A stretch of 64,000 bases of DNA from Gammaproteobacteria bacterium (GTDB lineage Bacteria; Pseudomonadota; Gammaproteobacteria; GCA-001735895). A model generated the notes under the pieces. The model worked only from the letters and a program-made list of their open reading frames with translations. It was not told the origin of the DNA and searched no databases. Both the position numbers and the translations under genes were made by a program. How positions within the stretch are numbered: position 1 is the stretch's first letter; each line of letters begins with the position of its first letter. This document shows positions 1-64,000 of this stretch, in pieces. Location: NCBI GenBank assembly GCA_022340305.1, contig JAJDOF010000071.1, positions 1-64,000 on the forward strand. The letters are read 5' to 3'.

Positions 1-879
1 GTTGCGGGCACGGGTCAGCACAATGTAATTGCCGAGCAATACCAGCGCAAAACCGAACAGTGCGCGCAACGTCCATTGATAGTCTTCGAACAGGGTCGAC
101 AACGCCAGCGCGATCACCGGGAACAAAACTGCGGCATAGGCCGCCTTGTCGGCACCGATGCGACCTATTAACGTCAGGTAGCAGCCAAAGGCGAGTATCG
201 AGCCGAAAACCGACAGGTAGAGCAGCGACAGGCTATAACTAAAAGCAGGGTCATAGTTAAACGGCACACCGTGGATTAGCGCATAAGTTGCCATGATGAC
301 TGCGCCGTAAGTCATCCCCCAGGCATTGGTTTGTATCACCGGAATAGCATGGCGCTGATTGCGCGCGGACAGGATGTTGCCGACTGATGCAAACCAGGTC
401 GCCAACAGGCACATCCACAATCCGCGCCAGGTATCGGCATTATCACCAACACCGCTGACTTCCGCCCAGAAGATTGCAGCGATGCCGGCAATCCCGAAGC
501 TGGCTCCGAGGACAACACGCGGACGTATCTGGCTGCCCGTGAATATTGCGCCGTTGACGATATTCATCAGGATCACGGTGGAAAACATCAAAGCGACAAT
601 ACCGGAGGTCAGCAAGCCCGTTGCCCAGTAAAACACCAGGTAGTTGCTGGAAAACAGGAACAGTCCCTGTAGCACGATAAAGCCATGTTGACGCACGGAA
701 TACTTCAAATTGCGTCCGGTCAACACACAAAACAGCAGCAACAGCATCGCCGCGATGCCAAATCGATAAACCAGCGATACCTCGGCTGCAACCACGCCCA
801 GCTGAAACTTGATCGCAAACCAGGTGGAACCCCAGATCAATACCGAGGACAGATACAGGGTGATCGAATTGGTAAACAT
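1..879 (-). CDS. EamA/DMT-family membrane transporter (3' end outside window)
   Basis: Read on the minus strand from an ATG at 877-879, the frame stays open to base 1, giving 293 residues without a stop, so the C-terminus lies beyond the window. The translation is strongly hydrophobic, starts MFTNSITLYLSSVLIWGSTW and repeats two EamA-like halves of about five membrane helices each. The WGSTW element near the N-terminus and a late segment with FEDYQWT are typical of drug/metabolite-transporter carriers, which sit in the inner membrane. It starts 8 bases after the upstream kinase gene and is the distal gene of the thi operon. Its place suggests a thiamine-related or general metabolite exporter, but the substrate cannot be read from sequence. 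Confidence 0.85.
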   Translation of the reverse strand, partial: MFTNSITLYLSSVLIWGSTWFAIKFQLGVVAAEVSLVYRFGIAAMLLLLFCVLTGRNLKYSVRQHGFIVLQGLFLFSSNYLVFYWATGLLTSGIVALMFSTVILMNIVNGAIFTGSQIRPRVVLGASFGIAGIAAIFWAEVSGVGDNADTWRGLWMCLLATWFASVGNILSARNQRHAIPVIQTNAWGMTYGAVIMATYALIHGVPFNYDPAFSYSLSLLYLSVFGSILAFGCYLTLIGRIGADKAAYAAVLFPVIALALSTLFEDYQWTLRALFGFALVLLGNYIVLTRARN

Positions 880-887
880 TTCGGTGC

Positions 888-1697
888 CTACAAATCCGCG
901 AGCGCGGCCATCCAGCAATCACTGAGCAATTTGAGTAAACCGCGGTAATCAAACAACTTCGATTCTTGCATTGCCGGGCCGTCGGCGCAATACGCTTGCA
1001 GCAGGAACCGACTCTGCGCAAGGTCCAGTTCTGCCTCGTTGCAGAGGATGGCGAGGTCCCAGTAAGGCGGGGCCATTGCCGAATATTCCCAGTCGATGAG
1101 CCAGAGTCGATTATCGGTCAATAACAGGTTGCCGAGAACCGGGTCGCGATGCGAAGGGACCCAGTCCGCACAATCGCCTTCCAGCAAAGACAAGATTCGT
1201 TGCGCCTGCGCCAGGCGCGGTGCGTAGTCTTTCCGCAGGGCAGCATCGAGTAAGTCATAGTGGCTTTCCAGGGTATACGCGAGGTCCGCTCTGCCCTGAA
1301 AGCGCAAACCGCTGCGGTGCAATTGCTGCACGACTTTGACGACATGTTCGATACCCTCCCTGGTGTTGAAATCCGCGCGACGCAGATTGCGGCTATTGCG
1401 CAGGGTTGGGGTTAGTGTAATGCCGTAGTCATTGCACCACAGCACCTGCGGTGCCAGGCCCAACTTGTGAGCCAGAGATTGATTGTGCGCTTCGGCGGCG
1501 CGATCGATGAGACCATTGGTGGTAGGCCGGGGCAGGCGCAGCACCCAGTCATAGTCAGGGTTGTGCAGACGATAGTTGCGATTGGTATATCCCGGCAAAG
1601 TCGAAATAGTAAAGTCGTCTGGCGTCAGACCGGCCAACATCGGTATCTGCGCAAACACCGATTGCAGCTCAGGATCCACGAGCCCGGACTCGTTCAC
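888..1697 (-). CDS. APH/choline-kinase-fold phosphotransferase, probably thiamine or related small-molecule kinase
   Basis: A 269-residue protein of the aminoglycoside phosphotransferase/choline kinase superfamily. The catalytic loop reads SHRDPVLGNLLL and the metal-binding segment LIDWEYSAMAPPYWDLA; the N-terminal part has the GYTNRNYRL pattern of the small-molecule kinase fold. The start is a GTG at 1695-1697 that overlaps the thiQ stop by four bases (GTGA), which indicates translational coupling. Because it lies inside a riboswitch-controlled thiamine uptake operon, a ThiK-like role (thiamine to thiamine phosphate, salvage of imported vitamin) is the best guess. The family also contains choline, ethanolamine and homoserine kinases, so the substrate is inferred only from context. 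Confidence 0.8.
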   Translation of the reverse strand: MNESGLVDPELQSVFAQIPMLAGLTPDDFTISTLPGYTNRNYRLHNPDYDWVLRLPRPTTNGLIDRAAEAHNQSLAHKLGLAPQVLWCNDYGITLTPTLRNSRNLRRADFNTREGIEHVVKVVQQLHRSGLRFQGRADLAYTLESHYDLLDAALRKDYAPRLAQAQRILSLLEGDCADWVPSHRDPVLGNLLLTDNRLWLIDWEYSAMAPPYWDLAILCNEAELDLAQSRFLLQAYCADGPAMQESKLFDYRGLLKLLSDCWMAALADL

Positions 1698-2404
1698 CCC
1701 GATCCCAGGTAATCGCGCAGCTGCGGTGGCTCGGATTGCGCGAGTAACTGTGCCGTAGCGGCGATAGCCGCGACCCGGCCCTCGCAGATAAATGCGCTAC
1801 GCGCCGAAGCGATCGACGCGTCACTCGGCTGGTGGCTGACCAGCAGCGCGCACATGTCGTGCTCAGCCACCAGTGTCTTCACCAGTTCAATCAATTCCGC
1901 CCGCAGCGCTGGACCGAGCGCGGCAAAAGCCTCGTCCAGCAACAGGATTTTACGCTGCCGCACCAACGCACGCGCCAGTGCGACGCGCTGGCGCTGACCG
2001 CCCGACAGTTCACCGGGCTTGCGTCGTTGCATCGGTTCCAGCCCAAGTCTTGCCAGCGCACCGCGCACCGCTTCTACCTGAATCGGTGCAAGCCGCAACG
2101 ACGGTTCGATACCGAGCGCAACATTGGTATACAGGTCGAGATGAGGAAATAGATTGTGTTGCTGAAACACGATGGAGACCGGCCGCTCGGCCACCGGCAA
2201 ATTATGCAGGGGTTCATCATCGACGAGTATACGCCCACCACTGGCTGGCAAAAAACCGGCGATCAGGCTGAGCAGGGTAGATTTGCCGGAGCCGCTTGGC
2301 CCGATCAGACTCAACACTTCGCCGACATCCACCGTCAGATCAAAGTGCATGGTGGATGCGGGCACAGACGGATAGCTGAATTCCAGGGCTTCAATTTTTA
2401 GCAT
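1694..2404 (-). CDS. thiQ: Thiamine ABC transporter ATP-binding protein
   Basis: A 236-residue ABC ATPase that powers thiamine/TPP import from the cytoplasmic face. It has the Walker A motif GPSGSGKST near residue 35, the Q-loop region VFQQHNLFPH, the signature LSGGQRQRVALARAL and a Walker B LLLDEAFAALGP. The length matches ThiQ (about 230). It follows thiP with a 14-base overlap and precedes the kinase gene with a 4-base overlap. The compact single-domain form without a C-terminal regulatory domain is the ThiQ form rather than that of maltose or sulfate importers. Confidence 0.93.
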   Translation of the reverse strand: MLKIEALEFSYPSVPASTMHFDLTVDVGEVLSLIGPSGSGKSTLLSLIAGFLPASGGRILVDDEPLHNLPVAERPVSIVFQQHNLFPHLDLYTNVALGIEPSLRLAPIQVEAVRGALARLGLEPMQRRKPGELSGGQRQRVALARALVRQRKILLLDEAFAALGPALRAELIELVKTLVAEHDMCALLVSHQPSDASIASARSAFICEGRVAAIAATAQLLAQSEPPQLRDYLGSG

Positions 2405-3965
2405 CGCGGCTGCCTCCTATGCAGCGCTCCAGCAAGGCGAATACGCCGAGACACAGCAGCAATAACAGCACCGCGGTCACGCTGGCCTGGGCAACCAGGT
2501 ATGCGCCGAGTTGCTGGTAAATCATCAGCGCAAGCGTTGCGCTCTGCGTTGATCCGAACAACGCGATGACCCCCAGATCACCCATCGCCAATACCGCTAC
2601 CAGCGCGATGGCCAGTCCCAGCGGTCGACGCAGCAATGGCCACTCGAGGTGGCGAAAGCGGTGCCATCCCCGCAATGCAAGCGCCTGGCAGAGGCGATGG
2701 TAGCGCGCATGGTTCTGGCGCATTGCCGGCCCCAGGCAGCGAATGACGAAGGGCAGACCCATCAACGCATTGATCGCGATCACGATCGGATATACCCAGT
2801 CGAAAACATCGACATGCGGCGCTAGCAACACAAACATGCCGGTACCAATCACCAGCGGCGGCACTACATAGACGATTGATCCGGCGAGATCGACCAGCCT
2901 TGCACGCCTGGAGTGCCCTTGTTCCGCGAGACTCGCGCTGTATTGCAGCAAAAACCATCCGGCCGTTACCGACAGCAGTGCCGCCGACAGTCCAATGAAC
3001 AGCGTATTGGCGAGCGCCTGCCACAGTCGCAGGTCGCCGAGAGTCTGGCCCAGGGGACCGCGCAGGGCGTCGATCAACAGTGATGTCAGCGGCATACCGA
3101 CGTATAGCGTAGCCAACAGAATAATCCCGAGATCAAACCAGCGCAATCGCAATGCCCTGTGTCGATAGGCAATCGATAGCGCGATTTCCACTGCGGGCAT
3201 ACGCTGTAGCTTGAGGGTTAGCATGGCCACCAGCATACACAAACCCAGCTGCAGCAGGGCAAGCACAACGGCTTGTGCCGGGTCAAAGTCAAAACGCAGA
3301 GATTGATATATAGCAACCTCGACCGTGGTGCTGCGCGGTCCACCGCCGAGCGTTAGCACCACGGCGAAACTGGTTAGACACAGCATGAAAATCAGCAGCG
3401 ACACGCCGGGCACCGATTCCCGTAGCATTGGCCATTCAATAAAGCGGAAGCGTTGCCAGGTATTCATTCCCAGTTGCTCGCCGAGCTGCCAGTGATGTTG
3501 CGGTATGGCCTGCCATTGCGGCAACAACAGGCGTACCGCAAGCGGTAGATTAAAGAAAACATGCGCCAGTAAAATGCCATTGATTCCGTACAGCGACCTT
3601 CCGAGCGGCAGCCAGCCATTGCTGCCATATACCGACACCACCGCCATTACCACCACAACTGCCGGCACCACCAGTGGCAGCGCGAACAACCCCAACAGTA
3701 GGCGCCGCAGCGGCAGTTGCGGTTGCATCGCAAAGGCCCGCGCGACCAGGATCGCCGGCAATACGCTGAGCAAGGTCGAGAGTAACGCTTGCCAGAGACT
3801 GAAAAAAACCACGCGCCGCAGGTAAGCATTTTCCCAAAAGCGCGGATCGACCGCTTCATAGCCAGGCAGGGCACTCAGGTGCAACAAGCCCGCCATCGGA
3901 CTCAACACCAGAAGTGCCAGTATGGCGAGCACCAGGCTTGCTGGCATGGCGCGCGACATCGTCAT
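2391..3965 (-). CDS. thiP: Thiamine ABC transporter permease
   Basis: A 524-residue double-length permease with roughly twelve hydrophobic helices, formed by two fused binding-protein-dependent permease halves, as in ThiP and FbpB. Each half has an EAA-type cytoplasmic loop, seen around EQLGMNTWQRFRFIEWPML in the first half and around ALALRGWHRFRHLEWPLL in the second, which contact the ThiQ ATPase. The ATG at 3963-3965 lies five bases after the thiB stop. Inner-membrane channel of the thiamine importer; the assignment rests on fused length plus the flanking thiB and thiQ. Confidence 0.92.
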   Translation of the reverse strand: MTMSRAMPASLVLAILALLVLSPMAGLLHLSALPGYEAVDPRFWENAYLRRVVFFSLWQALLSTLLSVLPAILVARAFAMQPQLPLRRLLLGLFALPLVVPAVVVVMAVVSVYGSNGWLPLGRSLYGINGILLAHVFFNLPLAVRLLLPQWQAIPQHHWQLGEQLGMNTWQRFRFIEWPMLRESVPGVSLLIFMLCLTSFAVVLTLGGGPRSTTVEVAIYQSLRFDFDPAQAVVLALLQLGLCMLVAMLTLKLQRMPAVEIALSIAYRHRALRLRWFDLGIILLATLYVGMPLTSLLIDALRGPLGQTLGDLRLWQALANTLFIGLSAALLSVTAGWFLLQYSASLAEQGHSRRARLVDLAGSIVYVVPPLVIGTGMFVLLAPHVDVFDWVYPIVIAINALMGLPFVIRCLGPAMRQNHARYHRLCQALALRGWHRFRHLEWPLLRRPLGLAIALVAVLAMGDLGVIALFGSTQSATLALMIYQQLGAYLVAQASVTAVLLLLLCLGVFALLERCIGGSRDAKN

Positions 3966-3970
3966 AAAAG

Positions 3971-4978
3971 CTAGCGCGACATGACCTCAAGCCAGTCATC
4001 GACCCAACCCTTGCGCTGCCTGGCGACAATTGTTTCATCGAGCAATAGTGCCGGCGATGGATCGATTAGCTGGCTGAACTCGGCAGGAACGACGTCCGCT
4101 CCGGTGATCGCGGGATACATCCAGTTGGTAGTTGGAATAATCTTCTGGAAGTCTTCGCTGATCATGAATTCAAGGAACGCGCGCGCCAGTTGTTTTTGTT
4201 GGCTGGTCCGCACCATACCGGCGACCTCGATCTGCTGGTAATGACCCTCTGCAAAATGTGCCGCGGCAAAACGTGAGTCCTGTTCGGCAATGAGGTGATA
4301 AGCCGGCGATGTGGTGTAACTCAATACCATGTCGGCCTCGCCTTTGAGGAAAAGTCCATAGGCTTCGCTCCAGCCCTTGCTGACCGTGACTATACGCGGT
4401 GATAATTGCGCCCAGGCCCGGTCTGATCCTTCACCGAACACTTTTTTCATCCATAACAGCAAACCGAGCCCCGGGGTTGAGGTCCGCGGATCCTGGATCA
4501 ACAGCGTAGGACCATTGGAATTCTCAACCAGCTGCCGCAGACTGGTCGGTGGATTGGCAAGCTTCTCCTTGTTGTAAACAAAGGCAAAGTAGCCAAAATC
4601 ATAGGGTAGAAACAAATCATCCTGCCAGGGATCGGGCAGTGCGCTGACTGGCAGGCTGAGATCATGACGAGCAAACAGTCCGCTGCTACGGGCCTCTGCC
4701 GTCAGATTGGTATCGAGACCGAGCAAAATGTCGGCGCGGCTGTTGTCGCCTTCCAGCTTGATGCGGTTCAACATTGCGACGCCATCGGACAGGCCGACCA
4801 GCTCGAGCGTGCACAAACACTGCGCTTCGAAAGCGGCCTTTACCTTGGGTCCCGGCCCCCAGTCGCTGGTGAATGAATCGTAAGTGTAGACCACCAGATT
4901 GGGAGTTGCCGCCTGCAGACCGAAGCAAAATAACAACGAAACCAGGAGGGTTCCGGTACAGGATAAAACAGACTTCAT
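3971..4978 (-). CDS. thiB: Thiamine-binding periplasmic protein
   Basis: A 335-residue periplasmic solute-binding protein. The chosen ATG at 4976-4978 begins MKSVLSCTGTLLVSLLFCFG, a signal peptide ending near LQAATP; an upstream in-frame start at 5050 would add a non-signal-like stretch and lies in the riboswitch, so it is rejected. A GGAGA ribosome site precedes the chosen ATG. The mature part has ThiB features such as LVVYTYDSFTSDWGPGPKVK and SYTTSPAYH, and ends in a cluster of aromatic and basic residues. It is the first gene of the operon below the TPP riboswitch, which fixes its function as thiamine/TPP capture. Confidence 0.94.
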   Translation of the reverse strand: MKSVLSCTGTLLVSLLFCFGLQAATPNLVVYTYDSFTSDWGPGPKVKAAFEAQCLCTLELVGLSDGVAMLNRIKLEGDNSRADILLGLDTNLTAEARSSGLFARHDLSLPVSALPDPWQDDLFLPYDFGYFAFVYNKEKLANPPTSLRQLVENSNGPTLLIQDPRTSTPGLGLLLWMKKVFGEGSDRAWAQLSPRIVTVSKGWSEAYGLFLKGEADMVLSYTTSPAYHLIAEQDSRFAAAHFAEGHYQQIEVAGMVRTSQQKQLARAFLEFMISEDFQKIIPTTNWMYPAITGADVVPAEFSQLIDPSPALLLDETIVARQRKGWVDDWLEVMSR

Positions 4979-5048
4979 GACAATCTCCATTGGGCTGAAA
5001 TATATGAACCAGTAACAACGGAGAGATGGGGAATGGTGGAATTCGCTC

Positions 5049-5134
5049 ACATCCCTACGCCAGTATTAACTGGATCAGGTTCATCGGGTTGAGGTCGAAG
5101 CGACTTCTCTCAGCTCTAGGGAGCACCCCGTTGA
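5049..5134 (-). promoter_or_regulatory. TPP riboswitch (THI element)
   Basis: On the minus strand the leader carries all the conserved blocks of the thiamine pyrophosphate aptamer in order: GGGGTGCTCC, GCTGAGA, ACCCGATGAACCTGATC, then CAGTTAATACTGGCGTAGGGA. The pyrimidine- and pyrophosphate-binding arms are therefore intact. It lies about 70 bases upstream of the thiB start and 10 bases downstream of a promoter. A CATCTCTCC run between aptamer and gene is nearly complementary to the thiB GGAGAT site, which would fit control of translation initiation; that mechanism is inference. No intrinsic terminator is obvious between aptamer and thiB. Confidence 0.96.
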
Positions 5135-5143
5135 GGAGCGGTG

Positions 5144-5172
5144 ACTATATTCGCAGTATTCGGCGGGTGCAA
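5144..5172 (-). promoter_or_regulatory. Sigma70-like promoter of the thi operon
   Basis: Minus-strand TTGCAC (5167-5172), a 17-base spacer and TATAGT (5144-5149). Transcription would start near 5137, directly at the 5' edge of the TPP riboswitch, which supports the call. Confidence 0.7.
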
Positions 5173-5241
5173 GCGGGAATCGACGCAGATAACTACTACA
5201 GCATCATTCGAAAATAAGCGTTACCAGTCGGTGACTTTGCA

Positions 5242-5709
5242 TCAAAGGTGGAACTTGAGGCCCACTTTGCGTTCTTCGTACAACCTGTAATCAGTTTCCG
5301 ACATGCCCAGCGACTGATAGGTTTTCTGCGCGGTAAGGTTTTCGCGCTCGACATACAAGCGAAATCCACACACTGCGGGCTCCTGCTCGGCGAGCTCCTT
5401 GACACGCTCATAAAGCTCACGATAAAGCCCCTGACGACGATAAACAGGCCGCACGTAAACGCTCTGAATCCACCAGAACATACCATTGCGCCAGTCGCTC
5501 CACTCGGTGGTAACCATCAACGATGCCTGGATATTGTTGTCGAGTTCGACCACCAGGTAGAAGCCCATTTGCGGATTGTCGAGCATCGCTCTGACACCCG
5601 CTGTGGCCACTTCGGGAATCAGCTCGATTCCCTCGGTTTCACGCGCGATGCTGGTGTTGAATTCAGCGAGTTCCGCTACATCCTGCGAAAGTGCGCGGCG
5701 AATAATCAT
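5242..5709 (-). CDS. GNAT-family N-acetyltransferase
   Basis: A 155-residue single-domain GNAT enzyme that would transfer an acetyl group from acetyl-CoA to an amine. The acetyl-CoA binding motif A is VYVRPVYRRQGLYRELYERV (Q/RxxGxG/A type) around residue 90, followed by FRLYVERENLTAQKTYQSLGM, the typical motif B end. It follows the YlqF GTPase gene by 17 bases on the same strand, so the two are probably co-transcribed. The acceptor substrate cannot be deduced; similar small GNATs act on proteins, antibiotics or metabolites. Confidence 0.88.
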   Translation of the reverse strand: MIIRRALSQDVAELAEFNTSIARETEGIELIPEVATAGVRAMLDNPQMGFYLVVELDNNIQASLMVTTEWSDWRNGMFWWIQSVYVRPVYRRQGLYRELYERVKELAEQEPAVCGFRLYVERENLTAQKTYQSLGMSETDYRLYEERKVGLKFHL

Positions 5710-5726
5710 GCCCTGGTCTCCTGTTA

Positions 5727-6635
5727 TTATTTATGGCGTTCGTTTTTGCGCGCCTCTGTTGCTTCCGCTTTACGCGCGCGGATCAGCGCAACCTGTTCCC
5801 ACTCGACGGCAAATCCAGCCGGTGACTCCAGGCATACCGCACCGAGGTCTCCCGAGCGGAATTCGCTGATAAACAAGCGCGACACCTTTTCCAGATCCAC
5901 GTGCCCACCGGACACCAGGCAGCCGCGTTTGCGTGCTATCAGTTCGAGTAACTCGATCTCGGGTTGCGGCAACTCGTCGATATCATAGCGCTGAATCAAT
6001 CGCTGCGGATAGTTCTCGATAAAAAATTCAGCGAGGAAGCTGGCAACGTCCTGCAGTACCAGCGCAGTATCGCGAATCGCACCGCTGGCAGCGAGGCGAT
6101 AGCCACTGGCTTCGTTTTCAATATTGGGCCAGAGCATCCCCGGGGTGTCGATTAATGTCAGTTCGTTTGAAATCTCGATGCGCTGTTGCAGGCGCGTGAG
6201 CGCCGCTTCATTGCCGGTTTTGGCAATGCTGCGCCCCGCAAGGCGGTTGATCAAGGTGGATTTGCCCACATTGGGAATGCCCGCAATCATCGCGTAGATC
6301 ATGGTTGAACGGTTCTCACGTTTCGGCACCAGGCTTCGACACAGTCCGGGCAAGCCGGTGTGGACATTGTCACTGCTGCTGCAAACCAGGGTCTTGACCT
6401 GGCTTTGCAGTTCCAGTTCGGCGATCCATTCCGCCAGGCGCTCGCGATCTGACAGGTCGCTTTTATTGAGCAGCTTGATGCAGGGTTTGTCGCGGCGAAG
6501 TTGCGCCAGCATCGGGTTCTCGCTGGACCCCGGCAAGCGCGCATCCAGCATCTCGATGACGATATCGACCTGTGGCAAAATCTCCTTGAATGCCTTGCTC
6601 GCTTTGTGCATATGGCCGGGATACCACTGAATCAT
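5727..6635 (-). CDS. ylqF: YlqF/RbgA-type circularly permuted ribosome-associated GTPase
   Basis: A 302-residue GTPase that starts MIQWYPGHMHKA, the hallmark N-terminus of the YlqF/RbgA family. The G motifs occur in permuted order: G4 NKSD at residues 57-60, then G1 GIPNVGKST at 119-127, then G3 DTPG at 163-166. In Bacillus RbgA assists late assembly of the 50S ribosomal subunit; gammaproteobacterial members are assumed to have a similar role. The C-terminal domain ends in a basic, charged tail (RKAEATEARKNERHK), suited to RNA contact. Upstream is a short divergent region shared with the SRPBCC gene. Confidence 0.9.
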   Translation of the reverse strand: MIQWYPGHMHKASKAFKEILPQVDIVIEMLDARLPGSSENPMLAQLRRDKPCIKLLNKSDLSDRERLAEWIAELELQSQVKTLVCSSSDNVHTGLPGLCRSLVPKRENRSTMIYAMIAGIPNVGKSTLINRLAGRSIAKTGNEAALTRLQQRIEISNELTLIDTPGMLWPNIENEASGYRLAASGAIRDTALVLQDVASFLAEFFIENYPQRLIQRYDIDELPQPEIELLELIARKRGCLVSGGHVDLEKVSRLFISEFRSGDLGAVCLESPAGFAVEWEQVALIRARKAEATEARKNERHK

Positions 6636-6746
6636 AAACTGCTCTTATTTGCGTGAGGCGGTTATTCTGGCCAAGTCTATTCCCAATGTCATTAAAACGT
6701 TTAAACTAGCATAACTTCATTGCGTTTTTACAGGAGCACCCGGGCA

Positions 6747-7190
6747 ATGGCGGAGATCAGGCATCGTGTCGGAATCAGTGGCAGCGCGGCGGAAATCTAC
6801 CAGTTGCTGACCACCGATGCGGGTCTGTGCAAATGGTGGACTACCGATACCCACGGCGCTGGCGAACCAGGTTCAATCATCAGTTTTCGTTTCGGCGACG
6901 GTGGACCTGACTTCGAGGTGGTGGAGCTGGAGCCGGATCGCAAGGTAGTCTGGCGGCATCGCGGCGAGATGCCACCTGCCTGGATGGGCAGTGAGATTTC
7001 ATTCCTGCTGGAAGCGACAGAAAAGCAGACTTTCGTCAATTTCAGACATTACAATTGGCAGCAATCCGACGATTTTCTGGCGCATTGCTGCACCAAGTGG
7101 GGAATATTCATGATGAGTATTAAATCCTGCATCGAGACCGGGCGAGGACAACCTTACCCGGATGATGTTCATATCGACTTCGACGAGTAA
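6747..7190 (+). CDS. SRPBCC (AHSA1-like) domain protein
   Basis: A 147-residue START/SRPBCC-fold protein. The start ATG at 6747 is preceded by a CAGGAG ribosome site with about ten bases of spacing, so the longer frame from 6720 is not used. Typical pattern: a first strand ending in HRVGISGSAAEIYQLLTTD, then WWTTDTHG, and a late helix with WGIFMMSIKSCIETG, as in AHSA1 proteins such as the YndB/activator-of-Hsp90 type. It binds a small hydrophobic ligand in this family; no specific ligand is known. Three bases separate it from the S4 gene, so the two form an operon. Confidence 0.8.
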   Translation: MAEIRHRVGISGSAAEIYQLLTTDAGLCKWWTTDTHGAGEPGSIISFRFGDGGPDFEVVELEPDRKVVWRHRGEMPPAWMGSEISFLLEATEKQTFVNFRHYNWQQSDDFLAHCCTKWGIFMMSIKSCIETGRGQPYPDDVHIDFDE

Positions 7191-7192
7191 AC

Positions 7193-7429
7193 ATGAGTGA
7201 TACGGATAGCATCATCGCCGAGCTTGAATCGGAATTTGTCGAGCTTTACAAGATTCTCAAATTTGAAGGCTTGACTGAGTCGGGCGGCAGCGCCAAGCAG
7301 GCCATCGCCGATGGCCTGGTGAGCGTCAACGGCGAAGTCGAGACACGCAAACGCAAGAAAATCCGTGCCGGAGATCAGATCGATTTCATCGACCATCACA
7401 TCGACATTGTCGGCAAGACCGACGACTGA
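7193..7429 (+). CDS. S4-domain RNA-binding protein (YbcJ family)
   Basis: A 78-residue protein made almost wholly of an S4 RNA-binding fold. The characteristic core is LYKILKFEGLTESGGSAKQA followed by GLVSVNGEVETRKRKKIRAGD, as in E. coli YbcJ and in the RNA-binding ends of tyrosyl-tRNA synthetases and pseudouridine synthases. The basic RKRKK stretch is the expected RNA contact. It starts three bases after the SRPBCC stop. YbcJ-type proteins are presumed to bind rRNA or tRNA; the actual RNA is unknown. Confidence 0.88.
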   Translation: MSDTDSIIAELESEFVELYKILKFEGLTESGGSAKQAIADGLVSVNGEVETRKRKKIRAGDQIDFIDHHIDIVGKTDD

Positions 7430-7556
7430 TAAGCCCGCTGTCCACCATTTTCATCGCGATTGCCCCGGGTTCGTGTCGGGGATGACGCCAGCTTCGATCT
7501 CGGCTAGACTACGCATCCTTTGAAACCGGCTCTGGATTTACGTTCCAGGAGGCTTG

Positions 7557-8540
7557 ATGTCATCGTCCATCGTGATTGCCGCGCTGTATCGTTTTGTGCG
7601 GCTCGATAATTACTGCTTGCTGCGCCAACCCCTGCTGGACCTGATGCTCGAGCAGCAGGTCCGCGGCACCTTGTTGCTCGCCGCAGAAGGTATTAACGGG
7701 ACCATCGCCGGCAACGCCCAGGCGATTGTGTGTGTGCTCGATTTCCTGCGTCGGGATGAGCGCCTGAGCGATCTCGATTGTAAGCTATCCTATGACGATG
7801 AAATGCCATTTCACCGCTCGCGCGTCAAACTCAAACGCGAAATTGTCACCATGGGTATCGAAGATCTCGACCCTGCGCAGGGTGGCACCTATGTCGACCC
7901 CGGTGACTGGAATGCGCTGATCGATGATCCCGATGTCACCCTTGTCGATACCCGCAACGCCTATGAATCAGCGATCGGCAGCTTCGAGGGTGCGATACTG
8001 CCGAATACCGATTCATTTCGCGAATTTCCTGACTATGCAAAACAGCACCTCGATCCGGGTGTTCACCGCAAGGTGGCGATGTTCTGTACCGGCGGTATTC
8101 GCTGCGAAAAGTCGACCGCATATTTGCGCCAACAGGGATTCGACGAGGTCTACCACCTGCGTGGCGGTATATTGAAGTATCTGCAGGAAGTGCCCGAGGC
8201 GGAATCCAGATGGCGCGGCGAGTGTTTCGTTTTCGATAATCGCGTCAGCGTCAATCATGCGCTGGATAAAGGCAGTTACGATCAATGCCATGCCTGCCGT
8301 CTGCCGATCACCGAAGAAGACAAGCACAGTGAGCGTTACCAGCCGGGGGTCAGTTGCCCAGCCTGTTACGATTCTGTTTCTGCAGACGACAAAAATCGCT
8401 TCAGAGAGCGCGAAAGGCAGGTGCGTCTGGCTGGCGAACGCGGTGAGCAACACCTTGGCGTCGACGCCATGCTGCAGGCAGAGGTGCGTAAAGCCCGCAA
8501 ATTGGCCGCCAAACAAAACCAGCGCAATCGGGCGAGCTAG
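7557..8540 (+). CDS. trhO: tRNA uridine(34) 5-hydroxylase TrhO (rhodanese-like)
   Basis: A 327-residue protein of the YceA/TrhO family, which makes 5-hydroxyuridine at the wobble position of tRNAs using oxygen. An N-terminal acylphosphatase-like domain (residues 1-90) precedes a rhodanese domain with [11 protein letters not shown] and the active loop [12 protein letters not shown] Cys-rich tail follows (CHACRLP and CPACYD), as in the long E. coli type. A perfect AGGAGG lies at 7547-7552; the ATG at 7557 is taken rather than the TTG one codon earlier. The next gene begins 52 bases downstream. Confidence 0.94.
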
Positions 8541-8592
8541 CCCAGGTAGCCGGTTTACCGCGGATTTTAACAAAATGGGTATTCCTGGGCAG

Positions 8593-9285
8593 ATGAAAAC
8601 TATTGGCGTAATTGGTGGCATGAGCTGGGAAAGCAGCCTGCTTTACTATCGCCTGATCAACCAGGCTGTGCGTGACCGCCTCGGTGGTTTGCATTCAGCC
8701 AGAATGTTGATGTATAGCGTCGATTTTGCACCGCTCGAAACGTTGCAACACCAGGGCGACTGGGATGGCGCGTCCGCTATCGTGATCGATGCGGCGCTTC
8801 GGCTGGAAGCCGGGGGCGCTGATTTTATCCTGATCGCCAGCAACACCATGCACCAGGTCGCAGAGGCGGTAGCGAACGCGGTCAATATCCCACTACTGCA
8901 TATTGCCGATGCGACAGCACAACAGTTACTGGGTGAAAAGGTCCGCCGTGTTGGATTGCTCGGCACCGCATTCACCATGGAGCTTGATTTTTATCGTCAG
9001 CGTATTGAGCAGCAGAGTATCGAGATCGTGGTGCCCGAGTTGCACGATCGGCAAATGGTACACGACATCATTTACCAGGAACTCTGTCTCGGTAAAATCG
9101 ATGAGGACTCGCGCGAAGTTTACCTCGCGATCATCGATCGTTTGCGCGCGCAGCGCATCGAAGGCGTCATTCTCGGTTGTACGGAAATCGGCATGCTGAT
9201 CGATTCCCGACATACCGATCTGCCGCTCTACGACACTACCGCTATTCACTGCGCTCAGGCCGTTGCCTGCGCACTGCAAGCCTAG
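8593..9285 (+). CDS. Aspartate/glutamate racemase family protein (YgeA-like)
   Basis: A 230-residue member of the Asp/Glu racemase superfamily. MKTIGVIGGMSWES is the standard N-terminus, so the ATG at 8593 is chosen over 8575. These enzymes use two acid/base residues, usually both cysteine. The second is present (C196 in LGCTEIG). At the first site this protein has Ser83 in SNTMH, where canonical racemases have Cys and E. coli YgeA, an L-Asp/Glu-specific racemase, has Thr83. This suggests the YgeA subclass, with altered stereochemical bias. The gene stands alone after trhO. Confidence 0.85.
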   Translation: MKTIGVIGGMSWESSLLYYRLINQAVRDRLGGLHSARMLMYSVDFAPLETLQHQGDWDGASAIVIDAALRLEAGGADFILIASNTMHQVAEAVANAVNIPLLHIADATAQQLLGEKVRRVGLLGTAFTMELDFYRQRIEQQSIEIVVPELHDRQMVHDIIYQELCLGKIDEDSREVYLAIIDRLRAQRIEGVILGCTEIGMLIDSRHTDLPLYDTTAIHCAQAVACALQA

Positions 9286-9464
9286 CCCACATATTGCACC
9301 AGTCGGGCTCGCGCATTGACCTAACTTATTGAAACGTATGAGTAAACCGATGGTTTCGTCCGTAAATGTAAAAGTACACTTGGTACCGGCCCGAGCCCTA
9401 TCCCGGCACTGACTTGTCCAGATACGCCACTCCTGCGGAGCCATGGACGCTACGCGCCCATGTG

Positions 9465-9487
9465 CAAAATCGCTCCCGGCGATTTTG
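9465..9487. repeat. Short inverted repeat in intergenic region
   Basis: CAAAATCGC at 9465-9473 and its exact complement at 9479-9487, separated by five bases. It lies between the convergent racemase and ferredoxin genes and could be a bidirectional terminator stem, but lacks a proper T tract. Confidence 0.5.
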
Positions 9488-9526
9488 TCAGTCCAGTCCG
9501 GCGTTCAGCCGCATCTGGCCGGCGCC

Positions 9527-9566
9527 GGAATGCCGCATCACTCGGGATACCGTGATGCGGCATTCC
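9527..9566. repeat. 15-bp perfect inverted repeat, possible terminator or repeat-family palindrome
   Basis: GGAATGCCGCATCAC at 9527-9541 is matched perfectly by its complement at 9552-9566 around a 10-base loop. The surrounding stretch 9286-9609, about 320 bases between convergent genes, has no credible gene. The hairpin is strong and stands 44 bases from the end of the ferredoxin gene, but no T run follows in either direction, so it may be a dispersed intergenic palindrome rather than a factor-independent terminator. Confidence 0.6.
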
Positions 9567-9609
9567 GATGCAATATGCGGCCTAGCCCGATAAGCGCGCG
9601 ATTTTCGGG

Positions 9610-9945
9610 TTAGCTCGGAAATTCGGGCTGCAACAATTCGATGGTCAAATCCGAAACCGCATAGGCGCTGCAAAACAACGCATAGCCCTGTTCCTGCTGT
9701 TCCCGGCTGAGTGCCGCTGGTTGCCCATGTGGATAGCTGACTTCACCTGCAAGCAGACGCCCAAGACAGGAACCACATTGCCCGCTGCGACAGCTGTAGG
9801 ATATCAGCACATTGGCAGCGTGCGCGCAGCGCAGAATGGACTGCCCGGCGCCACAAGTGAACTGCTCGCCGCCCGGCTGGACGGTGATCTGGAAGCCTGG
9901 TTCGGTAATAGTGTCAGATGACCGGTTGGCTGCGCTTGCTGTCAA
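9610..9945 (-). CDS. Stand-alone 2Fe-2S ferredoxin domain, uncertain start; possible remnant of a ferredoxin reductase
   Basis: The frame encodes a plant-type [2Fe-2S] ferredoxin domain: FQITVQPGG at the start, the cluster motif CRSGQCGSC (Cx4CxxC) and a fourth cysteine in YALFCSAYAVSDLTIELLQP. The sequence resembles the N-terminal domain of the CDP-6-deoxy-glucoseen-reductase-like proteins often encoded beside ubiD, but it stops right after that domain, so the FAD and NAD domains are absent. No good start exists: the only ATG is at 10008, deep inside parA. A TTG at 9943-9945 is used here, and the gene overlaps parA by 32 bases. It may be a functional small ferredoxin or a truncated relic. 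Confidence 0.6.
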   Translation of the reverse strand: MTASAANRSSDTITEPGFQITVQPGGEQFTCGAGQSILRCAHAANVLISYSCRSGQCGSCLGRLLAGEVSYPHGQPAALSREQQEQGYALFCSAYAVSDLTIELLQPEFPS

Positions 9946-10558
9946 GCCAGCGAATGATCGGATCCCATTGATCAAGATCCTTGCGCACCGAATAGGGCGG
10001 CAGTTCAAACACGCCTAAGCCACGTTCGGCGGCGCGAACATAATTCTGCGTCTCACGTAACACACTGATAAATGGCGCCTTGCGCACCTTGCGCAGGTAA
10101 CTGTCGAGCTTATGATAGATGTTGTAGTTCTCGCGACAGCGATTGGCAATCAATGCAACCCGGGCTTCCTTGCGCGCAATGCGGTTATTTTCCAGCACTT
10201 TCTGCACGAACGGCGTCGCCGCACGCATGTCGATTGGCGAGGGTAACACCGGAATAATAATGCTCTGGGCGCGGCGCAGTAATGCACTGAGTTCCGCGCC
10301 TTGTACCGCGGCGGGTGTGTCGTAGATGACATAATCCGCATTGCGTGGCACTCGGTAATGACCGTTGGCACCGTTGATTGCGTTGATGGAACTGCGCCCG
10401 CTGGGGCGTGCTGCGAGCCAGTCGAGACTCGATGATTGCGGATCAAGATCGACCAGGACGACCTTGTTACCCTGCGTCGCGTAATAGCTTGCTATGTTCG
10501 TGGCGACGGTGCTTTTGCCCGAGCCCCCCTTGGAATTCAACACCATTATGGAACGCAT
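9914..10558 (-). CDS. Orphan ParA-family ATPase
   Basis: A 214-residue P-loop ATPase of the ParA/MinD type. It has the deviant Walker A NSKGGSGKST at residues 8-17, with the signature lysine, the Walker A' segment VVLVDLDPQSSSLDW and the Walker B-like YVIYDTPAA. GGAGG sits just ahead of the ATG. There is no parB next to it and no N-terminal HTH, so it is not the chromosomal parAB pair. Orphan ParAs of this size position chemoreceptor arrays, carboxysomes or other cargo. It lies 84 bases after ubiD on the same strand and overlaps the ferredoxin gene. Cargo is unknown. Confidence 0.88.
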   Translation of the reverse strand: MRSIMVLNSKGGSGKSTVATNIASYYATQGNKVVLVDLDPQSSSLDWLAARPSGRSSINAINGANGHYRVPRNADYVIYDTPAAVQGAELSALLRRAQSIIIPVLPSPIDMRAATPFVQKVLENNRIARKEARVALIANRCRENYNIYHKLDSYLRKVRKAPFISVLRETQNYVRAAERGLGVFELPPYSVRKDLDQWDPIIRWLDSKRSQPVI

Positions 10559-10642
10559 GTGACCTCCGTTAGCCTCGACCGGGAAGAATATCGATTATCC
10601 TTCAATTATGCCGTTGGTGCAAAAAACACATGGGGCGGCGGA

Positions 10643-12109
10643 TCAGTCCAGTCCCAGCTCGTTCCACATGGCATCGACCCTGTCGATGACCTCGTCTGAC
10701 ATCTTGATCGGTTTGCCCCACGCGCGTGAAGTTTCTCCTCCAATCTTGTTGGTCGCATCCAGCCCCATCTTCGATCCGAGCCCCGATATGGGTGACGCGA
10801 AGTCGAGGTAGTCGATCGGAGTATTGTCGACCAGCGTGATATCCCGGCTCGGATCGGTACGTGTTGATATCGCCCAGATCACGTCTTCCCAGTTTCGCGC
10901 GTTGATATCGTCATCGACCACGATCACGAACTTGGTGTACATGAACTGGCGCAGAAAAGACCAGACACCCATCATTACGCGTTTGGCATGCCCGGGGTAT
11001 TGCTTTTTTATGCTGACCACGGCGACACGGTAGGAGCAACCTTCGGCTGGCAGATAGAAGTCGATGATTTCGGGAAACTGCTTTTGCAGGATCGGGATAA
11101 ACACTTCGTTCAAGGCCAGACCCAGCACCGACGGCTCGTCTGGCGGTCGACCGGTATAGGTGCTGTGATAAATGGGATTCTTGCGCATGCTCATCGCTTC
11201 AACCGTAAATACTGGGAACCGTTCGACCTCGTTGTAGTAGCCAGTATGATCGCCGAACGGCCCTTCGTCGGCCTCGTCGTCCGCATAGATATTCCCTTCC
11301 AGCACGATCTCCGCACGTGACGGAATCTCGAGATCCGACAGTAGAGAACGCGTGATTTCGGTTTTTGAGCCGCGTAACAGTCCCGCGAAGGCATATTCAG
11401 CGAGTGTATCCGGGATTGGCGTCACTGCCGCCAGTATGGTTGCCGGATCACAGCCCAGCACTACCGAGACGGGAAACGGCGCATCGCCGTTATGCAGTCG
11501 CCACTCCTGGTAATCGAGTGCCCCACCACGGTGCGATAACCAACGCATGATCAGTCGATTGCGACCGATCAACTGTTGGCGATAAATACCCAGATTCTGG
11601 CGTTTCTTGTGTGGTCCCCGGGTGGTGACCATGCCCCAGGTTATTAGTGGCGCCGCATCCTCGGGCCAACAGGTCTGGATCGGCAATATCGACAGATCAA
11701 CATCGTCGCCGTGGTACTGGATTTCCTGGCAAACACCCGTTTTCACGGCTTTTGGCGACATGTCGAGGATCTTGCGGTATATGGGCAGGGTTTTCATCGC
11801 TTCCTTGAAACCCCTGGGTGGCGCGGGTTCTTTCAGGAATGCGAGTAGTTTGCCTACCTCACGCAAGTTGGCCGCATTCTGTTCGCCCAGTGCCTGGGCG
11901 ACACGCCGCTCGGTGCCGAACAGATTGGCCAGCAAAGGAATAGCACTATTGCCCGGGTTTTCAAACAACAGGGCCGGGCCACCCGCACGCAATACGCGGT
12001 CGCAGATCTCGGTAATTTCGAGCTCGGTGGAAACCGCTTTGCTAATCCGTTTCAGGTCACCCTGACGCTCCAGTTGACCAATAAAGTCGCGCAGATCCCG
12101 GTATTCCAT
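10643..12109 (-). CDS. ubiD: 4-hydroxy-3-polyprenylbenzoate decarboxylase UbiD
   Basis: A 488-residue UbiD-family decarboxylase, the usual length for the ubiquinone enzyme. It uses prenylated FMN, made by UbiX, to decarboxylate 3-octaprenyl-4-hydroxybenzoate. The N-terminus [19 protein letters not shown], the prFMN/metal-binding region around [17 protein letters not shown] and the glutamate-bearing segment [12 protein letters not shown] are all intact. The ATG follows directly on the SH3-protein stop (one base between them). A UbiX gene is not in the window. Part of a minus-strand run with prlC and the SH3 protein. Confidence 0.95.
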
Positions 12110-12775
12110 TTACCAGATCTTGATGCCGTGGAATCGCGCTTTGATGCGGCTTTCAATAATTACTTTGCTGAGCAGGAAACACAGGAGCAATAAAGCCAGC
12201 AATCCGGGAAGGATAATTTTCCAGTAAAGCAGAAAGGTCTCGGTTAAAACTTTTATGGCGGGCTCATTGTTTTGCCGTTTGCGGTCGAGTTCCAGCTGCT
12301 TGTCCACTAATTTTTGCTCGAGCGTGGTTATGGCCTCGCTTGCCTCGTTCTTTTCAGTTTCGAGGCTTTCCATTTTTCTACGCATTTCATCCATGTCCTT
12401 TTCGTAGGTATCGATTACGACTTTACTGTCACTCAGCTTTTCGATCTCTTCTGCCAGGCTGGTATTCTTCTTGCGCTCTTCCTCCAAAAGTATGTTTGAT
12501 GTTGGGGAGGTTACCAAAAAGCCTCGCTTTACCCAGCCACGCAGGCCACCCGGCGCGGTGACCAGGGCGTAAGGACCACGAATTTCATCGACGATCAAGA
12601 GATCGCCTGACTGCAATAATTTTAAAACCTCGCTCTGTGAGTTGGCGTCCTGGTATAGCGACAGCCGCAACTGGTCGGTAACGTACTGCTTGTCTTTGGC
12701 CGTGGTTGCAGCATCCTGTGCGAACGCCTGCAGGCTGCAGATCGTAAGAGTCAAAGTAAAGATTAATTTAGTCAT
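12110..12775 (-). CDS. SH3-domain, coiled-coil, membrane-anchored periplasmic protein (TIGR04211/YgiM type)
   Basis: A 221-residue protein with a signal peptide (ending near LQAFAQD), a bacterial SH3 domain at about residues 30-90 (LRLSLYQDANSQSEVLKLL, GLRGWVKRGFL), a long charged coiled coil (about 95-175) and one C-terminal membrane helix followed by a basic tail. This order is that of E. coli YgiM and the TIGR04211 SH3 family. The ATG at 12773-12775 shares its A with the prlC stop (TGATG); a GTG one codon earlier is an alternative. It probably binds peptidoglycan or an envelope partner; no function is established. Confidence 0.85.
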   Translation of the reverse strand: MTKLIFTLTLTICSLQAFAQDAATTAKDKQYVTDQLRLSLYQDANSQSEVLKLLQSGDLLIVDEIRGPYALVTAPGGLRGWVKRGFLVTSPTSNILLEEERKKNTSLAEEIEKLSDSKVVIDTYEKDMDEMRRKMESLETEKNEASEAITTLEQKLVDKQLELDRKRQNNEPAIKVLTETFLLYWKIILPGLLALLLLCFLLSKVIIESRIKARFHGIKIW

Positions 12776-14814
12776 CACTGGCTTATTCCACTATGTCTCA
12801 ACAAGGCTTCTATATCAGGTTCACGCCCACGAAAACAACGGAAAGATTCCATCGCAGGGCGCGAGCCTCCCCGTTCGAGCACACATTGCAGGAAACGGTT
12901 ACCGGTTTCAGGATTGAAAATCCCTTCTTCTTCAAACGCGGCAAATGCATCGGCGGATAATACCTCCGCCCACTTGTAACTATAGTACCCCGCCGCATAC
13001 CCACCTGCAAAAATATGTGAAAAACCATTCTGGAAACAGTTGATGGCCGGTGTCTCGACCACCCCTATCTCGCTGCGTACCTGGTCAAGTATTTGCTGGA
13101 TCTGGGCAGCAGAGGTAATGTCGGCCTGTCGGTGCACCAGTAAATCAAACAGCGAAAATTCGACCTGGCGCAGCATTTGCAAGGCGCTTTGAAAATTGCG
13201 TGCCGCCAACATGTTTTCAAACAATGAAAGTGGCAGGGGTTCGTTAGTTTGGTAGTGGCGCGCAAATAGCTGCAACGCATCATATTCCCAGCAAAAGTTT
13301 TCCATAAACTGGCTGGGTAGTTCCACTGCATCCCATTCGACACCGTTGATACCAGCTACTTCGGGAACATCTACTCGTGTCAGCAAATGGTGGAGGCCGT
13401 GACCGAACTCGTGAAATAGCGTGATCACTTCATTGTGGGTAAACAGGGCCGGCTCATCTCCGATTGGAGGCGTCAGGTTGCAGGTTAGATATGCAACCGG
13501 TAACTGAATTTTACCGTCGATGCGGTAACGATTGACACATTCATCCATCCAGGCGCCGCCACGCTTGTGTTCGCGGGCATAGAGATCGAGGAAAAACTGG
13601 CCGATAGGTTCGCCTTTGCTGTCCTCGATCTGGTAGAACCCAACATCGTCGTGCCAGCAATCGATACCCTCTTCGATACGGGTGATGCGGATGCGGTATA
13701 GCTTCGCTACGATGTCAAACAACCCATTGATCACCCCCTCGTCAGCGAAGTAGGGTTTTAGATCCTCGTCGGATATCTGGTAGCGATGTTGTTTTAACTT
13801 TTCGCTGTAATAGGCATAGTCCCAGGCTTCGAGTTCACCCTCGAAACCCAGCGACTGCGCAAATTCCTGGCGCTCGGCCACTTCCTTCAGGGCGGCCTGC
13901 CGAGAACGTGCAGCAAGATCGTAGAGAAATTCAAGCACCTGCTCGACATTGTTCGCCATCTTGGTTTGCAGCGAGTATTCAGCGTAGTTCGCAAATCCGA
14001 GTAATTGGGCCTTTTCGTGTCTTTTAGCGACAATGTCCTGCATTACAGGCGCATTATCCCAGACTTTATCGGTAATACCTCGATCCGAAGCGCGCGTGAC
14101 ATGGGCCTCGTAAATGGCCTGACGCAATGAGCGATTGTCGGCAAAACCGATCACCGCCAGAAAACAGGGCATGTCGAGCGTGACGCGATAGCCCGACATT
14201 TCCTTTTGCTCGGCCAATTGGCGCAGCATCGCGTAAGCGTAATCGGGCAAGCCGCTGAGCTCGCTTTCATCCTCGGTTAGATATTGCCAGGCCTGCGTTG
14301 CATCGAGAATATTGTTTTCAAAACGCGATTGCAGTTCAGACAATTCAGTTTGTAATTGTTGATAGCGCTGCTTGTCGTCACCCTCGAGCTCGACACCGCC
14401 AAGGCGAAAATGCAGTAGCGCGTCGCTGATCGTCTTTTGTTGTGCTGGCGTGAAATTCGTATAGTCGGCAGATTCGGCTATGCGATGGTAGGCTTCGTAT
14501 AGCTCCTGATTATGGCTGACTTCGGTGGCATATTCACTCAGCAGCGGCAGGCATAGATTGTATGCGTCGCGCAACTCTGGGTTACTTTTTACCGCGTTCA
14601 GATGGCGTACCGGCGACCAGGCCCTGTCCAGACGATCATTCATCAATTCAAGCGGCTGGATCAAACTCGCCCAGTCGGGATGATCCTGCTCTGCCAGGAT
14701 GGCGATGGCGCTGAGGTTTTGCTCAATCAGCTGGCTGATGGCAGGCTCAATCATTGCCGGATGGATTTTGCTAAAGGCGGGCAATACGCCGGGTTCGAGT
14801 AATGGGTTGGTCAC
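12775..14814 (-). CDS. prlC: Oligopeptidase A (M3 metallopeptidase)
   Basis: A 679-residue cytoplasmic zinc oligopeptidase of the M3 family, the same length as E. coli PrlC/OpdA (680). The zinc site HEFGHGLHH starts at residue 468, and the downstream glutamate ligand lies in the helix that follows. The N-terminus MTNPLLEPGVLPAFSKIHP is typical. In E. coli the enzyme degrades short peptides, including cleaved signal peptides. It heads a minus-strand run with the SH3 protein and ubiD. The 56-base gap to the GIDE gene probably carries its promoter. Confidence 0.95.
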   Translation of the reverse strand: MTNPLLEPGVLPAFSKIHPAMIEPAISQLIEQNLSAIAILAEQDHPDWASLIQPLELMNDRLDRAWSPVRHLNAVKSNPELRDAYNLCLPLLSEYATEVSHNQELYEAYHRIAESADYTNFTPAQQKTISDALLHFRLGGVELEGDDKQRYQQLQTELSELQSRFENNILDATQAWQYLTEDESELSGLPDYAYAMLRQLAEQKEMSGYRVTLDMPCFLAVIGFADNRSLRQAIYEAHVTRASDRGITDKVWDNAPVMQDIVAKRHEKAQLLGFANYAEYSLQTKMANNVEQVLEFLYDLAARSRQAALKEVAERQEFAQSLGFEGELEAWDYAYYSEKLKQHRYQISDEDLKPYFADEGVINGLFDIVAKLYRIRITRIEEGIDCWHDDVGFYQIEDSKGEPIGQFFLDLYAREHKRGGAWMDECVNRYRIDGKIQLPVAYLTCNLTPPIGDEPALFTHNEVITLFHEFGHGLHHLLTRVDVPEVAGINGVEWDAVELPSQFMENFCWEYDALQLFARHYQTNEPLPLSLFENMLAARNFQSALQMLRQVEFSLFDLLVHRQADITSAAQIQQILDQVRSEIGVVETPAINCFQNGFSHIFAGGYAAGYYSYKWAEVLSADAFAAFEEEGIFNPETGNRFLQCVLERGGSRPAMESFRCFRGREPDIEALLRHSGISQ

Positions 14815-14870
14815 TTTTTGTCCATAAGGATTCGGTAAAGGGCGCTAGTCTACTGAACTCGGTCGCGCAA

Positions 14871-15806
14871 TCAACTCGGAAACGGTGGGCGCAGCGAGAA
14901 CAGGATGACAACAGCAATAAAAACAAGAAATGCAATCGCAACCGAAAACCACGCCGCTAGCTTTTTCCGCGCCACGAGATCCTCTTCTACGGTCGCAGAC
15001 AAAATATAGGGCAAGCCAGGATCGCGCGGTGCTGATAGCAAATGTTGTTCGCCACCTTGACTATTCAATATTCCCAGCACCTGCTTGCGTGCAGCAGAAC
15101 GTATCGCCTGCCACTCCCGTTTCTGGATCACTCCATTGTTGTCAAAATCATACTGTGCCAGATATCGCTGCGGTTGCAGCTTCCAGTCTTTGACGAGATC
15201 GTCGACCTGGCGCGCAATATATTCATCCGTTGGACTGTTCTGAAAACTGCTGAACTCACCGAGGGCATATAAAGTCGTTGCTGGTCGAATCAGTCGCTCG
15301 CGAAAACGGTAGCTACCCATATTGAATTGCAGCCAACCTGCCTTTGATGGGGGCTTCAATCGATAGTCGGCATCATGGCCATACCAGGTGATATCGGTTT
15401 CGGGAATTACCTGTGCGTGATCGGGGTTGATGATACACCAACCGGTGTCATCGACCAGGCGAAACAGCGCACCGCTGCGTTCGTCCGATATGTTACTCCA
15501 GCTGATACGCTTGCCACTCTTCTTACGCTTGTCGATGGTGCAGTGATACCAGACGCAACGGCTGTTACTGAATGGCGAAGTGATACTGTCACCCGACAGC
15601 CATTCACCCAGACCTTTCAGCTCGACGTGGCCCTGTGCCGCCGACCTGATTTTCGAGGTTGCCGTACCATCGACAAAGCGAAAGCTGCGAAATGCGCCAT
15701 AACAGTAGTACACCAGGAATGCAAACACACCGATCAGCACCGCCAGTAAAACCTGGTAGTCACTACCCGGCATGGCCATGATTTCGGATTTGAGCCAGAC
15801 ATACAT
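14871..15806 (-). CDS. GIDE-domain membrane protein with an EF-hand loop
   Basis: A 311-residue membrane protein with one helix near residues 16-36 and a second at about 285-308. Between them lies a GIDE/E3-ligase-like domain, recognised from the SPFSNSRCVWYHCTI segment and the paired strands that follow; bacterial members have no RING and no known ligase activity. Residues 220-231 form a perfect canonical EF-hand loop, DFDNNGVIQKRE, with ligands at positions 1, 3, 5 and 12, pointing to calcium binding in this region. The start at 15806 is the longest; ATGs at 15779 and 15773 are possible. The upstream gene is lemA, a frequent partner. Confidence 0.8.
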   Translation of the reverse strand: MYVWLKSEIMAMPGSDYQVLLAVLIGVFAFLVYYCYGAFRSFRFVDGTATSKIRSAAQGHVELKGLGEWLSGDSITSPFSNSRCVWYHCTIDKRKKSGKRISWSNISDERSGALFRLVDDTGWCIINPDHAQVIPETDITWYGHDADYRLKPPSKAGWLQFNMGSYRFRERLIRPATTLYALGEFSSFQNSPTDEYIARQVDDLVKDWKLQPQRYLAQYDFDNNGVIQKREWQAIRSAARKQVLGILNSQGGEQHLLSAPRDPGLPYILSATVEEDLVARKKLAAWFSVAIAFLVFIAVVILFSLRPPFPS

Positions 15807-15828
15807 GGCGACAAACGGGCGTGTTATA

Positions 15829-16404
15829 TCAGGAATCGAATAATTCTTTCACGCTGACATCGACAGTTTCCGTGGCTTCGAACTCGAGTAAATCGCGCGC
15901 GTTAAATGCGAATAGTCGGGCAACGATTAAATCGGGGAATGTTTCGATGCCAATATTATTGATATTGGCAGATTCGTTATAAAACTCACGCCTGTCCGCT
16001 ATCGTGTTCTCTAACGCACTGATACGCCCCTGCAGATGCTGAAAATTCTCATTGGCGCGCAGCTCCGGATAATCTTCTGCCAATGCGAATAGCTGGCCCA
16101 GCCCGAGGCGTAACGCGCCTTCTGCCATCCCCAATCCGGGAACATCCTGATCTTGCCGAGCCTGGGAAACGCGGGAACGCGCTTGCATTACTTTTTCCAG
16201 CGTGCCCTGCTCGAATTTCATGTATTGCTTGCAGGTTTCAACCAGCTTGGGAATTTCATCGTGCCGCTGTTTAAGCAGAACGTCGATGTTTGACCAGGCC
16301 TTGGATACATTGTGCTTGAGACGCACCAGGTGATTGTAAATACTGATCACGTAAAGCACGATGCCCACTACGACAGCCCAGAAGATGATGCTGGTTATAT
16401 CCAT
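15829..16404 (-). CDS. lemA: LemA family protein
   Basis: A 191-residue LemA protein: one N-terminal membrane helix (IIFWAVVVGIVLYVISIYN) followed by a long helical domain with RLKHNVSKAWSNIDVLLKQR, the family's best conserved block, and YNESANINNIGIETFPD near the end. LemA proteins face the periplasm in most Gram-negatives; the function is unknown. The gene is followed after 22 bases by the GIDE-domain gene, and LemA with GIDE is a common bacterial pair, suggesting they act together in the envelope. Confidence 0.93.
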   Translation of the reverse strand: MDITSIIFWAVVVGIVLYVISIYNHLVRLKHNVSKAWSNIDVLLKQRHDEIPKLVETCKQYMKFEQGTLEKVMQARSRVSQARQDQDVPGLGMAEGALRLGLGQLFALAEDYPELRANENFQHLQGRISALENTIADRREFYNESANINNIGIETFPDLIVARLFAFNARDLLEFEATETVDVSVKELFDS

Positions 16405-16436
16405 CGGGTTGTTCTCTTGGATGTTAAAAGATACCC

Positions 16437-16466
16437 TATATATAGATATTATTTTAATAAAATCAA
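16437..16466 (-). promoter_or_regulatory. Possible promoter of lemA
   Basis: Minus-strand TTGATT (16461-16466), an 18-base AT-rich spacer and TATATA (16437-16442), about 33 bases ahead of the lemA ATG. The region is AT-rich throughout, so chance matches are possible. Confidence 0.35.
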
Positions 16467-16473
16467 GAAGTTG

Positions 16474-19955
<3,482 letters not shown>

Positions 19956-19972
19956 ACAGTCTCAGCCATAAC

Positions 19973-21073
19973 CTACAAGCGCATCGGCATGACGACGTAC
20001 AAACTCGATTCGTCTTCGCGGTCACTCATGATGGCGCTGCTATTGGAGTCTTTGAGTTTGATTTGTACCTTCTCTGACCCGAGCACATTCAATACATCGA
20101 TCAGATAGGTTACGTTGAATCCGATTTCCATATCACTTTCATCGTATTCTACCTGCAATTCCTCTTCGGCTTCTTCCTGGTCCGGATTATTGGCTTGAAT
20201 CGACAGATTTCCAGAGGAAAGCGTCAGGCGAATGCCTCGATACTTTTCGTTTGACAAAATAGCTATCCGGCTCATCGACTGTTTCAGCGTCTCACGGTCG
20301 ACCTGCATGGTCTTATTTCCATCAACCGGAATCACCCGCTGGTAATCCGGAAATTTACCATCGATTAATTTTGTCGTGAATATCAGCGAACCCGTTTCCA
20401 CCCTGAAATGATTTTGACTCAGTTCACAGCTTGCGTGGCTATCACCAGAATCAAGCAACCGTGACAACTCAAGTACGGCCTTACGCGGAATGATAATCTG
20501 CCGGTCTTCGCTTACCCCGATATCGAGAGAGGCATGGCTGAGCGCCAGCCGGTGGCCGTCAGTAGCTACCAGCTTGATGCCGCCCGATTCAAGCTCCATC
20601 AAAATCCCATTCAAATAGTAACGAACGTCTTGCTGTGCCATGGCAAACGAGGTTTTATCAAACAATCCCTTGAGAACCATTTGCGGAATTGTAAACGCTT
20701 GCTGAACCGCGATTTCGTCCAGGCTCGGGAAATCCTGCGCAGGCAAGGTGGCGAGGGTGAAACGGCTACGCGCCGATATCAGCGACACGCGTGTTTCTTC
20801 GAGGTTGAAATTAATTTCTGCCCCGTCGGGCAACGCTTTGCAAATATCGAGCAATTTCCGTGCAGGAATGGTTGTCTGGAAATCAGCAGGGCTGTCCGCC
20901 TTGACGCGGGCGACCATCTCGATTTCAAGATCTGTAGCCGAAAGAGTTAAGTCACCGCCTGATGACTTAAACAAAACGTTACCCAAGATAGGCAGTGTCT
21001 GCCGCCTTTCAACCGCGCCTATAATTTGTTGCAGGGGACCAAGCAAGTCTTGTCTTTTAATAGTAGTTTTCAT
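19973..21073 (-). CDS. dnaN: DNA polymerase III beta sliding clamp
   Basis: A 366-residue beta clamp, the same length as in E. coli (366). MKTTIKRQDLLGPLQQIIGA is the standard start and VVMPMRL the standard end. Three similar domains follow each other, with recognisable blocks such as TLPILGNVL, ATDGHRLALSHA and KFPDYQRVIP. It encircles DNA and tethers polymerase III and repair proteins. About 220 non-coding bases with DnaA boxes separate it from dnaA. Confidence 0.98.
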   Translation of the reverse strand: MKTTIKRQDLLGPLQQIIGAVERRQTLPILGNVLFKSSGGDLTLSATDLEIEMVARVKADSPADFQTTIPARKLLDICKALPDGAEINFNLEETRVSLISARSRFTLATLPAQDFPSLDEIAVQQAFTIPQMVLKGLFDKTSFAMAQQDVRYYLNGILMELESGGIKLVATDGHRLALSHASLDIGVSEDRQIIIPRKAVLELSRLLDSGDSHASCELSQNHFRVETGSLIFTTKLIDGKFPDYQRVIPVDGNKTMQVDRETLKQSMSRIAILSNEKYRGIRLTLSSGNLSIQANNPDQEEAEEELQVEYDESDMEIGFNVTYLIDVLNVLGSEKVQIKLKDSNSSAIMSDREDESSLYVVMPMRL

Positions 21074-21294
21074 TTATTTATATAACTTACTGTTGTTATT
21101 AGTAACACTCTGTTTGCAGAGCAACTTAGATTTATCATTATTAATCAGAACCTTACGCGTAATAAATCCACTTCTTTCCTGTTCGGGTCCTATTACTAAG
21201 TTGTGCATAACTACAGGATAAAGGCGTTCCTGTTTATCATCTATAGCTTATCCACAGCTTTTTCCCGAGTTGTGCTTTTACGAATACCTTTTAC
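21074..21294. promoter_or_regulatory. dnaA-dnaN intergenic region with DnaA boxes; part of the origin or dnaN control
   Basis: An AT-rich spacer holding a perfect DnaA box TTATCCACA at 21248-21256 and a second box on the other strand, TGTGCATAA, at 21202-21210. AT-rich runs lie next to dnaN at 21074-21150. In Pseudomonas both this spacer and the rpmH-dnaA spacer contain autonomously replicating sequence. It may serve as a secondary origin element and as the regulated promoter of dnaN. Confidence 0.6.
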
Positions 21295-22665
21295 CTAATT
21301 ACTCAACATTCGAGCCAGAATTTCGACATCTTCATCGATCCGACGATCTTCGCTACGAAGTTCTTTTATCTTGCGGCAGGCATGTAGCACCGTGGTGTGA
21401 TCACGTCCGCCAAAAGCATTGCCGATTTCGGGTAGGCTGTGGCGCGTCAACGATTTTGCCAGGGACATCGCAATTTGCCGTGGTCTGGTAATTGAACGAT
21501 TGCGCCGGCTCGAGAGCAAATCGGCAACCCGGATTTTGAAATACTCGGCAACCAGTTTCTGAATATTATCGATAGTTATCGGTTTGTCCTGCACCGCAAG
21601 CAATTCCTTAAGCGCCTTGCGGGCAAAGTCCTGGGTGATGTGCTGACCGGTAAACCGAGCATGTGCGACGACCCGCTTCAATGCACCTTCAAGTTCGCGA
21701 ATGTTCGATTTAAAACGCTCCGCTATAAAAAACGCGACATCATCAGGCACGTCAGCATTGGCCTGCTCGGCCTTGCTTTTCAATATTGCAACTCGGGTCT
21801 CCAGGTCGGCGGGTTTGATATCAACCGCCAGGCCCCAGCCCAAACGGGATCGAATACGGTCTTCAAGCCCTTCGATTTCCTTGGGAAATCGATCGCAGGT
21901 AATAACCATTTGCGCGTGCGCCTCGTAGAGCGAGTTGAAGGTATGGAAGAACTCTTCCTGGGAGCGGCCCTTATCCGCCAGGAATTGAATGTCATCGATC
22001 AGTAACGCATCCAGGCTACGGTAAGAGTTTTTGAAATCATCCATACGGCTATGCTGTAAAGCCTTGACCATATCGGATACAAAGCGTTCGCAATTGACGT
22101 AGAGGATATTTGCATCCGGTTTGTTTTCACGGATCTGGTTGCCAATGGCATGCATTAAATGCGTTTTGCCAAGTCCGACGCCGCCGTATATGTATAACGG
22201 GTTGTACTCAGAACCCGGGTGATTACTTACCTGGATGGAGGCAGCACGAGCCAGCTGGTTTGATTTGCCCTCGACAAAATTGCGAAATTTGTGAGAATCA
22301 TTGAGACCCGACGATCGGTAGGTGCGCGGTGGCAAACCAGGTGCGGCGGGTTCCGGTTCAAGGGTTCGCGTCTGCGACCCAATGGTAAGGCTCACCGATA
22401 TCGACTTACTATCGTCGATGCTGGCAACCAGTTCGCGGATTCGCTCCAGGAAATGTTTGCGCACCCAGTCCATTACAAAGCGATTGGGAGCGAGCAACTT
22501 CAGGTTACTCGGGTCCTGTTCGACCTGTAGAGGCAAAATCCAGGTATTGAGCTGCTGCTCGCTGATTTCGCCTTCGAGGCAGGAAATACATTGTTGCCAA
22601 ATCGAATTCAAATTATGTCCGTTTGTTCGTCTTTCCGTAGCAAAATTGCACGGGACCAATAACAT
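21295..22665 (-). CDS. dnaA: Chromosomal replication initiator protein DnaA
   Basis: DnaA with the four usual parts: an N-terminal interaction domain (IWQQC...[10 protein letters not shown]), a linker, an AAA+ ATPase with Walker A GGVGLGKT (residues 161-168 of the long form) and Walker [10 protein letters not shown], and a DNA-binding domain with [21 protein letters not shown] and [15 protein letters not shown]. The longest frame starts at ATG 22665 and gives 456 residues. Homologues begin near the SIWQQC segment, so a TTG at 22609-22611 (438 residues) is an equally likely start. It opens DNA at oriC. First gene of the block leading to gyrB. Confidence 0.96.
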
Positions 22666-22983
22666 TGCCCTTACCCCCCGATAACTAGGGTATTGATAGC
22701 AAAATCATTTCGTAAATCAGATTCTGCGACCCCACATCCGGGGGTAGAGATTTTATCGATATGCTAGCCGGGCCACAATATTATACTTATCCACAGCCCA
22801 CGCAAAGGGGCGAATTTTAATATCCGTGATGATTTCTCCAGAATTCGGGCAGGAATGCCTTCTCATCCATGAAACGGGCAAAAACTACTAACCACGAGCA
22901 ATTAAATATTGACGTAGCGGAACTCTAACAGTACATTGTCGCGCCTTGTTGAAAGCCACAAACAGAGAGCCGAGTCGTTCGCT
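22666..22983. promoter_or_regulatory. rpmH-dnaA intergenic region, probable oriC segment
   Basis: About 320 bases between the divergent dnaA and rpmH genes. It has one perfect DnaA box, TTATCCACA at 22787-22795, directly after an AT-rich stretch (ACAATATTATACT). Gene polarity reverses here: dnaA to gyrB run leftward and rpmH to mnmE rightward, as expected at an origin. Only one strong box was found by eye, fewer than in Pseudomonas, so the origin may be split with the dnaA-dnaN spacer. No small gene is seen. Confidence 0.65.
22909..22937 (+). promoter_or_regulatory. Sigma70-like promoter of rpmH-rnpA
   Basis: TTGACG (22909-22914), a 17-base spacer and TACATT (22932-22937), about 46 bases before the rpmH ATG. 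Confidence 0.6.
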
Positions 22984-23118
22984 ATGAAACGTACATTTCA
23001 ACCCAGTAATTTAAAGCGAGCCAGAACGCATGGTTTTCGCGCACGTATGCAAACCCGCGGCGGACGAGGTGTTATTAAATCGCGTCGCGCGAAAGGAAGA
23101 GCGCGTCTCACCCCATAA
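22984..23118 (+). CDS. rpmH: 50S ribosomal protein L34
   Basis: A 44-residue, very basic protein starting [19 protein letters not shown] and ending [11 protein letters not shown], which is L34 nearly invariantly. The start at 22984 is fixed by family length; the upstream in-frame extension is not part of L34. It is a structural component of the large ribosomal subunit. The rnpA start follows one base after its stop, so the two are co-translated. Confidence 0.97.
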
Positions 23119-23119
23119 A

Positions 23120-23488
23120 GTGGGTGCAGGCACCGGCGAGTCTTTCCCTAGACAGTTGAGATTGACGCGTGCTTGCGAATTTCAGCAGGTATTTAAAAAT
23201 AATTATCGCTGTGCCGACGCCTGCATAACGATCCTGGTCCGTAAAACAGCGGGCGACGGTCCGCGATTGGGGTTTGCTATAGCGCGTAAGCAGATACCCA
23301 AAGCAGTCCAACGTAACCGGCTTAAGCGCCAGTTTCGTGAAAGCTTTCGCAGAGCCCAACATCGATTGCCTGCTCGTGATCTGGTAATCATGGTAAGACG
23401 TGAAATACTTTTAATCGGTCCAGAAAAGATTCGGGCCTCACTGGATCAACATTGGAACAGCATCATCAAGCAATGCGAAAAATCCTGA
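23120..23488 (+). CDS. rnpA: Ribonuclease P protein component
   Basis: A 122-residue basic protein that joins the RNase P RNA to mature tRNA 5' ends. The conserved RNR box is [14 protein letters not shown] near residue 65, and [11 protein letters not shown] is the typical start of the central cleft. A GTG at 23120, one base after the rpmH stop, is chosen; GTG starts are common for rnpA. The frame remains open upstream through rpmH to 23030, which would add 30 residues not found in the family. It overlaps yidD by 16 bases. Confidence 0.93.
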
Positions 23489-23721
23489 CAGCACTCGTAA
23501 TATTTCTGGTTCAGGCATACCGCTATCTTTTAAGTCCCCTGATTGGCTGCCATTGCCGATATACACCAAGCTGTTCGCAATATGCGCTTGAAGCGCTTGC
23601 AACGCATGGCGCAGCCAAAGGCCTGTGGCTGGCGGCAAAACGTGTTGGCAGCTGTCATCCCTGGCATGCCGGCGGTTATGACCCGGTTCCCGGAGCCAAC
23701 ACCGAGCACAAGCATGGATAA
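23473..23721 (+). CDS. yidD: Membrane protein insertion efficiency factor YidD
   Basis: An 82-residue YidD protein. The family core [26 protein letters not shown] with its three cysteines and the [15 protein letters not shown] ending are both present. It associates with the inner membrane through an amphipathic N-terminus and helps YidC-dependent insertion. It overlaps rnpA by 16 bases and yidC by 8 bases, so translation of the whole block is coupled. Confidence 0.95.
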
Positions 23722-25384
23722 TACTCGCCTTTTCCTATTTGCGGCCCTGGTCTTTGTTGGCATGTTATTGTGGCAGCAATGGCAGGCCGATTATGGACAA
23801 CCAGCGCAACCCGTAAGCCAGCAGCAAAATCGCGATAACTCGAGCACTGCCGGTGCCGAGATCGCCATCGATGATTTGCCTGACCTGGCCGATTCAGTCG
23901 ACGGCAAACAAAATCAGGACAGTGCCACGGTCGACGCTATTTCCACTAGCCCGTCGGAGCAATTGGTGAAGGTAGAAACCGATGTGCTGCGGGTGTTGAT
24001 CGATACTCGTGGTGGCGTTGTTCGGTCAATCAAACTGAAAAAGTTTCCAACCTCGATCGATGATCCCAACGACTACCTTGAACTGGTTCATAGCGATAGC
24101 GACTCCCTGCATATTCTGCAAAGCGGGTTGCGCAACAAGGAATCAACCGCACCCACACACCATAGTATTTACCAGGTCGACAATACCGAATATCGACTCG
24201 AGGAAGGCCAGGCGGAACTGGTCGTGCCGTTTTACTGGACTGAAAACGGCATCGAAGTGGTCAAGAGCTATCATTTCAAACCCGGAAATTACCTCGTCGA
24301 TGTGACGCATGAGGTGCGCAACCGCTCACAGCAGGATTGGCAGGCCAGCGAGTATCGCCAGATTCAACGCAGCCGACCGCTGGAGACCTCGCGCCTGCTG
24401 TATACCTATACGGGCTCGGTCTACTACAACGAAGAAACCAAATTTGAAAAGGTCAAGTTCGACGACATGGAAGACAGCCAGCTGAGGCTGGAATCGAAAG
24501 GAGGCTGGATCGCGATGATCCAGCACTATTTCCTGTCAGCCTGGATTCCCAACCAGGACGAAACCAATCTGGTCTACAGTATCGCCAACACCAAACGTAA
24601 TCCGGCGACCTATACCATTGGCCTGCGCTCTGCCAACAAGGTCGTTCCGCCCGGTGGCAGCGGCGAATTTTCCAGCCAGCTGTTCGTTGGTCCGAAGATC
24701 GTCAATCGACTCGAAGAGATCTCACCCGGTCTCGAGCTAACCGTTGATTACGGCGTGCTGACGTTTATCTCCAAACCGCTTTACTGGTTGTTGTCCTGGT
24801 ACCACAGTTTCGTCGGCAATTGGGGTGTGGCAATTATCCTGTTGACCTTGACCGTGAAAACGCTGTTTTACAAGCTGTCTGAAACCAGTTATCGCTCGAT
24901 GGCGAAGATGCGCAAAGTAAGCCCACGCCTCAAGAGCCTCAAGGAGCGCTACGGGGACGATCGCCAGAAGATGAACCAGGCGATGATGGAGCTCTATAAA
25001 ACCGAGAAAATAAACCCGATGGGCGGCTGTCTGCCGATCCTGGTGCAAATTCCGGTATTCATCGCACTTTACTGGGCACTACTGGAAAGTGTCGACCTGC
25101 GCCAGGCGCCTTTCATCTTCTGGATCAGGGATCTGTCGGTAATGGATCCGTATTACGTATTGCCGATCCTGATGGGTATCAGTATGGTCATCCAGCAGCG
25201 TCTGAACCCGCCACCACCGGATCCGATACAGGCCAAGATCATGATGGCATTGCCGTTTGTGTTCACGGTGTTCTTCGCTTTCTTTCCTGCGGGGCTGGTT
25301 TTGTACTGGGTTTGCAACAACACCTTATCGATCACCCAACAGTGGATAATTACCAAGCGTATCGAGGCTGGGGCCAGTAAATAA
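23714..25384 (+). CDS. yidC: Membrane protein insertase YidC
   Basis: A 556-residue YidC of the Gram-negative form: a first membrane helix ([18 protein letters not shown]), a large periplasmic domain of about 300 residues, then the conserved five-helix insertase core from about residue 350, with [19 protein letters not shown] and [19 protein letters not shown]. The ATG at 23714 lies inside the end of yidD. It inserts inner-membrane proteins alone or with SecYEG. A 6-bp GC-rich hairpin (25394-25408) separates it from mnmE. Confidence 0.97.
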
Positions 25385-25444
25385 GCGACAGCCGGGCGCG
25401 CTGCGCCCATACCCAAAACTTTGGTATTGCCAGGGCATCGCCAA

Positions 25445-26779
25445 ATGACATCACCCGACACTATCGCCGCCATCGCTACCCCTCCCGGTACCGGAGGTAT
25501 CGGCATCGTGCGGCTGTCTGGCACCCAGGCACTCGCTATCGCCGAAAAACTCTGTCAATCCAGGTTAGCACCCGGCAGTATCCAGTTTCGCAGCTTTACC
25601 GACGCCGCTGGCGTCGCCATCGATCACGGACTGTGTCTGTTCTTCAAGTCACCCCATAGTTTCAGCGGCGAAGATTGCGTCGAAATCCAGGCACATGGCG
25701 GACCGATCGTGCTCGACATGTTGCTCGAGCGGGTCTGCGCACTCGGTGCACGCCTGGCGCGTGCGGGTGAATTTTCCGAACGCGCCTTTCTCAATGGCAA
25801 GGTCGACCTCACGCAGGCCGAAGCAATCGCCGACCTGATCGAGTCAGGAAGCCGTGCCGCATCGCGTGCCGCGATGCGTTCGCTCGAAGGCCGCTTTTCA
25901 CAGCAGGTTAACGAGTTGGTGGACGCTGTTGTCGAACTGCGCGCTTATATCGAAGCCGCACTCGATTTTGCCGAAGAAGAGATCGATTTTCTCGCCAACA
26001 GCGATGTCGGTCAGCGGCTCGATGCAACATTGAACCAACTGCAGACTTTGCTGCTTCATGCCGAGCAGGGTAGAACGCTGCAGGAAGGTCTGGCCGTGGC
26101 ACTGGCCGGTCTGCCTAATGCCGGCAAATCGAGTTTGTTGAATTATCTCGCGGGCTACGAGGCTGCGATCGTTACCGAGATCGAAGGCACGACGCGTGAT
26201 GTTTTACGCGAACACATTTCGCTGCGAGGTATCCCGATTCGAATCAACGATACGGCAGGCTTGCGCGAATCGGATAATCCAGTTGAGCGCGAAGGTATAC
26301 GCCGTGCCTGGGAATCCATCGGACAGGCCGATGCGGTGATATACCTGGTCGATGCCACGAAAGGATTTACCGATGCAGACCAGCGCATTGTTGAGGAGCT
26401 GGGAAAAACTCGCCTGCACCTCGTCTACAGCAAAAGTGATTTGCTCGCAGCAGATCATCGCAGTGACCCCCAGGGTCTTTATCTTTCGACACTGACTGGC
26501 AGCGGCATGGATTTGCTGATCGATCGTATCACCGGCCAGGCCGCTGATTTTAACCAGGATAATCATATTTTCATGGCGCGGCGCAGACACGTCGATGCTT
26601 TGCAGCGCGCCCTGCACTGCCTGCAGCAGGCAACGCGCAGTTTTGCCACCTCACGCTCCGGCGAGCTGGTGGCCGAAGATTTGCGCGCGGCTCAGCAGAG
26701 TCTGAACGAAATCACCGGTGAGTTCACCAGCGACGACTTGCTCGGCAAGATATTTTCCAGCTTCTGCATTGGTAAGTAA
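25445..26779 (+). CDS. mnmE: tRNA modification GTPase MnmE
   Basis: A 444-residue MnmE/TrmE. The N-terminal formyl-THF-binding domain begins SPDTIAAIATPPGTGGIGIVR; the inserted G domain has G1 GLPNAGKSS, G3 DTAG and G4 KSDL; and the C-terminus is the diagnostic FCIGK with its catalytic Cys. With MnmG it adds the 5-carboxymethylaminomethyl group to U34 of certain tRNAs. The ATG at 25445 is chosen by family alignment. mnmG and rsmG do not follow here, unlike in many relatives. Confidence 0.97.
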   Translation: MTSPDTIAAIATPPGTGGIGIVRLSGTQALAIAEKLCQSRLAPGSIQFRSFTDAAGVAIDHGLCLFFKSPHSFSGEDCVEIQAHGGPIVLDMLLERVCALGARLARAGEFSERAFLNGKVDLTQAEAIADLIESGSRAASRAAMRSLEGRFSQQVNELVDAVVELRAYIEAALDFAEEEIDFLANSDVGQRLDATLNQLQTLLLHAEQGRTLQEGLAVALAGLPNAGKSSLLNYLAGYEAAIVTEIEGTTRDVLREHISLRGIPIRINDTAGLRESDNPVEREGIRRAWESIGQADAVIYLVDATKGFTDADQRIVEELGKTRLHLVYSKSDLLAADHRSDPQGLYLSTLTGSGMDLLIDRITGQAADFNQDNHIFMARRRHVDALQRALHCLQQATRSFATSRSGELVAEDLRAAQQSLNEITGEFTSDDLLGKIFSSFCIGK

Positions 26780-26849
26780 GGCCGCGGTAACCGACCGTAT
26801 TGAGGGCGTCAGGACGATCACGGCAAGAGACAAGCCCTGCAGATCCACT

Positions 26850-27815
26850 TCACGCTCGCTGCCGCGGCCTGTGCAGATTGTCCGGGAGATACGCGCCGAT
26901 GCCGCGCAAACGATGCATTTCGCGAAACTGATCGGGGCACTTGGTAAAAGTCAGCTCGCCGCACAGCGGGAAAGTCTTGTCGTAGAGGCGCGACAGCCAG
27001 AAACGTAGCGCTGTGAGGCGTAACATCAACGGCAGCGCTTCTATTTCAGCGGGTTCCAGGCAGCGTTGCTGTTGGTATCCATCGATAACTGCGCTGACCC
27101 GGGTATCGATTAACTGATAATCTTGATCGATACACCAGTCATTCAGCAGCACGGCGATATCCAGCACATAGCAATCAGTGCATGCGTAATCAAAATCGAG
27201 AATACCTCCAAGAACTTCCCCGACGAACAATGCGTTGTCGTGGAACAGGTCAGCATGTATTGCACCACGTGGCAGGGAATCCAGATCAAAGTTTCGGGCC
27301 GCGAGCAGGCTTGATTCGATAGCCGCCTGATCGACGTCATCCAGGTATTCCTGCAGCATGTCGCGCACGGCCACAATCCAGTCGAGACCACGCGGGTTGG
27401 CGCGGACGGCTTCGAAATCCTCTCCGGCGAGGTGGAACTTCCCGAGTTCTGCACCGATCAGGGCGCAGTGCTCGATATTGGGTCTGGATTGCACTTCTCC
27501 CGGCAGGAGGTGGATGATTGCCGCCGGACGATTATTCAGGCTCGAATAGAATTCACCGCGCCGATCCTTTGCCGGTTGCGCACAGCGCACGGCGCGTTTC
27601 ACCAGATGGCGCTGCAGGCTCAGCATGTAGTCGAGTTCATCGTCGCTGTGATGTTCGTACAGGGTCAGTACAAACCGTCCCTGATCAGTTTCGAGCGTGT
27701 AATTTGAATTGGTTATGCCGGCGGCGACAGCTTTGAAAGCAATCGCTTTACCGAGGTCATAACGCAGTAGAAAATGTTCGAGCTGCTCGAAGTCGACAGA
27801 AGTATAAACAGACAT
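26850..27815 (-). CDS. thrB: Homoserine kinase (ThrB, APH-fold type)
   Basis: A 321-residue kinase of the APH-fold homoserine kinase family found in Pseudomonas and alphaproteobacteria, unrelated to the GHMP-type ThrB of E. coli. It starts MSVYTSVDFEQLEHFLLRYD and has GITNSNYTL, the catalytic loop HADLFHDNALFVG and the metal site GILDFDYACTDCYVLDIA. It phosphorylates homoserine for threonine synthesis. The start at 27815 fits the family. It is divergent from polA with a short shared promoter region; thrB beside polA is also the Pseudomonas arrangement. Confidence 0.92.
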   Translation of the reverse strand: MSVYTSVDFEQLEHFLLRYDLGKAIAFKAVAAGITNSNYTLETDQGRFVLTLYEHHSDDELDYMLSLQRHLVKRAVRCAQPAKDRRGEFYSSLNNRPAAIIHLLPGEVQSRPNIEHCALIGAELGKFHLAGEDFEAVRANPRGLDWIVAVRDMLQEYLDDVDQAAIESSLLAARNFDLDSLPRGAIHADLFHDNALFVGEVLGGILDFDYACTDCYVLDIAVLLNDWCIDQDYQLIDTRVSAVIDGYQQQRCLEPAEIEALPLMLRLTALRFWLSRLYDKTFPLCGELTFTKCPDQFREMHRLRGIGAYLPDNLHRPRQRA

Positions 27816-27909
27816 TAATCTCGCCAATGAAATAGCTCAAAGCGATCAGGTTGTCGCTGGGGCTTGTGATATGATCCGTTTCCGGAATGGGGCATATTAA
27901 CGCATCTGT

Positions 27910-30630
27910 ATGAATCAAGAGAAACAAAAAAAGCTGGTGTTGGTAGACGGCAGCTCGTACCTGTTTCGCGCCTATCATGCGCGTGGCGTAAACCTGTCGA
28001 GTCCGGACGGTCGACCGACGCATGTCATTTATATCGTGTTGAACATGCTCAACAAGCTGGTCAACGATGAGCAGCCCGATCTCATCGGCGTGGTGTTCGA
28101 TGCCAAGGGAAAGACTTTTCGCAATGATATCTATCCCGAGTACAAGGCCAACCGGCCGCCCATGCCGGATGATTTGCGCGAACAAATCGAGCCACTGCAT
28201 GAAATCATCAAAGCGCGTGGGCTGCCTTTGATCTGTGTCGAAGGAGTCGAGGCAGACGACATTATCGGCACCATGAGTCGTGAGGCCACCGAGCGGGGTT
28301 ATCGGGTGCTTATTTCAACGGGCGACAAGGATATGGCGCAACTGGTTAACGCCAATGTCAGCCTGATCAATACCATGAATAATCATTCGATGGATGAGAC
28401 GGGAGTTGTTGAAAAATTCCAGGTGCGCGCGGACCAGATCATCGATTACCTCGCGCTAATGGGGGATAGTTCGGACAATATTCCCGGCGTTCCCAAAGTG
28501 GGTCCAAAGACCGCTGCAAAGTGGATTGCCGAGTATGGCGATTTAAATGGCGTTATCGCCCATGCCGATGACATCCAGGGAAAGGTTGGTGAAAACCTGC
28601 GTGAATCGCTGGGCTTTCTTCCCATGTCATATCAACTGGCGACGATCAAACTGGATTGCGATACCGGCATTGCTATCGATGACCTGGAACCAGCGCAGTC
28701 CGACCGGGCGGCGCTCGCGGACTATTACCAGGAGTTTGGCTTCACCCGCTGGTACGATGAACTCCAGTCCGAGTCGAAGCCGGAGCCTGCAGCGGCAGGC
28801 AACAGCGCCGCAAAGGCGTCGCAAAGTAGTTACGAATGTATTCTCGAACAGGCCCGTTTCGACGACTGGTTGCAGCGCCTGCGCCAGGCGGACGAGTTTA
28901 CGATCGACACCGAGACCACCAGCATCGATTACATGCATGCCGAACTGGTGGGCATATCGCTGTGCCTGCAGGTTGGCGAAGCCTGTTATATTCCGCTTGC
29001 GCACAGCTACGAAGACGCACCCCGACAACTCGACAAGGCGCAGGTGTTGGCAGCGCTTAAACCAGTCCTCGAAGATCCGGCAATTGGTAAAATCGGCCAG
29101 AATATCAAGTATGACGCGCATATTTTTATCACCGAGGGCATTCGCATGCGCGGTATCGCGCACGACACCATGCTCGAATCCTACGTGCTCAATTCCACCG
29201 CGAGCCGGCACAACATGGATGCGCTGGCAAAATTTTATCTCGATCGCGACACCATCCATTTCGAGGATATCGCCGGCAAGGGGACGAAGCAGGTAACCTT
29301 CGACCTGATCGAGATCGAAGTCGCCAGTGACTATGCGGCCGAAGATGCCGATGTCACCTTGCAGTTGCACCAGGTGCTCGGCGCGCGCTTGCGCGACGAT
29401 GAAAAACTGAACTCGGTTTACCGCGACATCGAAATGCCACTGGTGGATATTTTGCTCGATGTGGAACGCAATGGCGTGCTCATAGATCGCGATCTGTTGC
29501 GCATACAGGGTAAGGAAATCGACCAGAAACTGGGCAAGATCGAGCTTGAAATTTACCAGCTGGCGGGCGAGGTTTTCAATCTCAGTTCGCCCAAGCAGAT
29601 CCAGACTATCCTGTTCGAAAAGCTTGAGTTACCGGTGCTACGCAAAACACCGAAGGGTCAGCCATCGACCGCCGAGGACGTACTCGAAGAACTGGGACGC
29701 GACTATGAGATTCCGGCACTGCTGCTGGAACACCGCGGCCTCAACAAGTTGATGTCGACCTACATCGATAAATTGCCACAGGAAATCGATCGCAATACCG
29801 GCAGGGTACACACTTCGTACCAACAGGCCGTCGCCTCCACCGGTCGCCTGTCGTCCACCAGTCCTAACTTGCAGAACATTCCGATTCGCACTGCCGAGGG
29901 CCGCCGTATTCGTGAAGCCTTTGTGGCGCCAGCTGGCTACAAGTTATTGGCACTGGATTATTCGCAGATCGAGTTGCGCATCATGGCGCATTTGTCAGCC
30001 GACGAAAGCCTGCTCAATGCCTTTGCCCGCGGGCTAGACGTTCACCGCGCTACTGCCGCCGAGGTATTTGGAGCCGAACTTGAGCATGTCAGTAGCGAAC
30101 AGCGCCGTGCCGCCAAGGCGATCAATTTCGGTCTGATTTACGGCATGTCCGCCTTTGGCCTGGGCAAGCAGTTGAATATTGGACGCAACGAGGCGCAGCA
30201 ATATGTTGATACCTATTTTGAGCGTTATCCGGGTGTCAAACGTTACATGGAGGAAACCAAGCAACTTGCGCGCGACCAGGGCTATGTCGAGACGGTATTC
30301 GGCCGCAGGCTGTATCTACCCGACATCAACGCCCGCAATGCCAATGTGCGCCAATATGCCGAACGCACCGCAATCAATGCCCCGATGCAGGGTAGTGCCG
30401 CCGATATCATCAAGCGCGCGATGATTCGGGTACAGAGCTGGCTGTGGGAACAGCAGCTGGATTGCAAGATGATCATGCAAGTTCACGATGAACTGGTTTT
30501 CGAGGTGGCGCAAAGCCAGGTCGACCAGTGCCGCGATGCCATAGCCGGCCTGATGACCTCTGCGGCGAGTCTCGATGTTGCGCTGGAAGTGGACGCCGGC
30601 ATCGGCCTAAACTGGAACGAAGCCCATTAG
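27910..30630 (+). CDS. polA: DNA polymerase I
   Basis: A 906-residue PolA with all three domains. The 5' nuclease spans about 1-290 (LVDGSSYLFRAYHA, GVEADDIIG, MGDSSDNIPG). The 3'-5' proofreading exonuclease spans about 310-500, with active-site FTIDTETTS. The polymerase domain extends from about 500 to the end, with LALDYSQIELRIMAHLS (motif A), RRAAKAINFGLIYGMSAFGL (motif B, shown to its core) and QVHDELVFEV (motif C). It fills repair gaps and removes RNA primers. The 250 bases after it hold a large hairpin and a predicted small RNA. Confidence 0.98.
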   Translation: MNQEKQKKLVLVDGSSYLFRAYHARGVNLSSPDGRPTHVIYIVLNMLNKLVNDEQPDLIGVVFDAKGKTFRNDIYPEYKANRPPMPDDLREQIEPLHEIIKARGLPLICVEGVEADDIIGTMSREATERGYRVLISTGDKDMAQLVNANVSLINTMNNHSMDETGVVEKFQVRADQIIDYLALMGDSSDNIPGVPKVGPKTAAKWIAEYGDLNGVIAHADDIQGKVGENLRESLGFLPMSYQLATIKLDCDTGIAIDDLEPAQSDRAALADYYQEFGFTRWYDELQSESKPEPAAAGNSAAKASQSSYECILEQARFDDWLQRLRQADEFTIDTETTSIDYMHAELVGISLCLQVGEACYIPLAHSYEDAPRQLDKAQVLAALKPVLEDPAIGKIGQNIKYDAHIFITEGIRMRGIAHDTMLESYVLNSTASRHNMDALAKFYLDRDTIHFEDIAGKGTKQVTFDLIEIEVASDYAAEDADVTLQLHQVLGARLRDDEKLNSVYRDIEMPLVDILLDVERNGVLIDRDLLRIQGKEIDQKLGKIELEIYQLAGEVFNLSSPKQIQTILFEKLELPVLRKTPKGQPSTAEDVLEELGRDYEIPALLLEHRGLNKLMSTYIDKLPQEIDRNTGRVHTSYQQAVASTGRLSSTSPNLQNIPIRTAEGRRIREAFVAPAGYKLLALDYSQIELRIMAHLSADESLLNAFARGLDVHRATAAEVFGAELEHVSSEQRRAAKAINFGLIYGMSAFGLGKQLNIGRNEAQQYVDTYFERYPGVKRYMEETKQLARDQGYVETVFGRRLYLPDINARNANVRQYAERTAINAPMQGSAADIIKRAMIRVQSWLWEQQLDCKMIMQVHDELVFEVAQSQVDQCRDAIAGLMTSAASLDVALEVDAGIGLNWNEAH

Positions 30631-30679
30631 CCATAGTTATACCAGCCTGTACAAATAAAAGGCGTCCCCGCCAGGTCGG

Positions 30680-30735
30680 AGCACCGCTGCGTGGATGGCA
30701 TGCGGTCAGAGATGACATCAACACAGCGGGGTGCT
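30680..30735. repeat. 56-nt imperfect hairpin downstream of polA
   Basis: Left arm 30680-30701 (AGCACCGCTGCGTGGATGGC...) pairs with right arm 30712-30735 around a 10-base loop. Most of the roughly 20 pairs hold, with a few G-T pairs and a two-base bulge. It follows polA by 50 bases. No T run follows directly; a weaker T tract lies at 30808-30814. It could be an mRNA-stabilising end or a copy of an interspersed repeat. Confidence 0.5.
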
Positions 30736-30874
30736 TTACAAGGCGCCTGATCGCGGCGGACCCGGGCACCTGCCACGGTGTCACGGAGAGTCATTCTCTG
30801 AAATATTTTTTTACCCGAATTGATCCAGCCGCTGCCATCGCACGTATACCTGTGACTTGCTAAATTTGGGTAGA

Positions 30875-30904
30875 TTGAAATTTTAAAATCCACACCCATA
30901 TAGA
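30875..30904 (+). promoter_or_regulatory. Predicted promoter of the polA-engB small RNA
   Basis: TTGAAA (30875-30880), an 18-base AT-rich spacer and TATAGA (30899-30904). A start near 30911 would place the RNA 5' end just before its first stem. Confidence 0.5.
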
Positions 30905-30910
30905 TGAACA

Positions 30911-31095
30911 TTAACGTCCTTCGATGTGGCCGAATTCCCACCGGCAGGTGGAACTAAGCAGTGCATCGCAGGTCTACTGAATTAGCGCTTTAGCCCGGCG
31001 CTATGTCCGTTCTCCCTCCTATGAGCGGACTTTGATCCGAAAACCCCATTCGGATCACACGTTTTTCCCTGGCAGTTTTCTGCCAGGGTTTTTTT
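30911..31095 (+). ncRNA. Predicted structured small RNA at the polA-engB locus (Spot 42/ErsA position)
   Basis: About 185 bases with no credible ORF but with stems in tandem: CGATG/CATCG (30922-30926 with 30964-30968) enclosing CCACC/GGTGG (30938-30942, 30947-30951); TAGCGC/GCGCTA (30983-30988, 30998-31003); GTCCG/CGGAC (31005-31009, 31026-31030); a 9-bp stem TGATCCGAA (31033-31041, 31049-31057); and a strong intrinsic terminator. A promoter-like pair lies just upstream. The same place, between polA and engB, encodes Spot 42 in E. coli and ErsA in Pseudomonas aeruginosa. The sequence is not evidently like either, so homology is not claimed; function is inferred only from position and structure. 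Confidence 0.65.
31067..31095 (+). terminator. Strong intrinsic terminator
   Basis: CCCTGGCAG, a TTTT loop, CTGCCAGGG and then seven T. A 9-bp perfect stem plus T tract on the plus strand; on the minus strand it is followed by A, so it acts rightward only. It ends the predicted small RNA ahead of the convergent engB. Confidence 0.93.
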
Positions 31096-31150
31096 ATGCT
31101 CTCGAAAATTATCGATGCAAGCCAGTTTTGCGCGCTATTTCATGCATGCT

Positions 31151-31741
31151 TCAGGGCAACGTCAGCCACTCGCCACATCTTTGCTCCAGCAATTCGAGGC
31201 CCTGTCCCGTTTGAATGGATAAGGTCGATACCGACTGATCGGGCCCGATGAGCTGTGCCTGGGTTGCGGCGACTACCTTGTGAACAGCATTGCGCCCCAG
31301 TTTGTCGGATTTGGTCAGCAGTATATGTAGCGGCACCGTGTTATCCATCATTTCGATCAGGGCTCGATCGAGATCGCTGATACCGCGGCGTATATCAACC
31401 ACGATTACCAGACCACGCAGTGCCTTACGCTGCAGCAGGAAGGTCGAAAGCACCAGGTTCCAGTGATTGCGCAGTTGCTTGGAAACCTTGGCAAATCCGT
31501 AGCCGGGCAAATCGACCAGGTGGCATTGCGGGTCGACCTCGAAGAAATTGATCAATTGTGTGCGTCCCGGGGTTTTACTGGTTTTACACAGGTTTTTCTG
31601 CCGGGTAAGGCAATTGATCGCACTGGATTTGCCCGCATTGGAGCGGCCCGCAAATGCAACCTCGGCGCCGGCGTCGGGCAGCAATTGCGAGAGTTCGAAT
31701 GCACTGGTAACGAATTTTGCTTGTCTGAATGAAATACTCAT
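31151..31741 (-). CDS. engB: Ribosome biogenesis GTP-binding protein EngB (YihA/YsxC)
   Basis: A 196-residue EngB GTPase needed for 50S subunit assembly. Start at ATG 31739-31741 gives MSISFRQAKFVTSAFELSQL, matching the family; the longer frame to 31846 is not typical. G1 is AFAGRSNAGKSSAINCL, G3 HLVDLPGYGFAKVS and G4 LTKSDKL. It is convergent with the small RNA at its 3' end and divergent from cytochrome c4 with about 90 bases between. Confidence 0.96.
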   Translation of the reverse strand: MSISFRQAKFVTSAFELSQLLPDAGAEVAFAGRSNAGKSSAINCLTRQKNLCKTSKTPGRTQLINFFEVDPQCHLVDLPGYGFAKVSKQLRNHWNLVLSTFLLQRKALRGLVIVVDIRRGISDLDRALIEMMDNTVPLHILLTKSDKLGRNAVHKVVAATQAQLIGPDQSVSTLSIQTGQGLELLEQRCGEWLTLP

Positions 31742-31831
31742 AGATGCTGTCGGGTTACGGTTGAACGAGCGGCTGGGGTATGATATACATTTGCGCCCTG
31801 AATTTCTGTACGTTTTCCCTCTGGAGTAATA

Positions 31832-32440
31832 ATGAAAGCGAGCCAAATTGGAGTCATCGTGCTGGCCTTGTCCGGGCTGGTCTCATTCGCTGCGAACGCC
31901 GCCGATGTTGAAGCCGGCAAGGCGAAGAGCGCCGTTTGTGCCGCCTGCCATGGAGCGGACGGTAACAGCATTAACGCCATCTGGCCGTCGCTCGCCGGGC
32001 AGCATGCTAGCTATATTTACAAGCAGTTGACGGATTTCAAGGCAGGTCGGCGCGAAAATGCGTCGATGACGGGCATGGTTGCCGGTCTCAACGACGATGA
32101 CATGAAAAATCTCGCTGCTTATTACGAGAGCCAACGTCCGAAGCCGGTTGCTTTTGACGATAAAATGATCGCCAGCGGCGAGAATATTTACCGCGGTGGC
32201 ATCACCGAGACCCAGGTACCAGCATGCATGGGTTGTCACTCACCGAGCGGCGTAGGTAACGGCCCCGCCGGATGGCCTTCGTTGAAGAGTCAGCATCCCG
32301 AATACATCGTCGCCCAGTTGCAAAGCTTCAAGCATGGAACGCGTGCCAACGATACGGGCAAAATGATGCGCAACGTCGCTGTACGCATGTCCGAGATGGA
32401 AATGAAATCGGTGGCAGCTTACATCGCCGGAATCCAGTAA
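31832..32440 (+). CDS. Cytochrome c4-type dihaem cytochrome
   Basis: A 202-residue periplasmic dihaem cytochrome. A signal peptide (cleavage near ANAADVE) is followed by two similar class I cytochrome c halves, each with a haem-binding CxxCH: CAACH at residues 36-40 and CMGCH at 132-136. Each half also has a late methionine candidate axial ligand (MTGMVAG and MMRNVAVRMSE). GGAG lies about eight bases before the ATG. Cytochrome c4 carries electrons to cytochrome c oxidases, including cbb3 type, in aerobes. dsbA follows, which fits disulfide handling before haem attachment, but this pairing is a common layout and not proof. Confidence 0.95.
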   Translation: MKASQIGVIVLALSGLVSFAANAADVEAGKAKSAVCAACHGADGNSINAIWPSLAGQHASYIYKQLTDFKAGRRENASMTGMVAGLNDDDMKNLAAYYESQRPKPVAFDDKMIASGENIYRGGITETQVPACMGCHSPSGVGNGPAGWPSLKSQHPEYIVAQLQSFKHGTRANDTGKMMRNVAVRMSEMEMKSVAAYIAGIQ

Positions 32441-32545
32441 GACAATCGATTAAGCCGACATTCACCTGTAGCAGGATAGTCTTGCGATTAAACCAATCGT
32501 GAGTTAGACGGTCTATAAATGAATGAATTTTTGTGGAGAATTAAA

Positions 32546-33187
32546 ATGAATAAACGCTGGCTACTGAGTTTGGCCTCGTTGGCAATGTTGTCAGGGCTAA
32601 TTTTTTCAGGCAATGCGTTAGCGCAGATGGCCTATGTCGAGGGGAACGACTATACGCTTGTGTCGCCTGCTGTCAAAACCTCGCAGCCTGACAAGGTCGT
32701 GGTCACCGAGATTTTCTGGTATGGCTGTCCGCATTGTTTCCGCTTTGAGCCTTATGTCGAGAAATGGTCTGCCAAATTACCTGAGGGCGTTGTCTTCGAA
32801 CAGGTGCCATCATCGATCAATCCGCGTTGGACCGAGCACGCTCGCGCGTACTATGCCTTTCAGTTGATGGGTGTGTTGCAGCAAATCCACAGAGACTTTT
32901 TTGACGCTATACACCTTAAACGCCAGCGCCTGAACAGCGTCGACACCATTGCCGAATTTGTCGCCGAACGTGGCTTCGACGCTGACGCTTTTCGCGGATA
33001 CTACCATTCGTTTCCGGTGGATACCCTGGTTCGCAAGAATTCGCAGAAAGAGAGGCTTTACGGGCATGAGGGTGTTCCGGCGGTTATCGTCAACGGCAAA
33101 TACCTGGTAAACGGATCGCTTGCCGGTAGTAATGAACGCATGATTCAGATTATTGATTTCCTGGTCGCCGAAGAACTCTCCCGCTAA
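32546..33187 (+). CDS. dsbA: Thiol:disulfide interchange protein DsbA
   Basis: A 213-residue periplasmic oxidase. A signal peptide (MNKRWLLSLASLAMLSGLIF, cleaved near ALAQ) is followed by a thioredoxin fold with the active site CPHC at residues 61-64 (EIFWYGCPHCFRF) and the cis-proline loop GVPAVIVNGKY. It introduces disulfides into secreted proteins and is recycled by DsbB. GGAGA at 32535-32539 fixes the start at 32546; an in-frame ATG at 32519 is too far upstream of the signal. A stem GCCGCAG/CTGCGGC (33197-33215) follows, without a clear T run. Confidence 0.95.
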   Translation: MNKRWLLSLASLAMLSGLIFSGNALAQMAYVEGNDYTLVSPAVKTSQPDKVVVTEIFWYGCPHCFRFEPYVEKWSAKLPEGVVFEQVPSSINPRWTEHARAYYAFQLMGVLQQIHRDFFDAIHLKRQRLNSVDTIAEFVAERGFDADAFRGYYHSFPVDTLVRKNSQKERLYGHEGVPAVIVNGKYLVNGSLAGSNERMIQIIDFLVAEELSR

Positions 33188-33281
33188 GCTTGGCGCGCCG
33201 CAGTCAATCTGCGGCATTGCACGTGTTTACCTGGTGCTCCGACTGAAACAGTCCGTGGCGGTAAGGCCTTGGCTCTGAAAA

Positions 33282-35051
33282 TCAGGTCGTCACCGGCTCG
33301 CCAGCTGACCAACCCAGTTTCGTTGCGAGGCCCGAGTGACGTCGTGTTAGTCGGGTGATCGCCTGTGTCAAAATCGCATCGGGTGCGTGCAGGAGAAATT
33401 GCCGACGCGCCCGGGTGATACCGGTGTAAACCAGTTCGCGTGACAAAACTTCGGACTTGGGGTCCGCAGGTAACACCAGTAATACCGAGTCAAATTCAGA
33501 CCCCTGCGACTTGTGCACCGTGCTTGCCCAGGCTGGCTTGAACTCGGGAAGCCTATTGATCGACAGGTCGCGAAGCGAGCCGCCTGCATCGCGAAAGCAG
33601 GCCCGCAATTCATCGTCAAAGGACCACAGTATACCGGTATCGCCGTTGAACAGCCCTAGCGCCTGGAAGTTGCGCGTTATCATGATGGGCAGTCTGGCAA
33701 ACAATGTGGATTCAGGTAGCTGATTGCGTGCCAGCATAGCGCTCGACACCCGGCTGTTTAGCCGCTCGACCCCGAATGGTCCGCGATTGGTTGCGCACAG
33801 CAGCCGGGTTTTATCATAGGCGTCCAGTGCCTGCGCAGGTGTTGCACTGTCGAATATGGGCTGGTAGGCGTCGTATAGCCAGTCGAGCGCCGTGTTGTCA
33901 ACTTGCTCACCTGCTTCGTCGAACCAGCGCAATCCGGCCTGGTTAGCGCGCAATAGTTCGCCTGCCGCGCCGGCATCCCCAAGTTTGACCAGGCGTGCGA
34001 GTTCACCAATGGCGCTGTCGCGCCCGAAACGATAATTGCTGCGCAGCAGACTGGTAGCTGAGGCGATAGGCGCTTCGCTGCTGTTGAGCCGATGCCCGTG
34101 GCCGGTGATATCGCCCAGAACATTGCCGGCTGCAACCGATGCCAATTGATCGCGATCGCCCAGCAGAATCAACTGCGCGTCATCGGGGAGTGCAGACAGA
34201 AGCTGGTACATCAGTTTCAAATCGATCATCGATGCCTCGTCGATGACGACACAATCCAGTGCCAGGCGATGTTGCTGATGGTAGCCAAAACCATGGTGTC
34301 GATAACCCAGCAGACGATGGATAGTACGGGCTTCGACGGGAATTGCCGACTTGATAGTGTCATCGATATCGAGCTGATCGATGCGTTGGCGAATCGAGTC
34401 CATCATGCGCGCCGCTGCTTTGCCAGTGGGTGCGGCCAGGGCGATGCGACAGCCTGGATTATGTGCCAGCAAGACGGCCAGTATGCGGATTACCGTCGAA
34501 GTCTTGCCGCTGCCCGGACCGCCTGAAATGACACTGAAGGGTTTGCCGGCCGCGGCGGCAACGGCTTCCATCTGGTCCTTGTCGATATCTTGCTGCTCGG
34601 CGAACAGTGCCTCGGCAATGGTATTGATCTGTGCAGAATCGTTGCCGGATTCGCGGTACAAAAGCGACAGGATTTTCTCGCTGACAAAATTTTCGTAAAA
34701 CCAGTAACGATTCAGATACAGGCGGGAGTCGTCGATAATCAACGGGCTGTGTTGTCCGCCAGTGCCGACGCAGACGCTTGACAACAGTGTGGCCGTCCAT
34801 TCTGCCGTGTCTCTACCCAGTGGCATGCGCCCGCCATCGGTGCGACTGGATTGAAACAGGGGGCGTCCGCTGAACTGCCCGAGTTCCACGCAGACATTGC
34901 CGGCGAGATTAGCTTCACTGACCAGTGCTGCAGACAGGCCGACTAATTCGTCTGTCTGGCTACCATCGCGTGTGCTGATGAATTCGGCGAAGTAATAACT
35001 AAGCCAGCTGATATCGCCTTCTCGCGCCAACTGCTGTAAGAGTATCGTCAT
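33282..35051 (-). CDS. recD: Exodeoxyribonuclease V subunit alpha (RecD)
   Basis: A 589-residue superfamily 1B helicase, the 5'-3' motor of RecBCD. Motif I is GGPGSGKTSTVIRIL near residue 180, motif II VIDEASMIDL, motif III LILLGDRDQLASVAAG and motif VI-like STVHKSQGSEF. It overlaps recB by four bases (ATGA). The length is close to E. coli RecD (608). Last gene of the recC-recB-recD operon. Confidence 0.96.
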   Translation of the reverse strand: MTILLQQLAREGDISWLSYYFAEFISTRDGSQTDELVGLSAALVSEANLAGNVCVELGQFSGRPLFQSSRTDGGRMPLGRDTAEWTATLLSSVCVGTGGQHSPLIIDDSRLYLNRYWFYENFVSEKILSLLYRESGNDSAQINTIAEALFAEQQDIDKDQMEAVAAAAGKPFSVISGGPGSGKTSTVIRILAVLLAHNPGCRIALAAPTGKAAARMMDSIRQRIDQLDIDDTIKSAIPVEARTIHRLLGYRHHGFGYHQQHRLALDCVVIDEASMIDLKLMYQLLSALPDDAQLILLGDRDQLASVAAGNVLGDITGHGHRLNSSEAPIASATSLLRSNYRFGRDSAIGELARLVKLGDAGAAGELLRANQAGLRWFDEAGEQVDNTALDWLYDAYQPIFDSATPAQALDAYDKTRLLCATNRGPFGVERLNSRVSSAMLARNQLPESTLFARLPIMITRNFQALGLFNGDTGILWSFDDELRACFRDAGGSLRDLSINRLPEFKPAWASTVHKSQGSEFDSVLLVLPADPKSEVLSRELVYTGITRARRQFLLHAPDAILTQAITRLTRRHSGLATKLGWSAGEPVTT

Positions 35052-38000
35052 GAGCCGGAGCCCCGCGGCGGGGTGAAGTGAAACAGCTCGTCAAACTCCT
35101 CGATGATAACGCGCTGTGGTCGCTCGAAATGAATGCCGTAACGAGAACCCAGGTGGGGTCGCATGGCGCGCAGAAACAGGTAATAACTGCCACCGAAATG
35201 CTGTTCGTAATCGTAGTCGGGCAAACGTTGTGCCAGCAGGCGATGCAAGGCCAGCGCGTAAATCAACGACTGTAAATCGTAGCGCCGATCAAGCATCGCC
35301 AGGGCAAGCTTGTCGGGACTGTAATCCTGCAGTTCACCGCCCAGCAAATTACTCTTGTAATCGGCCAGGTAGTAACGACCCTGGTATTCGAACACCAGAT
35401 CGATGATTCCGGTAATCAGGCCGCGGAAATCAGCACCGCCAAGTGCCTGCAATGGATGTTCGACACGCGCTTGCATGAAACGGTTGAGTGCGGCGAGGTC
35501 TAGATGATCGAGGGCGAAATCAAAGGCCAGTTCGTTGATCCGATGGCGATTGTCGATACGACTCAATGCCAATGAGCCTCCGTCCAACGGGGTTTCCACA
35601 ATATTACTCAACCAGTGAGCGAGGGTTTGCTGGTGATCACTGGAGAGCCCGGCTAGCGCGAGATAACGGCTGAACAGGGGCGTGCACTGGGCAGCAATAT
35701 CACCCCCAAAATCGAGGTTTTCAAGCAGTGAATGCAACAGCAGGCCAACGTGGCTACCAGCCGGGAAATCGAGGATTGAGTCTTGCTCACTGGTCCGCGC
35801 TACGAGGTTGGCCGGCTGGTGCACTGCGCGCGTGAGCGCGGTAAAACTGTTGACCCGCCATTGCGTCGGCTGGACACGGGTAAACTCGGCGAGCAGCGGT
35901 ACTGGCTGGTTGCTGTCATCGTTGAACAGGGCGAGCGGCGCCTGTTGACCGGGGAGTGACAGGCATTCGATGGTCGCCTCGCTTTTATCGACCAGCGCCT
36001 GCAGATCAGTACTAAAATTCATCGTGTCGGGAAAACCGTCGGGGGTCGTTGTCCCTAGATCCGCGGGCGTTTGGCGCGAGTGCAGCAAATAGGCAAGTGC
36101 AGTCTGGTTCGCATAACCGGCCTTACCCGGACTGCCAGCCAGGCCCCAGGCGAGGTACAGGCGCGAGCGCGCACGCGTCACGGCGACATAGAGCAGACGT
36201 AGATCCTCGGCAAGACGTTCTTTTTCCGCAATCAGAGCATGGTGCGCAGATTCTTGAGATCCAAGATCGATGCAGGCGACAAGATCAGCATCGTGAAAGT
36301 AAATCGGTTGGCTACGATCAATCGGTCGACAGGCCCAAAGAAAGGGTACGAAGACAACCGGGTATTGCAGGCCTTTGGATTTATGAATGGTGACGATCTT
36401 GACCAGTGCCTGATCGTCCTCCAGGCGCAGCTCCGCATCTTCACCTGCACTTTCCTCGAACTGTTCCTGAAACCAGCGCAGTAGCGGCGACATGCCGGCA
36501 GTCAGCTGAGATTGCTGTTGCAGTAACTCGGCCAGGTGCAGCAGGTTGGTAATGCGGCGTTCACTGTTTTCCAGCAACGCCAACTGGCGGGTAATATCGA
36601 AGACCTGCAGCAGCGACTGGAACATGGCGATAAAGCCGTGTCGCAGCCACAGATTCTGCAACTCGGCCAGGTTTTCCAGCCAGCGTTGCCATGCACGGTC
36701 GTCATCCACTACAGCAGCAATCTCCCGATAATCCAGATGCAGCAGATTCGATGCCAGCGAACGCGCGGCGATGGCCGGGTCCTGGCACTGGGCGATGGCC
36801 AGTAGCAGATCGTAAAAGCCGCGCGCCTCATCGCTGTTGAACACCGAATCACGGCCGATGGTAACCGTACGGATGCCATGCTGCCGCAGTGCGCGGCTGA
36901 GCGCATGCCCCTCCGAAGCCTGGCGCACCAGAATTGCGATATCACCACTTTTTAGCGGTTTGCCGTCAATGCTGGCTGAGCCTTCGCGTGACGCCTGCAG
37001 CAGACCGGTGATCTCGATGACGATTGCCTGGTTGATCGCTTCACGCATCGCGGCGCGCGTATAGTTTTCGTTCTGCTGGGTTCGTGGCAGTTGCCACAAT
37101 GTCATCGCTGCAGCCGGGCACTGGTTCAATAGCAGCCGATAGCGTTGATTGTCGGCAATCGACTCGACAGGGTGAAAATCAATCGCGTCCCGAAACACAA
37201 AGGCATCCGGCCTCGCCGCAAACAGCGTATTGACTGCCTTTACCAGGTCGGGCTGAGAGCGCCAGTTGGTGTGCAGGTTATAGCGCTTGATTGCGGGCAG
37301 CTTGCGGGCCTGCATATAAGTAAAAACATCACCACCGCGAAAACTGTAAATTGCCTGCTTGGGATCGCCGATCAGGGTCAGGCTGATGTCTTCAGCAAGG
37401 TGGTCGATCGCGTGATATATGTGGCTGAAAATCTGGTACTGAATACTGTCGGTGTCCTGAAACTCGTCGATCATGGCAACGGGATACTGCTGTCGCAGGC
37501 TGCGTGCCAGGGTAACACCGTTAGTCGCGTCGAGCGCTTCGAGCAGCAGGCTGAGCTGGTCCTGGAATGCGAGCGTAGCCGTCTCGCGTTTACGCTCGAC
37601 AACCTTGCGCGAAACCTGGCGCAATGCGTCGATTCTCAGCAACGGGCCGATCGCCTGGCTGAACTCAACCCAGCGGGATGCAACTTCGCCCACGGCTTTG
37701 AAAAAACCGTGATCGAGCCGGGCATCATTACCGCGTTTCTTGTCTGTCGAGTATTGATGCAGGTAGTCGGAACCTAGATACTCGAAATTCTCGAACAGTG
37801 GACCAACATCCGCCGCGTTGAAGAAATAATCTGCAGCGTCAATCCAGGCAGCAAAATTATCGCGATGGTAAGGGAGTTTTTTGGTCCGACTCAATACTTT
37901 GGTATCGCGGACGATTTCCACAAGTTCAGACTTATGGCTTAACCATTGTGGTGCTAGCCGATGCAGTTCGGCGGCAATCTGTCGAGGTCTTGCCAGTAAT

Positions 38001-38785
38001 GTCGCCAGACTCACGTCTGCCTGCGGCAACAGGCGTGTGGAGGGTTTGTTGCGTAATTCAAGTATTGCCCGAATCAGCTTTTCCACCGATCCCAGGCTAT
38101 TGCGCACGACTTGCCAGGTATCGCGGTCCAGTTCATAGCTCAGTCTGCGCCACCAGTCCTTGGTCGCGGCTTCCCACAGCAACGCATCATCGCTGAGAAG
38201 CTCGGTTTCGAAAAGCTGGTTGCCTGCCAGGGCATGCTCCTGGAGGCTGCGCTGACAAAAGCTGTGGATGGTAGAGATACAGGCTTCATCGAGGCTACGC
38301 AGGGCGAGCTGCAGACGTGCGAGTTGCAGCGCTTGCTGCTCTGCTGCTAGAGTTTGCCACTGCCGCTGCCACAGCTGCAAAAAGCCATCGGCACCGGGCG
38401 ATTTGGCAGTGATCGGTGTGTCGGAAATCAGCGTCAGGGCCTGGTAGAGCCGGTTTTGAATGCGCCCACGCAACTCCTCGGTGGCCGCATTGGTATAGGT
38501 AACGATCAGAATCTGCGAGGTGAGTCTTCCGGCTAGAATATGGCGCAGGTAGAGATCGGCGATGGTGTGCGTCTTGCCGGTGCCGGCACTCGCCTCGATG
38601 AGCTTGATACCGGCAAGCTCAAGCGTCAGTATTGCCTGTGAATCCAGTGCTGCTGCAGCTTCTGCGTCGACCATGCCCGCAGCAGCTGAATCCGGGCCCG
38701 TTACATCGGAGCTAGTCAATTGCACCACCGTGTTCGATAGCGGGGCCGTAGATTCTGCGTGAGCACTGCTGGAAAAATCGGTCAT
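35048..38785 (-). CDS. recB: Exodeoxyribonuclease V subunit beta (RecB)
   Basis: A UvrD-like 3'-5' helicase fused to the RecB nuclease. Walker A lies in IEASAGTGKTHTIADLYL, motif II is IDEFQDTDSIQYQ, and the C-terminal nuclease has GIIDLVFEYQGRYYLADYKSN with the catalytic DYK. The frame is open far upstream into recC. The ATG at 38785 (1245 residues) is chosen; an ATG at 38674 gives 1208 residues and aligns more closely with the E. coli N-terminus. With the first, it overlaps the recC end by 74 bases. Core of the double-strand break repair machine. Confidence 0.95.
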   Translation of the reverse strand: MTDFSSSAHAESTAPLSNTVVQLTSSDVTGPDSAAAGMVDAEAAAALDSQAILTLELAGIKLIEASAGTGKTHTIADLYLRHILAGRLTSQILIVTYTNAATEELRGRIQNRLYQALTLISDTPITAKSPGADGFLQLWQRQWQTLAAEQQALQLARLQLALRSLDEACISTIHSFCQRSLQEHALAGNQLFETELLSDDALLWEAATKDWWRRLSYELDRDTWQVVRNSLGSVEKLIRAILELRNKPSTRLLPQADVSLATLLARPRQIAAELHRLAPQWLSHKSELVEIVRDTKVLSRTKKLPYHRDNFAAWIDAADYFFNAADVGPLFENFEYLGSDYLHQYSTDKKRGNDARLDHGFFKAVGEVASRWVEFSQAIGPLLRIDALRQVSRKVVERKRETATLAFQDQLSLLLEALDATNGVTLARSLRQQYPVAMIDEFQDTDSIQYQIFSHIYHAIDHLAEDISLTLIGDPKQAIYSFRGGDVFTYMQARKLPAIKRYNLHTNWRSQPDLVKAVNTLFAARPDAFVFRDAIDFHPVESIADNQRYRLLLNQCPAAAMTLWQLPRTQQNENYTRAAMREAINQAIVIEITGLLQASREGSASIDGKPLKSGDIAILVRQASEGHALSRALRQHGIRTVTIGRDSVFNSDEARGFYDLLLAIAQCQDPAIAARSLASNLLHLDYREIAAVVDDDRAWQRWLENLAELQNLWLRHGFIAMFQSLLQVFDITRQLALLENSERRITNLLHLAELLQQQSQLTAGMSPLLRWFQEQFEESAGEDAELRLEDDQALVKIVTIHKSKGLQYPVVFVPFLWACRPIDRSQPIYFHDADLVACIDLGSQESAHHALIAEKERLAEDLRLLYVAVTRARSRLYLAWGLAGSPGKAGYANQTALAYLLHSRQTPADLGTTTPDGFPDTMNFSTDLQALVDKSEATIECLSLPGQQAPLALFNDDSNQPVPLLAEFTRVQPTQWRVNSFTALTRAVHQPANLVARTSEQDSILDFPAGSHVGLLLHSLLENLDFGGDIAAQCTPLFSRYLALAGLSSDHQQTLAHWLSNIVETPLDGGSLALSRIDNRHRINELAFDFALDHLDLAALNRFMQARVEHPLQALGGADFRGLITGIIDLVFEYQGRYYLADYKSNLLGGELQDYSPDKLALAMLDRRYDLQSLIYALALHRLLAQRLPDYDYEQHFGGSYYLFLRAMRPHLGSRYGIHFERPQRVIIEEFDELFHFTPPRGSGS

Positions 38786-41700
38786 TGAGCGGCTCGGCAG
38801 TATTGTTGTGCAGCGCGAGCCGGATAAAATCGTCGGCGCGTTCACCGCCTGCGCCAGCGCCGAAGTCGCTGCCGTTCCAGACCACCAGTGCCTTTTCCAT
38901 AGCCGTCGACGGGTCGTCGAAGCGTGCATAGGCATAACTGGTTTCGGGAAACACGGGCAGTGGGTACTGCTGGCCCTGGCGATACAGTTCCAGGTAGTCA
39001 ACAAGCAGGCCGCGTGCGGCAGCCGGTTCCATCCAGGCAAAGCACCAGCCGCGGGTGGAAGGGGCAAACAGTTGACTGTTCTCCTGTTCGGCGAGGAATC
39101 CCGCTGCACACAGGGCTAGATGGTTAAGCCACAGTGAGATTAACGCACGGCTTTTGATTGCTTTACTGGCGCTGAAATGCATCAGGCCAAGCGCCGGGTA
39201 ATAATGATTGATTTCCCCAAACAGTATGGAGTGGTCATCAAGCCGAATCTCGACGATCCTTGTCTCGTCCGCTACTCCGCGAAACACATCGAGGCGCTCG
39301 AGTAGATCCCGATATTCAGATAATACTGAAAACCATTCACTATCGGCGGCCTGGCCATGGGGCAGCAATCCGCGCGCGGAGTACTGTTCCTGCTCGACGG
39401 GTTCCCCCGCGAGGTATTGTTGCGCCAGCTGTTCGACGATTGACCATTTTTGTAATCCCTGCAGAGCAAACGACTCTTCGTCCTCCATCGTGTTCTGGCG
39501 GGGAATACGGATGCCCAGCCGGGTGTTGAAGAAATAGCGCAATGGGTGCTGGAAGAAACGCAGCAGCGCCGCAAGTTCAATTGGGTCGCCATGTCCTGCG
39601 GAGACTGGTTTGAGCGTTTCGCAAATCCAGAGGTTAACCGGGTCAGCCGTGGGGGGCTCGGCGAGCAACCGGGCAGTATCATACCAGTGACGGTCGTACC
39701 CAGGGTGCTGGGAGGCGAAATTCTTTGGTGAAAACGCCTGCATGGGATGCACCGTGGAAATTTGCCGGCTCGCGAGTGGCTGACCGTCTTCTGCAGTAAA
39801 ACAGCTATCGATGAAATCGAGTAGCTCGCGCAATAACACCGATGGCTGGCACTCGCTGTTATCTTTAAGGCTGCGACCGCAATAGCTGAAATACAGGTAA
39901 CGGCGTGCGCACAACAGTGTTTCCAGCATCAGGTAGCGATCCTCGTCGCCCTTGTGGGGGTCACCCGGGCGCCAGTTGTCGCGCATCAGATCGAACTCTG
40001 CCGCGGTTTCGCGGCGCGGAAACGCATTATCCTGCATACCGAGAACACAAATCATCGCAAACGGGATATTGCGCATGGGTTGCATACCACAAAAAGTAAT
40101 GCCGCCTGAATACAGGCGTCCGGTTTGCTGGTTCGTTGCCAGCTGCTTATCCATCCAGTAGCTGACCAGGCTGGGACTGAGATCGCGCGCATCCGACTGG
40201 CCGAGATCGTTGACCGCTTTACGTAATGGCTGTAACAGATCATCGGTGGCACCGTCCGCAGCGAGAAACTCGTCGATCAACTGGTGCAGGCGTTGCTGCC
40301 AGGCACCGGTACTGACGCTAGCCGAGAGCCGTTGTCGCCAGTAAACCAGTCTTTCGAACAGGTACCTGAAGCGTGCGATGGCGACACCGCTATCGCTGTC
40401 TACTTCACTGATGGGTGCGGTATGCTCCCACAGGTCATCGTTTGCCATCGCGTAGCCGGCGAATATCCGCTCCCAGGCCTGTTGCCAGGTATTTTCGTGA
40501 ACCCCTGGAAGCCCCAGTTCCCGGCGTTGATCGGCGCTGATCCCCCAGCGAACACGGGCTACATCGACCAGGTGATCGATATCGTCGAGCACCGACTCAT
40601 CCAGACCGAAACTGGCCCGAATCTCAGCACACTCGAGAAACGAAAGGATTTCGGAGCGGGTGAAGCGGCTACCCGGCAGTTTGAGCAACTGTAGAAAAAC
40701 ACCTACCAGCGGGTGCCCGTCGCTGACACTGATGTCGGATATGTTCCACGCGAGATTGGGCCGGCGGTTGCTCGCGTCGTGTTGAAAAACGGCCTCGATG
40801 TAGGGCGCATAGCGGCTGATTTCCGGAACCATTACCAGAATATCCTCGCTGCACAGATCGTCGTGACGTGCCAGCAGCGTCAGCAGGTGGTCGTGTAATA
40901 CCTGGCATTCGCGCAGTGGACTGTGGCACAACTGCACCGAAATCGAATCGTCGACCGCGCTTGCGAAGCGTGCCGGTTCGAGATGGAACAGGCTAGCCTG
41001 CAGGCTATGCAACAGGTTTTTGCCCGACGGTGGCTGGTTGTCCTCGATCTCGGCGGCGGTCATCGGGTCGAGATCCAGCAGCAGGTCCTGCAGGGTTTGA
41101 CCCTGGCGACCCCAGGATGTTAGCAGGTGGTTGCCGCTGTCGAAGTATTCGCCGTGCCGGGGATCCTGCAGTCGCTTGCGAGCTTGCTGCTTGGCGTTTA
41201 CCAGGTCGGCCCAGTACTGGTCGGTGGGGTTGTGCTGGAATAGCAGAAGCTCGGTGCGCAGTGCCAGAGCATGCAGGGTTTCGAGGTAAACCGGCGCGAT
41301 ACGCGACAGGGCGAACAGGCTGATGCGTTCGGGCAGGCGCGAATCAGTGCTGTTGGCCTTAAGATGTTGACTGAGCCGGTACATTATCTCGACCCGGTGG
41401 GGCAACTGACGCGCAATCACGAGTTTGCGCCACAGCAAGGCCTGCCAGCTACCATCTTCACCCCGTGACCAGCTGTGAATCAAATCAGGGCGATAGGATT
41501 GATAGCGATCAAAGCAGTCCGCGATGCGTTGGCTCAATTGCCAGCGCTTAATGCCGCTGGCGTCGTCGTCGAGGTATTGTTGCAGAGAGCCGAAATCAGT
41601 GTGTTCGAGCAGACCGGGCAGCTGGTTGAATATCGCCCAGCCGAGCCGGTCACGCGAACAAGGATCCTGTTGCGGTATATCGTCGAGTAACTGGCCGGCC

Positions 41701-41918
41701 AGTGACCAGATCCACTCACTGAATTGTGGATAGCCGATATTAGCGGCAATACCCTGTTGACGAGCAAAGTTCAGGTTAAGCCAGCGCGCCATCGCATAGG
41801 TGGGGACCACGACCGTTTCTGGCGCGAATGGGTCCGCCAATGGCGTTGTAGCGATTCGCTGTACCAGCCTCGACTGCAGCGTTTCAACGCGATTGGAGCG
41901 GAAAATGGTTAAAGCCAT
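38712..41918 (-). CDS. recC: Exodeoxyribonuclease V subunit gamma (RecC)
   Basis: A 1068-residue RecC, near the length of E. coli RecC (1122). It has a helicase-like but inactive fold that splits the duplex and reads Chi. Typical blocks: VVVPTYAMARWLNLNFARQQ near the start, SSLDHRIT-free early region, then GGITFCGMQPMRNIPFAMIC and VLGMQDNAFPRRE in the second helicase-like half. It is first in the recC-recB-recD operon and its start is divergent from the unknown gene at 42079. Confidence 0.95.
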   Translation of the reverse strand: MALTIFRSNRVETLQSRLVQRIATTPLADPFAPETVVVPTYAMARWLNLNFARQQGIAANIGYPQFSEWIWSLAGQLLDDIPQQDPCSRDRLGWAIFNQLPGLLEHTDFGSLQQYLDDDASGIKRWQLSQRIADCFDRYQSYRPDLIHSWSRGEDGSWQALLWRKLVIARQLPHRVEIMYRLSQHLKANSTDSRLPERISLFALSRIAPVYLETLHALALRTELLLFQHNPTDQYWADLVNAKQQARKRLQDPRHGEYFDSGNHLLTSWGRQGQTLQDLLLDLDPMTAAEIEDNQPPSGKNLLHSLQASLFHLEPARFASAVDDSISVQLCHSPLRECQVLHDHLLTLLARHDDLCSEDILVMVPEISRYAPYIEAVFQHDASNRRPNLAWNISDISVSDGHPLVGVFLQLLKLPGSRFTRSEILSFLECAEIRASFGLDESVLDDIDHLVDVARVRWGISADQRRELGLPGVHENTWQQAWERIFAGYAMANDDLWEHTAPISEVDSDSGVAIARFRYLFERLVYWRQRLSASVSTGAWQQRLHQLIDEFLAADGATDDLLQPLRKAVNDLGQSDARDLSPSLVSYWMDKQLATNQQTGRLYSGGITFCGMQPMRNIPFAMICVLGMQDNAFPRRETAAEFDLMRDNWRPGDPHKGDEDRYLMLETLLCARRYLYFSYCGRSLKDNSECQPSVLLRELLDFIDSCFTAEDGQPLASRQISTVHPMQAFSPKNFASQHPGYDRHWYDTARLLAEPPTADPVNLWICETLKPVSAGHGDPIELAALLRFFQHPLRYFFNTRLGIRIPRQNTMEDEESFALQGLQKWSIVEQLAQQYLAGEPVEQEQYSARGLLPHGQAADSEWFSVLSEYRDLLERLDVFRGVADETRIVEIRLDDHSILFGEINHYYPALGLMHFSASKAIKSRALISLWLNHLALCAAGFLAEQENSQLFAPSTRGWCFAWMEPAAARGLLVDYLELYRQGQQYPLPVFPETSYAYARFDDPSTAMEKALVVWNGSDFGAGAGGERADDFIRLALHNNTAEPLNDRFFQQCSRRIYGPAIEHGGAID

Positions 41919-42033
41919 GGTGGAAGTATGATCCTGCGGCGACGGGTTTGCGGCACGCCCATTATAAAGGTTCCCCGGCTCACAGGATGAGCTATGTCGG
42001 AGATGGATTACTCGAAATTATGCAAAATTTTAA

Positions 42034-42061
42034 TTGATAACCCCGGAAGATTTCATAACAT
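42034..42061 (+). promoter_or_regulatory. Possible promoter of the unknown-2OG oxygenase pair
   Basis: TTGATA (42034-42039), a 16-base spacer and TAACAT (42056-42061). It lies in the 160-base region between the divergent recC and the unknown gene. A start near 42068 would leave only 11 bases before the first ATG, favouring a start codon further in. Confidence 0.35.
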
Positions 42062-42078
42062 TGTAGGCGCATTGAATT

Positions 42079-43041
42079 ATGATTGTCAGATTCCCAATGA
42101 TAGAAACCTATGCGGACCCCATGGATACCGCCCCCGAAGATTATTCTGCGCCGATTGATGGCGACCGACGTGTTATCGATGATAGCGAATATATTTTCTA
42201 CGACGGCTACTGGATTCGATATTACGCGCCGCTCGACGACACGCTGGCGAGCCGTAAACGGTTGATCGACAGCCTCACACGTCGCGCTTTTCATCATACC
42301 GAAGCGGGCATCAATACGCCCGGCAGGAGCCTGGAGATCGCACGTGAGGCCTATGAGCGTGAAACCGATCCCGAGCGGCGACGCATCAATGCCGCGATGC
42401 TGGCAGGTGCGCTGTTTAACCGCGCTACCGACCTGTTCACTACCATCGTCGAGCTGGGCGAAAAGGGTGTCAAGGTCAGCCACAATAACGAACTGATGCG
42501 CCAGTGCAGCGACTGCTTCCAGGAAGCCCTGAACCTGGGCCAGCAGGTCAAGCACCACAGCGGTTGCGAAGGTATCGACGAGGTCTGGGGCGAACCCTTC
42601 AAGGCGTTCACCATGCCAGTCTCCGATTTTTACCAGTCACGATTTGTCAAAATTGCGCAGGGTATGCGGGATATCGACCAGGTTGCCGCCTGTATGAAGG
42701 AAGAATTTTGTGGTCGCGAAATGTTTATCGGCCTCGAGCAACTGATCGACGATTACGCGAAGGCCGCACGTCAAGCCGCCGAGACGATGAAAAAGGATCC
42801 AGTTATTTTCCAGGTCTGGCCGAAGTTCGTCGCGCTGGGTGAAAAACTCGACGAATACCGGCCGAGTCTGCCCGACAATGCCGATCAGATGCTGCGTATG
42901 CGCGTCGCCTATGGCCGCGCCCTGATTCAGGAAGGTCGGCGTTTGATCAGTTATATCGCCAGTGCACGGGTGTCGATGCCAAAGAGCACCGTCATTTATA
43001 TCGACAAATGCAGGCGCTACGGCAAGGCGCTGCTGCTTTAA
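42079..43041 (+). CDS. Uncharacterised helical protein, partner of a 2OG-Fe(II) oxygenase
   Basis: A 320-residue protein I do not recognise. The start is uncertain: ATGs at 42079, 42097 and 42121 are in frame, none with a good ribosome site. It has no signal peptide and no membrane helix. After an acidic N-terminus (DTAPEDYSAPIDGD) with an aromatic strip (YIFYDGYWIRYYAP), it is mostly predicted helix, with charged stretches such as SLEIAREAYERETDPERRR and several cysteines (RQCSDCF, AACMKEEFC). The next gene, 39 bases on, encodes a 2OG-Fe(II) oxygenase, so the two probably form an operon; it could be a substrate or scaffold for that enzyme, which is inference. Confidence 0.75.
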   Translation: MIVRFPMIETYADPMDTAPEDYSAPIDGDRRVIDDSEYIFYDGYWIRYYAPLDDTLASRKRLIDSLTRRAFHHTEAGINTPGRSLEIAREAYERETDPERRRINAAMLAGALFNRATDLFTTIVELGEKGVKVSHNNELMRQCSDCFQEALNLGQQVKHHSGCEGIDEVWGEPFKAFTMPVSDFYQSRFVKIAQGMRDIDQVAACMKEEFCGREMFIGLEQLIDDYAKAARQAAETMKKDPVIFQVWPKFVALGEKLDEYRPSLPDNADQMLRMRVAYGRALIQEGRRLISYIASARVSMPKSTVIYIDKCRRYGKALLL

Positions 43042-43080
43042 ATTAAACCGCAAGCCCTGGCGGGTGCTAGTGAGAGGAAA

Positions 43081-43788
43081 ATGGCCAAAAAAACGAAACC
43101 GGGCGGAAATCCAAACATTGTCAGCCTGTGGCCGACTACCCTGCTGGCGAAACGTTTTGCGCATTATCAGAAAGTGAACCCGGCCCTGCTGGAGTTGTTT
43201 TACCAGCACCGCGATCGCGAACAGCGCAGTCCGCAGCAGGCGTATGCCAGTAAAGATGACCTGCTGAGCCAGTACCCGCTGCACCAGGAACTGAACGAAC
43301 TGGCGGAGTTCATCAGCCAGGGTATCGTCGAGGTGGCGCGCGAGGCCAACAAGGGCCTGTGGCGTAACGATGAAAAAGTACGCGTCAATATCACCGGCCT
43401 TTGGTTTCAAATTTCGAACGCTCATTCGTTCCACGAAATGCACGTGCACGGGAACTGCTCCTGGTCCGGTGTCTACTACGTGCGCTCGGCCGACTGTGCG
43501 ACCTCGCCGCAATCGAATCCCGGGCAGCAACCCAATGGCGTGACCCGTTTCTACGGACCTCATGTCGAACACATGGCGGGCGGGTTTGGCGATTACGGCA
43601 ATCTATACCTGCACGACAACAGCTGGGACTCGTTTCCGGAAGACGGCAAGCTGTGCATTTTCCCGTCGCATCTCAAACACATGCCATTCCCCTATAACGG
43701 CAAGGAAGATCGCGTCATCGTTTCCTTTCACGCGCAGGTGTTCAACGCCAGCGGCACGCAAAGTTATGACTACGGATTCAATAACTAG
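43081..43788 (+). CDS. Putative 2OG-Fe(II) oxygenase (TIGR02466/PF13759 type)
   Basis: A 235-residue protein whose second half is the double-stranded beta-helix of the TIGR02466 2OG-Fe(II) oxygenase group: FHEMHVHGNCSWSGVYYVRS supplies the iron-binding His region, and LCIFPSHLKHMPFPYNG plus RVIVSFHAQVF give the distal His and the 2-oxoglutarate-binding Arg. The N-terminal part (WPTTLLAKRF, ELNELAEFI) is also typical. Such enzymes hydroxylate peptides or small molecules; the substrate is unknown. A GAGAGG ribosome site lies a few bases ahead of the ATG. It follows the unknown gene on the same strand. Confidence 0.85.
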   Translation: MAKKTKPGGNPNIVSLWPTTLLAKRFAHYQKVNPALLELFYQHRDREQRSPQQAYASKDDLLSQYPLHQELNELAEFISQGIVEVAREANKGLWRNDEKVRVNITGLWFQISNAHSFHEMHVHGNCSWSGVYYVRSADCATSPQSNPGQQPNGVTRFYGPHVEHMAGGFGDYGNLYLHDNSWDSFPEDGKLCIFPSHLKHMPFPYNGKEDRVIVSFHAQVFNASGTQSYDYGFNN

Positions 43789-43801
43789 CCCGCGTGGGCG
43801 T

Positions 43802-44064
43802 TCACCCGATCAGGAGGACGAGTCCGGCGTTGGGGATCACCACGCTGGGAAAAGTGACGCTGATTAGCAGGTAGAGCGCCACTGGTCGGCGCGAGACCGA
43901 TGCGTGTAGCAGGCCGGGAAGGCGCTTATCGACGCCGCAAGCACCAGCAGGGCAAACAGAATCGTTGAAGCCTAGCCCGACGGATCCACCAGGGCTACCC
44001 ACCGCCGCGAGTGCGAGGGTGGTAACCAGGGAAAGTATCGGCTCCAGTCGCGACGATGCGATGA
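43802..44064 (-). pseudogene. Possible decayed membrane-protein fragment
   Basis: The 276 bases between the convergent oxygenase and mmsA genes contain, on the minus strand, hydrophobic stretches in more than one frame (LSLVTTLALAAVG then ASTILFALLVLAASISAF, then YLLISVTFPSVVIPNAGLVL). No frame joins them without shifts and no ribosome site is seen. It could be a frameshifted remnant of a small multi-helix membrane protein, or chance. The family is not recognisable. Confidence 0.25.
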
Positions 44065-45591
44065 CTATTTCAATACCGGCATGGTGAACTCGGCATCGAG
44101 ACCTTTGTCGTGCCAGCGCGAGGTTACGGTTTTCACCTTGGTGTAAAAACGCAACCCTTCCATGCCGTATTGATTGTGATCGCCGAAAGCGGAAGATTTC
44201 CAGCCACCGAAACTGTGGAAAGCGAGTGGTACCGGGATCGGCACGTTGATGCCGACCATGCCGACTTCGACCTTGTCGGCAAAGGTGCGCGCGGCAGCGC
44301 CGTTTTTGGTGAAAATCGATGTGCCATTGCCATAAGGGTGGTCGGTCGCCAGTGCCGCACCCTCCTCGAAGGAGCCAACACGCATGATCTGTAATACCGG
44401 GCCGAAGATTTCTTCCTGGTAGGATTGCATCTCGCGGGTAACATTGTCGATCAGCGAACCGCCGAGGAAATAACCTTGTTCGTGGCCTTCACAGATAAAG
44501 TCGCGCCCATCGACTACCAGGCGGGAACCCTCGTCCTGCGCCATTTGAATGTAATTCATGACTTTTTCGCGATGGTCGCGGGTTACCAGCGGGCCCATTT
44601 CCAGATTGGTATCGAGACTGGTGCCGATGCGCAGTCCCTCGACGCGCGGCTTCAGAATTTCGATCAGGCGATCGGCGACTTCGTCACCGACGCAAACGCC
44701 GACCGAAATCGCCATACAACGTTCGCCGGCTGATCCGTAGGCGGCCCCCATCAATGCGTTGGCGACGTCCTCGAGATCGGCATCGGGCAGAATCAACATG
44801 TGGTTCTTGGCGCCGCCCATGGCCTGGCAGCGTTTGCCGTTGGCAGTTGCCGTGGCATAGACGTATTTCGCGATCGGCGTCGAGCCGACGAAGCTCACGG
44901 CTTTGACGCGCTCGTCGTTGAGTAGCGTGTCGACCGCTTCCTTGTCGCCGTTGACGACATTGAAAACGCCAACCGGTCCACCGGCTTCGACAAATAGTTC
45001 GGCCAGGCGCAGTGGGCAGGACGGATCTTTTTCCGAGGGCTTGAGTACTACGGTATTACCGGTAACCAGGGCCATACCCGCCATCCACAACGGAATCATC
45101 GCCGGAAAGTTGAACGGTGTTATGCCAGCGACCACGCCGAGCGGCTTGCGCATCGAGTAGATATCGATGCCGCGCGCAACATTGTCGGAAAACTCACCTT
45201 TTTGTGCGTGCGGAGCGGCGCAGGCGAATTCCACTACTTCGATGCCGCGTAACACCGATCCCATGGCGTCTTCGATGACCTTGCCGTGTTCGTTGGAAAC
45301 CAGCGTGGCGATTTCATGCTGATGTTTGTAGAGCAGTTGTACGTAGCGCGCCATGATGCGTGAACGTTGCAGCACGGAGGTTGCCGCCCAGGCTGGAAAA
45401 GCTTCCTGGGCTACCGCGATCGCCGCTTCGACCTCCGATTGCGAGGCCAACGGTACTTCGCTGGTCTTGACTCCCCGGCTCGGATTGAAAATATCACCGA
45501 AGCGGTTACTGCTACCGGCGACATGTTCGCCGTTGATGTAATGATGCAGTCGGTTATATTCGGACGCTACGGCTTCGGCGGGCTGGCTCAT
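44065..45591 (-). CDS. mmsA: Methylmalonate-semialdehyde dehydrogenase (CoA-acylating)
   Basis: A 508-residue aldehyde dehydrogenase of the MmsA subgroup, which converts methylmalonate semialdehyde (valine) or malonate semialdehyde to propionyl- or acetyl-CoA. Characteristic features: the N-terminal HYINGEHVAGSS, ITPFNFPAMIPLWM, the nucleophile in GSAGERCMAISV and FGDHNQYGMEGLRFYTK near the end. The ATG at 45589 (MSQPAEAV) is chosen; the frame continues to 45687 but through the divergent control region. It is divergent from a LysR regulator. The other valine catabolic genes are not adjacent. Confidence 0.94.
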   Translation of the reverse strand: MSQPAEAVASEYNRLHHYINGEHVAGSSNRFGDIFNPSRGVKTSEVPLASQSEVEAAIAVAQEAFPAWAATSVLQRSRIMARYVQLLYKHQHEIATLVSNEHGKVIEDAMGSVLRGIEVVEFACAAPHAQKGEFSDNVARGIDIYSMRKPLGVVAGITPFNFPAMIPLWMAGMALVTGNTVVLKPSEKDPSCPLRLAELFVEAGGPVGVFNVVNGDKEAVDTLLNDERVKAVSFVGSTPIAKYVYATATANGKRCQAMGGAKNHMLILPDADLEDVANALMGAAYGSAGERCMAISVGVCVGDEVADRLIEILKPRVEGLRIGTSLDTNLEMGPLVTRDHREKVMNYIQMAQDEGSRLVVDGRDFICEGHEQGYFLGGSLIDNVTREMQSYQEEIFGPVLQIMRVGSFEEGAALATDHPYGNGTSIFTKNGAAARTFADKVEVGMVGINVPIPVPLAFHSFGGWKSSAFGDHNQYGMEGLRFYTKVKTVTSRWHDKGLDAEFTMPVLK

Positions 45592-45680
45592 GACGGTTCC
45601 TGCTGGGGTTGTGTAAGGTAAGGACGTGGCAGTATAGACAAGATATTTCTGCAAGGATATAGTCTGAATCTCACATCCAA

Positions 45681-45696
45681 TGTGCATTTATACACA
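45681..45696. promoter_or_regulatory. Inverted-repeat operator candidate between mmsA and the LysR gene
   Basis: TGTGCATTTATACACA, with TGTG/CACA arms around an 8-base AT-rich centre, in the 104-base divergent region. It touches the LysR gene's own ATG, so a bound regulator would block its translation or transcription start, as expected for autorepression by LysR proteins. Confidence 0.5.
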
Positions 45697-46589
45697 TGTA
45701 TGACTGGAATGATTTGAAGTATTTCCTCGAACTGTCGCGCCAGGGCAAGCTGGTGCGCGCAGCCGTGCGCTTGCAGGTCGACCACACCACGGTCAGCCGC
45801 AGAATTGCGATGCTGGAAAAGCAACTCGATGTGCGGTTGTTCGACAAGTCACCGAACGGCTACCAGTTGACCGATGCCGGTCTGCGCCTTTTGCCACTGG
45901 CGGAACAGATCGAAACCCGTTCAACCCGGCTCTACCAGGAAATAGCCGGCAAGGATGCCCGCCTGAGCGGCACCGTGCGCGTGGCGGCACCTGAAGCGCT
46001 GGGAACGCAGGTGATTGCGCGCCACGTTAACGAGTTCGCGGTGCTGCATCCCGATATCGAAATCGAACTGGTCGCCGAAACCCGGCGTATGAGTCTTTCC
46101 AAACGCGAGGCCGATATTGCGATTAGTTTTTCGCGACCCGACAGTGGACGCCTGATCGCCTGGAAACTGTGCGATTACCGCCTGCGCCTGTTTGCTACGC
46201 GTGCATATCTCGCCCGCTTTCCACCGATTAACGCTGTGGACGACCTGGTGTATCACGATTTCGTTTCCTATATCGAAGACCTGATCGAAATGCCGGAGCT
46301 GCGTTTCTTCGATACCACCATCAAGAATGCGCATGTCGTGTTTCGCAGCACCAATGTCAGCGCACAGTTCAATGCGATTCTGCAAGGTATAGGACTGGGT
46401 CTGGTGCATTGTTTCATGGCTCGGCGCGAACCCGAGTTGCAGGTGGTACTGCCCCAACAGATATCGGTAGAGCGCAGTTACTGGTTGCTGGTGCACGAGG
46501 ATCTGCGCCACGTCGCGCGCGTCGATGCGGTGTGCCAGTTTCTGACCCGGATCCTGGGCGAGGACCCGGCCTTGATGATGGGTGCCTGA
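45696..46589 (+). CDS. LysR-family transcriptional regulator
   Basis: A 297-residue LysR regulator. The N-terminal winged helix reads LKYFLELSRQGKLVRAAVRL then VDHTTVSRRIAMLEKQL, and a type 2 periplasmic-binding-like effector domain follows from about residue 90. It starts MYDWNDLKYFL, as in many LysR members that sit next to mmsA. It is divergent from mmsA across 104 bases and most likely controls it in response to a valine or semialdehyde intermediate. No Shine-Dalgarno is seen before its ATG. Confidence 0.93.
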   Translation: MYDWNDLKYFLELSRQGKLVRAAVRLQVDHTTVSRRIAMLEKQLDVRLFDKSPNGYQLTDAGLRLLPLAEQIETRSTRLYQEIAGKDARLSGTVRVAAPEALGTQVIARHVNEFAVLHPDIEIELVAETRRMSLSKREADIAISFSRPDSGRLIAWKLCDYRLRLFATRAYLARFPPINAVDDLVYHDFVSYIEDLIEMPELRFFDTTIKNAHVVFRSTNVSAQFNAILQGIGLGLVHCFMARREPELQVVLPQQISVERSYWLLVHEDLRHVARVDAVCQFLTRILGEDPALMMGA

Positions 46590-46600
46590 CCAGCCTGCAG

Positions 46601-48472
46601 TTAAAGCCGTTCGCCTCGCAGGGTCGCGACGCGATGCTGTAAATAGTCAAGAGCGGCCGTGGATTCGGTTATGGCGTCACCGGCAACCAGTTCGATACGA
46701 CTCAACAGGCCTCGCGGAAACAGACGCGACATCGCCTTGCCATGAGCCCTGCTGAAGAAACTGCCCCACAGCCCACGCAGCGCCAGTGGGACAATGGTCA
46801 CTGGATCACGCTCGAGTATCCGCGTCACCCCCGGCTTAAACGGGTTCATCTGGCCATTTTCGGTCAACTTGCCTTCCGGAAAGATACATACCAGTTCACC
46901 CTGACCCAGTGCGGTGCTGATGCGCTCGAAAGCCTGCTCCATCATTTCGGGGTTTTCGTGCGCCGGGGCGATCGGGATAGCCTGCGCGGTTTTGAAGATA
47001 AAGGAAAGTATCGGCATCTCGAATATACGGTAGTACATGACAAAACGAATTGGGCGGCGAATACAACCAGCCAGGACCAACGCATCTACATAGCTGACAT
47101 GATTACAGATCAATAGCGCCGGTCCTTCATCGGGGATCTTCTCGAGTCCGGAATAATCGACCCGGTAAATAGTATGTAATAGCAGCCACACCAGCAGGCG
47201 CATGAGGAACTCGGGCACCAGGGTGAAAATAAACAGTACCACCGCCGCATTCATCAACGCCATGATCAGAAACAACATCGGAATCGATACCCCGGCGGAC
47301 AACGCAAACAATCCATACAGTGATGCGACGACCATGAACAGCGCATTCATCACGTTATTTGCGGCGATGATACGTGAGCGTTTGCGCACATCGCTGCGTT
47401 GTTGCACCAGGGCGTACAACGGTACGATATACAGACCTCCGCTGATGCCCAGCATAACGATATCCAGGCATACTCGCAGGCTGCTGCCCTGTGCGATAAA
47501 GGTGGCCGGGTCGATCAGGCCGGTGCCTGTCGACAGGCCGCGGTTGAAATACAGATCGACGCCGAACAGGGTCAATCCGAGTGCACCGATCGGCACCAGT
47601 CCAATCTCGACCCGGCGCCCGGAGAGGCGCTCGCATAAAAATGATCCGGCACCAATCCCCAGTGAAAACATCGCCAGCAATAAAACATAAACCTGCTCGT
47701 CGCCACCCAGTTCATAGCGCACGTAGTTGGGCAACTGAGTTACATAGGTAATACCGATAAACCAGAACCAGGAAACTCCCACCACTGCGTAAAACACGCT
47801 CTGGTTGGCTCGCGCGTCGCGCAGGATACTGAGCGTCTGGCGGGGAATATTGAAGCTGACCTTGAGCTCGGGTGCGGCCGCCGGCAGCCGAGGTATTTCA
47901 CGGCTCGCCCAGTAGCCGCCGATGGCAACGACTATGACGGCGAGTGCCATGACTGTCAGTCCGAGTGACATAAGGTACACGCTGACGATAAGCCCCGTCA
48001 GAATTGCCAGGAAAGTGCCGAATTCGACCATGGCGTTACCACCGATCAGTTCCCCGGGCTCGAGCGCCTGCGGTAGCAGACTATATTTGACCGGACCGAA
48101 CAAAGCCGACTGAGTACCCATCAGAAACAAAATCGCTACCAGCATGACTGGACTCTGCAGCAGGAAAGCGATCGCGCCGAGCAGCATGATTGCGATCTCA
48201 AGCAACTTGATGCGCTGGATCAGCATCGATTTTTCATGCTTGTCTGCCAGTTGTCCGGCGATCGGCGAGAACAGGAAAAAGGGCAGAATGAATAAGCCGG
48301 CGGCAATGTTGACCAGCATATTGCTTTGCTGTTGCGAGACGCCAGCCGCCTGGAAGGCGATAAATATCGTCAGCCCGTTCTTGTAAAGATTGTCGTTGAA
48401 AGCCCCCATCAATTGCGTGACAAAGAAAGGGCGAAAACGCCGGCTGGACAAAAGCTTGATCGATTCAGGCAT
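46601..48472 (-). CDS. LplT-like MFS transporter fused to a PlsC acyltransferase
   Basis: A 623-residue fusion. Residues 1-410 form a 12-helix MFS domain of the LplT group (lysophospholipid flippase), recognised from FFVTQLMGAFNDNLYKNGL and ADKHEKSMLIQRIK. Residues about 425-600 are a PlsC-type acyltransferase with the NHVSYVDALVL (NHx4D) box and the IFPEG box. This would take lysophospholipids in and re-acylate them. The acyl-ACP synthetase (AMP-binding) domain of the full Aas-LplT system is absent from this protein and from the neighbourhood, so the acyl donor is unknown. It is convergent with the LysR gene, 11 bases apart. Confidence 0.9.
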   Translation of the reverse strand: MPESIKLLSSRRFRPFFVTQLMGAFNDNLYKNGLTIFIAFQAAGVSQQQSNMLVNIAAGLFILPFFLFSPIAGQLADKHEKSMLIQRIKLLEIAIMLLGAIAFLLQSPVMLVAILFLMGTQSALFGPVKYSLLPQALEPGELIGGNAMVEFGTFLAILTGLIVSVYLMSLGLTVMALAVIVVAIGGYWASREIPRLPAAAPELKVSFNIPRQTLSILRDARANQSVFYAVVGVSWFWFIGITYVTQLPNYVRYELGGDEQVYVLLLAMFSLGIGAGSFLCERLSGRRVEIGLVPIGALGLTLFGVDLYFNRGLSTGTGLIDPATFIAQGSSLRVCLDIVMLGISGGLYIVPLYALVQQRSDVRKRSRIIAANNVMNALFMVVASLYGLFALSAGVSIPMLFLIMALMNAAVVLFIFTLVPEFLMRLLVWLLLHTIYRVDYSGLEKIPDEGPALLICNHVSYVDALVLAGCIRRPIRFVMYYRIFEMPILSFIFKTAQAIPIAPAHENPEMMEQAFERISTALGQGELVCIFPEGKLTENGQMNPFKPGVTRILERDPVTIVPLALRGLWGSFFSRAHGKAMSRLFPRGLLSRIELVAGDAITESTAALDYLQHRVATLRGERL

Positions 48473-48755
48473 AGTGGTCTCGATTAAGCGCCCAAGGCTA
48501 AAAGAATGGACCTACAAGGGCAACTGATTACTAAAATATAGTCATGCAGAACGTTATCGATGAACGACGATTGCAGCGTTTCAAACACCGGGCTATGTGA
48601 GTGCGAGAGAAAATCAGCCGAGCGCCTGTAGACCGGTTGTGATACTCGTCTCAAAGCGGATTTGACAAACACGAAACTGCGCAGAATTTCTGCTGTGATT
48701 GAACTATAAGACATCCATTGGCCAACGGGTTTGCATCACTATTGCTTGAATTCCA
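48473..48755. other. Divergent control region between the LplT fusion and the CHASE2 kinase
   Basis: About 280 bases without a credible gene. A good -35 match, TTGACA at 48662-48667, faces the kinase gene, but the -10 element at the right distance is poor (AATTTC). Several short AT-rich words occur around 48705-48710 (TATAAG). No repeat or palindrome is striking. Confidence 0.5.
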
Positions 48756-51281
48756 TTGAATAGATCTCTGATAAAAAGCGACTGGTTCATCGGGCTGGTT
48801 ATCATGTTTCTGTTTCTGATAGCCGCGGAAGCGGGATGGTTTGCTGCGTTCGACCGCCAGGCCTATAACCTGGGTGTACAATTTACCTCGAGCAAAGAGC
48901 CGCACGAAGACATCGTGGTGATTGCAATCGATGACAAATCGCTGCGCGAACTCGGCGCCTGGCCCTGGTCGCGTGACGTACTCGCGGAACTGAACCAACT
49001 GGTGACTCGTGGCGGACCCAGGGTAATCGGGTATACCCTGCCAATGGATAGCAATCAGTTCCAGGCTGGCCGCGGAGCGCTGTCAGATTTGCGTAAAATC
49101 CTGAAACAGGAAAATAAACTCAGTAATCGAGTGAATCGGGCGCTGAGTCTTACAGAATCGACCTTAAATGGCGACGACAAGCTGGAGGCCAGTTTCAAGG
49201 CGGCCGGTCGCATCGTGCTGTCAATATCATATATCGAGGGTGCTGGTCCCGAGACTGGTTTGACGCCATCCCTGCCTCGTTACCTGCAACGTTTTTCCCT
49301 CCCGAAAGTAGAGATCGACAACCTGAGCCAGGGTTTCGGATGGCCTACGCCCGGGATAACCCGTGCCGAGGAGATTTTTCCACCGCTTGAATCCCTTACC
49401 CGGCCAGTCGGCGCCGTGGGCGTTACCGGCATGACCCAGGATTTCGGGGGTCAGCCATTAATGGTGAAATATGGTAACGACGTGTTGCCGTCATTCGCAC
49501 TGATGATGGCGGCACGCAGCAAGGGCCTGTCGACACAGCACATCGAATCGCAGGGCCTGATCAGTCCGATGCTGGATGGCAAGGACCTTGGCACCGATTA
49601 CCATCTCAGGATTTATCCGCGCTATTACAGTGGCCAGAATAACAAATCTGCATTTCCAATCTATTCGATAGTCGATGTGCTCAACGGTAATATCGACGTC
49701 AATCTGTTTCGCGACAAGATTGTCATAGTGGGGCTTACTTCGCCACGCGATGTACAACTGGGCCAGACACCATCTGGCGAGCCGATATCGGCAACCGTTG
49801 CCACGGCACACACGGTGTCGAGCATACTCAATAACGAGCAATACCATTTACCTGATTGGTCTGGCTGGGCCCTGCGCGTTCTGATGGTTGCACTAGGGCT
49901 CTATATGATGCTGGTATTCGGCCGAGTTCGCAGCAGCATGGCATTTTTCATCAGCATGTTCCTGGTGTTGATGGTATTCAACGCGCACTTCCTGTTGATG
50001 AGCACCCAGTCAATGTGGATACCGATGATGCCGGCGGTGGCGATGTTGCTGATTGGCCAGTTGCAGTTTTCGATACGGCAAAAGGTGAACGGTCGGTTGC
50101 GTAGCGTAGAGGATGAATTATCATTGGCCAACCGTGAGTTGGGGCTCGCGCTGCAGGCGCAGGGCTTTCTCGACCAGGCCTTTGAAAAGTTGCGCCACTG
50201 CCGCATCGACGCACCCCTGCTTGGGCTGGTTTACAGTCTGGGTCTCGATTACGAACGTAAACGCCAGTTTAATAAGGCCGAGACGGTGTTCAAATTTATC
50301 CTGCAGCACGACCCCAGGTACAACGACGTCAGCGATCGCATCAACCAGAATGAACAGGCGGCCAATACCGTGGTGCTGGCCGGACAGAACACCGACGGTC
50401 CCGGCGCCAACCTGATCAGTAGTCAGAACGGTGTGCAGAAACCAAAACTGGGGCGCTACCAGATTGACCGCGAGATAGGTCGTGGCGCGATGGGTATGGT
50501 TTATCTCGGTCGCGATGAAAAGATCGGTCGCACCGTGGCAGTTAAAACCATGATGCTATCGAGCGACCTCGACGAAGGCCTGCGCGATGAAATTCGCACG
50601 CGTTTTTTTCGCGAAGCCGAGGCTGCCGGCCGGCTCGATCATCCTAACATCGTTACCGTTTACGATGTCGGCGAAGAGCAGGATCTTGCCTACATCGCGA
50701 TGGATTACCTGAAGGGTAAGGACCTGACTGCATACAGCACCAAAAAGACCCTGCTATCGGTAAGCCAGGTATTCGGAATCGTTTCGAATGTCGCCATGGC
50801 CCTTGATTACGCCCATAAGCAGCGGGTTGTGCATCGCGACATCAAGCCGGCCAACATCATCTACGATCATGACAAAAATATCGCCAAAATCACCGATTTT
50901 GGCGTCGCCTGCCTCACCGATGCGAGCAAGACCAAAACGGGTACCATAATCGGCAGCCCCTATTACATGGCGCCCGAACAACTGGCCGGGAAAAAAGTCG
51001 ACGGCCGCGCCGACCTGTTTTCGCTGGGAGTAACCCTGTATCAGATGCTGTGCGGTGTCTTGCCGTTCAACGGCGACTCAATCGCCAGCCTGATGTATAA
51101 CATCGCCAACGAAGAACATGTTGACATCCGGCGCTTTCGTGCTGATCTGCCAAATTGTATCAATAAACTGATCAATACAGCTCTGCAGAAGGACGCGACA
51201 AAGCGGTTTCAATCGGGTAAACAGATGGCAATTGCGATGAAAACCTGCCACGAACACATCCGTGAAATGGAAGCTGCCTGA
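48756..51281 (+). CDS. CHASE2-domain serine/threonine protein kinase
   Basis: An 841-residue membrane kinase. A short N-terminal helix (LVIMFLFLIAAEAGW) leads to a periplasmic CHASE2 sensor (about 30-355), three membrane helices (about 365-445) and a linker with a TPR-like helix pair. A Hanks-type kinase follows from about 565: IGRGAMGMVYLGRDEKIGR with VAVK, HRDIKPANI, ITDFGVACL and YYMAPEQLAG, all catalytic residues intact. The start at 48756 is a TTG; the first ATG is 16 codons in. It would sense an extracytoplasmic ligand and phosphorylate cytoplasmic proteins. The ligand and targets are unknown, and no phosphatase is adjacent. Confidence 0.9.
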   Translation: MNRSLIKSDWFIGLVIMFLFLIAAEAGWFAAFDRQAYNLGVQFTSSKEPHEDIVVIAIDDKSLRELGAWPWSRDVLAELNQLVTRGGPRVIGYTLPMDSNQFQAGRGALSDLRKILKQENKLSNRVNRALSLTESTLNGDDKLEASFKAAGRIVLSISYIEGAGPETGLTPSLPRYLQRFSLPKVEIDNLSQGFGWPTPGITRAEEIFPPLESLTRPVGAVGVTGMTQDFGGQPLMVKYGNDVLPSFALMMAARSKGLSTQHIESQGLISPMLDGKDLGTDYHLRIYPRYYSGQNNKSAFPIYSIVDVLNGNIDVNLFRDKIVIVGLTSPRDVQLGQTPSGEPISATVATAHTVSSILNNEQYHLPDWSGWALRVLMVALGLYMMLVFGRVRSSMAFFISMFLVLMVFNAHFLLMSTQSMWIPMMPAVAMLLIGQLQFSIRQKVNGRLRSVEDELSLANRELGLALQAQGFLDQAFEKLRHCRIDAPLLGLVYSLGLDYERKRQFNKAETVFKFILQHDPRYNDVSDRINQNEQAANTVVLAGQNTDGPGANLISSQNGVQKPKLGRYQIDREIGRGAMGMVYLGRDEKIGRTVAVKTMMLSSDLDEGLRDEIRTRFFREAEAAGRLDHPNIVTVYDVGEEQDLAYIAMDYLKGKDLTAYSTKKTLLSVSQVFGIVSNVAMALDYAHKQRVVHRDIKPANIIYDHDKNIAKITDFGVACLTDASKTKTGTIIGSPYYMAPEQLAGKKVDGRADLFSLGVTLYQMLCGVLPFNGDSIASLMYNIANEEHVDIRRFRADLPNCINKLINTALQKDATKRFQSGKQMAIAMKTCHEHIREMEAA

Positions 51282-51300
51282 AAAACGGCTATTCGACCGT

Positions 51301-52728
51301 TCAGGCCAGGGCTTTAAAACGCCGTAGTGCCCGCTCTCGAGTAATTTTCAAATCAACCATGGGTTTCGGGTAGTCGATACCGAGCCTGATTCCTGCGGCT
51401 TGCAATTGTGCCTCACTTGCCTGCCAGGGTTGGTGGCGCAGACGCGCCGGTAACCCGCCAAGTTCCGGACAGTAGCGCAGCAGGTAGTGTCCCTCTGCAT
51501 CGAATTTTTCGCTTTGCAATACCGGATTAAAAATCCGAAAGTAAGGAGCGGCATCGGCGCCCGAGCCGGCGCACCATTGCCAGCTGGCGCTATTGTTGGC
51601 GAGATCGGCATCGACCAGGCAGTCCCAGAACCAGTCGGCACCGCTACGCCAGTGGATGAGGAGGTTCTTGATCAGGAACGAGGCGACGATCATACGTACG
51701 CGATTATGCATATAGCCGGTTTGCCAGAGTTCCCGCAAACCCGCGTCAACGATGGGGAAGCCGGTATTACCCTGTTGCCACAGTGCCAGAGCCGCATCGT
51801 CTTTACGCCATTCAAAGCCATCGAAACGCGGGTTGAAGTTATCCTCGGGCAACTGCGGAAAGTGGTACAGCAAATGGTAGGAAAACTCTCGCCAGGCGAT
51901 CTCGCGCAGAAAATGTGCGGGTCCTTCAGACTGTGCCTGCGATGCGATGTGTTCGATTCGGTGCCAGAGTTGATGAGGCGAAATTTCGCCAAAATGCAAG
52001 TGCGGGGATAGTCGCGAAGTTGCATCGATTGCGGGGAAGTCACGCGCCAGCTTGTATTCGACGAGTCGATCATCGCAAAACTGTTCTAGCTGATCATCGG
52101 CGCCTGACTCGCCTATTTGCCACTGGTTGCACAGCATTTGGTGCCAGTCGAGATGGGTGGACAGCAATCCCAGAGCGTCGAGCGGTTGCGCAAAATCGCT
52201 TTCGACGTCGTGATAACGCAACCGTGGCGGTGGCGCCAACGGCTGTCGGGGAGGCTGAGCCTGGCGGCAGCCCCTCTGGTAGAAGGGTGTAAAAACCCGG
52301 TAGGGAGTGCCGTCTTTCTTGGCGACATCCCAGGGTTCCCACAGCAGGGAAGCGTTGAAGCTGCGGCTGGTGACACCATGCCCCATCAAATCCTGCTTGA
52401 TCAGGATATCGCGTTGCACACGCCAGGGTTCGTAGCAGCGGTTCCAGAATATCGCGTCGACCTGTTGCTCCTCGAGCAGGCGCGCGATGATGTCACGCGC
52501 ATCACCGACAAACAGTTGTAGCCTGCCATCGAGACTCTGATTCAGGGCAGTGAGCGAATGATGCAACCAGGCGCGGCTGGCACCACCCATGGCCCAATGC
52601 GCGGCGTTGACGTCGTCGAGAATATAAATAGGCAACAGGGCATCGTATTCGGCTGCCGCATTCAGCGCCGGGTTATCGTGGATTCTAAGGTCCTGGCGAA
52701 ACCAGACGATGGATAATGATTGCGGCAT
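51301..52728 (-). CDS. phrB: Deoxyribodipyrimidine photolyase
   Basis: A 475-residue class I CPD photolyase that uses blue light and FAD to split cyclobutane pyrimidine dimers. The start SLSIVWFRQDLRIHDNPALN and the C-terminal block YMHNRVRMIVASFLIKNLLI with the FAD-binding DLANNSASWQWCAGSGAD are textbook. It is the last gene of the rpoE-chrR operon, which links DNA repair to the light-stress response. Its neighbour encodes a DUF523/DUF1722 protein that commonly accompanies photolyases. Confidence 0.96.
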   Translation of the reverse strand: MPQSLSIVWFRQDLRIHDNPALNAAAEYDALLPIYILDDVNAAHWAMGGASRAWLHHSLTALNQSLDGRLQLFVGDARDIIARLLEEQQVDAIFWNRCYEPWRVQRDILIKQDLMGHGVTSRSFNASLLWEPWDVAKKDGTPYRVFTPFYQRGCRQAQPPRQPLAPPPRLRYHDVESDFAQPLDALGLLSTHLDWHQMLCNQWQIGESGADDQLEQFCDDRLVEYKLARDFPAIDATSRLSPHLHFGEISPHQLWHRIEHIASQAQSEGPAHFLREIAWREFSYHLLYHFPQLPEDNFNPRFDGFEWRKDDAALALWQQGNTGFPIVDAGLRELWQTGYMHNRVRMIVASFLIKNLLIHWRSGADWFWDCLVDADLANNSASWQWCAGSGADAAPYFRIFNPVLQSEKFDAEGHYLLRYCPELGGLPARLRHQPWQASEAQLQAAGIRLGIDYPKPMVDLKITRERALRRFKALA

Positions 52729-52738
52729 CTGTCCGGGC

Positions 52739-53716
52739 CTAGAGTGAATTCAGCAGCATCAGCTCGTCCGGATGCGGCTGCAGATAGTAGGAGCGTTCGA
52801 TGTAGTCATTGGGATTGCGGCGGAAGTGATGGCGCAGCAAGGTAATCGGCACGATCAGGGGCAACAGTCCGCGCCGATAGTTCTCGATGCTCTCGGTCAA
52901 CTCCTGCTTGTCACTCTTGTCCAGGTCCTGCTTGAGGTAACCACGGATGTGTTCGAGCACGTTGACGTGATTGGAGCGCGTTGCACTGATCTTGAGAATG
53001 GCCATCAATTGCGCCAGGTATTGCGGCGCATAGTCCTTTGCAAGCGGTTGCCCGGATTGCTGCTGGACGGCAGCAAGTTCACGCCCGAGCTGGCGACCGA
53101 GGTCCTGGTTGTGTGAATACAGGATTAACTTGTGGCGGCCGTGGAAATCGGTCAATCCGGCCCAGTCGATACCGCTTTTGAGCAGCTCATGCCAACGCCG
53201 GTAAATAAAAACGCGCTTGACGAAGCTTTCGCGCAACACCGGGTCGCCGAGGCGACCTTCCTCCTCGATCGGCAGTGCCGGGAAATTTTGCATCAACCTT
53301 GCGGTATAAAGGCCGACCCCGTCGCGCTGCGGCTGCTCACCGCGGTAGACGCGAACCCGTGCCATGCCACAGCTGGGAGAATCCTTCTTGACGATGTAGC
53401 CGAATACCTGCCGATGCCAGCTCGCCTGATCCTCTGCGCTCTGGATCAAGGCACGGGTGAAGTTCAATTCGGTATGTTTGTTGCCTATCGCTTCGGTTTT
53501 ACCGTCGACTGCGACCAGGCGGATGGTTTCTCGCGGTACGCCGAGGCCGATCGCTATCTCCGGGCAGAAAGGTCGGTAACGAAAATATTGACCGAGCGTG
53601 TCGAGAACGTAACGATTTTGCTTGTGGCCACCGTCGAAACGTACTTTTTCACCAATCAGGCAGCTGCTGATACCGACCAGTATTTTCGACGGGTAGTCAG
53701 TGCTGACGAGATTCAC
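52739..53716 (-). CDS. DUF523 and DUF1722 (YbgA) fusion protein
   Basis: A 325-residue protein with an N-terminal DUF523 domain, seen in ISSCLIGEKVRFDGGHK, CPEIAIGLGVPRETIRL and KKDSPSCGMARVRVY, all with conserved cysteines, and a C-terminal DUF1722 domain from about 190 (FHGRHKLILYSHN). This is the usual two-domain form of E. coli YbgA plus its DUF523 part. The biochemical role is unknown. It lies 10 bases before phrB and 11 after chrR, so it belongs to the same operon; the link to photolyase is widespread. Confidence 0.92.
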   Translation of the reverse strand: MNLVSTDYPSKILVGISSCLIGEKVRFDGGHKQNRYVLDTLGQYFRYRPFCPEIAIGLGVPRETIRLVAVDGKTEAIGNKHTELNFTRALIQSAEDQASWHRQVFGYIVKKDSPSCGMARVRVYRGEQPQRDGVGLYTARLMQNFPALPIEEEGRLGDPVLRESFVKRVFIYRRWHELLKSGIDWAGLTDFHGRHKLILYSHNQDLGRQLGRELAAVQQQSGQPLAKDYAPQYLAQLMAILKISATRSNHVNVLEHIRGYLKQDLDKSDKQELTESIENYRRGLLPLIVPITLLRHHFRRNPNDYIERSYYLQPHPDELMLLNSL

Positions 53717-53727
53717 CGGGATCTACT

Positions 53728-54390
53728 TCAGGCATAGCTGCGCCGAATGAAAGGATTCATCAGGCGACTGAAAAAACCGGTGAACTGTATCGGGCCCTCG
53801 GTTACCGCCAGACACAGACATTCACGATGCAGGGATGCGACCGGAGTATGCTTGTCGTGTTTGCCGCGCAACAGGAAATCACCTTCGCCATAGAGCCCGG
53901 CTTCATCGGAGAAGCTACCCTCGAGAATAACCGTATACTCGTCTCCCAGGTGGGTGTGCGTGATTGCCGAGCCGCCAGGCTTGATTTTGAGAAGTTCTAC
54001 CCTGGCACCATTGCTGTCACGGCACAGTTCGACGCTGCGAATGTCGGCGGATACACGCCGCCATGGCAGATCATCGTAATTTCCATGGACAAACTGTTGC
54101 AGACATCTCGGTACTGTCGAGTCAGGCAGGGGATGGGCCTGCTCGCTGTTTTCTTCGCTCAGCGAATCGAGTCGGTCTAACAGTCTGTTCTTGAGCTCGT
54201 CGGCGGCGGGAGCCGGCTTTAATTGTTGCATCAATTCGCTACCCACGCGGTTCAGGCGTTGCAACTTGCGACCACAGTCGGGACAGCGCTCGAGGTGAAT
54301 CGAAATGCACAGTGCCTGGCTCAGCGGCAGGCTGGCGGCAGAATACGCGGCCAGTAGTTCGTCTTCGGGGTGTTTGTTTGCATTATTCAT
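53728..54390 (-). CDS. chrR: ChrR-type zinc anti-sigma factor
   Basis: A 220-residue ChrR homologue. The N-terminal zinc anti-sigma domain has H32, C36 and C39 in IHLERCPDCG, which hold the sigma factor in the cytoplasm. A C-terminal cupin domain has HTHLGDEYTVILEG (H145, H147, E151) and further His at 178 and 181, as in Rhodobacter ChrR, where the second zinc site releases sigma in the presence of singlet oxygen. It starts two bases after rpoE and is predicted to be its dedicated inhibitor. Confidence 0.94.
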   Translation of the reverse strand: MNNANKHPEDELLAAYSAASLPLSQALCISIHLERCPDCGRKLQRLNRVGSELMQQLKPAPAADELKNRLLDRLDSLSEENSEQAHPLPDSTVPRCLQQFVHGNYDDLPWRRVSADIRSVELCRDSNGARVELLKIKPGGSAITHTHLGDEYTVILEGSFSDEAGLYGEGDFLLRGKHDKHTPVASLHRECLCLAVTEGPIQFTGFFSRLMNPFIRRSYA

Positions 54391-54392
54391 GA

Positions 54393-54980
54393 TTATCTCA
54401 CTACCAGAACTTCAAGTTTCTTCAACGCCAGGCGTACGCGCGATTTCACGGTACCCAGTGGCAGCTTCAACTCGTTACTGGCCTGTTGGTGGCTTTTCCC
54501 CTCCAGATAAACCTTGGTTAATATTTCCGCCTGTTCTCGTGGCAGCTGTTTGAGTCCTGCTCTAATGCTTTCTTCGGCCCTGCTTTGCTGTACCTGCTGA
54601 AAGGGTCCGGGCCCGTCGTCTTCGATTTCGTTAAAGATGTCGGTTGGATCAATTTCGGTCAGATAGCGGCTGTTGCGGCGCAAATAGTCGATGCGACAGT
54701 TGCGAGCCAGGGTGAAAATCCAGGTGTTCAGGTTGGCGAGTCGATCATTGTACTTGTCGGCCTTGAGCCAGACCCGAGTCATGACCTCCTGCACCAGCTC
54801 ATCGGCGACCAGGTCGGCTCCCGGCTCACGCGCCAGACTGTAAGCGCGAATCAGTGGAGCATAGTGATCGAAGAGTCTCGCAAACGCTTCTTTGTCGCGA
54901 TTATTTGCGACCAGGGAGAGACTTGCGCTGAGTTCTGTCAGCTTGTCGCCAGGGGATCGTTGGTTAGCCATGGAGACCAT
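54393..54980 (-). CDS. rpoE: ECF RNA polymerase sigma factor (RpoE of the RpoE-ChrR pair)
   Basis: A 195-residue ECF sigma factor of the ChrR-linked group. Region 2 contains ADELVQEVMTRVWLKADKYN and NLNTWIFTLARNCRIDYLRR; region 4 contains LPREQAEILTKVYLEGKSHQQASNEL and GTVKSRVRLALKKLE for -35 recognition. An ATG at 54980 is used; an ATG at 54971 is an alternative. The promoter directly ahead has the same elements as that of the divergent operon, so the factor probably activates itself. Target genes likely include photolyase and the lipid operon. Confidence 0.95.
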   Translation of the reverse strand: MVSMANQRSPGDKLTELSASLSLVANNRDKEAFARLFDHYAPLIRAYSLAREPGADLVADELVQEVMTRVWLKADKYNDRLANLNTWIFTLARNCRIDYLRRNSRYLTEIDPTDIFNEIEDDGPGPFQQVQQSRAEESIRAGLKQLPREQAEILTKVYLEGKSHQQASNELKLPLGTVKSRVRLALKKLEVLVVR

Positions 54981-55010
54981 TATATACTCGCTATGTCAGG
55001 ATGTAGGGTA

Positions 55011-55039
55011 ATATACGAGGCAATAACGAAAGCGGATCA
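55011..55039 (-). promoter_or_regulatory. ECF-type promoter of the rpoE-chrR operon
   Basis: Minus-strand TGATCC (55034-55039), a 17-base spacer and GTATAT (55011-55016), 30 bases ahead of the rpoE ATG. TGATC is the -35 core recognised by Rhodobacter RpoE, and the element is matched exactly by the divergent promoter. Confidence 0.85.
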
Positions 55040-55045
55040 CTGGCC

Positions 55046-55074
55046 TGATCCAAAGCGCCCAACGAGGCGTATAA
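55046..55074 (+). promoter_or_regulatory. ECF-type promoter of the divergent lipid/redox operon
   Basis: TGATCC (55046-55051), a 17-base spacer and GTATAA (55069-55074), 40 bases ahead of the NTF2-like ATG. It is arranged back to back with the rpoE promoter with only six bases between the two -35 elements. Confidence 0.85.
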
Positions 55075-55114
55075 CCACATCTATATCGGTTTAGTTATAC
55101 ACTAGGGTTGCCCA

Positions 55115-55543
55115 ATGACTACGAATACGCTTCTGGTTGAGCGCTTCAAATCTTACTTCAAGATCCTGCATGAATCGGACTTGAGTCAGTTGCGTGATAT
55201 CTATGCAGAGCAAATCCTGTTCAAAGATCCGGTGCACGAGATACGTGGACTGGTCGAGCTCGAGGATTACTTTACTTCCTTATGCGCCGATTTGAGCGAT
55301 TGTCGTTTCGAGTACCTCGACGAAATGGTCTCCGATCGTGCAGCCTACGTGAAATGGATGATGCATTTCAAACACCCCAGGCTTGGTAACCGTCTCATCA
55401 GTGTGCGCGGGGTGAGCCATTTGAAACTTGGCGACAAGATTGAATACCACGAGGATTTTTATGACATGGGTGCGATGCTGTACGAGCAATTGCCGCTGAT
55501 CGGCAACGTGACACGCTGGCTCAGATTGCGTCTGGCGAGCTAG
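55115..55543 (+). CDS. NTF2/SnoaL-like protein
   Basis: A 142-residue protein of the NTF2/SnoaL fold: a first helix LVERFKSYFKILHESDLSQL, then IYAEQILFKDPVHEIRG and a sheet ending in the YHEDFYDMGAML segment. The family includes small isomerases, hydratases and binding proteins, and SnoaL-like proteins commonly open the operons that also hold SDR, amine-oxidase, DUF1365 and Cfa genes. The catalytic pair cannot be assigned with confidence. First gene downstream of the TGATCC promoter; five bases separate it from the SDR gene. Confidence 0.85.
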   Translation: MTTNTLLVERFKSYFKILHESDLSQLRDIYAEQILFKDPVHEIRGLVELEDYFTSLCADLSDCRFEYLDEMVSDRAAYVKWMMHFKHPRLGNRLISVRGVSHLKLGDKIEYHEDFYDMGAMLYEQLPLIGNVTRWLRLRLAS

Positions 55544-55547
55544 CAGC

Positions 55548-56321
55548 ATGCAAACCAGTAATCAGAAAGTCATTTGGGTAACCGGTGCGAGCAGTGGGTT
55601 GGGTCGCAGTATCGCGCTGCAACTGGCCAACCGCGGTGCGCTGGTGATTGCCTCGGCGCGCAACCGACAGGCGCTAGACGAACTGGCGGCACAAAACGCT
55701 AACATTCGCGCGCTCGCCTGCGACATCACCGACGCCGCTGAATGCGCGGCGCTCGGCGCGCAAATCGCCGCAATTTCGCCTCACATCGACCAGGCAATAC
55801 TGAACGCCGGCAACTGCGAATACCTCGACTTCCCCGACCCCGACTGGGCCGCCGTGCGGCGGGTGATGGAGGTTAATTTTTTCGGCACGGTCAACTGCGT
55901 AGAGTTAGTGCTGCCGTTGCTGCGCGCTGCGCGCAGGCCTCACCTGGTGGTGATAGCGTCGCAGGCGACCGCGGCACCTTTTCCACGGGCCGAGGCCTAC
56001 GGTGCATCCAAGGCGGCACTACAATATTTTTGTGCTTGCCTGCGCCTCGACCTGGCTTGCGAAAAGATCGACGTCAGCGTCGTCAACCCGGGTTTTGTCG
56101 ATACCCCGCTGACGCGCAAGAACGACTTCGAGATGCCGTTTCTGATGGACGTTGAGCAGGCTGCAAGCCGCGTTATCGGCAAGCTGGCTTCGAGACCGCG
56201 ACGCTACAGTTTTCCAATGCGTCTATCATTGTTGCTCGGCCTGTCAAAACTGGCTCCCGGTCTGTGGCAGAAAGCCATGACAGCGAGCAAAAAATCCAGC
56301 ACCACTCCACCGGGGACCTGA
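55548..56321 (+). CDS. Short-chain dehydrogenase/reductase
   Basis: A 257-residue classical SDR. The cofactor motif TGASSGLG is at residues 12-19, NAG at 86-88, and the catalytic set Ser138, Tyr151 and Lys155 (YGASK) is intact. It ends with a C-terminal membrane-like segment (LSLLLGLSKLAPGLWQKAM), suggesting a membrane-bound lipid or aldehyde substrate. The substrate is unknown. Second gene of the ECF-controlled operon; three bases to the FAD enzyme. Confidence 0.9.
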   Translation: MQTSNQKVIWVTGASSGLGRSIALQLANRGALVIASARNRQALDELAAQNANIRALACDITDAAECAALGAQIAAISPHIDQAILNAGNCEYLDFPDPDWAAVRRVMEVNFFGTVNCVELVLPLLRAARRPHLVVIASQATAAPFPRAEAYGASKAALQYFCACLRLDLACEKIDVSVVNPGFVDTPLTRKNDFEMPFLMDVEQAASRVIGKLASRPRRYSFPMRLSLLLGLSKLAPGLWQKAMTASKKSSTTPPGT

Positions 56322-56324
56322 AGT

Positions 56325-57623
56325 ATGAATATCGCCATCATCGGCTGTGGAATTTCTGGACTGAGCGCTGCTTACTATCTGCACGAAAACCATGAGCTGA
56401 CCCTGTATGAATCGGCGGCGCGTATCGGAGGTCATACCGCCACCGTCGATGTCGACTGGCAAGGGCACAGATACGCAATCGATACCGGATTCATCGTTTA
56501 CAACGACTGGACCTATCCCAACTTTATCGAGTTGATGCAGGCGCTCGGGGTTGCTACGAAACCAACGGAAATGAGTTTCAGCGTGCGCTGCGACCACAGC
56601 GGCCTCGAGTACGGTGGCAATAACCTGAGTACCCTGTTTGCGCAGCGGCGCAATTTGTTGCGTCCTTCTTTTTACAAAATGTTGCAGGATATTTTACGTT
56701 TTAATCGGGAAGCGGTAAGCGACCTGGACAGTGGACGCCTGTCCGCCACCACGACGCTTGGCGAGTACCTCGTCGCAAATCGTTATGGGAAGGAATTCAT
56801 CCATCATTATCTGTTGCCCATGGGGTCCGCAATCTGGTCGGCCTCGATCGATGGCATGGTCGATTTCCCGTTACTCTTCTTCATCCGATTTTTCAAGAAC
56901 CACGGCTTGTTGAGCGTCAATAATCGGCCGCAGTGGCATGTTATCGAGGGTGGCTCAAGGGCTTATCTTGAACCATTGACGCGCAGTTTCAGCCAGTCGA
57001 TTCGTTGCAACGCGCGCATCGTATCTGTGCGTCGGCGCCCGGGGTCCGTCGAACTGGTGATGAGCGATGGGCACAGAGTACAGCATGATCAGGTGATCTT
57101 CGCCTGCCACAGTGATCAAGCCCTGGCGTTGCTGGATGATGCCACCCAGGCCGAGCGCGAAGCGCTCGGTGCTATTCCCTACCAGTCTAACGAGGTGGTG
57201 CTGCATCACGATGACAGCCTGTTGCCGCGCAGTCGACGGGCCTGGTCGAGCTGGAACTACTGGCTTCGCGAGCCCGCCCAGTCGCAACCGGTTCTGAACT
57301 ACAATATGAACATTTTACAGGGGCTCGAGGCGGAAACGACTTTCTGTGTTACGCTAAATGCCTCCGAAACCATCGCCCCCGAAAAAATTATCGACAGCTT
57401 TGAATACAGCCACCCGGTATTTTCGCTGGAGGCGATAGCCGCGGCGCGAAAAATCGAAGATTTCAACGGCCTCAACCATAGCTGGTTTGCGGGCGCCTAC
57501 CTGGGTAACGGCTTCCATGAAGACGGTGTGGTCAGTGCCAGACAAGTGGCGGTTGCTATCAATCGTATTGCCGCGGGCGCGACCAATCGGCACCAGTCCA
57601 GTGCCGACCCTGCGCATGTATAG
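56325..57623 (+). CDS. FAD-dependent amine-oxidase-like oxidoreductase
   Basis: A 432-residue FAD protein of the amine oxidase/phytoene desaturase superfamily. The dinucleotide-binding start NIAIIGCGISGLSAAYYL is followed by YESAARIGGHTATV, and the C-terminal FAD segment is AGAYLGNGFHEDGVVSARQV. Homologues in photo-oxidative stress clusters, including UfaD of the furan fatty acid pathway, act on unsaturated acyl chains. Here the substrate is inferred only from context. It overlaps the DUF1365 gene by eight bases. Confidence 0.9.
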   Translation: MNIAIIGCGISGLSAAYYLHENHELTLYESAARIGGHTATVDVDWQGHRYAIDTGFIVYNDWTYPNFIELMQALGVATKPTEMSFSVRCDHSGLEYGGNNLSTLFAQRRNLLRPSFYKMLQDILRFNREAVSDLDSGRLSATTTLGEYLVANRYGKEFIHHYLLPMGSAIWSASIDGMVDFPLLFFIRFFKNHGLLSVNNRPQWHVIEGGSRAYLEPLTRSFSQSIRCNARIVSVRRRPGSVELVMSDGHRVQHDQVIFACHSDQALALLDDATQAEREALGAIPYQSNEVVLHHDDSLLPRSRRAWSSWNYWLREPAQSQPVLNYNMNILQGLEAETTFCVTLNASETIAPEKIIDSFEYSHPVFSLEAIAAARKIEDFNGLNHSWFAGAYLGNGFHEDGVVSARQVAVAINRIAAGATNRHQSSADPAHV

Positions 57624-58407
57624 CGCCATCTACCAGGGTTATTTGCGGCATCGGCGTTTCCTGCCGCGTGCACACCGCTTCAGCTATCGGGTGTTCATGA
57701 TGTATCTGGACCTCGATGAACTCGATGAAGTGCTCGCGCTATCGCCTTTCTGGTCGACTCGGCGCTTTCGACCGGCGCGTTTCGAGCGCAGCGATTTTCT
57801 CGGCGATCCCGCGCTACCTTTGAAGCAGGCGGTGCTTGCCAGGATTCACGAGGAAACGGGGATCTGGCATGAGGGCCGCGTGTGTCTGCTCGCGAACTGG
57901 CGTTATTTCGGTTTCAATATGAATCCGATCGCCTGTTACTATTGTTTCGATCAGCAGGAAACACTGCATTACCTTGTCGTAGAAGTTACCAATACACCCT
58001 GGGGGGAGCGCCAGAGCTACGTCCTGCCCTGTGATCCGATGCAACGTTTTCAACGTATTCAGTTTAACAAGTTGATGCATGTGTCACCTTTTAACCCGAT
58101 GGAGATGAGTTACCGCTGGTGCAGCAACCAGCCTGATAAAGTGCTAACCCTGAACCTGGAAACCGAGGTCGATGGCGAAACCCACGTGGATGCGACCATG
58201 GCGCTCAAACGCCGCGAAATAAGTTCAGCGGCGCTCGCGGGGATTTTGCTGCAGCATCCGTGGATGACGGCCAAGGTGGCGCTTTCGATTTACTGGCAGG
58301 CGCTGAAGCTCTGGCTCAAGCGTAACCCGATTTATGATCACCCGGTTTCAGGCAAACCGGGAAAGCAAGACAAACCAACAATAAATGGGCTGAATACCAA
58401 GACATGA
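57616..58407 (+). CDS. DUF1365 family protein
   Basis: A 263-residue DUF1365 protein: SAIYQGYLRHRRFLPRAHRF at the start, then FGFNMNPIACYYCFD, VTNTPWGERQSYVLP and HVSPFNPMEMSYRW. The ATG at 57616 overlaps the FAD gene by eight bases and its stop overlaps the cfa start by four (ATGA). DUF1365 genes nearly always sit between an FAD oxidase and a Cfa-like methyltransferase, implying a joint lipid modification; its own reaction is not established. Confidence 0.92.
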   Translation: MYSAIYQGYLRHRRFLPRAHRFSYRVFMMYLDLDELDEVLALSPFWSTRRFRPARFERSDFLGDPALPLKQAVLARIHEETGIWHEGRVCLLANWRYFGFNMNPIACYYCFDQQETLHYLVVEVTNTPWGERQSYVLPCDPMQRFQRIQFNKLMHVSPFNPMEMSYRWCSNQPDKVLTLNLETEVDGETHVDATMALKRREISSAALAGILLQHPWMTAKVALSIYWQALKLWLKRNPIYDHPVSGKPGKQDKPTINGLNTKT

Positions 58408-59663
58408 ACACGCTAACTCGATCCTCCATTAGAGCCTCTACCAGCCTTGGTTTCCTTGGTAATCTTGCCAAGGGTCAATTACTCAAGCGCTTAAAAGCCC
58501 TGCCGCGCGGCTACCTGGAAATCGAGGATGGCGAGGTCGTGCATAGTTTTGGCGATCCGAAAGAAGAAAGCCTGGTGCATGCGAAGATGGTTATCAAAGA
58601 CGCCAGCGCCTATCGCGATATCGCGTTTGGTGGATCGCTCGGTGGTGCCGAAGCCTATATGCTGGACAAATGGTCGACGCCGAACATGCTCGAACTGGTT
58701 CGTCTGATGTGTATCAATATCGATTTTCTGAATCAAATCGATGGCTCGACCCCGTTGTTGCAACGTGCCGGTGACAGGCTGTTCCACTGGCTGAATCGCA
58801 ATACCGAAAAGCAGGCGCGAGATAATATCTCGCGCCATTACGACCTCAGCAACGATTTCTTTTCATTATTTCTCGATCCACAAATGATGTACTCGGCCGC
58901 CATATTCGAGCAGCCGGAAATGAGTCTGGAAGAGGCTTCCGTGCATAAACTGGAAGTGATTTGTCGCAAGCTCGAGTTACAGGCCGAGGACCATTTGCTG
59001 GAAATCGGTACCGGCTGGGGCGGGCTCGCAATATATGCTGCAAAGCACTACGGTTGTTGCGTCACTACCACGACCATTTCCCGCGAACAGTATGAGGCCG
59101 CATGCCGACGCGTGCGTGACGAGGGCCTTGATCATCGGATTACGGTTCTCTTCGAAGACTATCGCAACCTGCGGGGCAGGTTCGACAAGCTGGTTTCGGT
59201 GGAAATGATCGAGGCAGTCGGGCACAAGTACTACAACCAGTATTTTCGCGGTTGTTCTGACTTGCTCAAAGCCGATGGACTGATGTTATTACAGGCGATC
59301 ACCATTCCCGCTCAGCGATATGACTATGCACGGCGTTCGGTAGACTTTATTCAGCGCTACATCTTTCCGGGCGGTTCATTGCCGAGCCATGAGGTGATCA
59401 CTTCCGCGATCCGCGCCAATACCGATATGGTCATGGTGGGTATGCAGGAAATCGGTGAAGACTACGCACGTACCCTGCATGTCTGGCGTGAGCGCTTCCT
59501 GCAGCGACTCGACGATGTCCGCGCGCTGGGCTTCGACGATTATTTCATCCGCATGTGGCACTACTACCTGTGCTACTGCCAGGGTGGTTTCGAGGAGCGC
59601 ATTATCGGCACTTCGCAAATACTGTTTGCCAAGCCACAGTGGCGCCAACGCGCCGACGCCTGA
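58404..59663 (+). CDS. cfa: Cfa-family SAM-dependent fatty-acid methyltransferase
   Basis: A 419-residue enzyme of the cyclopropane-fatty-acid synthase family. The SAM site is LLEIGTGWGGLAIYAAKHYG near 198-217 and the acidic ligand segment is SVEMIEAVGHKYYNQYF, where Glu270 matches E. coli Glu239. Tyr354 in GEDYARTL and Cys392 match E. coli Tyr317 and Cys354. However, the positions of E. coli Cys139 and His266 are Ala165 (YSAAIF) and Gln297 (LLQAIT). These ligate the bicarbonate in the classical enzyme, so a different methylation, for example one like UfaM, is likely. The symbol cfa is by family, not by proven activity. Confidence 0.88.
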   Translation: MNTLTRSSIRASTSLGFLGNLAKGQLLKRLKALPRGYLEIEDGEVVHSFGDPKEESLVHAKMVIKDASAYRDIAFGGSLGGAEAYMLDKWSTPNMLELVRLMCINIDFLNQIDGSTPLLQRAGDRLFHWLNRNTEKQARDNISRHYDLSNDFFSLFLDPQMMYSAAIFEQPEMSLEEASVHKLEVICRKLELQAEDHLLEIGTGWGGLAIYAAKHYGCCVTTTTISREQYEAACRRVRDEGLDHRITVLFEDYRNLRGRFDKLVSVEMIEAVGHKYYNQYFRGCSDLLKADGLMLLQAITIPAQRYDYARRSVDFIQRYIFPGGSLPSHEVITSAIRANTDMVMVGMQEIGEDYARTLHVWRERFLQRLDDVRALGFDDYFIRMWHYYLCYCQGGFEERIIGTSQILFAKPQWRQRADA

Positions 59664-59683
59664 TCGTTCAGGCATGCGGGCAG

Positions 59684-60208
59684 ATGAAAATAACCCTGAT
59701 CAATCTCGCGCTGTTCCAGCTGGGCTGGCTGGTTTGCGTGCTGGGTGGCAACGTTTACGCGGCCGTGTTTACGGCGTTGGCGCTGCTCATACATCGCTGG
59801 CTGATCCTGAATGATCGGCGTGAGTGGAAGCTGATTGCCGTCATCGTGTTTTGCGGTTGCCTGTGGGATATATCGATGGCACAAAGCGGCGTGCTTCATT
59901 TCTCGGACGCCATGCTCGCGGGAATCCCCTTGTGGCTGGTGTGCCTGTGGCTACTGTTTGCCACCACTTTCATGCACAGCCTGTTATGGTTGCGCCGTTA
60001 CCTCTGGCTTGCCGTACCGTTAGGTGGGGTGTTCGGACCACTGAGTTACTGGTTTGGTGCTAACCTGGCCGATGTGGAACTGCGCGCGCCGGTAATCGCT
60101 TCGCTCGCGATCATGGCGGGTGGTTGGGCAGTGTTGTTTCCCTGTGGCATCTACTATGCAGCAACGCTCGACAAAAATGGGAAGTTACCCGACCTGGAAA
60201 CCCGATGA
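59684..60208 (+). CDS. DUF2878 inner-membrane protein
   Basis: A 174-residue membrane protein with about five helices (LINLALFQLGWLVCVLGGN, ALALLIHRWLIL, VIVFCGCLWDI, ATTFMHSLLWL, GGWAVLFPCGIYY). The pattern matches the DUF2878 family, often found after Cfa-like genes in this type of cluster. The ATG at 59684 is chosen by family start; no clear ribosome site. It overlaps the next gene by four bases (ATGA). Function unknown; a lipid-modification accessory role is inferred. Confidence 0.85.
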   Translation: MKITLINLALFQLGWLVCVLGGNVYAAVFTALALLIHRWLILNDRREWKLIAVIVFCGCLWDISMAQSGVLHFSDAMLAGIPLWLVCLWLLFATTFMHSLLWLRRYLWLAVPLGGVFGPLSYWFGANLADVELRAPVIASLAIMAGGWAVLFPCGIYYAATLDKNGKLPDLETR

Positions 60209-61020
60209 ATACTACGCTAGTTAAAACCACTGTCCCGTTTGGCCTGATGCTGACGCTATTGATTCTCGTCCGCCCGCTTGGTGCTGATGCTAATATTGGC
60301 GAAACGGTCGGCCTTGCTTACGACCTCAAAAGCGACAAGCTATTGTATAGCGAAACCCATTGCGTCAGCGAGGACCAGCTGGCACGTGAAGTCATTTACC
60401 AGAATGCCGAGGGCAAACTAATCGCCCACAAAGTGCTCGACTATAGCTCTGGCTCGACGACACCGTCATTCGTGCAGCACAACTTCTACTCGCGCGAACT
60501 CGTGGAGGTGGCACTTGAACAAGGTGTCGTATCCATGGCGGTGGTCGATGCCGATAGCCGTGAAACGCACAAGTCAGGTTCGGCAAAGCCGAGTACGAAG
60601 TTGCCAGTCGTCATCGATGCCGGCTTCGATGTGTTTGTGCGGCAGAACTGGGATAGCCTGGTAGCCGGCGACAGCCATGAATTCCAGTTTCCGCTCGCGG
60701 ACCGCGAGCAGTTGATCGACTTGCGTATCAAGCCGTTGCGCTGCAGCTACCTGACCCAGACCGACCAGTGTTTTCGGCTCGATGTGGCTAACTGGTTGCT
60801 GCGCATGCTGGTCAAGCCCATCGAGTTGGGCTATGACACTGAGCGCAGGCGATTGACGCGCTTTCGAGGTCTGTCCAATATCGGCGATGAAAACGGCAAT
60901 GGGCTGGTGGTGGATATCAAGTATGATTATCAGGACATCCCCAGGGCGGCTTGCCAGATCATCGAGCAGACACTGATCGATAACGCGGATTCCGCAGCTA
61001 CTGCACTGCTCGAGAGGTAA
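60205..61020 (+). CDS. Unrecognised exported protein of the ECF operon
   Basis: A 271-residue protein with a signal peptide (MNTTLVKTTVPFGLMLTLLI, cleaved near GADANIGE) and a periplasmic part of unknown fold. It has few repeats and four scattered cysteines (THCVSED, RCSYLTQTDQC, AACQII). I do not recognise a family. In similar clusters this place is often taken by a chalcone-isomerase-like gene, but this sequence does not look like one. It overlaps DUF2878 by four bases and ends two bases before the DUF3833 gene, so it is firmly in the operon. A carrier or envelope sensor for modified lipids is one guess. Confidence 0.75.
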   Translation: MNTTLVKTTVPFGLMLTLLILVRPLGADANIGETVGLAYDLKSDKLLYSETHCVSEDQLAREVIYQNAEGKLIAHKVLDYSSGSTTPSFVQHNFYSRELVEVALEQGVVSMAVVDADSRETHKSGSAKPSTKLPVVIDAGFDVFVRQNWDSLVAGDSHEFQFPLADREQLIDLRIKPLRCSYLTQTDQCFRLDVANWLLRMLVKPIELGYDTERRRLTRFRGLSNIGDENGNGLVVDIKYDYQDIPRAACQIIEQTLIDNADSAATALLER

Positions 61021-61022
61021 CC

Positions 61023-61565
61023 ATGAAATCACTAATCAACCCGCTCAGAGTAATTGTTATCGCTTTGTGCGGACTTGCTCTCGGCGCCTGCAGCTCGGTC
61101 TCGATCGAGGAATACGCTGCCAACAAACCACAGATTGTCGCCGAGCAATTTTTCAACGGCAAACTGCTGGCCCACGGTATCGTCAAGGACCGCGATGGCA
61201 AGGTCATCCGTTATTTCAGCGCCAGCATCGATGCATCCTGGCGTGACGGCATCGGTACTCTGGATGAAAGCTTTGTATTTGACGATGGAGAACGCCAGGC
61301 CCGGGTGTGGACCTTGAAACCAACCGGACAGAACAGCTACCTCGCGACTGCCGGCGATGTTATTGGTGACGGCAAGATGACAGTTGCGGGCAATAGCGTC
61401 TTCCTCGATTATGTGCTGCGTGTTCCCTATGACGGTGACAGCATTGATCTGCGCATCGACGATCGTATGTACCTGGTGTCCGAGCGGGTGTTACTGAATG
61501 AATCGATTATGACCAAGTGGGGATTCGAAGTCGGCAGCCTCATGCTGGTGATCGAAAAGCTGTAA
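61023..61565 (+). CDS. DUF3833 lipoprotein
   Basis: A 180-residue lipoprotein: a signal sequence with the lipobox LALGAC (cleaved before Cys23), then a lipocalin-like small domain with VAEQFFNGKLLAHGIVKDR, MTVAGNSVFLDYVLRVP and VSERVLLNESIMTKWGF. This is the DUF3833 family, regularly associated with Cfa-like genes. It sits in the outer or inner membrane on the periplasmic side. It is the last gene of the ECF-controlled operon. Confidence 0.9.
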   Translation: MKSLINPLRVIVIALCGLALGACSSVSIEEYAANKPQIVAEQFFNGKLLAHGIVKDRDGKVIRYFSASIDASWRDGIGTLDESFVFDDGERQARVWTLKPTGQNSYLATAGDVIGDGKMTVAGNSVFLDYVLRVPYDGDSIDLRIDDRMYLVSERVLLNESIMTKWGFEVGSLMLVIEKL

Positions 61566-61809
61566 ACCGCAAAGCTCACTGCCAACCGACTGCAATCGCC
61601 TACAGGGGGTCTACTCCCGCGACCCGGCACAACGAGCAACTCGACGTCCACGACGTTATCGACGGTAATGAGTTTTTCGGCCCGGATTGCTGTGGTGCAA
61701 CGGTATTCCGGATGCGGTCAAAGGGGGACCAGGGCTGGACAGATGCGGGCGATCGCCGGACTGGACGATTATTCGGGGCTGTGAGCGTCTGTCGGGCTAT
61801 GTGGGTCAG
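61566..61809. other. Intergenic region with no recognised gene
   Basis: About 240 bases between the convergent DUF3833 and ygiQ genes. A plus-strand frame continues some way through it, but without a ribosome site or family match, and it mostly shadows the end of DUF3833 and start of ygiQ. No terminator hairpin with a T run was found. Confidence 0.4.
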
Positions 61810-63984
61810 TTATTTGCGCGGTGGCAACCCGGTGTGCTGGGTGAGCAGGCGACCTTTCCTGAGTTCGCCACTATTGCCGCGATAGCTGTTTTTGCGCCGC
61901 GGGCTGCGATAAGCCTCGCCGTCGCGTGGTTGATGCAGCGGAACCAGCTGGGTCTTAGCGCCACCGATCAAGTCTTCTCGCCCCATGGTTTTGAGCGCCT
62001 CGCGCAGCATCGGCCAGTTGGCCGGGTCGTGGTAGCGCAGAAATGCCTTGTGCAGGCGTCGCTGTTTGTCGCCCTTGGCGGTCTTCACCGCCTCGCTGTT
62101 GCGGCGCACGCGTTTGAGCGGGTTTTTACCGCTGTGATACATCGCCGTGGCGGTTGCCATCGGTGAGGGGTAGAAATTCTGCACCTGGTCGGCGCGAAAA
62201 CCGTTGCCCTTCAACCACAGCGCCAGATTCATCATGTCTTCGTCGGTGGTACCGGGATGGGCGGCGATAAAATAAGGGATCAGGTACTGTTCCTTGCCGG
62301 CCTTGCGCGAAAATTTTTCAAACAGGGCCTTGAAGCGGTCGTAGCTGCCCATGCCCGGTTTCATCATCTTCGATAGCGGGCCATGCTCGGTATGTTCGGG
62401 CGCGATCTTCAGGTAACCACCGACGTGATGCGTGACCAGCTCCTCGATGTAGGCCGGTGATTCGACCGCGAGGTCGTAGCGCAGTCCGGAGCTGATCAAC
62501 ACTTTCTTGACGCCTTTGAGCGCGCGGGCACCCCGATATAGTTCGATCAATGAGGAATGATCGGTGTTCAGGTTTTCACAGATGCCGGGGTATACACAGG
62601 ACGGGCGGCGACAGGCGGTTTCGATAGCCTTCGACTTGCAGGCGATGCGGTACATGTTGGCGGTCGGACCACCGAGGTCTGAAACTACCCCGGTAAAGCC
62701 CGGCACCTTGTCACGCATGGCTTCGATCTCGCGCAGAATGGAACCCTGTGAACGGTTTTGTATGATGCGCCCCTCGTGTTCCGTGATCGAACAAAAGGTA
62801 CAACCGCCGAAACAGCCACGCATGATATTGACCGAAAAGCGGATCATCTCGTAAGCCGGGATACGGGCATTGCCGTAAGCGGGGTGCGGTACACGTGCAT
62901 AATCGAAGCCGAAGACGTAATCCATTTCCTCGGTGGTCAGTGGAATCGGTGGCGGGTTGAACCAGATTTTCTGGCCGCCCTGATTTTGCACCAGCGCGCG
63001 CGCATTGCCGGGGTTGGTTTCGAGATGTAAAACGCGACTGGCGTGAGCGTAAAGCACCGGGTCGCGTTTGACGTCGTTAAACGACGGCAGGCGCACCACG
63101 GTCTTGAGGCGCTGCTCCAGTTTTTGCTGCACGCGCGCGAGCTTGCCTTCAAGCCGGATCTCGGTGCTCGCCGCCTGGTCGTTGTCGGCACTGGTGGTAC
63201 AGACCGTTTCGTCGATGATGACGTAGGGGCTGAGCGGTTGCTCGACGCGCCCGGGTTTGTCGACATTGGTCGAATCTATGACGGTCCAGTCAGCCGGGAG
63301 GTCCTTGATGAAAAATGCGGTGCCACGAATGTCGGTGATGTCTTCGATGGCGTTGCCGTTTGCCAGGCGCGAGGCGAGTTCCACCAGCGCGCGTTCGGCA
63401 TTGCCATACAACAGGATATCGGCCCTGGCGTCGGCGAGAATGGAACGGCGCACCTTGTCCTGCCAGTAATCATAATGCGCGATGCGACGCAACGAGGCTT
63501 CGATACCGCCGATGACGATGGGCGTGTCGCCATAGGCTTCACGGCAGCGCTGCGAGTAGACGATCGAACAGCGGTCGGGGCGCTTGCCGCCGACATCGTC
63601 CGGCGAATAGGCGTCATCGCTGCGAATCTTGCGGTCGGCAGTATAACGATTGATCATCGAATCCATGTTGCCGGCGGTCACGCCGAAAAAAAGGTTGGGC
63701 TGGCCGAGTTGCTTGAAAGCATCGGCCGAATGCCAGTCCGGTTGCGCGATGATGCCGACACGGTAACCCTGTGCCTCCAGCAGGCGGCCGATGATGGCCA
63801 TGCCGAAACTGGGGTGGTCCACGTAGGCATCGCCGGTGACGATGATGATATCGCAGCTGTCCCAGCCGAGCAGATCCATTTCGGCGCGTGACATCGGCAG
63901 CATGGGCGCTGTGCCAAAGCATTCCGCCCAGTACAACGGGTACTGGTTCAGGGGGCGAGCCTTGGAGGAGAGTTCGATTTGCAT
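61810..63984 (-). CDS. ygiQ: YgiQ-family radical SAM protein
   Basis: A 724-residue radical SAM protein of the YgiQ family. An N-terminal B12-binding-like domain ([20 protein letters not shown]) precedes the radical SAM core with the 4Fe-4S motif [16 protein letters not shown] near residue 385. A C-terminal extension has [20 protein letters not shown]. The enzyme's reaction is not established; a role in RNA or cofactor modification is suspected. It is convergent with the DUF3833 gene. Confidence 0.95.
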
Positions 63985-64000
63985 GGCGGATCCGGGTAGG

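Follow-up and report, generated by a model that had tools for sequence, protein, structure and literature searches.

The stretch of DNA analysed here (the window: 64,000 nucleotides from an uncultured marine gammaproteobacterium) carries a structured element of about 115 nt adjoining polA. We regard it as quite probable that this element encodes a trans-acting, sigma-E-induced small RNA (sRNA) with C-rich loops, which belongs to a polA-locus family including sX13, anti-hemB and probably ErsA. The sRNA lies 3' of polA, convergent with engB, and the features of the locus are as follows:

27910–30630, + strand: polA, the upstream neighbour, on the same strand as the sRNA (ORF and synteny)
30950–30955, + strand: GGAACT, −35 element of a sigma-E/AlgU-type promoter, kept in 20 of 20 genus members
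30972–30976, + strand: GTCTA, −10 element, with the same spacing as in the rpoE promoter of this genome
30979–31097, + strand: conserved sRNA unit of covariance models R1 and R2 (alignment of 19 genus members; class-wide covariance model matches beside polA/engB)
30983–31003, + strand: stem-loop 1, loop UUAGCCC (fold of the unit and covariation)
31005–31030, + strand: stem-loop 2, genus-invariant loop UCCCUCCUAU, anti-Shine-Dalgarno-like (alignment and fold; the stem covaries only at class level)
31033–31057, + strand: stem-loop 3, loop AACCCCA (fold and covariation)
31067–31095, + strand: intrinsic terminator, 9-bp stem and seven T (terminator found; covariation)
31151–31740 (start codon approximate), − strand: engB/yihA, the convergent downstream neighbour (ORF and synteny)

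The limits of the sRNA emerge from its closest relatives. A DNA search of related genomes gave matches in 21 of 39, every one within the genus, and most of these matches start at query position 115 or later, typically at 123, which corresponds to approximately 30972. An oriented alignment of 20 copies shows the same sharply conserved block, and in most genus relatives conservation is seen only from this point onwards. Since the 5' part is not kept, we place the sRNA at approximately 30982–31097 instead of 30875–31095, and a start near 30908, as proposed in a first-pass annotation of this DNA, has to be abandoned in favour of the model unit. Nearly all genus loci long enough to show it have polA upstream and engB downstream of the sRNA. 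Among the genus members without a BLAST match, one (G014) does carry the sRNA (64.8 bits), the contig of another (G009) stops just past engB and is not judgeable, and a third (G015) has no engB match. No credible ORF overlaps the region, as had been annotated. Upstream of the promoter, an inverted repeat of the type GGGG-TTGAA-N-CCCC occupies 30867–30897, spanning the TTGAAA of the first-pass annotation, and recurs at the corresponding position in about ten genus relatives; it might be a polA terminator or a regulator site.

The strand folds far better than its shuffled versions, in keeping with the structured small RNA annotated at this position, the one held by Spot 42 and ErsA. Nucleotides 30908–31096 reach −74.7 kcal/mol versus −48.5 ± 4.2 kcal/mol for shuffles (z −6.2), and z is still −4.2 when the terminator is left out. 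The terminator itself was found exactly as described beforehand, while the five stems counted in 185 bases did not all survive. The claimed 5' stem (approximately 30918–30970) overlaps the conserved sigma-E-type promoter, is not conserved and is no part of the sRNA; the consensus fold therefore comprises three hairpins plus the stem of the terminator, all within about 115 nt.

Compensatory changes among relatives, named as a test in the first-pass annotation, are present in the stems. In alignment A2, comprising 91 matches across families, 95.9% of cells are paired versus 28–47% in slid controls; this alignment was fitted to the covariance model, which favours pairing, but the gap to the controls is large. 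Double changes occur in 33 of 33 pairs of A2, a level that 0 of 500 shuffles reach. The genus-only MAFFT alignment has double changes in six pairs, again reached by 0 of 500 shuffles. Within the genus, neither stem 2 nor its loop varies, so support for this stem rests on the class level. Across the family, the hairpin loops consist of 54–56% C, and CCC occurs in 70–76% of loops versus 15% after shuffling. The loop UCUCCCUCCUAU looks like the end of 16S rRNA that carries the anti-Shine-Dalgarno sequence.

A different promoter from the one first annotated stands ahead of this block. The letters TTGAAA (30875–30880)-N18-TATAGA (30899–30904) are indeed there, but they are not conserved among genus relatives, and we rejected this sigma-70 candidate (30875–30904). 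What the genus alignment keeps is (G)GAACT(T/A)-N15-GTCTA, represented in the window by GGAACT-N16-GTCTA (30950–30976), and transcription is predicted from the promoter geometry to start at approximately 30980–30985. The pattern GAAC[T/C]-N15-17-GTC is found in all 20 genus members versus 0.05 expected from shuffles and none in the downstream control. Elsewhere it precedes 13 of the 23 training loci from other families, 40 of the 60 further loci and 18 of 19 loci in Pseudomonadaceae, mostly 26–34 nt ahead of the model start; over all of these controls, downstream counts were 0–1 and shuffles gave at most 0.21. RpoE is present in the genome (311 bits, cut-off 236); its gene is followed by an ORF resembling RseA and preceded by its own GAACTT-N15-GTCTTT. 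Taken together, the conserved motif, the presence of RpoE and the same motif ahead of rpoE strongly suggest that the sRNA is under sigma-E control. The strict pattern GGAACTN{17,18}TCTRA has three matches in the genome, fewer than the reversed control, and none of them lies at an obvious regulon gene.

The sRNA is by no means confined to one genus. When trained on the genus alone, model R1 matches 43 of the 369 class genomes, and most of the loci fetched with it contain polA and/or engB. Exact-pattern matches come from Ectothiorhodospira, Thioalkalivibrio, Halothiobacillus and an Olavius algarvensis symbiont, as well as from many MAGs labelled only Gammaproteobacteria, Chromatiales or Thiotrichales. 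The broader model R2 matches 212 of 369 genomes, the weaker matches being unverified. We inspected 60 loci from the higher-scoring R2 matches; one (L153) has a contig of the same length as that of training locus L059 and probably duplicates it, several come from training families and the rest are new genomes. Either polA or engB lies within the stretch in 49 of the 60. Wherever polA is present, the sRNA is on its 3' side (39/39) and mostly on its strand (34/39), and where both genes are present it lies between them in 30 of 31 loci. An inverted arrangement is seen in L157, L158, L160 and L175, where the sRNA is still 3' of polA but encoded on the engB strand. Several genera have two to five copies in tandem at the polA or engB locus (L043, L047, L049, L059, L086, L131, L136 and L187). 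Beyond the 49 loci with polA or engB, a few more (L169, L170 and L184) have the sRNA beside the cytochrome c4 gene, which follows engB in the window. In five loci without polA (L163, L170, L178, L197 and L210), the upstream gene resembles an M48 (BepA-like) or HtrA/DegQ-type envelope protease, a likeness judged by eye from the translation. As for other structured RNAs, the sole window match to Rfam at its own cut-offs is a TPP riboswitch (5034–5140, − strand, 70.1 bits), and a c-di-GMP-I riboswitch is found near one homologous locus (L028, 2038–2122, − strand).

The anatomy of the sRNA, read in the light of sX13, suggests how it might work. Under envelope stress, RNA polymerase carrying RpoE (sigma-E) would transcribe the RNA of about 115 nt, which the intrinsic terminator would end. 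Three stable hairpins would then expose C-rich single-stranded loops, above all UCUCCCUCCUAU, and these could pair, either with or independently of Hfq, with Shine-Dalgarno or enhancer motifs that are rich in G and close to start codons. By analogy with sX13, for which this has been demonstrated experimentally, the expected outcome is translational repression. When the genome was searched for sequences almost perfectly complementary to loop 2, the sRNA gene itself was the sole match, versus five for the reversed control, so the search supports no target.

Known RNAs of the same locus helped us to place the family. The sX13 RNA has a length of 115 nt, is encoded 175 bp downstream of polA and comprises three stem-loops with C-rich apical loops and a terminator; it acts independently of Hfq to repress mRNAs that carry G-rich motifs close to their start codon (PMC3771888). 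Like it, the window sRNA is located directly 3' of polA on the same strand, with three C-rich-loop hairpins and a terminator; the two differ in the sequence of the first hairpin. The Rfam sX13 model (RF02232) has no match in the window at E ≤ 10 and none in the genome to which the window belongs, and it matches two homologue loci at 37–38 bits. Conversely, R2, which was not trained on sX13, recovers the three loci passing the Rfam sX13 cut-off, at 30–35 bits. The anti-hemB model (Burkholderia RNA 7, RF02837) gives the window a score of 32.7 bits (E 8e-6, 601 bases searched), below the gathering threshold of 49.5. Among relatives, it matches 21 stretches in 18 of 20 loci at 26–52 bits, two of them over the cut-off, and the polA/engB homologues that pass are L026 (51.5) and L028 (50.7). 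Stem-loop 2 (of the CCCGCU-CCUCCC-UGAGCGGG type), stem-loop 3 and the terminator are common to anti-hemB and the window sRNA, whereas the 81 positions of the anti-hemB model lack stem-loop 1. By these model comparisons, the window sRNA is homologous to sX13 and anti-hemB, their common ancestry being detectable through intermediates.

One could suppose instead that a separate RNA arrived at this position by convergence and acts as an ordinary Hfq-dependent antisense regulator, as Spot 42 and ErsA do. The lack of an Rfam sX13 match in the window fits such a supposition, and so do the low R2 scores of Spot 42 (18.5 bits) and the ErsA-like loci (14–29 bits). Against it stands a graded chain of homologues with the same side of polA, the same promoter geometry and C-rich loops; moreover, true sX13 loci are recovered by a model that never saw them, and the intermediates that would have to join sX13, anti-hemB and the window sRNA at the same locus are largely seen. 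We therefore hold convergence to be unlikely.

It is very improbable that the CU-rich loops serve as a sponge or decoy for a protein or another sRNA and leave mRNAs alone: three repeated C-rich loops do resemble multiple similar binding sites, and the loop-2 search yielded no target, but mutations in sX13 loops and targets support action on mRNAs (PMC3771888). We give hardly any credence to the idea that no regulator exists and that the locus is a bidirectional or reinforced terminator. Convergent genes, an intrinsic terminator and a second terminator-like stem (31033–31057) speak in its favour; yet termination needs neither invariant loops nor a promoter of its own that is conserved, and it has no use for tandem copies or for copies located elsewhere than at polA. 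A sigma-E-induced regulatory RNA of the polA-locus family accommodates these observations best.

The authors of the sX13 study regarded their RNA as restricted to Xanthomonadaceae and raised the question of related RNAs at other polA loci (PMC3771888). The answer given by R2 is yes, with matches in 212 of 369 class genomes (the weaker ones unverified), mostly with a sigma-E-type promoter. On our best reading, sX13, anti-hemB and probably ErsA, described as separate RNAs, belong to one widespread polA-locus family, so that RNAs of plant and human pathogens studied apart are now united. In the open-access part of the literature, we found no work joining sX13 with anti-hemB (or, as is probable, with ErsA), and none mentioning both ErsA and sX13. 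Many unstudied bacteria are thereby predicted to use sigma-E control and targeting through loops, and a covariance model is now ready for use.

Finally, we would like to compare the sRNA with the remaining RNAs found beside polA. ErsA is reported to lie in the polA-engB interval (PMC8575079) and to be strictly dependent on sigma-22 (PMC7565897). Since the first Pseudomonas genome examined (G185) has engB away from polA, we sampled the family Pseudomonadaceae, recognising its genomes by a CrcZ match (307 bits). The polA-engB interval of these bacteria contains an RNA whose arrangement (SL1, U-rich domain, SL2, SL3) agrees with that published for ErsA; GAACTT-N-GTC precedes this RNA, and R2 matches it in 20 of 31 loci within the low score range given above. 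The locus, the sigma-22/AlgU-type promoter (in the window, the motif only) and the C-rich loops of SL2 and SL3 are alike in ErsA and the window sRNA. What sets ErsA apart is its domain II, a long (34-nt) single-stranded U-rich stretch that separates SL1 from SL2 and is its reported pairing region; the fold of the window unit has no such domain between these stem-loops. ErsA is reported to be Hfq-linked and to act via the U-rich region, whereas sX13 works without Hfq. We see ErsA as probably a diverged branch of the family. The first-pass suggestion of a distinct RNA, matching neither Spot 42 nor ErsA, holds for the sequence of Spot 42 but gives way before the homology to sX13 and anti-hemB and the place, promoter type and C-rich loops common with ErsA.

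Spot 42 of enterobacteria and vibrios likewise lies 3' of polA and before engB, and is repressed by CRP-cAMP instead of being driven by sigma-E. We rejected its membership, as there is no Rfam match (RF00021) and its R2 score is weak; at best, it is a very remote relative. The true sX13 loci carry the GAACY-N15-17-GTC motif in 0 of 3 cases, unlike the window sRNA, and control would therefore have changed at sX13. In Alphaproteobacteria, the alpha-r7 sRNAs are also reported to lie beside polA and to have three stem-loops with C-rich motifs (PMC3771888). It is tempting, though rather doubtful, to suppose that sX13, anti-hemB, ErsA and, most remotely, Spot 42 and alpha-r7 all descend from one ancestral sigma-E-controlled C-loop sRNA at polA-engB. 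In that case, most Gammaproteobacteria would have it as a core regulator of envelope stress, and its targeting would have shifted from C-rich loops to U-rich single strands.
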